Shown: positions 1 to 35,875 of the stretch, one piece after another
Numbering within the stretch: position 1 is the stretch's first letter
Layout of the letters: each line of letters opens with the position of its first letter
Assembly (NCBI GenBank): GCA_020073005.1
Contig: JAIQFX010000054.1
Location: 1 to 35,875, forward strand
Direction: 5' to 3'
Length of the DNA stretch: 35,875 bases
DNA from: Terriglobia bacterium
GTDB lineage: Bacteria; Acidobacteriota; Vicinamibacteria; Vicinamibacterales; CAVVIG01
Program-made: the position numbers and the translations under genes
The notes under the pieces: model-generated
Told to the model about the DNA's origin: nothing
What the model saw: the letters and a program-made list of their open reading frames with translations, nothing else
Databases searched by the model: none

Positions 1-1092
1 GCCGGCTACGTCGACAAGCGCGACGACGTCGTCACGCTGCTGCGCGTGCAGGACGTCGGCATGAGCAACCAGGTCCTGCTGAAGGTGCGGTTCGCCGAGG
101 TCAGCCGCAGCGCACTCACGCAGCTGGGCGCGTCGTGGATCTCAGACGGCTTTCACAACACCGTGGGCAGTATCACGACACAACAGTTCCCGTCGCCGTT
201 CTTCGACAAGAACAAGGCGACGTCCGGCGCGGATATGGTGTTCAGCGACTACCTGAACCTTTTCCTCTTCGACTTCGGCCACGACCTGGGCGCCGTGGTC
301 AAGGCGCTGCAGTCGAAGGGCCTGTTCCAGAGTCTCGCCGAGCCGAACCTCGTCGCCGAGAGCGGCAAGGACGCCAGCTTCCTGGCCGGCGGCGAATTTC
401 CGATTCCCGTCGCGCAGGCGTCGGGCGCCAACATCGCCATCAGCATCGTCTTCAAGGAGTTCGGCATCCGGTTGTCGTTCACGCCGACCGTCGTGGGGGA
501 CCGCGTACACCTCAAGGTGAAACCCGAGGTCAGCACGCTCGACTTCAACAACGCGATCGTGCTGCAGGGCTTCCGGATTCCAGCGCTCAGCACACGACGC
601 GCGGAAACCGAGCTCGAACTGCAGAACGGCCAGACGTTCGCGATGGCGGGCCTGATCAATAACTCCGTCGCGACCACGATGGCGAAGATTCCCGGCATCG
701 GCGACATCCCGGTGCTCGGCAAGCTGTTTCAAAGCAAGAACGCGCAGAAGGATCAGACCGAGCTCGTCGTGATGATCCAGCCGGAGATCCTGCCGAGGAA
801 TTCACCCGGCGTCACGCCGAACCTGCCGCAGCAGGTCGAGCCGTATCTCGTCCCGATTCCGCCGAAGCAGCCGATTCCCACGCCGCCGCCCGCGTTCACG
901 GCGCCGGTCAAAGGGCCCGAGCCGGCGCCAGCACCGGCGTCGAAGCCGGCGCCGAAAACCGGCGCGGCCTCCTCGAGCGCGTCGAAGGATTCCACGCCGA
1001 CGCCGGCGGAAGCGGCCGCCATCGTGTCCGCGCTCCATCCGAAGCCGAAGATCGTCGTCACGCCCGATCCGGCGCCCGTGAAGAAGCCGTAG
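1..1092 (+). CDS. cpaC: Tad/Flp pilus outer-membrane secretin CpaC/RcpA (5' partial)
   Basis: This is the C-terminal part of the secretin that forms the outer-membrane pore of the Tad pilus. The reading frame is open from base 1, so the true start, signal peptide and N-terminal domains lie outside the window. The secretin core is visible: the stretch LFQSLAEPNLVAESGKDASF, then LAGGEFPIPV, and near the end PGIGDIPVLGKLFQS and TELVVMIQPEIL, the usual final strand. After about residue 270 of the visible part comes a long Pro/Ala/Lys-rich tail (PIPTPPPAF, PAPAPASKPAPK) that is not part of the pore fold and may be a flexible periplasmic linker. The TadG-like gene starts 8 bases after the stop. Family assignment is firm; the choice of cpaC over a type II secretin rests on the cpaE-cpaF-tadB-tadC neighbours. 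Confidence 0.93.
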   Translation, partial: AGYVDKRDDVVTLLRVQDVGMSNQVLLKVRFAEVSRSALTQLGASWISDGFHNTVGSITTQQFPSPFFDKNKATSGADMVFSDYLNLFLFDFGHDLGAVVKALQSKGLFQSLAEPNLVAESGKDASFLAGGEFPIPVAQASGANIAISIVFKEFGIRLSFTPTVVGDRVHLKVKPEVSTLDFNNAIVLQGFRIPALSTRRAETELELQNGQTFAMAGLINNSVATTMAKIPGIGDIPVLGKLFQSKNAQKDQTELVVMIQPEILPRNSPGVTPNLPQQVEPYLVPIPPKQPIPTPPPAFTAPVKGPEPAPAPASKPAPKTGAASSSASKDSTPTPAEAAAIVSALHPKPKIVVTPDPAPVKKP

Positions 1093-1100
1093 GAAGAGAC

Positions 1101-2270
1101 ATGCGCAGAAAATTCGTCTGGCAGCGGCACGACGAACGCGGCATCTCGACGATTCTGTTCAGCGTCGGCTGCGCGGCGTTTCTCGCGGCGACGACCCTCG
1201 CGATCGACGTCGGCATGTTCATGGTCGCGCGATCGCAGGCGCAGAACGCCGCGGACGCCGGCGCGCTGGCCGGCGCGACGGCTCTCGTGTTCAACAGCTA
1301 CACCGATCGATCGGCGAGCGGTCCCGCGGTGCAGGGCGCGATCAGCACGGCGCAAGCGAATCACGTCATCGGCGAGGCGCCGTCGATCGGGACGGCCGAC
1401 GTCACGTTTCCGAACGATCCCGCCGGTCAACCGACGCGCGTGCAGGCGCAGGTCTTCCGCACCGCCGAACGCAGCAGCGCGATCCCGACGTTGATGGGCG
1501 CGTTCTTCGGCGTGCCGACCGTCGACGTCTGGGCAACCGCGACGGCGGAAGCGTCGCCGGCCAACGCGATCACGTGCGTCCGGCCGTTCACGATTCCCGA
1601 TCGCTGGGTGGAGAACATCTCGCCGCCCTGGACGACGGCCAGCACGTTCGACCGCTACTACACGTCCGGACCGAAGAAGGGCCAGGTGATGACGCCGCTG
1701 GCCGACGCGTACCCGCCGCCCGGCGACCCGGCGTACGACGGCTACAAGGTGCCCCGCGACGTCGGCCTGCTGCTGACGCTGCGCGCCGGCACGGGCAACA
1801 ACATCGAGCCGACGATGTACTACTCGTGGTCGATGCCGAGCAACACCGGCGCCGACGACTATCGCGGCAACATCGAGGGCTGCAACCCAACGGTCGTGCA
1901 CATGGGCGATCCGATGACGCAGGAGCCCGGCGATATGACGGGCCCGACGAATCAGGGCATCGACGACTTGATCGCGCAGGACCCGGGCGCGAAGTGGAGC
2001 ACGGACTGTAACTGCGTGATCGACAGCGCGTTCGCGTCGAGCCCGCGCGTCTTCCCGATTCCGCTGTTCGATCCCGACTATTACCAGAGCGGCAAGGTGA
2101 ACGGCCGCAACGCGACGCTCAAGGTCGCGAACTGGATCGGGTTCTTCGTCGTGGGGCGCAACGGCAACAACGTCTCCGGCCGGATCACGCAGATTCTCGG
2201 CGTCGTCGATACCAACGCCGGGCCCGCGCCGGCCGGCGCATTTGCGCGCGCCCTTCGCCTGGTGCAGTAA
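1101..2270 (+). CDS. tadG: TadG-like minor pilin / Tad assembly protein
   Basis: The 389-residue protein begins with a short charged leader (RRKFVWQRHDERG) followed by one hydrophobic segment, TILFSVGCAAFLAATTLAID, and then VARSQAQNAADAGALAGA. This is the typical N-terminus of TadG/TadE-like proteins, which sit in the inner membrane with the body in the periplasm. The following region, with AQVFRTAERS and a Thr/Val-rich strand near residue 130-150, also fits the TadG N-terminal domain. No von Willebrand A domain with a MIDAS motif is visible, although many TadG proteins carry one. The C-terminal half has a Cys cluster (DCNC) and ends near residue 389 without a second membrane segment. The start is supported by GGAAGAG nine bases upstream. 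The stop codon shares one base with the cpaE start (TAATG). Confidence 0.8.
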   Translation: MRRKFVWQRHDERGISTILFSVGCAAFLAATTLAIDVGMFMVARSQAQNAADAGALAGATALVFNSYTDRSASGPAVQGAISTAQANHVIGEAPSIGTADVTFPNDPAGQPTRVQAQVFRTAERSSAIPTLMGAFFGVPTVDVWATATAEASPANAITCVRPFTIPDRWVENISPPWTTASTFDRYYTSGPKKGQVMTPLADAYPPPGDPAYDGYKVPRDVGLLLTLRAGTGNNIEPTMYYSWSMPSNTGADDYRGNIEGCNPTVVHMGDPMTQEPGDMTGPTNQGIDDLIAQDPGAKWSTDCNCVIDSAFASSPRVFPIPLFDPDYYQSGKVNGRNATLKVANWIGFFVVGRNGNNVSGRITQILGVVDTNAGPAPAGAFARALRLVQ

Positions 2271-3445
2271 TGGCTCAACTGGTCGGGCTCGTCGTCAGCG
2301 AAGACGACACCTTCAGGAAACACGTCGGCCGGATGCTGCGGTCGGGGGCGATTCCCGTCAGCGTGATCGACGATCGTCTCGCGCGCGACGGCACGCTGCC
2401 CGACCTCGTCATCGTCGACACGCGCGGCGACGCGACGTCGGCGATGTCGAACATCGAACGGCTCCGCGGTGCCGCGGCCGGCGCCGGCATCTTCGCCATC
2501 GGCCTCGCGCCCGATCCGGATCTCATCCTGCAGTGCATGCGGGCGGGCGCGAACGAGTTCTTCGTGTGGCCGCCCCCCGAAGAACCGTTTCACGGCGCCG
2601 TGCGGCGGACCGCGGCGCGGCGCGAGTCCGCGCAGGGCGCGCGGCCCGCGGCGGCCACGCTCGTCTTCTTCGGCGCGAAGGGCGGCGCGGGCACGACGAC
2701 CGTGTCGGTGAACTGCGCCGTCGAGCTCGCGCGATTGAGCCGCAAGTCGGTGCTGATGGTGGATCTGAAGCCAGGGCTCGGCGAAGTCGCGCTGTTCCTC
2801 GGCGTGCGGCCGCGCTTCAGCCTGCTCGACGCGATCGACAACCTGCACCGCCTGGACCGCGAGTTCCTGCGCGAGCTGGTCGTCTCTCACAAGTCCGGCC
2901 TCGAGATTCTCGCGGGCTCCGATCACTTCGATCGCCCGGGCGCGGCCGACGGCGGCGCCATCGAGGAGCTGCTCCGCCTCCTCGCGCGGCAGCACGACTA
3001 CGTCGTCGTCGACGCCGGCAGCCAGATCAATTCGTGCACGGTCGCCGCGCTCTACAGCGCCGATCAGATGTTCCTGGTCGCGAATCCGGACGTGCCCTCC
3101 GTCAGGAACGCGCAGCGTCTGCTCGATCGCGTGCGCCAGCTCGGCGCGTGCGGCGAGCGCGTTCGTGTCCTGCTGAATCGCGCCGCCGAGCCGTCGCAGA
3201 TTCTGCCGAAGCAGATCGAAGCGGCGCTCGGCCATCCCATTCACCACACGTTCCCGAGCGACTACAAGACCGTGTCGGCCGCGCTCAACTCGGGCGTGCC
3301 GCTGGCCCTGACCGGAAATTCCGAGATCGCGGCGCAGTTCGACGGTTTCACGCGCGGCCTGTTGAACGGCGCCGCGGATCAGACCGCGCAGCCGCCGGCC
3401 CGGCGCACGCTGCGCGGGCTCGACCGGATCGCCTCCCTCTGGTAA
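2270..3445 (+). CDS. cpaE: CpaE/TadZ-like pilus localisation ATPase
   Basis: This 391-residue protein is a MinD/ParA-type ATPase that places the Tad machine in the cell. Residues 1-115 form a degenerate receiver-like domain (LVGLVVSEDDTFRKHVGRML, then LPDLVIVDTRGD). A deviant Walker A, KGGAGTTT, lies at residues 137-144. The second signature lysine region is LMVDLKPGLGEVALFLG, and YVVVDAG is the later acidic motif. Known TadZ/CpaE proteins combine an atypical receiver domain with a ParA-like domain in this order. It starts by overlapping the tadG-like stop by one base and lies 6 bases before cpaF, so translation is probably coupled. Nothing indicates loss of function. Confidence 0.92.
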   Translation: MAQLVGLVVSEDDTFRKHVGRMLRSGAIPVSVIDDRLARDGTLPDLVIVDTRGDATSAMSNIERLRGAAAGAGIFAIGLAPDPDLILQCMRAGANEFFVWPPPEEPFHGAVRRTAARRESAQGARPAAATLVFFGAKGGAGTTTVSVNCAVELARLSRKSVLMVDLKPGLGEVALFLGVRPRFSLLDAIDNLHRLDREFLRELVVSHKSGLEILAGSDHFDRPGAADGGAIEELLRLLARQHDYVVVDAGSQINSCTVAALYSADQMFLVANPDVPSVRNAQRLLDRVRQLGACGERVRVLLNRAAEPSQILPKQIEAALGHPIHHTFPSDYKTVSAALNSGVPLALTGNSEIAAQFDGFTRGLLNGAADQTAQPPARRTLRGLDRIASLW

Positions 3446-3451
3446 CGAAGA

Positions 3452-4810
3452 ATGACGACGCTGACGTCTCATACATCTGTGAATGGTCCGGCCGGTCAGA
3501 CGCCACGGGCGACGCCGCATCTTGCGGCGCCGCCGCGCCAGCAGTACCTCGAGTTCCGCGCGAACGTGCATCGGCGCCTGCTCAACCGGCTGAATCTCGA
3601 GGCGCTGGCGCAGGCCGATCGCGCGCGGGCGGAAAGCGACATCCGGACGCTGCTCGGCGAGCTGCTCATGGAAGAGAGCGCGCCGCTGAGCCTCGCCGAG
3701 CGCGAAACGCTGTTCACCGAAATCCTCGACGATGTCTTCGGGCTGGGGCCGCTGGAGCCGCTGCTGCGCGACCCGTCGATCAGCGACATCCTCGTCAACA
3801 CGTGCAAGCACGTGTTCGTCGAGCGCGGCGGCGTGCTCGAGCACGTCCCGAGCGCGTTCCAGGACGACCGGCACCTGCTGCGCGTCATCGATCGCATCGT
3901 CAGCGGCGTCGGCCGGCGCGTCGACGACAGCTCGCCGATGGTCGACGCGCGGCTGCCGGATGGGTCGCGCGTCAACGCGATCATTCCGCCGCTCGCCGTC
4001 GACGGTCCGCTGCTCTCGATCCGGCGATTTCCGGCGGAGCGGCTCAAGGCCGACGACCTCGTCAACCTGCGCGCGCTGACGCGGCCGATGCTCGATCTGC
4101 TCGCGCACTGCGTGAAGGCGCGGCTCAACTGCCTGATCAGCGGCGGCACCGGCGCCGGCAAGACGACGCTGCTCAACGTCCTCTCCGGCTTCATCTCGGA
4201 GCGCGAGCGCATCGTCACGATTGAAGACGCCGCCGAGCTGCAGCTCCACCAGGAGCACGTCGTCCGGCTCGAGACGCGGCCGCCGAACGTGGAAGGGAAG
4301 GGCGCCATCCGGCAGCGCCAGCTGATGGTCAACGCCCTCCGCATGCGCCCCGATCGCATCGTCGTCGGCGAGGTGCGCGGCGAAGAAGCGCTCGACATGC
4401 TGCAGGCGATGAACACCGGCCACGACGGATCGCTGACGACCGTGCACGCGAACACGCCGCGTGACGCGCTCAGCCGCATCGAAACGATGATCGCGATGGG
4501 CACGACGAACCTGCCCGAGCGCGCGATGCGCCAGCAGATCGCGTCGGCGATTCAGCTCGTCGTGCAGCAGACGCGCCTGAGCGACGGCTCGCGGAAGGTG
4601 ACGAGCATCTCCGAGATCACCGGCATGGAAGGCGACATCGTCACGATGCAGGAGATCTTCGTGTTCGAGAAGATGGGCATGACGCAGGACGGCAAGGTCG
4701 TCGGCCGGTTCCGCGCGACCGGCGTGCGGCCCAAGTGCTGCGAGCGGCTGAAGACGTGCGGCATCCATCTGCCCGGCGACATGTTCGAGGGCGTGACGGA
4801 GGTCCGCTGA
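3452..4810 (+). CDS. cpaF: Tad pilus motor ATPase CpaF/TadA
   Basis: CpaF is the hexameric secretion ATPase that powers pilus extension, and often retraction, at the inner-membrane platform. The 452-residue protein has an N-terminal helical region (residues 30-100) and the [20 protein letters not shown] motif typical of CpaF. Walker A (GGTGAGKTT) is near residues 230-238. The Asp box is [12 protein letters not shown], Walker B/Glu is [15 protein letters not shown] near 302-315, and the His box is [18 protein letters not shown]. All catalytic motifs are intact and the length is normal for the family. It lies between cpaE (6-base gap) and tadB (TGATG overlap of one base). A large antisense reading frame over this gene is a codon-bias shadow. 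Confidence 0.97.
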
Positions 4811-5787
4811 TGCTGCTCGCGGTCCTCGCGTTTCTCGTCGCTGCGGGCGCCGTCGTCGGAGGCGCCGCCGCCGCGGCGTACCTGCCCGGCGCCATCGCGC
4901 GCCGGCAGATGGGACGCCGCCTCCAGGATGTGTCGTTCTCGCCGTCGGCTGGACCGCTGTCAGAGGCAGGCGCGGAGACCGTGGTCAAATCGGCGGAGGC
5001 GAGTCCGCTGCCCATCATCGACCGCTTCGTGACCGCGACGCACGCGGGCTCACGGCTCACGCGGCTCATCGAGCAGTCCGGCGTCCGGACGACGCCCGGC
5101 GCCATCATCTTGATCAGCATCACCCTGGGCGCGGTCGCGGCGTTTCTGGCGCTCCTCTTCGTGCGCGTGCCGTACGCGCCGCTGGTGGCCGGCGCGGCCG
5201 GCGCCGTGGCGCCAATCGCGTGGCTGCTGCAGAAGCGATCCGCGCGGCTGAAACGGTTCGAGGAGCAGTTTCCCGAAGCGCTCGATCTGTTGTCGCGCGC
5301 GATTCGCGCCGGTCACGCGTTTCAGACGGCGATGGGCATGGTGGCCGACGAGCTGCCGCCGCCCGTCGGTCCCGAGTTCAAGAAGACGTTCGATCAGCAG
5401 AACTTCGGTCTGCCGCTGCGCGACGCGCTCAACGAGATGGCCGCGCGCGTCGCCGTCATCGACGTCCGGTTCTTCGTGATCGCCGTGCTGATCCAGCGCG
5501 AGACCGGCGGGAACCTGTCGGAGATCCTGGACAACCTCGCCAGCGTCGTCCGCGAGCGCTTCAAGATCCGGCGCCAGGTCCGCGTCCACACGGCGCACGG
5601 GCGGTTCACCGGTTACGTGCTCCTCGCGCTGCCCGCGGCGCTCGGCGTGGCGCTGACGTTCATCAATCCCGATCACATGAACCTGCTGTTCCGCGAGCAC
5701 ATGGGGCAGATGATGCTGCTCGCGGCCATCGGCCTGCAGGCCGTCGGGTTCTTCTGGATCCGCAAGGTCATCAAGATCGAGGTCTGA
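4810..5787 (+). CDS. tadB: Tad inner-membrane platform protein TadB
   Basis: This 325-residue membrane protein belongs to the type II secretion F family and pairs with TadC to form the platform on which CpaF acts. I chose ATG 4810, which overlaps the cpaF stop as TGATG, because it begins directly with the first membrane segment ([20 protein letters not shown]); a longer in-frame start at 4735 would lie inside cpaF. Further membrane segments lie near residues 97-140 (two) and 265-315 (two). The cytoplasmic T2SSF motif is FPEALDLLSRAIRAGHAFQT, followed by a stretch with DVRFFVIAVLIQRETGGNLS, both canonical. The gap to tadC is one base. Confidence 0.94.
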   Translation: MLLAVLAFLVAAGAVVGGAAAAAYLPGAIARRQMGRRLQDVSFSPSAGPLSEAGAETVVKSAEASPLPIIDRFVTATHAGSRLTRLIEQSGVRTTPGAIILISITLGAVAAFLALLFVRVPYAPLVAGAAGAVAPIAWLLQKRSARLKRFEEQFPEALDLLSRAIRAGHAFQTAMGMVADELPPPVGPEFKKTFDQQNFGLPLRDALNEMAARVAVIDVRFFVIAVLIQRETGGNLSEILDNLASVVRERFKIRRQVRVHTAHGRFTGYVLLALPAALGVALTFINPDHMNLLFREHMGQMMLLAAIGLQAVGFFWIRKVIKIEV

Positions 5788-5788
5788 G

Positions 5789-6700
5789 GTGACGGTGCTC
5801 CTGCCGCTGCTCGCGTTCCTGCTCGCGTCGCTTCTGGTCGGCGCGGTCGCCCTGGTGTTCGCGCGCGGCGGCGCGTCGCCGCTCGAACGCCGCTTGAGCG
5901 AGGTGACGGGCGTCGCCGTCGCGTCGGCCGACGAACATCGCGGGTTCGAGCGCGCGGCCGCCACGTTCAAGCGTCTCGGACGCTATGCGCCCACGGCCTC
6001 GCCCGCGGAGATGAGCAAGCTGCGGCAGCGGCTCATCCAGGCGGGGTACCGGAGCCACGAGGCGCTCGCCGTGTTCTTCGGGATCCGGCTGGGCGTCGCG
6101 CTGGCGTGCTTCGCGGTCTTCGCGTCGCCGGTGTTCTTTCGACCGAACGTGCTGATCGCGCTCGGCGCGTGCGGGTTCGGCTACGTGATTCCCGGCGTGC
6201 TGCTGGCCCGCGTCGCCAAGCGGCGGCAGCACCGCATCCGGCTCGGCCTGCCCGACGTGCTGGACCTGCTGGTCGTCAGCGTCGAGGCCGGCCTCGGCCT
6301 CGATCAAGCGCTGCAGCGCGTCGGCGACGAGCTGGCGTTCGCCCATCCGGATCTGTCCGACGAGCTGAAGCTGATCAACCTCGAGCTGCGCGCGGGCAAG
6401 GGCCGCGTCGACGCGCTGCGCAACCTCGCCGAACGCACGGGCGTCGACGACATCGCGTCGCTCGTCGCCATGCTCGTGCAGACCGACAAGTTCGGCACGA
6501 GCGTGGCGCAGTCTTTGCGCGTGCACTCCGACACGGTGCGCACCAAGCGCCGTCAGCGAGCGGAGGAAGCCGCGGCGAAGACGGGCGTCAAGATGGTGTT
6601 CCCGCTCGTGTTCTGCATCTTCCCGGCCGTCTGGGTCGTGACCATCGGTCCGGCCGCGATCAAGTTCGTCCAGGTGCTCCTCCCCATCACACAGAAATGA
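5789..6700 (+). CDS. tadC: Tad inner-membrane platform protein TadC
   Basis: The second F-type platform protein has 303 residues and a GTG start one base after the tadB stop. The T2SSF domain is marked by LPDVLDLLVVSVEAGLGLDQ, the region LINLELRAGKGRVDALRNLA, and FGTSVAQSLRVHSDTVRTKR. These match the TadC consensus, in which the last stretch contacts the motor. Membrane segments lie at the N-terminus (residues 4-24), near 92-135 (two) and at the C-terminus (MVFPLVFCIFPAVWVVTIGP). The stop overlaps the next gene by four bases (ATGA), so the AAA+ ATPase downstream is very likely translated with it. Confidence 0.94.
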   Translation: MTVLLPLLAFLLASLLVGAVALVFARGGASPLERRLSEVTGVAVASADEHRGFERAAATFKRLGRYAPTASPAEMSKLRQRLIQAGYRSHEALAVFFGIRLGVALACFAVFASPVFFRPNVLIALGACGFGYVIPGVLLARVAKRRQHRIRLGLPDVLDLLVVSVEAGLGLDQALQRVGDELAFAHPDLSDELKLINLELRAGKGRVDALRNLAERTGVDDIASLVAMLVQTDKFGTSVAQSLRVHSDTVRTKRRQRAEEAAAKTGVKMVFPLVFCIFPAVWVVTIGPAAIKFVQVLLPITQK

Positions 6701-8058
6701 CCACACCTCTCAGTGCAACCTCGCTCTTCGACATGACGACGACGTCGCCGGCGCCGCCGCTTCCGCGGACGCTCGCCGACACGGGACTGGGCGAGGATCA
6801 GGTCGAGCAGCTGCTGATCAAGACCCTGTACGGCGGCGAGGCGTCGGGCCACGTCACCGCCGAGCGACTGCGGCTGTCGTGGTCGATCCTCGAGCCGCTG
6901 GTCGAGCGCGCGCGCGCCGAGCGGCTCGTCGAAGTGCGCGGCGCGACGGGGACCGGCGGCGCGGCGTTCCGGTACGCGCTGACCGACGCAGGCCGCCAGC
7001 GGGCGCGGCAGTACCTGGACGTCAACCAGTACGTCGGCGCCGCGCCGGTGCCGCTGTCTGCGTACGTCGCGGAGATGCAGGCGCTCGCCGGACGCCGGAC
7101 CTACGTCGATCGCGACCGGCTGCGCCAGGGCTTCTCGCATCTCGTCGTGCGCGACCACGTGTTCGAGCAGCTCGGGCCCGCGCTCAACGCGGGCCGGGCG
7201 GTCTTCCTCTACGGTCCTCCCGGGAACGGGAAGACCGTCATCGCCGAAGGCCTGGGCCGCGCGCTCGGCGGCGACATGTACGTGCCGCACGCGATCGAGG
7301 TCGACGGCCAGATCATCCGCGTGTTCGATCCGATCAATCACGACTCGCTCGAAGCCGACGAGGACGCGACGAGCGTCGTGACGGCCGCGCCGCGCGACCG
7401 GCGCTGGGTGCGCATCCGCCGGCCCGTCGTGATGGTGGGCGGCGAGTTGACGCTCGACATGCTGGACCTCGCCTACAACCCGCTGACGAAGTTCTACGAA
7501 GCGCCGATGCAGCTGAAGGCGGGCGGCGGCGTGTTTCTCGTCGACGATTTCGGGCGCCAGCGTGTGCGGCCGCAGGATCTCCTCAACCGGTGGATCGTGC
7601 CCCTGGAGAGCCGCGTCGATTACCTGACGCTGCACACCGGGAAGAAATTCCAGGTGCCGTTCGACGTCTTCGTCGTATTCGCGACCAATCTGAATCCTGA
7701 GTCGCTCGTCGACGAGGCGTTCCTGCGCCGGATTCCGTACAAGATTCCCGTCGAGAACCCAACGGTCGACGAGTTCGCGCAGATCTTCGAGCTCAACTGC
7801 CGGCGCCGCCACCTGCGCTATCACTCGGTGATGGTGGCCTACCTGCAGCGGCGCCACTACCTGCCGTACGGCCGGCCGCTGCGCGCGTGCCATCCGCGCG
7901 ACCTGCTGGATCAGGTGACGGCCATCTGCCGGTACCGCGGCGTCTCGCCGAAGATCACCCGCGAGCTCCTCGATCGCGCCTGCGCCTCGTATTTCATCGA
8001 CGGCGGTCCGCCGGCCGCGCTCGTCGAGGAGAGAGCGGGATTCCCGCATGTCGCGTGA
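6697..8058 (+). CDS. Winged-helix-fused AAA+ ATPase in the Tad operon
   Basis: The 453-residue protein starts at ATG 6697, inside the tadC stop (ATGA); ATG 6733 is an alternative. Residues 35-120 resemble a winged-helix fold (VEQLLIKTL, then LSWSILEPLVERARAERLVE and a short FRYALTDAGRQRARQYL segment). The AAA+ core follows: Walker A GPPGNGKT at 173-180, Walker B VFLVDDFGRQ with Asp 283-284, sensor 1 VVFATNLNPESL around 329-331, and an arginine-rich LRRIPYKIP after it. The C-terminal region (380-440) resembles an AAA lid. Similar genes of unknown role occur in Tad loci of other phyla, as far as I recall. It may remodel the platform or act as a regulator; the winged helix could bind DNA or protein. 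Its substrate is not known from sequence. Confidence 0.85.
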   Translation: MTTPLSATSLFDMTTTSPAPPLPRTLADTGLGEDQVEQLLIKTLYGGEASGHVTAERLRLSWSILEPLVERARAERLVEVRGATGTGGAAFRYALTDAGRQRARQYLDVNQYVGAAPVPLSAYVAEMQALAGRRTYVDRDRLRQGFSHLVVRDHVFEQLGPALNAGRAVFLYGPPGNGKTVIAEGLGRALGGDMYVPHAIEVDGQIIRVFDPINHDSLEADEDATSVVTAAPRDRRWVRIRRPVVMVGGELTLDMLDLAYNPLTKFYEAPMQLKAGGGVFLVDDFGRQRVRPQDLLNRWIVPLESRVDYLTLHTGKKFQVPFDVFVVFATNLNPESLVDEAFLRRIPYKIPVENPTVDEFAQIFELNCRRRHLRYHSVMVAYLQRRHYLPYGRPLRACHPRDLLDQVTAICRYRGVSPKITRELLDRACASYFIDGGPPAALVEERAGFPHVA

Positions 8059-8659
8059 ACGCATGAACGAATTTGCGTCGCGCGCCGTCGTCGCCGCGCT
8101 GTTCACGGCGCTGTCGATCAATTTGCTCGGCGACTTTCTGCGCACGGGCCGCGTCACGGGCCTGTTGTTGCTCGCGAGCGAGGCGCTCGTCGTCGTGCTG
8201 ACGATCGTGCGCCGCCCGGCGAGCCTCGTCGATCGGACGCTGGTCGCCGCGACGATGACGTCGATTTCGATTGGCGCGCCGGCGATGCTCAGGTCGGTCG
8301 ATACAGGCGGTCTCATCCCTGACACGGCGACGGCGCTGTTCTCGGCCGTCGGTCTGACGCTCATCATCGCCGGCAAGATGACGCTCGGACGCAGCTTCGG
8401 CATTGCGCCGGCCAACCGGGGCGTCGTCGCGCGAGGCCCGTACAACGTCGTCCGCCATCCGATCTACGCGGGCTACGTGATTACGCACGTCGCGTTTCTG
8501 GTCGCGCATCCGCGGCCGTGGAACCTGGCCGTCGTGGCCGTCGCCGATACGGCGCTCGTCGTGCGCGCGCTCATCGAAGAGCATCTGCTCGTCGCCGACG
8601 ACGAGTACGCGGCGTACTGCCGCCGGGTCGGCTGGCATCTGGTGCCTGGGGTGTTTTGA
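8048..8659 (+). CDS. Isoprenylcysteine carboxyl methyltransferase (ICMT)-family membrane protein
   Basis: The 203-residue membrane protein starts at ATG 8048, overlapping the AAA+ gene by 11 bases. It has about four hydrophobic segments (residues 10-25, 33-50, 63-78 and 95-110). The family signature follows: RGPYNVVRHPIYAGYVI, a further membrane segment, and EEHLLVADDEYAAYCRRVGW. In ICMT/PEMT-like proteins the RHP...Y and EE...Y motifs bind S-adenosylmethionine and the head group. In bacteria without prenylated proteins the substrate is usually unknown; lipids or small thiols are possible. Its place inside the Tad operon suggests membrane or pilin modification, but that is inference from position only. 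Confidence 0.82.
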   Translation: MSRERMNEFASRAVVAALFTALSINLLGDFLRTGRVTGLLLLASEALVVVLTIVRRPASLVDRTLVAATMTSISIGAPAMLRSVDTGGLIPDTATALFSAVGLTLIIAGKMTLGRSFGIAPANRGVVARGPYNVVRHPIYAGYVITHVAFLVAHPRPWNLAVVAVADTALVVRALIEEHLLVADDEYAAYCRRVGWHLVPGVF

Positions 8660-8667
8660 AACCAAAA

Positions 8668-8713
8668 ACTGAGAACTGAAAACTGAACACCGAGAGCTGA
8701 AAGCCGAGAGCTG
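8668..8713 (+). repeat. Degenerate tandem heptanucleotide repeat (ACTGAGA-like)
   Basis: Six full 7-base units plus a partial one read actgaga, actgaaa, actgaac, accgaga, gctgaaa, gccgaga, gctg. The array fills almost all of the 56-base gap between the ICMT-like gene and the DUF192 gene and stops two bases before its ATG, so the last units may also supply the weak ribosome binding site. The unit is far more A-rich than the surrounding DNA. A second heptamer array of different sequence lies at 29397-29438. Confidence 0.85.
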
Positions 8714-8715
8714 GT

Positions 8716-9144
8716 ATGGAAACCACCAACATCGTCCCCGCGCTCATTCTCAATGCCCGGACGGAAGCGATCGTGGCGAGCGCCGTGGAAGTCGCGGCGA
8801 CGCGCGCGTCCCGGCGCCGCGGGCTGCTCGGCCGCGACGCGTTCGACGCGTGCGCGGCCCTGATCCTGTCGCCTTGCTGGACGATTCACACGGCGTTCAT
8901 GCGTTTTCCGATCGACGTCGCGTTCGTCGGCCGCGACGGCCGCGTCGTGCAGGTCGCGGAGGACCTGCCGCCGTGGCGCGTGGCCGCGGCGCCGTCGGCG
9001 TCGGTGGTGATCGAGCTGGCGGCCGGTGTGTTGCGCGCGCGCGACGTGAAGGTCGGCGATCAGCTCTACCTGTCCACGCCGGCCGGGAGACGGCTCGGTC
9101 CCCTCTGTGATCCTGGTGATGCTCGTGCGAAAATGATCGCGTGA
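8716..9144 (+). CDS. DUF192 family protein
   Basis: This 142-residue protein matches the DUF192/UPF0127 family: SRRRGLLGRDAFDACAALIL, then WTIHTAFMRFPIDVAFV, then RVVQVAEDLPPWRVA and the C-terminal VIELAAGVLRARDVKVGDQL. The family forms a small beta-rich domain, often exported, with no established activity. This member lacks an obvious signal peptide; the N-terminus is only mildly hydrophobic. DUF192 genes recur beside Tad genes in several phyla, which fits this position. The start lies directly after the heptamer array; no strong Shine-Dalgarno is seen beyond GAGAG. The stop overlaps the next GTG start as GTGA. Confidence 0.85.
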   Translation: METTNIVPALILNARTEAIVASAVEVAATRASRRRGLLGRDAFDACAALILSPCWTIHTAFMRFPIDVAFVGRDGRVVQVAEDLPPWRVAAAPSASVVIELAAGVLRARDVKVGDQLYLSTPAGRRLGPLCDPGDARAKMIA

Positions 9145-11282
9145 AGCCCGCCCGGTTCGTTGCGCTCTTCGTCGGTGCCGGCCTCGGCGCGGCGGTGGTG
9201 TCGGCGGGGCAGCTCACCGAGCGCCCGTTGATCCGCGCGCTGGCGCATCCGGCGATCGAGTACTACACGCGGCCGACGCATGATCTCGTCGCCGAGCTGA
9301 AGAGTCGCATCGAAGACGGGACCGCGCAGATCCCTTTCGACGAATCCACCGGATACCTGCGGCCCGTGCTCGACGCGCTGCATCTGCCGGTCGAGTCGCA
9401 GATGCTCGTGATGTCGAAGACGGGCGTGCAGGGCCTGTACACCGGGCCGTCCAATCCGCGCGCGATCTACTTCAACGACGCCGTCACGGTCGGCTACATC
9501 AAAGGCGCGCCGCTCCTCGAGTTCGCCGTCGAGGATCCGGAGCAGGGCGTCATCTTCTACACGCTCGATCAGAAACCGCAGCAGCGTCCGGTCATCGAGC
9601 GCAAGCCGGCGTGCCTCAGTTGCCACCAGGTCTACAGCACGCTGCACGTGCCGGGCATGCTGACGCGCAGCGTGTTCATGGCGCCGGACGGCCTGCCGCT
9701 CTCGCAATTCGGCAGCTACGACGCCGACGATCGGACGCCGTTCCGGCGGCGATGGGGCGGGTGGTACGTCACGGGCACGCACGGCGCAATGCGGCACATC
9801 GGGAACGCCGTCGTGACGGACAGAGAGAAGCGCGACGTCACCGTCTCCGACAGCACGCTGCATCCGATCTCTCTCGAAGCCACGTTCGACGGCCGCGGCT
9901 ACCTGTCCACGCACAGCGACATCGTCGCGCTGATGGTGTTCGCGCACCAGAGCCACATGACGAACCTGATCACGCGCATCGGGTGGGAAGCCAGGATCGC
10001 GGCGGCCGCGGCGCCCGATCATCGCGCGGACCTGTCGACCGGATCGTTGCGCGATGGCGTCATCGAGCTCGTCGACTACCTGTTCTTTGTCGACGAGGAT
10101 CCGCTGGCCGCTCCGGTCAGAGGGACGTCGGGCTTCGCCGAAACATTCGCCGCGCAAGGTCCTGCGGACAGCCGCGGCCGATCGCTGCGGCAGTTCGATC
10201 TCGAGCGGCGGCTGCTGAAGTATCCCTGCAGCTACATGATTTACTCTGCCGCGTTTCGCGCGTTGCCCGCCGCCGTGCGCATGGCGATCTACGGTCGCAT
10301 GGGCGACGTCCTCTCGGGCCGTGACCCGAATCCGAAGTACGCGCGGCTCTCCGGCGCCGACCGCCGCGCCATCGTCGAGATCCTGCGCGAGACGGTTCCC
10401 GATCTGCCGAACCGCTTCTCGGCGGCGACCGATGGCGCGCAAGTGAACGACAGTCTGTCATCGCGCGCCTTGCGTGTCCTGCGCGATGCGCTCGACAAAG
10501 AAGATCGCTGGATCAAAGTGCATGCGGCCGAAGCGCTGCTGGCCGTCGGTCGGCCCGACGGGGTCCTGCGCGCCTTCGAGAGCGAGCTGACGTCGAAGGG
10601 CGCGGAAGCGAAGTATCGCATCGGCATCTGGCGCGTCCTGGCGCAGTCCACGAGCGAGCACGAACGTGAGCAGTGGGTCGGAAAGATCCTCACGGCGTTT
10701 CTCGACACCGACGGCCCGGATCGCCTGCACGCCGCGGAAACGCTCGCCAAGCTCGGATATCACGCACGCGGTCGAGAGGCTGACGCCTTCGAGATCGTCG
10801 CGCGAACACGACGCGGCTCGCTCGCCGTCGACGCGCAATGGGTGCTGGTCAACAGCGGCCCAGGCAACAACGTCAACGGCGAGATGCGGCTGGCCGAGTT
10901 GCTGGATTCGGACGATGACGGCACGCGAGACGATGCGGCGTACGCGATCCGGCATCTCCCGAAGCTGTCTTCGGCGGCGTGGGAGAAATTGGCCGCCGCA
11001 GCAAAGAGGGAGCCGGCCCACTCCGGCGTGCGCGCGAACCTGATGAGCGCGGCATTCCTCCACGCGCCGCCTGGAGAAAATGCCCAGAAGGCGTCCTTCA
11101 AGGCCGAGCTCGTGAAATACGCACAGTCGGGAACGACCGACGAGAAGTTCGAAGCGTGCGCGGTGCTGGGACAGGCGGGGGAGTCCGATGTCCTGCCGCT
11201 GCTCGCCGGCCTGCTGGAAAGCCACGACCCTGACGTCCGCGTGGGCGCCGCGCAGGCGATCCTGCGCATCGGCCGACCCTAA
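9141..11282 (+). CDS. Secreted monohaem CxxCH protein with C-terminal HEAT repeats
   Basis: The 713-residue protein starts with GTG 9141, four bases into the DUF192 stop, and has an N-terminal export segment (RFVALFVGAGLGAAVVSAG). A single c-type haem site, CLSCH, is at residues 158-162 within a roughly 350-residue domain. That domain also contains RRRWGGWYVTGTHGAMRHIG, a stretch I associate with acidobacterial and planctomycetal cytochrome-like hypotheticals. Residues 440-713 hold degenerate HEAT repeats, for example WIKVHAAEALLAVG, DRLHAAETLAKLG and DPDVRVGAAQAILRIG. It probably acts in the periplasm as a redox or haem-binding protein with a protein-interaction arm. The link to the pilus is positional only. 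A monohaem peroxidase or thiosulphate enzyme cannot be excluded, but no second haem motif is seen. Confidence 0.75.
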   Translation: MKPARFVALFVGAGLGAAVVSAGQLTERPLIRALAHPAIEYYTRPTHDLVAELKSRIEDGTAQIPFDESTGYLRPVLDALHLPVESQMLVMSKTGVQGLYTGPSNPRAIYFNDAVTVGYIKGAPLLEFAVEDPEQGVIFYTLDQKPQQRPVIERKPACLSCHQVYSTLHVPGMLTRSVFMAPDGLPLSQFGSYDADDRTPFRRRWGGWYVTGTHGAMRHIGNAVVTDREKRDVTVSDSTLHPISLEATFDGRGYLSTHSDIVALMVFAHQSHMTNLITRIGWEARIAAAAAPDHRADLSTGSLRDGVIELVDYLFFVDEDPLAAPVRGTSGFAETFAAQGPADSRGRSLRQFDLERRLLKYPCSYMIYSAAFRALPAAVRMAIYGRMGDVLSGRDPNPKYARLSGADRRAIVEILRETVPDLPNRFSAATDGAQVNDSLSSRALRVLRDALDKEDRWIKVHAAEALLAVGRPDGVLRAFESELTSKGAEAKYRIGIWRVLAQSTSEHEREQWVGKILTAFLDTDGPDRLHAAETLAKLGYHARGREADAFEIVARTRRGSLAVDAQWVLVNSGPGNNVNGEMRLAELLDSDDDGTRDDAAYAIRHLPKLSSAAWEKLAAAAKREPAHSGVRANLMSAAFLHAPPGENAQKASFKAELVKYAQSGTTDEKFEACAVLGQAGESDVLPLLAGLLESHDPDVRVGAAQAILRIGRP

Positions 11283-11306
11283 CCTTATATATACAGGCCA
11301 CGTGGC

Positions 11307-11324
11307 GTCCGCCTTCAGGCGGAC
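11307..11324. repeat. Short perfect palindrome (7-bp stem, TTCA loop)
   Basis: GTCCGCC-ttca-GGCGGAC forms a perfect hairpin 25 bases after the stop of the HEAT protein. No T-run follows on either strand. The antisense reading of this area gives the peptide VRLKADAT, which I recall as a frequent spurious translation in acidobacterial genomes, so this may be one copy of a dispersed palindromic repeat. It could also act as a weak terminator. Confidence 0.5.
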
Positions 11325-11445
11325 TTCGGCTGGCCGATGGTGAATCCTTCGGCCGCCGGCAGGCGTCCATGTAGTGACCGCGCGCTTTCCGGTATCATTG
11401 TGCTTCGCGGCGGGAACTCGGCGGATACCTATTGGAGGGGAGTGT

Positions 11446-11994
11446 ATGAAACGTATTGTTCTGATGCTCGGGGTCCTGGCGTTGTCGGCCAGCGCCTTCG
11501 CGCAGACACCGGCGGAGACCATCGAACGCGCGCTGATGGCGGCGCCACGCAACATGAAGGAAGGCGCGATGGTCATCAAGTTCAAGGCTGACGGTACCTA
11601 CGACACCTTGAAGCCGGGCACGAACCGCATGGTGTGCTACGACCGCTCGGGCATGCCCGGAGAGCAGCCGTTCTCGGTCCAGTGCACGAGCGTCGCCAAC
11701 ATCCCGCGCGTCGCGCAGAACCTGAAGTTCGAAGCGATCGCCGACAAAGCCGCGCGCCAGGCGGCGCTTGACGCCGCGGAGAAGAACGGCACCCGCGCGA
11801 AGCCCGAGTACGGCTCCGTGTGGCTCACGATGAACGCGCCTGACAAGGAACACGCGACGCGCATTCACACGACGATCGCCGTGCCTGGCGCGACGACGGC
11901 GTCGACGGGCATCCCCGACAACAACAAGCAGGGCGGCGTGTGGATCATGAACGCGGGCACGAGCACCGCGCATCTCATGACGCCTGGCAGCTAA
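11446..11994 (+). CDS. Small secreted protein of unknown function
   Basis: The start at ATG 11446 is set by TTGGAGGGG eight bases upstream and by the clear signal peptide (KRIVLMLGVLALSASAFAQ, cleavage after AFAQ). A longer frame from 11374 would hide both. The mature part is about 163 residues with no family I recognise. It holds MVIKFKADGTYDTLKPGTNR, a region with two Cys residues (MVCYDRSG and VQCTS), a helical Ala/Lys segment (AARQAALDAAEKNG) and a Gly/Thr-rich end. The two Cys could form a periplasmic disulphide. It has its own 163-base upstream gap, so it is probably expressed separately from the Tad operon. Confidence 0.75.
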   Translation: MKRIVLMLGVLALSASAFAQTPAETIERALMAAPRNMKEGAMVIKFKADGTYDTLKPGTNRMVCYDRSGMPGEQPFSVQCTSVANIPRVAQNLKFEAIADKAARQAALDAAEKNGTRAKPEYGSVWLTMNAPDKEHATRIHTTIAVPGATTASTGIPDNNKQGGVWIMNAGTSTAHLMTPGS

Positions 11995-12010
11995 ACGTTC
12001 TTACCTCGGA

Positions 12011-12043
12011 GGCGACGGGATCCGCGGCCTGGATCCTGTCGCC
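12011..12043. terminator. Stem-loop between secreted protein and lipoprotein genes
   Basis: A 13-bp stem (GGCGACGGGATCC pairing with GGATCCTGTCGCC, one G-T pair) with a 7-base loop lies 16 bases after the stop of the preceding gene. It lacks a T-run, so it is a hairpin of possible terminator or RNA-stability function rather than a textbook intrinsic terminator. Confidence 0.45.
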
Positions 12044-12072
12044 CTCTGAGATTCACCTGCCTCGAGATCATC

Positions 12073-12879
12073 GTGACCAATCCCAGACCGACAGTCTTGT
12101 GCGCCATCGCTGCGTTGATCCTGCTGGCCGCGTGTTCGAGTAAGCCGGCCCCGACGGCGGCCGTCGCTTCGGATCGGAGATCGCCGGCCGCAGCAGCGGC
12201 GGCGACGCCGGCTGCTGCCTCGGCGAGCGATGCGCCAGCCGCCGGGCAAACGGTGACCGGCACCGTGCTCGAGACGATGGACGCGTCGAACTACACCTAC
12301 GTCCGGGTCAAGGCAGGTTCCCGGGAGCTGTGGGCTGCGGCAAGCCAGTTCAAGGTGGCGGCCGGCGACAAGGTCGTGATCTCGCTCGAACAGCCGATGG
12401 AGAACTTCCACAGCCAGACGCTGAATCGCGATTTCCCGCTGATCTACTTCGTCCCGCGCATCGCGCCTGAAGGCGCCGCGGCCGCGCCGGCGCTGGCGGT
12501 CGCGCACGCGACGGCCCAGAGCGGTGCAGGCAGCGCGAGCGGCGCGCGACAGGACGCGCCCATGACGCCGGCGCCGGCCAACGCGACGACCGTCGCAGAT
12601 GTCTGGAAGACGCGCCTCGCGCTCGCCGGCAAGAAGGTGACCGTGCACGGCAGGGTCGTGAAGTTCAACGGCGGCATTCTCGGCGTGAACTGGATCCATC
12701 TGCAGGACGGCACCGGGAAGGCCGCGGAGGGATCGAACGACATCACGATTACCAGCGAGACGGATACGAAGGTCGGCGACGTGATCACGGCGACCGGCAT
12801 CGTCGCGATCGACAAGGACCTCGGGTCGGGCTATCAGTACAAGGTGATCATCGAGCACGCCAGCCTCGTGCGCGACTAG
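12073..12879 (+). CDS. Lipoprotein with OB-fold-like domains
   Basis: The GTG-started 268-residue protein has a lipoprotein signal: hydrophobic AIAALILLAAC with the lipobox LAAC, so Cys 21 would be lipidated. An Ala-rich linker follows. The first domain (residues 58-135) reads VTGTVLETMDASNYTYVRV, then ELWAAASQFKVAAGDKVVI and an FHSQTLNRDF segment. A second beta domain (residues 175-265) has KKVTVHGRVVKFNGGILGVN, WIHLQDGTGKAA and VGDVITATGIVAIDKDLGSG. Both resemble OB-fold segments of NrfJ/YgiW-like periplasmic proteins. The function is unknown; no catalytic residues stand out. It is an exported, membrane-anchored binding protein at most. Confidence 0.72.
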   Translation: MTNPRPTVLCAIAALILLAACSSKPAPTAAVASDRRSPAAAAAATPAAASASDAPAAGQTVTGTVLETMDASNYTYVRVKAGSRELWAAASQFKVAAGDKVVISLEQPMENFHSQTLNRDFPLIYFVPRIAPEGAAAAPALAVAHATAQSGAGSASGARQDAPMTPAPANATTVADVWKTRLALAGKKVTVHGRVVKFNGGILGVNWIHLQDGTGKAAEGSNDITITSETDTKVGDVITATGIVAIDKDLGSGYQYKVIIEHASLVRD

Positions 12880-12892
12880 CCGGACGACGCCC

Positions 12893-13810
12893 TCAGTTCT
12901 TCTTCTTCCCGCTTTCTTCCGCGATTCGATCGTCGAGTCCCTTCATCGCGCCAGCCGCCAGCGCGCGGCACGCGCCGGCGTCGATGAACGGGTTGGGGCC
13001 GCCGGGCTGCTCGGCGCGGCGCTTCAGCTTGCCGTCGAGGTCGCCCACGAACGGATGCGCGCCGATCATGATGTCGCACGGCAGCTCCGCGATCCGCGTG
13101 ATGCTGCGGCGAAACGAGTCCACGATCGACGAGTGCGTGGCGTCGCCGGTGAATCGAAAGCCCGGCGCGGACACCGCGGAGACGCTGTCGGCATAGACGA
13201 CGTCGAGGCAGCGCGCGCCTTCGCAGGATCGCCAGGTCCACGTCGTGCCGCCAGGCGTGTGGCCCGGTGTGGCATGCGCGGTGACCGTGACGTTGCCCAC
13301 GCGCAGCACGTCGCCGTCGGCCACACCGTGCACGTTGGCGACCGGCGGAAAGCCGTTGTCGCTGAATGCCACTTGCGGATCGTCAGGGGTCGGCTTGCCC
13401 TGCTCGAGCGCGCGCACGCCCGCGGTCCCGGTCATCACTCTCGCGCCGGTGAAGCGCTGCAGCGCGCTGAGCCCGCCGGCGTGGTCGTAGTGCGTGTGAC
13501 CGTTGAGAATCAGCTTGATGTCCTCGGTCCTGAAGCCGAGCGTCCGGATGCCCGCGTCGATCAGCGGGACCGACTGCGGCAGCGCGCCGTCGACGAGGAT
13601 CAATCCCGCGTCGGACACGATGAGCACCGACGACAGTCCGCCGACGCCGACGTAGTAGGTGTTGCCATACACCTTGAACGGCTCGCGCGGCTGGTTCCAG
13701 TCGGCGCAGCTGTCGCACTTGATCGGCGGATCAGGCTGAATGCGTGTCGGAGCGGATTGGAAGAGCGACACGCTCGACAGGACAAGCAGCACGGCGGCGC
13801 GATCGGTCAT
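12893..13810 (-). CDS. bla: Subclass B3 metallo-beta-lactamase homologue
   Basis: The 305-residue protein carries the zinc-ligand set of subclass B3 MBL enzymes: GHTHYDHAGG (His105, His107, Asp109, His110), HTPGGTTW (His184) and GAHPFVGD (His252). The order and spacing fit B3, as do the N-terminal CDSCADWNQP, FKVYGNTYYVGVGGLSSVLI and the VVYADSVSAVSAPGFRF region. The B3 cysteine pair (196, 201) is present. The N-terminus has a short hydrophobic stretch (AVLLVLSSVSLF), so export is likely. Known B3 enzymes hydrolyse penicillins, cephalosporins and carbapenems, but environmental homologues can have other hydrolase activity, so resistance is not proven. It is the last gene of a minus-strand cluster, 25 bases after the YciI gene. 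Confidence 0.9.
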   Translation of the reverse strand: MTDRAAVLLVLSSVSLFQSAPTRIQPDPPIKCDSCADWNQPREPFKVYGNTYYVGVGGLSSVLIVSDAGLILVDGALPQSVPLIDAGIRTLGFRTEDIKLILNGHTHYDHAGGLSALQRFTGARVMTGTAGVRALEQGKPTPDDPQVAFSDNGFPPVANVHGVADGDVLRVGNVTVTAHATPGHTPGGTTWTWRSCEGARCLDVVYADSVSAVSAPGFRFTGDATHSSIVDSFRRSITRIAELPCDIMIGAHPFVGDLDGKLKRRAEQPGGPNPFIDAGACRALAAGAMKGLDDRIAEESGKKKN

Positions 13811-13835
13811 GGGCCGATAGTATGCCCCGGACAGG

Positions 13836-14180
13836 CTAGCCGTACAAGTCCGTGTTCAACTCCCTGACCGGGCGGACTTCGATGCTGCCCTCGCGCGCCG
13901 GCGGAATCTTCGCCGCGACCTGGATCGCATCGTTCAGATCTCTCGCGTCGACGAGGTAGAAGCCCGCCAGCTGTTCCTTCGTCTCGGCGAACGGACCGTC
14001 GGTGACTGCGAGCTTGCCGTTGCGGATCCGCACCGTCGTCGCCGTATCCACGGGCTGCAGCGCCTCGGCGGCCAGCAGCATCCCGCTTTCTCTCAATCCC
14101 GCGCCGCAGGCCATGCACTCGCTGTCCTGGACGGCGTGCAGCTTCCGCTCCTCGAGATAGACCAGGCACAAGTACTTCAT
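13836..14180 (-). CDS. DGPF/YciI-family protein, ECF42 partner
   Basis: This 114-residue protein has the YciI-like fold signature: MKYLCLVYLEE at the start, the DGPF motif at residues 61-64 within AVTDGPFAETKEQLAGFYLV, and DLNDAIQVAAKIP. DGPF proteins form ferredoxin-like dimers with no proven reaction and are almost always encoded beside ECF42 sigma factors, as here, 18 bases downstream of one. They are thought to be targets of that sigma factor and possibly to sense or process a small molecule. Confidence 0.9.
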   Translation of the reverse strand: MKYLCLVYLEERKLHAVQDSECMACGAGLRESGMLLAAEALQPVDTATTVRIRNGKLAVTDGPFAETKEQLAGFYLVDARDLNDAIQVAAKIPPAREGSIEVRPVRELNTDLYG

Positions 14181-14198
14181 GTCGCGTCTCCCACTGAG

Positions 14199-15446
14199 TC
14201 AGTTGGCCGACAATTCCGCCAGCCGCCGCTCGAGATACCGCCGCTCCGGACCCTGGCGCGCGAGCGCGAGCGCGCGCTCGTACGACACGCGGGCGTCCGC
14301 GGTCCGGCCCAGCAGCCGGCGCAACTCCGCGCGCGCGGCGTGCGCCGGCCGGTACTCGGTCAGATCGCCGCCATCGAGGATCGCGTCGATGATCGACAGT
14401 CCCGCCGCCGGACCGTCGCGCATCGCGACGGCGACCGCGCGATTGAGCGCGATCACCGGCGACGCGTCCAATCGCGACAGCACATCGTAGAGACCGACGA
14501 TCTCGTTCCAGTCGGTCGCGGCCGAGGCCGGCGCTTCGGCGTGCACGGCCGCGATCGCCGCTTGAATCGCGTACGGTCCGGCCGGCGACGACAATGCCCG
14601 CCGCACGAGCCCGACGCCCTCGGCGATCTGTTCCCGGTTCCACAGCGAGCGATCCTGATCCTCGAGCAGGATCAAATCACCCGATGCCGTCGCGCGAGCC
14701 GTGCGCCGCGAGTCGTGCAGCAGCATCAGCGCCAGCAGTCCGATCGCTTCGGGCTCCGGCAGCAGCTCGACGAGCAGCCGTCCCACGCGAATCGCTTCGG
14801 CGGACAGATCGTGCCGCGTCACGGATGCGCCTGATGACGCCGCGTATCCCTCGTTGAACGTGAGGTAGATCACGCGCAGCACGCCGTCGAGCCGGCCGGG
14901 CAGGTCCGTCCGCGCGGGGACCTCGTACGGTATGCGCGCGTCACGAATCTTCGCCTTCGCCCGCACGATGCGCTGCGCCACCGTCGGCGCGCGCGTCAGA
15001 AACGCCTGCGCGATTTCTTCGGTCGTCAAACCGCAGACTTGGCGCAGCGTCAGCGCCACCTGCGCCTCGGCGGCGAGCGCCGGATGACAACACGTGAAGA
15101 TGAGCCGCAGGCGATCGTCTTCCACGCTCTCTTCATCCGCCCACGCCGCCGTGTCCACGACCGCGACGTCCGCGGCGTCACCGGCCTCCTCGAGCGACGA
15201 AAACCGCTTGCGCCGCCGCAGCTTGTCGATCGCCTTGAACCGTCCGGCGGTGACCAGCCAGCCGCGGGGATTCGCCGGCACGCCGTCTCGCGGCCACTGT
15301 TCGAGCGCGGCCATGAAGGCGTCGTGCAGCGCCTCTTCGGCGACGTCGAAGTCGCCCAGCACCCGGATGAGCGTGGCGAGCACGCGGCGGGAGTCAGACT
15401 CGTAGACGGCGTTCACCGTCTCGCGCACCTGATCGGTCGTCGTCAC
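14199..15446 (-). CDS. ECF42-type sigma factor with C-terminal extension
   Basis: At 415 residues this is much longer than a standard ECF sigma factor (about 180). The sigma-2 region is near residues 15-85 (VLATLIRVLGDFDVAEEALH, then WLVTAGRFKAIDKLRRRKRF) and sigma-4 near 125-185 (LTLRQVCGLTTEEIAQAFLT). The rest (about 190-415) is the helical, TPR-like extension of the ECF42 group, which takes the place of an anti-sigma partner; GRLLVELLPEPEAIGLLALM belongs to it. No anti-sigma factor gene is adjacent. The GTG start at 15446 gives MTTTDQVRETVNAVYESDSR. It lies 39 bases after the VOC gene and likely controls the promoter at 15966-15992. Confidence 0.92.
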   Translation of the reverse strand: MTTTDQVRETVNAVYESDSRRVLATLIRVLGDFDVAEEALHDAFMAALEQWPRDGVPANPRGWLVTAGRFKAIDKLRRRKRFSSLEEAGDAADVAVVDTAAWADEESVEDDRLRLIFTCCHPALAAEAQVALTLRQVCGLTTEEIAQAFLTRAPTVAQRIVRAKAKIRDARIPYEVPARTDLPGRLDGVLRVIYLTFNEGYAASSGASVTRHDLSAEAIRVGRLLVELLPEPEAIGLLALMLLHDSRRTARATASGDLILLEDQDRSLWNREQIAEGVGLVRRALSSPAGPYAIQAAIAAVHAEAPASAATDWNEIVGLYDVLSRLDASPVIALNRAVAVAMRDGPAAGLSIIDAILDGGDLTEYRPAHAARAELRRLLGRTADARVSYERALALARQGPERRYLERRLAELSAN

Positions 15447-15485
15447 GACGGCCGATCACATCACCGCCGAGCGGTTCGCGCAAGC

Positions 15486-15896
15486 TCAGGCCGCCTGCTC
15501 GGTGTTGATCATCCACGGGATGCCGAACCGATCGACCGCCATGCCGAAGCCGGGCGACCAGAAGGTCCGCTGGAACGGCATCGTGACCTTACCGTCTTCG
15601 GCCAGCGCGTTGAAGATGCGCTCGGCCTCGGCCTGCGTGGCGACGCTCAGCGACACCTGCATGCCCCGCGGCGGGGCGTAGTGCGGTGACGGCGCGTCGC
15701 AGCCCATCAGGGCTTTGTTGCCGACGACGAGGCGCGCGTGGATCACCTTGTCCTGCCAGTCGGCGGCGACCTGATCCTTCGCGGGCGTTTCGCCGTGCGT
15801 GAGCAGCACGACGATCCGGCCGCCCAGGCACTGCTCGTAGAACCTGAACGCGGTAGCGCACTGCCCGTTGAATTGAAGATGCGTGCTCAGTTCCAT
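15486..15896 (-). CDS. VOC/PhnB-like protein
   Basis: I chose the start at 15896 because AAGGAAGGG sits a few bases upstream; the longer frame to 15959 runs through a hairpin. The 136-residue protein reads MELSTHLQFNGQCATAFRFY, EQCLGGRIVVLLTHGE, ALMGCDAPSPHY and a C-terminal FWSPGFGMAVDRFGIPWMIN, the PhnB-like branch of the VOC superfamily. VOC proteins bind metals or small molecules through paired beta-alpha units. PhnB-like genes are common companions of ECF42/DGPF clusters. It is the first gene behind the predicted ECF42 promoter. Confidence 0.87.
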   Translation of the reverse strand: MELSTHLQFNGQCATAFRFYEQCLGGRIVVLLTHGETPAKDQVAADWQDKVIHARLVVGNKALMGCDAPSPHYAPPRGMQVSLSVATQAEAERIFNALAEDGKVTMPFQRTFWSPGFGMAVDRFGIPWMINTEQAA

Positions 15897-15923
15897 GGCG
15901 TCCCTTCCTTTATTAATAGCCTT

Positions 15924-15946
15924 GCCGGCCGAGTCAGTCGGCCGGC
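15924..15946 (-). promoter_or_regulatory. Perfect 9-bp leader hairpin upstream of the VOC gene
   Basis: GCCGGCCGA and TCGGCCGGC are perfect inverted arms with a 5-base loop. The element lies between the predicted promoter and the ribosome binding site of the VOC gene, so it would be in the 5' leader. No T-run follows. It could stabilise the transcript or bind a regulator. Confidence 0.5.
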
Positions 15947-15965
15947 TCGTGGGCCTCATCCATAG

Positions 15966-15992
15966 GTCGAACGGCGGGGCGCCGGATCGACA
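15966..15992 (-). promoter_or_regulatory. Candidate ECF42-type promoter
   Basis: On the minus strand TGTCGA (15992-15987) is followed by 17 bases and CGAC (15969-15966). This agrees with the -35 TGTCGA and -10 CGA/TC elements reported for ECF42 promoters, from my memory of that group. The position, about 70-95 bases ahead of the VOC start, suits a promoter for the VOC-sigma-YciI-MBL genes and thus autoregulation. Confidence 0.6.
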
Positions 15993-16153
15993 GGCGGCGC
16001 GGTCACTCTTGTAAGGCCGGACCTCAAGCTGTCATTGAACTGCGGGGCAGGGGCCGCCGACTCGTGAGCGGCTTCGCGATCTCGTTACCAAGGAATGGTT
16101 TGCGTGCACTGGATCGGCGGCACGCCGGGCATACTCATTGCTGTCCTTTCGGA

Positions 16154-16175
16154 GTGCGTAAAGCGTAAGACGCAC
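16154..16175 (+). promoter_or_regulatory. Short inverted repeat ahead of the Ig-repeat gene
   Basis: GTGCGT and ACGCAC flank a 10-base loop, 18 bases before the start of the large secreted protein. It is probably in the 5' leader. With a 6-bp stem it may be chance. Confidence 0.25.
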
Positions 16176-16193
16176 ACAGTTTGGGGGGTGAGC

Positions 16194-18629
16194 ATGTCCG
16201 GCACACGGTTCACTGTGGCCGTCGCGATTTCGCTCGCCGGGCTCCTGCTGCCCGGGAAAGCCGCGGCATCCGAGCGGCCGTCGCTGATCTCGCACGTCGT
16301 GTCTCCGGCCGTGCGCGACATGCCGCCGCAGGCGCGTCACGCAGGACCGCCGGAGGAGATTCCACTGCACCGCCCGCCGGCTCGTCGCAGTTCAGGCGAC
16401 GTTGTCGATCCCGTCGTGCAGACGTCCGCGACCACGCCCGCCGCTGCCCAGACGCTGGGGCAGTGGGAAGGATTGGGTGAAGGCTATCCAGGATTCACCG
16501 TCACTGCCGTGCCGCCGGATCCGAACATCGCCGTTGGACCGCACCACATCGTGCAGTGGGTCAACAACGCGTTCGTCGTCTTCGACAAGTCGGGAGCGCC
16601 AGTGATCGCGCCCGTCGACGACGGCACCTTCTGGGGTCTGCTTTCCACCTGCAACCAGCTCGGCGGATTCAGCGATCCCATCGTGCAGTACGACCGCGCA
16701 TCCGATCGTTGGATCGTGGGTGAGGTGGCGATTCCATTGTTCCCCGGCCTCATCGGCCAATTCGCGCAGTGCTTCGCGGTGTCCACGACGTCGGATCCGG
16801 CCGGCACGTACAACATGTGGGCCTACGGCTTCGGGACGACGGTGCCTGATTATCCCAAGATCGCGATGTGGCCGGACGGCTACTACGTGACGTGGAACAT
16901 CTTCGAGGGCGGCGTCACCTTCACGGGCGCGGAGACGTGCGCGTGGGACCGCGTCGGCATGCTGAGCGGCGTCGCGGCGCCCGCGTTCGTGTGCTTCCAG
17001 CTTTCGAATGCATTCGCCAGCCTCCTGCCGTCCGACCTCGATGGCGCGGCGCCTCCGGCCGGCGCGCCGAACTACTTGATGAATATCGATCCGGCATCGA
17101 GCACGTTGAACCTCTGGCGATTCCATGTGGATTTCGCGAATCCAAACAACTCGACGTTCGCCGGCCCGATTGCGATTGCCGGCGTGTCGCCGTTCGTTGC
17201 GCCGTGCCTCGACACGCAGGACTGCATTCCGCAGCCCGGAACGACGCAGAAACTGGATGCGCTCGGCGATCGCTTGATGTACCGCCTGGCCTATCGCAAC
17301 TTCGGCGACCACGAGTCCATCGTCGCGACGCATACCGTGATCGCGCCCACCGGCGGGATGACCGGCGTTCGCTGGTATGAAGTCCGGAACCCCAACGGGA
17401 CTCCGACGATCTATCAGCAGGGCAGCTTCGCGCCCGATACCGACAATCGCTGGATGGCGAGCATCGCCATGGACCAGACGGGCAACATCGGCGTCGGCTA
17501 CAGCGTCTCGAGCAGCGGGACGTTCCCGTCGGTTCGCTATACCGGCTGGGAAGTCGGCGGCACGCCCGGCATCCTGCAGAACGAAACGTTCCTCGTCTCG
17601 GGCGGCGGATCGCAGACCGGATTCAATCGCTGGGGCGACTACTCCGCGATGCGCATCGACCCGACCGATGGCTGCACTTTCTGGTACACGCAGGAGTACC
17701 AGGCCACGACGCAGACCGGCAACTGGAACACGCGGATCGGATCGTTCAAGTTCCCGTCGTGCGGGCAGTCGTCGTCTCCGGCGCCCACGACGACGACCAT
17801 CGCCTCGTCGTCCCCGACGTCGACATTCGGCCAGGCCGTGACGTTCACAGCCACGGTGTCCGCATCAGCGGCCACTGGTACCGTGCAGTTCTTTGACGGC
17901 GCCGGTTCACTGGGAACTGCGGCCCTGAGCGGCGGCAGCGCGTCGCTGACGACGTCGACGCTCGCGGTGGGTTCGCACTTCATCACCGCGAGCTATGGCG
18001 GTGATGCCAACTTCATCGGCAGCACATCCGCCGCGCTCACGCAGACCGTGGTAGCGGGCACGGTCGGCACGACGACTGTGTTGATGTCATCGCTGAATCC
18101 CTCGGCGTATGGACAGCAGGTGACGTTCACGGCGGCCGTCAGTCCGTCTTCGGGCCCGACCGGCACCGTCACGTTCATGGACGGCGCCACGACGCTCGGT
18201 ACGTCGATCCTCAACGCGAGCGGCGTCGCGAGCCTCTCGGTGTCGACCCTGGCCGTCGGCACGCACTCCATCACCGCGCAGTACAGCGGCGACAGCACGC
18301 ACGACGGCAGCACATCGGCGGCGCTCTCGCAAACGGTGAACAAGGCCGGCACGACGACGACGTTGACGTCCAGTCCGAATCCGTCGAAGAGCGGCAGACC
18401 CGTGACGTTCACCGCGACGGTTTCGCCCTCGACGGCGACGGGAACGGTTCAGTTCTTCGATGGTTCGACGTCGCTGGGTTCGGTGACTCTCACCAGCGGC
18501 ACGGCGACGCTCTCGACCTCGGCGCTCGGCGGGGGAAAGCATTCCATCACGGCCACGTACAGCGGTGATGCGAATTGTGCGGGCAGTGTCTCGGCTGTTC
18601 TCACGCAGACCGTGACGGGTAAGAAGTAG
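16194..18629 (+). CDS. Large secreted protein with three Ig-like repeats
   Basis: The start at ATG 16194 follows a G-rich Shine-Dalgarno (GGGGGGTGAGC) and gives a signal peptide (TRFTVAVAISLAGLLLPG, then KAAASER). The 811-residue protein has a roughly 500-residue N-terminal domain with PPDPNIAVGPHHIVQWVNNA and RWGDYSAMRIDPTDGCTFWY, which may be a beta-propeller. Three tandem Ig-like (Big_3-type) repeats of about 93 residues then start near residues 525, 620 and 712. Each has a Thr/Ser-rich start, GQ/GR-x-VTFTA, TGTVQFFDG or TGTVTFMDG, and a SITA-Y-x-GD strand. Such repeats are common in surface and secreted acidobacterial proteins. No anchor motif or C-terminal sorting signal is visible. The function is unknown; adhesion or polymer binding is plausible. 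Confidence 0.8.
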   Translation: MSGTRFTVAVAISLAGLLLPGKAAASERPSLISHVVSPAVRDMPPQARHAGPPEEIPLHRPPARRSSGDVVDPVVQTSATTPAAAQTLGQWEGLGEGYPGFTVTAVPPDPNIAVGPHHIVQWVNNAFVVFDKSGAPVIAPVDDGTFWGLLSTCNQLGGFSDPIVQYDRASDRWIVGEVAIPLFPGLIGQFAQCFAVSTTSDPAGTYNMWAYGFGTTVPDYPKIAMWPDGYYVTWNIFEGGVTFTGAETCAWDRVGMLSGVAAPAFVCFQLSNAFASLLPSDLDGAAPPAGAPNYLMNIDPASSTLNLWRFHVDFANPNNSTFAGPIAIAGVSPFVAPCLDTQDCIPQPGTTQKLDALGDRLMYRLAYRNFGDHESIVATHTVIAPTGGMTGVRWYEVRNPNGTPTIYQQGSFAPDTDNRWMASIAMDQTGNIGVGYSVSSSGTFPSVRYTGWEVGGTPGILQNETFLVSGGGSQTGFNRWGDYSAMRIDPTDGCTFWYTQEYQATTQTGNWNTRIGSFKFPSCGQSSSPAPTTTTIASSSPTSTFGQAVTFTATVSASAATGTVQFFDGAGSLGTAALSGGSASLTTSTLAVGSHFITASYGGDANFIGSTSAALTQTVVAGTVGTTTVLMSSLNPSAYGQQVTFTAAVSPSSGPTGTVTFMDGATTLGTSILNASGVASLSVSTLAVGTHSITAQYSGDSTHDGSTSAALSQTVNKAGTTTTLTSSPNPSKSGRPVTFTATVSPSTATGTVQFFDGSTSLGSVTLTSGTATLSTSALGGGKHSITATYSGDANCAGSVSAVLTQTVTGKK

Positions 18630-18668
18630 TCACGAGCCCTGGCGCGAGTCGCAGGCGAACGTAACACG

Positions 18669-18702
18669 GTGAGCGGCGCCGCTCGCGTGCGGCGCCACTC
18701 AT
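18669..18702. terminator. Hairpin between convergent genes
   Basis: GTGAGCGGCGCC and GGCGCCACTCAT pair over 12 positions (one mismatch, one G-T) with a 10-base loop. It lies between two convergent genes and could serve both as a bidirectional hairpin. No T-tract is present on either side. Confidence 0.4.
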
Positions 18703-18723
18703 GACTTCGCTTCGCGCGTCGCG

Positions 18724-20436
18724 CTATTGTTTCACGTAGACATCGATCTCCAGACGAACGGCCGGTCCCGGCCCGGCGGGCAGCGTCTGGCTGAAGCTGC
18801 CGACGTACACGAACCCCGCAGGCCGAGGCGCACCATGCTGCAGGTACAGCAGCGATCCGGTCGGCGTCGAGAAGCCCGATCCGGGCGGACCGGTGTCACC
18901 CTTCGGACCTTGCGGTCCAGTCGCACCGGTTGCTCCCGTCGCGCCGGTGTCCCCCTTCGCTCCAGGCGGCCCCGCCGGTCCCGCCGGCCCCACTGGCCCG
19001 GCCGGTCCCACTGGTCCGATCGCCCCCGTGAGGAGAAAGACGAGGACTGACGCCGTCGCCCTGCCGGTCGCGCCCGTCGCCGGGTCGGTCGCGGTGCAGA
19101 CGATGTCATGCATCCCGATCTGAAGAATCCCACCGGAGATGAACGGGTTGCCATCCGCTGTGCAGGTTGGCGTGCCACGCGTGGCGGTCACCGTAAAGCT
19201 GACTGATACGCCTGCTGGATCGGCGGTCGCCACGTAGCCAGGAATCGCGAGCGTCACGACCGGCGCAGTGGCGAGAATCCACCGGACGGCATGCACCGGC
19301 GGATTCTTGCCCGCGCCGGCGAATGACATCCCGTACACGGCGTCGCTCGCGTCGACACTGATCGCCATGCTGAACGTCGCTCCGCCAAGCGTGCCGAGAT
19401 CGATCATGCCTTCGCTGTTGCGCAGATACGCATGGGACGCCGCATCTCCAGCCGTCCCCGAGAATCCATATATCCACCCGTTGTCGGTCACGCCGCGCGC
19501 CTCGGTTTGCGTCCCGCCGAGCGTCTCGAGATAGACAATGGCTCCCGCCTTCCATGAGAACGCTTTCAAGACTCCATTCACTTCAGCGCCGCCGACAATC
19601 TGACCGCTCGAGTTCATGCCTTCAGCAAAGCTGTTGAAACCGGCCGTGCCGAGATCGACCATGCCATTCGAACTCCACGCGAACGCATGTCTGCTGTTGG
19701 GAGGGCTGGTCCCCGGGTCCAGGTCGGACGTGCCGGCGACCAGACCGCTGGCGTTGACGTTGCCCGCCGCGCTGTTCGCGCCACCGAGCGTGCCGAGATC
19801 GAGCATTGGACCTGGCGCAGTCCACAAGAATGCGTGGTAGCCGGCTGGCGTATCGGCATAGCCGACGACCTGACCGCTGGCGTTCATCGCGACAGCGGCG
19901 CTGTTGGCTCCACCGAACGTCCCGAGATCGACGGCGGACCCGCCGGTCCACAGGACTGCGTGCTGGGCGGCATTGCCCATCGTCGCGGCCGATCCGGCAA
20001 TCTGCCCGTTGTCGTTCACCGCATACGCGAAACTGCTGTCCCCGCCGAGCGTTCCGAGGTCGATGATGCCGCCGGCGTTCGTCCACGAGAACGCATGCTG
20101 TTTGCCGTCGCCAGTATCGGAATAACCGACGACCAGGCCGGTCGCGCTCACTGCCGTCGCCAGACTGTTGGAGCCGCCGAGCGTTCCGAGATCCTTCATC
20201 CCGCCAGTCAGCGTCCACGAGAACGCGTGCTGGTGGCCGTCGGCGGTCTCGGCCCAGCCAGCTACCTGGCCGTTCGCGCTCACCGCGGTCACGTCGCTGT
20301 TCGCTCCGCCGAGCGTGCCGAGATCGGTGATGACGGGAATCGTCTGGGCGCCGGCGAACGGCGTCAACCCCAGGCAGATCAAGACGAGTACGACGCGGAG
20401 TCCAGATGATGTCGAGCGAGAGGGTTGTACAGCCAT
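18724..20436 (-). CDS. HAF-repeat protein fused to HYR-like and collagen-like segments
   Basis: This 570-residue secreted protein has a signal peptide (LRVVLVLICLGLTPFAGAQ). Residues 35-380 hold eight HAF repeats, each built from DLGTLGG or a variant, a VNxxGQxxG core and a HAFxW end. A beta domain follows (residues 390-460) with CTADGNPFISGG and IVCTATDPATGATG, which resembles HYR. Residues 467-520 form a collagen-like GXY tract (GPVGPAGPVGPAGPAGPPGA, then GDTGATGATGATGPQGPKGD). A short hydrophobic head closes the protein (SLLYLQHGAPRPAGFVYVGS, ending DVYVKQ). GAGGTGG supports the start. The 250 bases upstream, to the clpA end, show no gene. A surface role is likely but not proven. Confidence 0.85.
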   Translation of the reverse strand: MAVQPSRSTSSGLRVVLVLICLGLTPFAGAQTIPVITDLGTLGGANSDVTAVSANGQVAGWAETADGHQHAFSWTLTGGMKDLGTLGGSNSLATAVSATGLVVGYSDTGDGKQHAFSWTNAGGIIDLGTLGGDSSFAYAVNDNGQIAGSAATMGNAAQHAVLWTGGSAVDLGTFGGANSAAVAMNASGQVVGYADTPAGYHAFLWTAPGPMLDLGTLGGANSAAGNVNASGLVAGTSDLDPGTSPPNSRHAFAWSSNGMVDLGTAGFNSFAEGMNSSGQIVGGAEVNGVLKAFSWKAGAIVYLETLGGTQTEARGVTDNGWIYGFSGTAGDAASHAYLRNSEGMIDLGTLGGATFSMAISVDASDAVYGMSFAGAGKNPPVHAVRWILATAPVVTLAIPGYVATADPAGVSVSFTVTATRGTPTCTADGNPFISGGILQIGMHDIVCTATDPATGATGRATASVLVFLLTGAIGPVGPAGPVGPAGPAGPPGAKGDTGATGATGATGPQGPKGDTGPPGSGFSTPTGSLLYLQHGAPRPAGFVYVGSFSQTLPAGPGPAVRLEIDVYVKQ

Positions 20437-20686
20437 ATCACCACCTCGAGCTACTGAGGAACGGAAACGCCGGGATGAGTACGTGCTCCGGACTCAGGAG
20501 AGGGGCGGGGAGAGAGCGTGCCGCGGTTTCGGCGGGGAGTGCGCGCAGTCGAGCCGATCTACCGAGTTATCGGAGAAATCGCCGCAAACACCTGGTCATG
20601 GAGCAAAGAGAATGCCGCGTGTTGCGCATGTCGCGGCGCCGATTCATCCTCTGATTAGCGGCCGCGCGGATGGTCCTGGGCCGCTA

Positions 20687-23017
<2,331 letters not shown>

Positions 23018-23029
23018 GGTTCTCGTTTC

Positions 23030-23368
23030 TTATGCGTCTTCGATCGTGGCCTGGAGCGGGTAGCCGTCCTCGCGCGCCCGCGACAGGACCGTGTCGATTT
23101 TGGTTTCCGCCACTTCCCACGGGTAGACGCCGGCCACGCCCCGGCCGTTGAGGTGCACCTGCATCATGACGCGGTAGGCCTCGGCCGGCGACTTCTGGAA
23201 CACCTGTTCGAGGACGTCCACGACGAACTGCATGGGCGTGTAGTCGTCGTTGATGAGGACGACGCTGTACAGCGCCGGTTCTTTCTCCTGGGCCTCGTGG
23301 CGGACGCGTTCCTTGACGGCGCCGCCAGCTTGATTGTCGTTATTGTCCACAGGGGGCCTGTCGGCCAT
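23030..23368 (-). CDS. clpS: ClpS, N-degron adaptor of ClpAP
   Basis: The start at 23368 (MADRPPVDNNDNQAGG) is the most likely. Longer starts at 23386 and 23437 are possible, but 23437 would run into the divergent aat gene. The 112-residue protein has the ClpS core: LYSVVLINDDYTPMQFVVDV, the VHLNGRGVAGVYPWEVAETK region, and a flexible acidic/Lys-rich N-terminus. ClpS binds substrates with Leu, Phe, Tyr or Trp at the N-terminus and delivers them to ClpA, which is encoded just downstream. Confidence 0.95.
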   Translation of the reverse strand: MADRPPVDNNDNQAGGAVKERVRHEAQEKEPALYSVVLINDDYTPMQFVVDVLEQVFQKSPAEAYRVMMQVHLNGRGVAGVYPWEVAETKIDTVLSRAREDGYPLQATIEDA

Positions 23369-23415
23369 GTACACAGAGTAGCGCATGTCGGGCCGCGTGC
23401 TTAAGATGGGATCGA

Positions 23416-24111
23416 GTGACGGACTGGGCGACGACACCGCAGCCGGTCGAGGAGAGCCGATGGCGTTTTCCGCTGCCGCCGGAAATGCCCGACAGCGACC
23501 TCGTCACCATGGGCGGCGATCTCGAGCCCTCGACGATCGTCAACGCCTACCGGCGGGGCATCTTCCCGATGGAGCCGGCCTCGCTGCCGGGCGTGATCGG
23601 CTGGTGGTCGCCGGATCCGCGCGGCATTCTGCCGCTCGACGGGCTGCGAATCACGAAATCGATGCGCCAGAGCGCCAAACGCTACGAGATACGGATCGAT
23701 ACCTGTTTCGAGCGAGTCATCCGCGCGTGCGCGGATCCGTCGCGCGAGGACGCCTGGATCACCGAGCCGTTCATCACCGCCTACACGAAGCTGCACGAGA
23801 TCGGATGGGCGCACAGCGTCGAAGCCTTCGATCGTGACGGCGAGCTGGCCGGGGGACTGTACGGCGTCCGCGTCGACGGACTCTTCGCCGGCGAATCGAT
23901 GTTTCACGCGCGACGGGACGCGTCGAAGGTCGCGCTGATGGCGCTCGTGGACCTGATGCGGGCGAGCGGGATGACGCTGCTCGACATTCAGTGGTGCACC
24001 GATCATCTCGCGTCGCTCGGCGCCGTCGCGATCCCGCGGCTGGAGTACTTTTCGCGGCTCGCCGACGCGCTCGAAAACAATCCGCGTGCAATCACACACA
24101 GACGCTGGTAA
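23416..24111 (+). CDS. aat: Leucyl/phenylalanyl-tRNA-protein transferase Aat
   Basis: Aat adds Leu or Phe to N-terminal Arg or Lys, which makes proteins into ClpS substrates. The 231-residue protein has the family motifs MGGDLEPSTIVNAYRRGIFP, GWWSPDPRGILPL, WITEPFITAYTKLHEIGWAH, GGLYGVRVDGLFAGESMFH and LLDIQWCTDHLASLGAVAIP. The GTG start at 23416 is 47 bases from the clpS start, in divergent orientation, so the two promoters may share that gap. Together with clpS-clpA it encodes most of the N-degron pathway. Confidence 0.95.
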   Translation: MTDWATTPQPVEESRWRFPLPPEMPDSDLVTMGGDLEPSTIVNAYRRGIFPMEPASLPGVIGWWSPDPRGILPLDGLRITKSMRQSAKRYEIRIDTCFERVIRACADPSREDAWITEPFITAYTKLHEIGWAHSVEAFDRDGELAGGLYGVRVDGLFAGESMFHARRDASKVALMALVDLMRASGMTLLDIQWCTDHLASLGAVAIPRLEYFSRLADALENNPRAITHRRW

Positions 24112-24121
24112 GAATGTCTTA
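24109..24121. promoter_or_regulatory. Short palindrome overlapping the aat stop
   Basis: TAAGA and TCTTA flank three bases. It includes the TAA stop of aat and sits 10 bases before the next start. With a 5-bp stem it may be chance. Confidence 0.2.
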
Positions 24122-24131
24122 AGGTGGTGCT

Positions 24132-24533
24132 ATGAGAACACTGCTTCGCACCGTCGCCATCTCGGCTCTGCTTCTCGTGGTCTCCGCGTCGGCGGCCCAC
24201 GCGCAGATCAGCTTCGACATCCGGATCGGTACCCCACCGCCGCCCCCACGCGCCTACCGCGTGATGCCCCAACCCGGCCCGGAATTCGTGTGGGTCGAGG
24301 GCTACTGGTATCCGCAGGGGAATCACTACGCGTGGCACAACGGCTACTGGACGCGGCCGCCGTATGAGGGCGCGTACTGGGTCGAGCCGTACTACATCGA
24401 CCGGTACTACTACGCCGGTCACTGGGAAGGCGATCGCGGCCACGTCTACCATGACCATCGCTGGGACCGGGGGAAGCAGCGGGACGAGCGTCGCGAACGC
24501 AACGACGATCGCGGTCGCGGTCGAGGCCGCTAA
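24132..24533 (+). CDS. YXWXXP-type secreted protein
   Basis: The ATG has AAGGTGG eight bases upstream. A signal peptide is clear (LLRTVAISALLLVVSASAAH AQ). The mature part of the 133-residue protein is a Tyr/Trp-rich repeat domain with VWVEGYWYPQGNHYAWHNGY, WTRPPYEGAYWVEPYYIDRY and YYAGHWEGDRG, matching the WXXGXW (YXWGXW) repeat family. A basic Arg/Asp-rich tail (KQRDERRERNDDRGRGRGR) closes it. Such repeats occur in exported or envelope proteins of unknown role. It follows aat by 20 bases and may be cotranscribed. Confidence 0.72.
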   Translation: MRTLLRTVAISALLLVVSASAAHAQISFDIRIGTPPPPPRAYRVMPQPGPEFVWVEGYWYPQGNHYAWHNGYWTRPPYEGAYWVEPYYIDRYYYAGHWEGDRGHVYHDHRWDRGKQRDERRERNDDRGRGRGR

Positions 24534-24550
24534 GCTCGAGGACTGACGGC

Positions 24551-24589
24551 GCATGCCCGGGGTGGGATGAAGATCTCGTCCGGGCATGC
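24551..24589. terminator. Perfect 10-bp inverted repeat between genes
   Basis: GCATGCCCGG and CCGGGCATGC are perfect arms around a 19-base loop, 18 bases after the preceding stop. No T-run follows. A terminator, RNA-stability element or binding site is possible. Confidence 0.4.
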
Positions 24590-24646
24590 CGCCGGATTCG
24601 AATGTTGTCGACGGCTCCCGCTGTTGCGTCTTATCGTCACCGCACA

Positions 24647-25198
24647 ATGAACTGTCCACGTGCCTGCGTGATTGCCGCGCTCGTCGCCGTGAGCGCGATC
24701 GCCGCCGCGACGACCGCCAGCGCCGGCCCGCCGGCCGATCCCGAGCACGCGCGCCTCGCCGCGATGAGCGGCACCTGGGACGTCGAGATGACGTTCTGGA
24801 CGAGGCCCGGCGGCCCGGGCCTCACGACCAAAGGCACGTCGATGATCCGGCCGCTGTTCGACGGACTTTTCGTCGAAGAGAAGATCGAAGGCACGCTGAA
24901 CGGCGCGCCGTTCACGACCCTCGCGTGGACCGGCTTCAACACCGCGACGCACCGGTACGAGGCCACGCGCATCGCGAGCACGAACACGATTCGCATCGCC
25001 GAGACCGGCGGCTACGACGAGAAGACCAATCAGTTCGAGCTGAAAGCGGACTACCCGTTCGCCGGCGATACGTGGCACCAGCGCACCGTCATCCAGCCGA
25101 CGTCGGCCGACGCCATGATTGCGACCAGCTACCTGAGCTTCGGCGCGGTGCCGGAGTGGAAGGGCGTCGAGATCAAGTACACGCGTAGAGCGAAGTAG
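24647..25198 (+). CDS. DUF1579 family protein
   Basis: The start at ATG 24647 gives a typical signal peptide (MNCPRACVIAALVAVSAIAA, cut near TASAGPP), whereas the frame from 24602 would add a weakly charged leader without an obvious binding site. The mature part of the 183-residue protein has MSGTWDVEMTFWTRPGGP, SMIRPLFDGLFVEEKIEG and FNTATHRYEATRIASTNT, which match DUF1579. The family forms a beta-barrel-like fold with no known function. Export is predicted. Confidence 0.75.
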   Translation: MNCPRACVIAALVAVSAIAAATTASAGPPADPEHARLAAMSGTWDVEMTFWTRPGGPGLTTKGTSMIRPLFDGLFVEEKIEGTLNGAPFTTLAWTGFNTATHRYEATRIASTNTIRIAETGGYDEKTNQFELKADYPFAGDTWHQRTVIQPTSADAMIATSYLSFGAVPEWKGVEIKYTRRAK

Positions 25199-25223
25199 CC
25201 GGGCTCGATCCGGAAGAGGCGTC

Positions 25224-26078
25224 ATGGCGATCGGCCAGGCTTTCATCACGACGCGCCCGGTCCTCATCTACTTCGCTCTGACGTTCGCGATCTCGTGGGG
25301 AGGCGTCCTCATCGTGGTCGGTCCTGGCGGATTCCCGGGGACAAGGGAGCAGTTCGAAACGCTGTTTCCGGTCGCGGTCCTCGCGATGGTCGCCGGGCCC
25401 AGCGTCTCGGGTCTCCTGTTGACCGGCCTTGTCTCTGGAAGGGCGGGGCTTCACGAGTTTCTGTCCCGGCTGCTCAAGTGGCGGGTGAGCGCTCGCTGGT
25501 ACGCGGTCGCGCTTCTGACCGCGCCGCTTTTGATGATGGCCTTGCTCCTTGCGTTCTCGCGTCTCTCCTCCGAGTTTCTTCCCGGCATCTTCGCATCCGC
25601 CGACAAGACGTCTCTGGTGCTGTTTGGTCTCGCGGTGGCGCTGGCGGCCGGTATCTTCGAGGAGCTCGGCTGGACGGGATTTGCGACGCCCCGGCTGAGG
25701 CAGCGTTACAGCGTCCTTAGCACGGGGCTCATCGTCGGCGTCTGGTGGGCAGTGTGGCACGAGCTCGTCGCCTTCTGGGCAAGCGGCACTACCAGCGGTG
25801 CGCTGTCCCTCGCCAGCCTTCTGCTCGATCCTTTCTTATTCCTGGTGATCTACAGAGTGCTCATGGTGTGGGTCTACGACCGTACTGGGAGCTTGCTCGT
25901 GGCGATGCTCATGCACATGAGTCTCACGGCCAGCCCGCGGATCCTGATGCCTCCGGCAATAGCAGGCGGGCCCCTTTTGATCTTTGACCTCGCATGGACC
26001 GCCGCGATGTGCGCCATCGTCGCTGCGGTCGGTGTGGCCAGCGGCGCGCGGCCTCACGAAGACCGGATAGCGGAGTAG
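25224..26078 (+). CDS. CPBP-family intramembrane metalloprotease homologue
   Basis: The 284-residue protein is very hydrophobic, with about seven to eight membrane segments. The CPBP signature is at residues 146-151 (EELGWT), where the usual Arg (EExxxR) is Thr; the second motif WWAVWHELVAFW has His179, and the third, MLMHMSLTASP, has His231. The Glu and His residues expected in the site are present. CPBP proteins process prenylated or bacteriocin-related substrates, and many act in self-immunity; the substrate here is unknown. The start has GAAGAGGCGTC ahead of ATG 25224. The 3' end overlaps the next, oppositely oriented gene by 25 bases. Confidence 0.8.
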   Translation: MAIGQAFITTRPVLIYFALTFAISWGGVLIVVGPGGFPGTREQFETLFPVAVLAMVAGPSVSGLLLTGLVSGRAGLHEFLSRLLKWRVSARWYAVALLTAPLLMMALLLAFSRLSSEFLPGIFASADKTSLVLFGLAVALAAGIFEELGWTGFATPRLRQRYSVLSTGLIVGVWWAVWHELVAFWASGTTSGALSLASLLLDPFLFLVIYRVLMVWVYDRTGSLLVAMLMHMSLTASPRILMPPAIAGGPLLIFDLAWTAAMCAIVAAVGVASGARPHEDRIAE

Positions 26079-27259
26079 AGCGCGTCCCGGAGCGCCAGGT
26101 CCCGCGGGTCCCCCTGCAATCGTGTTCCCATCTGGCTCGTCACGTATCCGTAGCCGATGCCGGCATCGGGATCCGCGAAGCCCAGTGAGCCACCGGCCCC
26201 CGGAGCTCCGAACGAGCGGGCGCCACCGAACGGCAACGCCGGTGTCGACTTCATGAAGCCCAGCGAGAACTGGACGCCGACGCCTTTCATGCATTCATCG
26301 TAGAACCCGCGCGCGGGAGGAATCGCAGGCGCGGCGAGCAAGTCCAGCGTCTCCTGCCGTAGCCCCAGCGCTTGTCCTCCGGATGCAAAGACGCCGTAGG
26401 CGTGCGCGATGCCGCGCGCAGTGCAGACGCCGCCACCGGACGGTACTTCGAGATCGCGGGAGTACACACGCAGCTCGTCGAGGGATATCGCGGCGCCAGG
26501 GTTGGCGATCAGCGCCCGGTAGATGTTCGAGCGGCGATTCATCGAGTCCAACGTCAGTCGAATCGGGAAACCCAGCAGCAACTCGATCGGAGAGGGCGGC
26601 GCCAGCGTCGCCAGTCTGGAGTTCGGGATCGACTCCGGCAGCCGGATGTACACGTCCTCCCCAAGGGATGACGCGATCTCATCCTGGAAGAACTGTCCCA
26701 GACTGCGATGCCGCGGATCGAGGCGCCGCAGCAGCCCGCCCTCGTAGAAGCCGAGCGTGAGGGCGTGATACGCCTGGCGCGTCCCGGGCTCCCACGCTGG
26801 TTTCTGACGAGCCAGCACGACCGCGAGGCGATCGAGATCGGCGACGATGGTTCGATCCACCGGCTCGTCGAACGCGAACAACCCGGCCTGATGGGCCAGG
26901 AGTTGCCGGACGGTGATCTTCTCCTTTCCCTGCTGCGCGAACTCGAGCCAGTACTTGCAGACCGGCTGCTCGTAGTCGAGCCAGCCACGCGAGTGCGCGA
27001 TCGCGAGCGTCATGGCGGCCAGACCCTTGGTCGTCGAGTTGACGAGCACCATGGTGTCGCGCTCCCACGGCTCGCCCGTCTGCTTGTTCCGGATGCCGCC
27101 CCACAGGTCGACGACCTTCTCGCCCCGGGAGTAGGCGCAGCAGGCGCCGCCGAGCTCCCGTCGCCGAATGAAGTTTTCGGCGAACGCCTCGCGCACGGCC
27201 TCGAAGCCGCGACTGACCTGTCCGTGAACCGTCACTCGGTTGGTTGCAGTGACGAACAT
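26054..27259 (-). CDS. Beta-lactamase-family serine hydrolase (EstB-like)
   Basis: The 401-residue protein has the class C-like serine hydrolase motifs: STTK at residues 75-78 (nucleophile Ser75, Lys78), Tyr164 in YHALTLG, where class C enzymes have YxN, and GAGGSLGFADPDAGIGYGYV near the C-terminus. The YHA variant fits the EstB-type esterase branch more than a true beta-lactamase, so an ester is a likelier substrate. No signal peptide is visible. The start at 27259 has GGGAGGAATC eight bases upstream. It is convergent with the CPBP gene, with a 25-base overlap at the ends. Confidence 0.85.
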   Translation of the reverse strand: MFVTATNRVTVHGQVSRGFEAVREAFAENFIRRRELGGACCAYSRGEKVVDLWGGIRNKQTGEPWERDTMVLVNSTTKGLAAMTLAIAHSRGWLDYEQPVCKYWLEFAQQGKEKITVRQLLAHQAGLFAFDEPVDRTIVADLDRLAVVLARQKPAWEPGTRQAYHALTLGFYEGGLLRRLDPRHRSLGQFFQDEIASSLGEDVYIRLPESIPNSRLATLAPPSPIELLLGFPIRLTLDSMNRRSNIYRALIANPGAAISLDELRVYSRDLEVPSGGGVCTARGIAHAYGVFASGGQALGLRQETLDLLAAPAIPPARGFYDECMKGVGVQFSLGFMKSTPALPFGGARSFGAPGAGGSLGFADPDAGIGYGYVTSQMGTRLQGDPRDLALRDALYSAIRSS

Positions 27260-27588
27260 GATTCCTCCCTGTGCCGCCTCACGGCTGTCTGTCTGGCGCC
27301 GCGCTTTCGACGGATGACTTGCCAGGACGCAAGCGTCGTGCCCGGGAAATTGGCCCGCTCATCCGCAACGAGAGCACGCGGCCCGACTTCATCACAGTGA
27401 ACGTAGCGTCGGCATGAGATGTGCTCTGGAACACGATCGCGGGCTGCATCGCGTTCCAGAAAGAAGAACATCATGCGTCCTCATCGTCGCCGGCCCTGAC
27501 GGAATCCCGGACACCGACGGGGCTTCGCGATCTTCTCTCCCGTTGCGGTGGTCGTCGTGGCCAACCACGGACAAAGGGAGATAAACCC
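27260..27588. other. Intergenic region with an imperfect inverted repeat
   Basis: No gene is supported in this 329-base gap. It holds the ribosome binding sites of both flanking divergent genes. An inverted repeat lies at 27426-27459: CTGGAAC-a-CGAT and ATCG-c-GTTCCAG around a 10-base loop. It could be an operator or RNA hairpin for the alpha/beta hydrolase. Confidence 0.5.
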
Positions 27589-28524
27589 ATGTCTCACGCA
27601 CCATCTACTTTCAAGACTCCGGAAGGTGAAGCCGCGTTTCTGGCTGCGTATGACGCGGCGATGAAATTGTGGCCTGTTCCATATACAGAGATGGACCTTC
27701 CGAGTCAGTTTGGGACGACGCATGTTGTCATCAGTGGTCAGAAAGATGGCCCACCGCTGGTGCTGTTGCACGGGTATATGGCGACATCGACGATGTGGTC
27801 GCCCAACATTGCCGATTTCAGCAGGGACTATCGCGTCTATGCCATCGACGTCATGGGGCAGCCGAGCAAGAGCATTCCCAGGGAACCGATACAAGATGCG
27901 GCAGATTACACTGCGTGGCTGACCGCGACCTTGGACGGACTGCACCTCGACCGCATTTCTCTCGTGGGCATGTCTTACGGTGGGTGGCTCGCGCTCAACT
28001 TCGCGGTCGCCTCGCCCGAGCGTGTTCAGAGGCTTGTGCTGCTGTCTCCGGGCGGAGGTTTCATTCCGGTAGCCAGACAGTTCAGCCTGCGCGGGATGCT
28101 GATGGTGTTCTTCCCGACACGCTTCATGGTGAACTCGTTCATGGGCTGGCTGGGATTCACGCACAGACCCGGTGAGACGGATGGCCGGCGCGTGCTCGAG
28201 CTGATGTATTTCGGTCTGAGGCATTTTCGAGTGCCGCAAGAGACGTTGCGTGTCATGCCCACCATGTTCTCTGACGACCAACTGCGGGCGATGCGCGTCC
28301 CGACATTGCTGCTCATAGGCGACCACGAAGTCATGTACGACCCGGCAACGGCCTTGGCTCGGGCGCGTCAGCTTTTTCCTGACCTCCAAGGCGAACTGGT
28401 GCCACGGTCCAGTCACGACATGTGCTTCAACCAACATCGAATCGTGGACGCGCGGGTCCTCGACTTCCTGAAGACGACACGCACTGATGATCACAGGAAG
28501 ACTGCGGAACGTTCCGTGGTGTAG
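27589..28524 (+). CDS. Alpha/beta-fold hydrolase
   Basis: I chose ATG 27589, preceded by AAAGGGAG at 11 bases; the longer frame from 27421 crosses a hairpin. The 311-residue protein has the alpha/beta hydrolase core: HGYMATSTMW as oxyanion region, GMSYGG with Ser129, Asp245 in LLIGDHEVMYD and His276 in SSHDMCF. The lid region (160-215) is moderately hydrophobic. The substrate cannot be read from the sequence. Hand counting the first 130 bases gives about 52% G+C, clearly below the tad genes, so recent transfer is possible. No mobile element is seen. Confidence 0.87.
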   Translation: MSHAPSTFKTPEGEAAFLAAYDAAMKLWPVPYTEMDLPSQFGTTHVVISGQKDGPPLVLLHGYMATSTMWSPNIADFSRDYRVYAIDVMGQPSKSIPREPIQDAADYTAWLTATLDGLHLDRISLVGMSYGGWLALNFAVASPERVQRLVLLSPGGGFIPVARQFSLRGMLMVFFPTRFMVNSFMGWLGFTHRPGETDGRRVLELMYFGLRHFRVPQETLRVMPTMFSDDQLRAMRVPTLLLIGDHEVMYDPATALARARQLFPDLQGELVPRSSHDMCFNQHRIVDARVLDFLKTTRTDDHRKTAERSVV

Positions 28525-28544
28525 CACGGTATACACTACGCGGG

Positions 28545-29132
28545 ATGCCGTCGCTCGCCGTCTACGCGTGGCCGTACGGGCTGTTCTTCTGGGCCGTGAT
28601 CTTCTGGGCGTTCGCACCGGAGTTTCGCATCATCTCGAGGAAGACCGAACCGTTGACGAGCGCGCAGGACGCCGGTTCGAAGGGATTGATTGCGATCGGC
28701 CAGGGCCTGGCGATGTTCGCGGCCTTCGCGATCGCGATAACCGTCCCGTCGGCGACACTCCCGTATCGCTTGTGGCTATTCTGGGCGGGCCTCGCGGCGA
28801 TGATCGGGGGCAGCCTGCTGCGGCGCCACTGCTGGCGGATGCTCGGCGCGAGCTTCACGGGCGCCGTGATCGTCAGGCCGGATCAACTGATCGTGGACCG
28901 CGGCGCCTACCGCTACGTCCGCCATCCGTCATACACGGCCGGTGCGATCCTCTTCTTCGGCATCGGACTCGCCCTCGCCAACTGGATCAGCGTGGCCGTG
29001 CTGATGGGCGCCGTCCTGATCGTCTATGGCTATCGCGTCGGCGTCGAGGAGCGGGCGCTCCTTGCGACGCGTGGCGATTCGTACCGAAGCTATATGAGCC
29101 GCACGAAACGGTTTGTGCCGTTCTTGTTCTAG
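28545..29132 (+). CDS. Second ICMT-family membrane methyltransferase
   Basis: This 195-residue protein has about four to five membrane segments and the family motif RGAYRYVRHPSYTAGAILFF, followed by a membrane segment and the closing EERALLATRGDSYRSYMSRT. It resembles the protein at 8048-8659 in layout, but the sequence is clearly diverged. The start lies 20 bases after the alpha/beta hydrolase stop, so the two may be cotranscribed. The substrate is unknown. Confidence 0.82.
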   Translation: MPSLAVYAWPYGLFFWAVIFWAFAPEFRIISRKTEPLTSAQDAGSKGLIAIGQGLAMFAAFAIAITVPSATLPYRLWLFWAGLAAMIGGSLLRRHCWRMLGASFTGAVIVRPDQLIVDRGAYRYVRHPSYTAGAILFFGIGLALANWISVAVLMGAVLIVYGYRVGVEERALLATRGDSYRSYMSRTKRFVPFLF

Positions 29133-29210
29133 CGGGACCTGAGGCTGGCGTCCCCACGGGGAACCGCGCTTAGTTGCTCTGCCGCCTTCTTCAATCGCGC
29201 CAGAGCATCC

Positions 29211-29270
29211 GCTGGTCGCGTAGTTACCTGGATTCAGCTTGATCGACACGACGTCGAACGGCGCCGACAC
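29211..29270 (-). pseudogene. Possible relic of a TIGR03435-type acidobacterial protein
   Basis: About 20 codons encode APFDVVSIKLNPG, close to the FEVASIKPN start motif I know from TIGR03435 proteins of acidobacteria. The rest of such a protein (about 250 residues) is missing, so this is at most a decayed end. The remaining 29133-29350 stretch shows no gene. Confidence 0.25.
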
Positions 29271-29350
29271 TCAGTGCGGTTTGTTGCTGGCCGACGGACG
29301 TCGTGACTGGACGATGAGAATTGTCTACCGGCCGGCCCCAGTCGAGTCCG

Positions 29351-29389
29351 AAAAAGAAAACGGGCGGTGACCGTGGCGATCACCGCCCG
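29351..29389 (-). terminator. Intrinsic terminator of the aminotransferase gene
   Basis: On the minus strand a perfect 10-bp stem (CGGGCGGTGA with TCACCGCCCG, 9-base loop, bases 29389-29361) is followed by TTTTCTTTTTC. This is the only textbook intrinsic terminator I found in the window. It lies about 45 bases after the stop codon, behind the heptamer array. Confidence 0.85.
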
Positions 29390-29396
29390 CGACTCG

Positions 29397-29438
29397 CGAC
29401 TAACGACTAACGACTAACGACCAACGACCAACGACTAC
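29397..29438 (-). repeat. Tandem heptanucleotide repeat (TAGTCGT-like)
   Basis: Six units on the plus strand read cgactaa (three), cgaccaa (two) and cgactac. On the minus strand the array starts with the TAG stop codon of the aminotransferase, so it occupies the transcript's 3' end between stop and terminator. The unit differs from the array at 8668-8713, but length and position at a gene edge are alike. Confidence 0.85.
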
Positions 29439-30637
29439 TTGTCGCCGGCCGAGGTTTTCGCCGGCGCTGCCATGATCTCCTTGAACGCGGCCATGAACTT
29501 GTCCATCTCGGCCTGCGTGCCGACCGAGACGCGCAGATGCTGCGTCATCGGCGCAAACGGCCGGCCGACCAGCACGTCACGCTTCTGGAACTCAGGCGCG
29601 ACTTCGCTCACCTCACGCTTGAGACCGACCATGAAGAAGTTGGCCTCCGACGGCAGCACTTCGTGGCCGAGCGCCTTCAGTTTCGCGATGGTGTCGTCGC
29701 GGACCTGCTTGTTCAGTGCCTTGGTCTTCGCCTGTCCGGCCGTGTCCTTGACGGACGCCGCGCCACCGAACTTCACCGTAATGGACTGGCTGCCGGTCGT
29801 GAAGGTGCGGACCTTCCGGATGAGCTCGGGCGGCGCGATGCCGTAGCCCAGGCGCATGGCGGCAAGCGCCGCGATCTTGGAGAACGTACGGCAGACGATG
29901 ACGGGCCGTCCCTCGAGCACGTACTTCATCGACGACTCGTAGTCCGGGCTGTCGACGAAGTGGTGGTACGCCTCGTCGATGAGCACCGGCATGTCCTTCG
30001 GGATGCCGTCGAGCAGCTGCTTGATCTGAGCCTTCGGGACGATCATCCCCGTCGGGTTGTTCGGGTTGACGATGTAGATGAACCCGATTTCCGCGGCGCG
30101 CTTGTTCGCGATGTCGATGATCGCGGGGATGTTCTGCGTGTAGTCCTTGTTCAGCGGTACTCTGATCGTTTCCCGCCCGATCTGCGCCGCCTTCGAGTAG
30201 GGGTCGCCGTAGGTCGGGTTGACGCCCAGCACCTTCTTCTTCGGATCGCCGATCAGCATCGCAATGGTGATGGAACTCAACAGCTCGCCCGACCCGCAGC
30301 CGAAGATGATGTTTTCTGCCTTGACGCCATGCAGCTCTTGAATGGCCTGGGACAATCCGCCGTCCGGCGCGCCGTAGCGGTTCGCCCATTCCCAGGCCTT
30401 GGGATCGTCCATCGCCGCCCTGACGGCGGGCGGCACGCCGTACGGATTCTCGTTGTTGTTGATCTTGGCGACCTTGGTGAGATCCACGAGTTGCCGCGGG
30501 CCGCGGCCACCCTGGCCCGGCACGCCGGCGCGGCCGCCGCGGCCCTGCTGCGCGAAGAGATCCACGTCCGGGCCGACGCTGATATAACCGAGCGCGGCGG
30601 CGATGCCCCCTACGAACCTGCGGCGTGAAACTGCCAT
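29435..30637 (-). CDS. Tat-exported HisC-like PLP aminotransferase
   Basis: The start at 30637 has GGAGGG six bases upstream and gives a Tat signal: SRRRFVGG followed by a moderate hydrophobic stretch (IAAALGYISVG). A Gly/Arg-rich linker (QGRGGRAGVPGQGGRGPRQ) then leads into a class I/II aminotransferase fold similar to histidinol-phosphate aminotransferase. It has NENPYGVPPAVRAAM, PTYGDPYSKAA, Asn194 in NPNNPTG, Asp221 and Tyr224 in LIDEAYHHFV, and the Schiff-base Lys254 in CRTFSKIAALAAMRLGYGIA. All cofactor contacts seem intact. Cytosolic HisC needs no export signal, so a periplasmic role and a different substrate are likely. No his genes are near. Confidence 0.87.
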   Translation of the reverse strand: MAVSRRRFVGGIAAALGYISVGPDVDLFAQQGRGGRAGVPGQGGRGPRQLVDLTKVAKINNNENPYGVPPAVRAAMDDPKAWEWANRYGAPDGGLSQAIQELHGVKAENIIFGCGSGELLSSITIAMLIGDPKKKVLGVNPTYGDPYSKAAQIGRETIRVPLNKDYTQNIPAIIDIANKRAAEIGFIYIVNPNNPTGMIVPKAQIKQLLDGIPKDMPVLIDEAYHHFVDSPDYESSMKYVLEGRPVIVCRTFSKIAALAAMRLGYGIAPPELIRKVRTFTTGSQSITVKFGGAASVKDTAGQAKTKALNKQVRDDTIAKLKALGHEVLPSEANFFMVGLKREVSEVAPEFQKRDVLVGRPFAPMTQHLRVSVGTQAEMDKFMAAFKEIMAAPAKTSAGDK

Positions 30638-30779
30638 ACACCCTCCGTGAAGGAAGCTGAACAACTGCACGGGTATTCTAGCGCCGGGATACGAGAGTGG
30701 GGCGACAATCCTGTGAGACGGCCGCCCCGGTTACGAGATGTACCGGAGCCGGAAAACCCTATTGTGTTCTGGTGCGGGC

Positions 30780-32393
30780 TCATTTCAAGACGACTTTGCG
30801 ATAGCCCCCGGCGATCAGTGCCGACACATCCACGACGATGCGTGGCAGGCCGAGGCCGCCGGGATACACCAGGTAGCGAGGCTCCCATTGCGGGTGAAAT
30901 TTCTGCTTGAACGCCCGAAGACCACGGAAGTGATAAAAGGCTTCGCCGTGGGCGTACAGGAACGATCCCACGCGGCTCCAGAACGGCGCCACGGGTGACT
31001 GCTCCAAACCGGAGAGCGGCGCCACGCCAAGCGAGAACCATCGGTAGCCGTGCGTCTTGCCCCAGGCCATCACGTGCACCAGGAGGGCCTCCATCGTTTC
31101 CGGCGGGGCGGCGCGGGTATGGCGAATGAGATCGGTCGCGAGCTCGAAGCGCTGGGACCCCGCCCAGAGGTTGGCGAACGCGATGATCTCGCCGTCGCGT
31201 TCCATCACCGCGATGTCGAAGCGTGACAGATAGTCGGGACTGAAGGAGCCCAGCGAGAAGCCCTTCTCGCCACCGGCTTTCGCGGCCAGCCATTCGTCCG
31301 ACACGGCTCGAAGGCGGTCCATCATCGCGGCGGTTTCCTCCCGCGGGATCACCCGGAACGTCACCCCGGATCGCTCCAGACGACGACGATTCTGCCGGTG
31401 TTTGCTCCAGTGGCCGCCCGCGAGCGTGAACGACGTCAGGTCGACTCTCGCTTCTTCGCCGAGTTTGACAAACGCCAACCCGAAATCCGCGTAGTGATGC
31501 AGGAAGTCTTGCCGGACTTCGTAGAACACCGGTACCCCGTTGAAGTCGTGGCACTTCTCCAGAAAGCCGCGAATCAAGTCGGGCACCCGGTCGGCCGGAC
31601 CCGCCGGATCGCCGAGCGCGACCCAGGTGCGCCCTTGCACGCCGTACATGACGAACCCCTGCCGCTCGTCGTCGAACAACACCGCTTTGTCGCGCAGGAA
31701 CGCCAGAGATGGAAACGTCCACGGCTGCCGCTCGATGATCGCGCTCACGGCGTCGAGATCGGCCTCGGTGGGTTCAGCGACTTCGTGGGCGGCTGCTGCC
31801 AGCAGCCGCGCGAGCGCCACGAGCAGCAGCAACACGGCTGAACCGATCGACCCGCGCAGGAATCGCGACGCTTGCGCGTCCAGTCCGAATTGCCACCAGA
31901 GCTCGTTCGAGTACTCCACGTGCCGAAATGCGAAAAATCCGATCCAGACGGAGGCCCCGAGCGCGCCGGCGATCGCGACAAGCCAGCCGGTCGAAAAACG
32001 GGCGTCGAAGAACGCGGCCCGTCGATTGAACGATGGCCTCGCCTGCCAGAACACGAGCAGGACAAGCGTCAGCGCCAGGGCCTCTTCGTAGTGAATGCCT
32101 TTGAGGAGGGATGCGACGATGCCCAGGGTGATGCAGGTCAGCGCCAGTAGGTAGGCGGCATCGAGACGTCGGGCCAGACCGTGCGACAGCACCAGCAGCG
32201 CGGCGCCCACGACGCTGCCGATGAAATGCGACACTTCGATGACGCCGATCGGGAGCACGCGGGCCACAAGGGACAGCCGTGCGGCGGCCGAGGGGGTGGC
32301 GCCGGAAACGAGCAGGATGGCCCCGCTCAGAAACGTGGAGATCGAGAGCACACGCGGCGCGATCTGGTCGGTCGCGCGGCGCAACCCGCTCAT
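30780..32393 (-). CDS. Short MprF/LpiA-like phosphatidylglycerol aminoacyltransferase
   Basis: The 537-residue protein has about six membrane segments in residues 15-210 (for example VIEVSHFIGSVVGAALLVLS and WLVAIAGALGASVWIGFFAF) and a cytosolic DUF2156 domain from about residue 215 to the end, with GRTWVALGDPAGP, KLGEEARVDL and WSKHRQNRRRLERSGVTFRV. A last stretch (YHFRGLRAFKQKFHPQWEPR) matches the MprF C-terminus. Full MprF has about 14 membrane segments and 840 residues; most of the flippase half is missing here, as in LpiA/AlaPGS-like short forms. It probably transfers an amino acid from tRNA to phosphatidylglycerol. It starts 18 bases after an AcvB-like gene. Confidence 0.83.
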   Translation of the reverse strand: MSGLRRATDQIAPRVLSISTFLSGAILLVSGATPSAAARLSLVARVLPIGVIEVSHFIGSVVGAALLVLSHGLARRLDAAYLLALTCITLGIVASLLKGIHYEEALALTLVLLVFWQARPSFNRRAAFFDARFSTGWLVAIAGALGASVWIGFFAFRHVEYSNELWWQFGLDAQASRFLRGSIGSAVLLLLVALARLLAAAAHEVAEPTEADLDAVSAIIERQPWTFPSLAFLRDKAVLFDDERQGFVMYGVQGRTWVALGDPAGPADRVPDLIRGFLEKCHDFNGVPVFYEVRQDFLHHYADFGLAFVKLGEEARVDLTSFTLAGGHWSKHRQNRRRLERSGVTFRVIPREETAAMMDRLRAVSDEWLAAKAGGEKGFSLGSFSPDYLSRFDIAVMERDGEIIAFANLWAGSQRFELATDLIRHTRAAPPETMEALLVHVMAWGKTHGYRWFSLGVAPLSGLEQSPVAPFWSRVGSFLYAHGEAFYHFRGLRAFKQKFHPQWEPRYLVYPGGLGLPRIVVDVSALIAGGYRKVVLK

Positions 32394-32411
32394 GCGACCG
32401 TCATCGACGCG

Positions 32412-33170
32412 TCACCGCGGCGCGTTCGCCTGGATCCATGCGATAGCCTCCAGCAGGCGCTGGTCGAACTCGGAGAGGTTGTCGCTGAATCGATGGTCGG
32501 AGGCCCTCACGACCCACAGCCGCTTCGGTTGCGCGGCATGCTGCAGGACGCGTTCAATCTCAGCCAGCGGCACGTATTCGTCGTGGGTCGAATGAATCGC
32601 CGCGATCGGAATCGGCGCGACGTCCGACACGATCGCCGCCACGCTGAAGGTCGGTTCGTTCGGGATCTTGTGGGTCAGATAGGTGATCGCATCCTTCCAG
32701 CGCCAACCCAGCTCGTTCAGATCGGGCAAGCCCACACCGACGATCCCCCGGATGGCGGCTTTCGTGCGTGGATGGGTGGTCGCGAGTACGGAGAGGCCTG
32801 CGCCTTCCGAGACGCCAACGAGAATCGGCCTTCTGGCGCCAACGCCGGCCGCCGCCTGCAGCAGCGTGCGGTAGTCGCCCGGCTCGTCGGCGGCACGCAG
32901 GGTCGTGGGTCCCGAGGTGAAGCTCGCGAGATACGCTTTGACGTCGAAGCCCGTGACGGCAAAACCTCGGGCCGCAAGCAGCTGCGCGACGTGCGGTCCG
33001 AGGTGAATCCAGCCGCCGTCCCCACTCGACACGATGACGGGCTCGCCAGCTGGGGGGCCGTACACGTACAGCGTCTGCTGGCGTCCGCGTAGTGTGATGG
33101 TCCGCGGAACCTGCGCCGACCCGGAGATCGTGGCCGCGATCACGGCAAGACAGAGGAGCGACCGTCTCAT
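32412..33170 (-). CDS. AcvB/VirJ-like hydrolase, probable lipid-aminoacyl removal enzyme
   Basis: I chose the start at 33170, which gives a signal peptide (MRRSLLCLAVIAATISGSAQ); a longer start at 33215 adds 15 residues without improving it. The 252-residue protein is an alpha/beta hydrolase of the VirJ/AcvB family: IVSSGDGGWIHLGPHVAQLL, VTGFDVKAYLASF, GVSEGAG with Ser121, Asp197 in IHSTHDEYVPL and His226 in ASDHRFSDN. In Agrobacterium, AcvB hydrolyses lysyl-phosphatidylglycerol made by LpiA, and the two genes are adjacent, as here. By that parallel this is the hydrolase half of the pair, in the periplasm. Confidence 0.78.
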   Translation of the reverse strand: MRRSLLCLAVIAATISGSAQVPRTITLRGRQQTLYVYGPPAGEPVIVSSGDGGWIHLGPHVAQLLAARGFAVTGFDVKAYLASFTSGPTTLRAADEPGDYRTLLQAAAGVGARRPILVGVSEGAGLSVLATTHPRTKAAIRGIVGVGLPDLNELGWRWKDAITYLTHKIPNEPTFSVAAIVSDVAPIPIAAIHSTHDEYVPLAEIERVLQHAAQPKRLWVVRASDHRFSDNLSEFDQRLLEAIAWIQANAPR

Positions 33171-33240
33171 CCTACAGATGCGGCTGGCGCAACCCACGGC
33201 GCCGGCCGAACTCATTGAGCGAGTCTACTTCCTTGACACG

Positions 33241-33480
33241 ATGCCCAACACCAAGAACGACCTGGTGGCGGCGCTCAAGCAGGCGTTCGCGTACTGCGAT
33301 GGCGCGTACGAGTCGATGACCGATGCGTCAGCCCAGCAGATCGTCAAATTCGGCGGCAGCGGTCAGTCGAAGTTCCACCTGCTGAACTGGAACATCTGGC
33401 GCACGTGGGAACAGCAGCACCCCACGCTGCGTATTGAAGACTGCACGTCAGGTACACCCATCTCGCCGCGGCCGGAGACC
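33241..33480 (+). pseudogene. DinB-family gene fragment
   Basis: The codons from 33241 encode MPNTKNDLVAALKQAFAYCD and then a diverged SMTDASAQQIVKFGGSGQSK and WNIWRTWEQQHP, which resemble the C-terminal half of DinB-like proteins. The N-terminal half with the first metal ligand is missing, no ribosome binding site is seen, and the frame runs into the DUF4386 start. It is most likely a decayed gene. Confidence 0.55.
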
Positions 33481-33482
33481 AC

Positions 33483-34157
33483 ATGGACATCGAACGACGC
33501 GCCGGACGGATCGTCGGCGCCCTCTTCCTCGCGCAGATGGCGGGCAGCGCGGTCCTGAATGGCGGCCTCGAGGCGCCGCTCTTCGGTGAACCGGGCTTCC
33601 TTGTGAACGCCGCGCCGCACGCGCTGCAGCTCGGCGCCTCCGCCCTGTTCGGCCTCGCCCTCGGCGCTCTCTTTACCGCCGTCGCCGTCACGGCATTCCC
33701 GATCGTCCGCGCGCACAGCGAGGCCCTCGCCCTGTGGCTGTTCGCGCTCGGCGCGGTGGGCCTCGCCCTCGCGGCCGTCGAGCACGCCAGCGTGATGTCG
33801 ATGGTGTCGCTCAGTCACGCCTACGCCAACGCCGCCACCGGCGCTCGCGATCAGTTCCAGGCGCTGCGCGGCGTCGTGGCAGCGGCGCGCAACTGGGCGC
33901 ACTATTTCGCCCGCCTCCTCGATGGGACGACGCTGCTCGTCTTCTACCTCGCGCTGTTCCGCTTCACCCTCGTGCCGCGTGCGCTGGCCCTCCTCGGTCT
34001 CCTCGCGACGTTGCTGCAGATCTCCGGGATCGCGGTGGTGTTCTTCGGGCACGACGTGGTGTTTCCGCTGCTCGCGCCGCTGGGCGTGGCGCAGCTGGCG
34101 CTGTCGGTGTGGCTGCTGACCAAAGGGTTCGCCCGCCAGGCGGACGCCGCGTCCTGA
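33483..34157 (+). CDS. DUF4386-like membrane protein
   Basis: The 224-residue protein has about six membrane segments and begins MDIERRAGRIVGALFLAQMA, typical of DUF4386 proteins. Other segments include SALFGLALGALFTAVAVTAF, LWLFALGAVGLALAAVEHAS, TTLLVFYLALFRF and LGVAQLALSVWLL. The family has no known function. GGAGA lies eight bases before the ATG. The 3' end is followed by a strong hairpin. Confidence 0.75.
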   Translation: MDIERRAGRIVGALFLAQMAGSAVLNGGLEAPLFGEPGFLVNAAPHALQLGASALFGLALGALFTAVAVTAFPIVRAHSEALALWLFALGAVGLALAAVEHASVMSMVSLSHAYANAATGARDQFQALRGVVAAARNWAHYFARLLDGTTLLVFYLALFRFTLVPRALALLGLLATLLQISGIAVVFFGHDVVFPLLAPLGVAQLALSVWLLTKGFARQADAAS

Positions 34158-34160
34158 TGA

Positions 34161-34194
34161 CGCCGTGGATCCTCAGCGTGGGATCCACACGGCG
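34161..34194. terminator. Strong hairpin between convergent genes
   Basis: CGCCGTGGATCC pairs with GGATCCACACGGCG (two-base bulge) around an 8-base loop. It lies 4 bases after the DUF4386 stop and about 100 bases from the ADOP stop, so it could end both transcripts. No T-run follows. A GGATCC core is shared with the stem at 12011-12043. Confidence 0.5.
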
Positions 34195-34297
34195 CGTGGA
34201 CCTTCGGTATCACTTGTCATAAGCGCGGCGCCTCAGATCCTTAAGCAGTGCTCATGCTCAATCGAGGAGGTGTTCATGTGCGCCCCCGCAGCGCGGT

Positions 34298-35875
34298 CTA
34301 TAGGCGCCGCAGGGCAACAATCGGAGCGAGGCGAAGGATTCGTCGTGTCGCCAGAAACACGGCGATCGCGGCGAGTCCGCCACAAAGCGCCGTCACCTCG
34401 AACCACATTACGGGGCGGACGATGCTGAGCGGCGTGAGCTCCGCAAACAGCGAGTACGTCAGACCGACCGTGATCGCGGCGCCCGTCGCGAGCGCCGCGA
34501 CTATCAACTTGCCCTCGCGCGCGAGCACCATGGCGAACACGCGCCGCGGCGCTGCGCCGAGCGCCATCCGGATACCGAACTCCCGCGTCCGCTGCGCGAC
34601 CGATTGGCTGATCACGCCGAACACGCCGCTTGCCGCCAGCAGCAACGCCACCAGGCTGAACATCTCGAACATGCTCATCAGGACTCCGCCCGCTCCGGCA
34701 TCCCGGAATTCCAGGCTCTCGCTGGCGACTCGAGGTTGCGGACGCCGCACATCGGATGGAACCACGGCCGCTGATGCGATCGCATGAATCACGACATGCG
34801 GATCGCCGGGGACGCGCGCCAGCAGGACCGCGTCGCCCGCCGTCGGGGGTACGTAGGGCACGTAGACTTCCGGAGGAACCAGTCCGGCGCGGGACAGCGC
34901 GCCGTAGTTCATGACGTCGCGGCTCACGCCGATCACGATCGCCGTCGCCGTCGTTCGCTCGCTGATACGCACGCGCATGCCGAGCGCGTCCCCATTCGGC
35001 GCGATCGCGCGCGCCGCGCTCTCGCTGAGCACGACGACGCCGGTGGCCGCCCCGACTTCGGTTCGCGCGAACGATCGTCCGCGCAGGACAGGTACGCCGA
35101 GCGTGTCGAACAGCGACGCCTCGGCAGGGATGCGCGACACGAGCGCGGCCGCGCCAGAGTCGGTCTCTATCTTCGCGGCGCGGCTCCGGACAATGTTGCC
35201 GCCGGGCATCACGGACGCGATCGTCACGCCTGTGACGCCCGGAACCGCCAAGACCTGCTCACGCACGGTGCGGACGTCGGCGGGCCGCACGTCGACCGAC
35301 ACCACGTGTTCCGCAGGAAACAGCGGCGTCGCGCCCCGCAGCTCTCCGAAGAGCGTGAAGATCATCGCGGCGAAGATCACGAGGCCGACTGCGGATCCCA
35401 TCTCGAAGAAGACGACCAGGTCGCGCGCGCCGTAGCCCGCGATGTGTACGCGATACGTCGCGGGCACGCCGTTGAGCGCCGCGGCGATGTCCCGCCGCGA
35501 CAGCCGCACGGCCGGCAGGGTGCCGAAGAGGACGCAGGATGCCATCGTCGCAACGAGCGCGAGCGGCAGCAGGTCGAAGCCGGCTGCGACGCGCTCGGCC
35601 AGGAGCGGCTGTTCCGCCGCCAGAGCGGAGGAGACGACGCGAAGGATGGCAACCGCGAGGCCGCAGCCGATCGCGCCGCCGCCCGCCGCAAGCAGCGCGT
35701 TTTCAGTGAACAACTGCCGGACGATGTGCAAGCGCGTGGCGCCGAGCGCGCGGCGCACGCTGAACTCCGCGTCGCGCTCGATGCCGCGCGCCATCAGCAT
35801 GCACGAGACGTTCACGCAGCCGATCAGCAGCAGGACGAGCGCGGGTCCGAGCGTGAACGCGAACCCGGTCGTCGC
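34298..35875 (-). CDS. ADOP-type FtsX/MacB permease (N-terminus cut by the window edge)
   Basis: The frame is open to the right edge, so the N-terminal part is missing; about 525 residues are visible. They begin inside the first FtsX unit (GPALVLLLIGCVNVSCMLMA, then RRALGATRLHIVRQLFTENA), followed by a second periplasmic core (near visible residues 145-385) and a second FtsX unit (LVALLLAASGVFGVISQSVA, RTREFGIRMALGAAPRRVFA, and an RRILRLAPIVALRRL end). Two FtsX units without an ATPase domain fit the acidobacterial duplicated orphan permease (ADOP) family. No ABC ATPase gene is in view. The role is unclear; export of a macrolide or lipid-like substrate is the usual guess. Confidence 0.88.
   Translation of the reverse strand, partial: ATTGFAFTLGPALVLLLIGCVNVSCMLMARGIERDAEFSVRRALGATRLHIVRQLFTENALLAAGGGAIGCGLAVAILRVVSSALAAEQPLLAERVAAGFDLLPLALVATMASCVLFGTLPAVRLSRRDIAAALNGVPATYRVHIAGYGARDLVVFFEMGSAVGLVIFAAMIFTLFGELRGATPLFPAEHVVSVDVRPADVRTVREQVLAVPGVTGVTIASVMPGGNIVRSRAAKIETDSGAAALVSRIPAEASLFDTLGVPVLRGRSFARTEVGAATGVVVLSESAARAIAPNGDALGMRVRISERTTATAIVIGVSRDVMNYGALSRAGLVPPEVYVPYVPPTAGDAVLLARVPGDPHVVIHAIASAAVVPSDVRRPQPRVASESLEFRDAGAGGVLMSMFEMFSLVALLLAASGVFGVISQSVAQRTREFGIRMALGAAPRRVFAMVLAREGKLIVAALATGAAITVGLTYSLFAELTPLSIVRPVMWFEVTALCGGLAAIAVFLATRRILRLAPIVALRRL

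Follow-up and report, generated by a model that had tools for sequence, protein, structure and literature searches.

Control of aminoacyl-phosphatidylglycerol (aminoacyl-PG) by a synthase and a hydrolase working together is known from Proteobacteria. In Pseudomonas aeruginosa, PA0920 and PA0919 are such a pair, an alanyl-PG synthase and its hydrolase. Agrobacterium tumefaciens has LpiA-AcvB, a single operon in which a synthase and a periplasmic hydrolase control lysyl-PG (Lys-PG), as excerpts of PMC13197417 describe it. According to the same excerpts, AcvB binds LpiA and requires several acidic residues, Asp271, Ser336 and His433 of AcvB have described functional roles, LpiA is inactive as D750N, and Asp340 is conserved in AcvB, VirJ, AtvA, PA0919 (named there as an AcvB homologue) and PP_1201. 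VirJ of octopine Ti plasmids is a single-domain Lys-PG hydrolase with a signal sequence (excerpts of PMC13135905).

The synthase side of these systems is modular. MprF of R. tropici has Subdomain 1 (TM1-8, Leu24-Arg325), Subdomain 2 (TM9-14, Ser334-Arg530) and a synthase domain (Pro539-Gly860). When Staphylococcus aureus MprF is stripped of its first eight segments, Lys-PG synthesis stays intact, and shortening the protein further abolishes it; without the N-terminal part, most Lys-PG is not exported efficiently and peptide resistance is poor (excerpts of PMC2774229). Clostridium perfringens MprF1, which is active in lipid synthesis, naturally consists of just the catalytic domain and the six C-terminal helices, and fusions of DedA to an MprF synthase have already been mentioned in print, with a citation to Roney and Rudner 2023 (both in excerpts of PMC11980842).

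The window, by which we mean the whole stretch of 35,875 nucleotides that we analysed, carries two minus-strand ORFs belonging to these families. The hydrolase (32412-33170, 252 aa) lies upstream and the synthase (30780-32393, 537 aa) downstream, with an 18-base spacer between them (32394-32411). The hydrolase length is counted from an inner ATG; from the first ATG, at 33215, it would be 267 aa. Each protein is the sole match to its own Pfam family in the genome. The original prediction of an MprF/LpiA-like synthase and a VirJ-superfamily hydrolase on one strand, 18 bases apart, is borne out by the ORF coordinates and by the Pfam, NCBIfam and PDB matches. Its proposal that the two genes make and remove aminoacyl-PG is still the best reading of the sequence. 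We put the probability at roughly 0.7 that they form a two-gene unit of this kind, with a synthase that has lost its flippase and a hydrolase that is periplasmic and not AcvB.

The next gene on the same strand, an aminotransferase (29435-30670, minus strand), begins 109 bases past the synthase. Its product resembles histidinol-phosphate aminotransferases, with the best NCBIfam models all under their cut-offs; its N-terminus is twin-arginine-like (SRRRFVGG) and runs on into a stretch rich in Gly and Arg. The neighbour upstream of the hydrolase encodes a DUF4386 protein (33483-34157, plus strand). A promoter scan returned a single promoter-like site (30788-30761) and none within or upstream of the hydrolase, and terminator-like sites numbered 2 against 2.3 expected; these scans settle nothing about co-transcription of the pair. 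Further out lie an alpha/beta hydrolase (27586-28521, plus strand) followed by an ICMT/PEMT-like methyltransferase (28545-29132, plus strand), possibly a second lipid-related pair, and an ADOP-type FtsX/MacB permease (34298-35875, minus strand) truncated by the contig end.

The synthase is readily placed. It matches PF09924 at 3e-89 (299.4 bits, cut-off 27.5), which marks the cytosolic LPG_synthase_C domain at residues 220-510 (30864-31736), and the NCBIfam MprF model NF033480 at 649.6 bits (cut-off 600), covering positions 314-840 of 841. Its PDB matches by sequence are LpiA/MprF chains, the best at 1.9e-121, and in the alignment its residues 2-536 correspond to 334-868 of LpiA chain 6lvf_B. 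Since the match starts at LpiA 334, the R. tropici domain limits indicate that Subdomain 1 is absent and the remainder present. The protein has no match to PF03706, the flippase Subdomain 1 (TM1-8), and an HMM made from the MprF flippase halves of six relatives matches full-length MprFs and none of the window's frames. The earlier remark that the synthase lacks most of the flippase half was correct and can be put more exactly: Subdomain 1 is gone. The six-helix bundle beside the synthase domain (TM9-14, Subdomain 2) is present by alignment to LpiA, with hydrophobic stretches in residues 11-207 (31773-32366), although a hydropathy scan does not resolve the six helices one by one. By count, D421 falls at Asp751 of chain 7f47_A. 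It is invariant in 6 aligned rows and would correspond to LpiA Asp750.

The upstream protein is a VirJ-superfamily alpha/beta hydrolase, predicted to be a periplasmic aminoacyl-PG hydrolase. Its N-terminus, MRRSLLCLAVIAATISGSAQ (33111-33170), looks by eye like a signal peptide, with a hydropathy stretch at residues 4-22. PF06057 (VirJ) matches at 28.1 bits (cut-off 22) over profile positions 4-90 of 191, the first half only, and the best PDB match listed by sequence is AcvB (9xhm, 1.5e-7). A profile of the hydrolase family (17 rows) aligned to AcvB with probabilities of 98.6 for the C-domain and 99.1 for the N-domain, and to one group of single-domain relatives with 99.9; the one control, an unrelated alpha/beta hydrolase from the window, gave 16.4. 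Alignment puts S121 (codon 32808-32810), the nucleophile of the GVSEGAG motif, at AcvB Ser336, H226 (32493-32495) at His433, and D51 (33018-33020), in the SGDGGW motif, at Asp271. D197 (32580-32582) is a candidate for the third member of a Ser-Asp-His triad and has no counterpart in the aligned AcvB C-domains. All four residues are invariant across 15 relatives. Further motifs are ELGWRW, HDE[YF] and HRF. An AlphaFold model, computed with two sequences as input, is of low quality (pLDDT 57.1, pTM 0.65) and carries no weight; Foldseek with that model returned generic alpha/beta hydrolases and no AcvB among the best 50 matches listed. Glu153 sits in the column of AcvB Asp370, the residue associated with the lysine head group, and is Glu in 13 of 17 lineage rows, in a region where the alignment is uncertain. 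We set aside the hint of a basic amino acid as substrate as too weak. The invariant W156 and W158 map to the same loop region as AcvB Trp378/Leu379, in different columns.

How close is this protein to AcvB? Aligned with the C-domains of acidobacterial AcvB, it shares about 19% identity. At the position of AcvB Asp340, four residues after the nucleophile, it has Gly125; the lineage has Gly in 16 of 17 rows and Ala in one, and each of the 19 AcvB C-domains compared from acidobacteria keeps an acid there, Asp or Glu. When 73 VirJ-type domains are placed in a tree, the lineage forms one group (support only 85/49, with 92% of 200 bootstraps) that is not part of the clade of AcvB C-domains (33 rows, support 100/100); the experimentally characterised proteins are absent from this tree and are linked to it through the conserved Asp340. 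Because it falls outside that clade and has no Asp340 equivalent, we do not file the hydrolase as AcvB: judged by sequence, it is a VirJ-superfamily lineage of its own. Of the original description as AcvB/VirJ-like, the VirJ superfamily (PF06057) stands and the AcvB identity does not. The genome has no AcvB, and the hydrolase is its only VirJ-family match. As for AcvB itself, many acidobacterial N-domains (those of L085 and L086, for example) retain GYSSGAT as nucleophile motif together with GHGF and an Asp; the N-domain may therefore not be inactive there, unlike in A. tumefaciens.

This separateness gives the strongest rival its case. The hydrolase might act on a different ester, such as aminoacyl-diacylglycerol or an unrelated substrate, and merely share the operon. 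We think this unlikely, but it deserves to be taken seriously. In its favour are the separate clade, the Gly at the Asp340 position together with a Glu at Ser+1 in 16 of 17 members and the extra conserved Asp, the generic Foldseek matches, and the example of LysX, which is described in excerpt as making lysyl-diacylglycerol. The lineage also coexists with a true AcvB. In genome G360 (locus L129, 976-5629, plus strand) a three-gene operon has the order hydrolase of this lineage, full-length MprF, two-domain AcvB. Yet the equivalents of Asp271, Ser336 and His433 are conserved, the protein is homologous to AcvB across most of the domain, and the lineage is strongly associated with the synthase, whatever the architecture of the latter.

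That association was counted in two surveys. Among 347 genomes of the phylum, 161 gave some match to the hydrolase profile, nearly all of them weak; 15 genes in 14 genomes scored 314-385 bits, and the next score was 142. This clean gap, with a single new gene (in G021), shows that few members of the lineage were missed at this level. Thirteen of the 15 adjoin an LPG synthase, a share partly built in, since 14 of the 15 rows from which the profile was made were found adjoining a synthase; the other two (G229, G021) have a synthase on another contig. By Pfam VirJ, 34 of the 347 genomes are carriers, and 31 of these belong to the 37 whose PF09924 match reaches at least 200 bits. In the order (162 genomes, leaving aside frames under 700 aa of G464, G400, G387 and G435), 30 hydrolase genes occur in 29 genomes, and all 29 are among the 37 synthase carriers (Fisher 4e-25, a figure that overstates independence because the genomes are related). 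Nineteen of the 30 genes have a synthase within 2 kb on the same contig, another 2 have it some 6.4 kb away, and for 9 it is on a different contig. Two genomes of the same genus (91% and 85% completeness) lack both genes.

The lineage accompanies synthases of several builds. It stands upstream of full-length MprFs (L074-L077, L105, L129, L130), with full-length MprFs in other arrangements (L072, L073, L084), beside synthases fused to DedA (L068, L069; VTT domain 5e-15 and 3e-15), and with short synthases (the window, L065, L081, and L082, which is cut by the contig end). It thus tracks the synthase in each of three architectures: flippase-bearing, DedA-fused, or with no transporter domain. That relatives carry both genes in this order makes the pairing more than chance. 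In the fusions (L068 7152-9413, plus strand; L069 7138-9345, minus strand; L070 6262-8466, plus strand) a DedA (VTT) domain takes the place of MprF Subdomain 1; in the synthase tree they arise once and their sister clade is made up of transporter-less synthases, and the stretch examined around L070 has no VirJ-type neighbour. Seven other acidobacterial loci (L066, L098-L103) have a different single-domain VirJ upstream of MprF and AcvB downstream. At L101 (1758-2330, plus strand) and L102 (3794-5020, plus strand), DedA-like genes lie directly upstream of the VirJ-type hydrolase, MprF and AcvB. The closest named relative, L105, is labelled Acidobacteria (59% identity), in keeping with the likely acidobacterial origin first suggested. 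Methanosarcina (archaeal) MprFs (L106-L114, L116, L118, L120; n=12) are also among the closest named synthase relatives, at 36-43% identity. The hydrolase lineage is absent from the 12 stretches examined, and in L111 and L120 the synthase match is split across several frames. Our literature search found no paper on a synthase-hydrolase pair in acidobacteria.

Our preferred reading, then, is of a pair that makes and removes aminoacyl-PG. The membrane synthase would, as its family does, work on the cytosolic side and load phosphatidylglycerol with an amino acid taken from aminoacyl-tRNA. The hydrolase, sent to the periplasm if its N-terminus is what it appears to be, would cleave the aminoacyl ester of lipid arriving at the outer leaflet, and the two together would set the lipid level. 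The lipid might reach that leaflet by slow spontaneous flip, or through one of the three PF03706 or six DedA-type proteins that the genome encodes, which are candidates only. We hold to this reading on account of the family matches over cut-offs, the conserved catalytic residues, the co-occurrence, the activity of VirJ and the precedent for six-helix synthesis. Counted against it are Gly125 at Asp340, the half-length Pfam match, the poor model and the low identity to AcvB; the hydrolase genes off the synthase contig (2 of 15 in the phylum, 9 of 30 in the order), the two same-genus genomes without the genes and the draft state of the genome; and a rather long synthase branch and PF03706 proteins that the MprF-flippase HMM does not match.

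The missing transporter shapes what such a pair could do. The genome gave zero matches to the MprF flippase half in a search that had no positive control of its own, the control for the HMM being the full-length MprFs in the fetched stretches of relatives only. We considered the three PF03706 proteins (one gene is cut by a contig end) as MprF-type flippases acting in trans and rejected them, as none was matched by that HMM; at best they are YbhN-like. A role in resistance to cationic peptides, a setting that the original prediction named alongside acid soil, is not expected without another transporter, given that in S. aureus the C-terminal domain with six helices made Lys-PG in full but conferred resistance inefficiently (PMC2774229, in excerpt). 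A more speculative idea, to which we give rather little credence, is that the pair confines the lipid to one leaflet: the flippase-less synthase would supply the inner leaflet only and the hydrolase would clear what leaks to the outer one, the lineage being the constant partner of a synthase whose transporter module (Subdomain 1, DedA or none) is swapped. Were this true, the cell would keep cationic lipid on one side of its membrane.

Where did the short synthase come from? Its closest relatives (L129 at 65% identity, L130, L074-L077, L105) are full-length and sit immediately downstream of a hydrolase of the same lineage. In L129 the hydrolase stop overlaps the MprF start, and from that stop it is 935 bases to the Met aligned with the synthase start of the window, against 18 in the window; the start ...DDGRMSGLRRATDQIAP aligns with ...AARMSALLGRLTDQFTP of L129, an internal Met region. 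The MprFs of the relatives start MTA.. or MSA.., at or close to the hydrolase stop, and the window may retain a remnant of the old start in ATG ACG GTC GCA TGA (32390-32404, minus strand), whose stop overlaps the synthase ATG. In the order survey, the two matches are 24 bases apart in the window and 814-1017 bases apart in the 15 other pairs that lie on one strand within 2 kb with the hydrolase first, which identifies the missing piece as the flippase-coding stretch. A tree of 54 synthases puts the window inside a flippase-bearing group (99/95 with L129, 96/86 with L130, 100/99 for nine rows), on a rather long terminal branch (0.36 against 0.20 for L129). The state "no transporter domain" requires four changes on this tree, at least three of them forced by well-supported branches. 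The tree omits L111, L120, L079 and L133, whose frames are broken or weak, and L057, which has a 567-aa frame with a start resembling those of the short forms; L082 is in the tree and excluded from the counts. With full-length MprFs as closest relatives, in the same hydrolase-then-synthase order, sequence comparison makes the short synthase a secondary, lineage-specific loss and not an ancestral form. By the same comparison, an internal deletion removed Subdomain 1 from a full-length MprF and spared the hydrolase, leaving a short spacer and, within the old gene, an ATG in frame.

Alternatively, the flippase half may be missing because the assembly has a gap there or because a decaying gene recently lost it, the short synthase being an artefact or a gene on its way out. 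The genome is a draft of 5.86 Mb in 179 contigs with contamination 4.63, the short form is known here from the assembly alone and is the only one among those examined in its clade, and the two same-genus genomes lack the locus. We nevertheless judge this improbable: the break coincides with a structural subdomain boundary, both gene ends are intact, the 537-aa frame is open with its residues conserved, and flippase-less synthases occur in other lineages, as the changes forced on the tree attest. As for the idea that the locus mirrors LpiA-AcvB in reversed order, the functional families are broadly the same and AcvB is the hydrolase's best listed PDB match, but its place outside the AcvB clade, its differing motifs and the G360 relative, in which both hydrolase genes flank MprF, show that it is not an AcvB moved upstream and leave an inverted LpiA-AcvB very hard to credit.

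A pair that makes and removes aminoacyl-PG would bring this form of control into what is probably an acidobacterium, through a hydrolase lineage that is not AcvB and that, as far as we have found, has no experimentally tested member. What is new here is that a synthase has naturally lost its transporter half next to a retained hydrolase, of probable aminoacyl-PG function, from a lineage distinct from AcvB. The pair makes three questions testable: does the hydrolase need its substrate in the outer leaflet, could DedA or YbhN-type proteins act in trans, and does aminoacyl-PG have a function in the inner leaflet?

Set beside the known systems, the locus is like LpiA-AcvB of A. tumefaciens in joining an MprF-type synthase to a VirJ-superfamily hydrolase. 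There, a full-length LpiA comes first and a two-domain AcvB second; here, a single-domain hydrolase of another lineage comes first and a synthase without Subdomain 1 second. The hydrolase is like VirJ of the octopine Ti plasmids in being a single-domain member of the superfamily, but VirJ is 46% identical to the C-terminal half of AcvB and, in the excerpted text of PMC13135905, is not beside a synthase. P. aeruginosa PA0919 keeps Asp340 and the window hydrolase does not. C. perfringens MprF1 has the same short build and, in the excerpts, shares its cell with a second, full MprF, whereas the window synthase is the only member of its family in the genome and is paired with a hydrolase. The S. 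aureus protein minus eight helices is, as excerpted, an engineered truncation; the form described here arose by natural, secondary loss. And while the DedA-MprF fusions have replaced the transporter half, this synthase has no transporter domain whatever.
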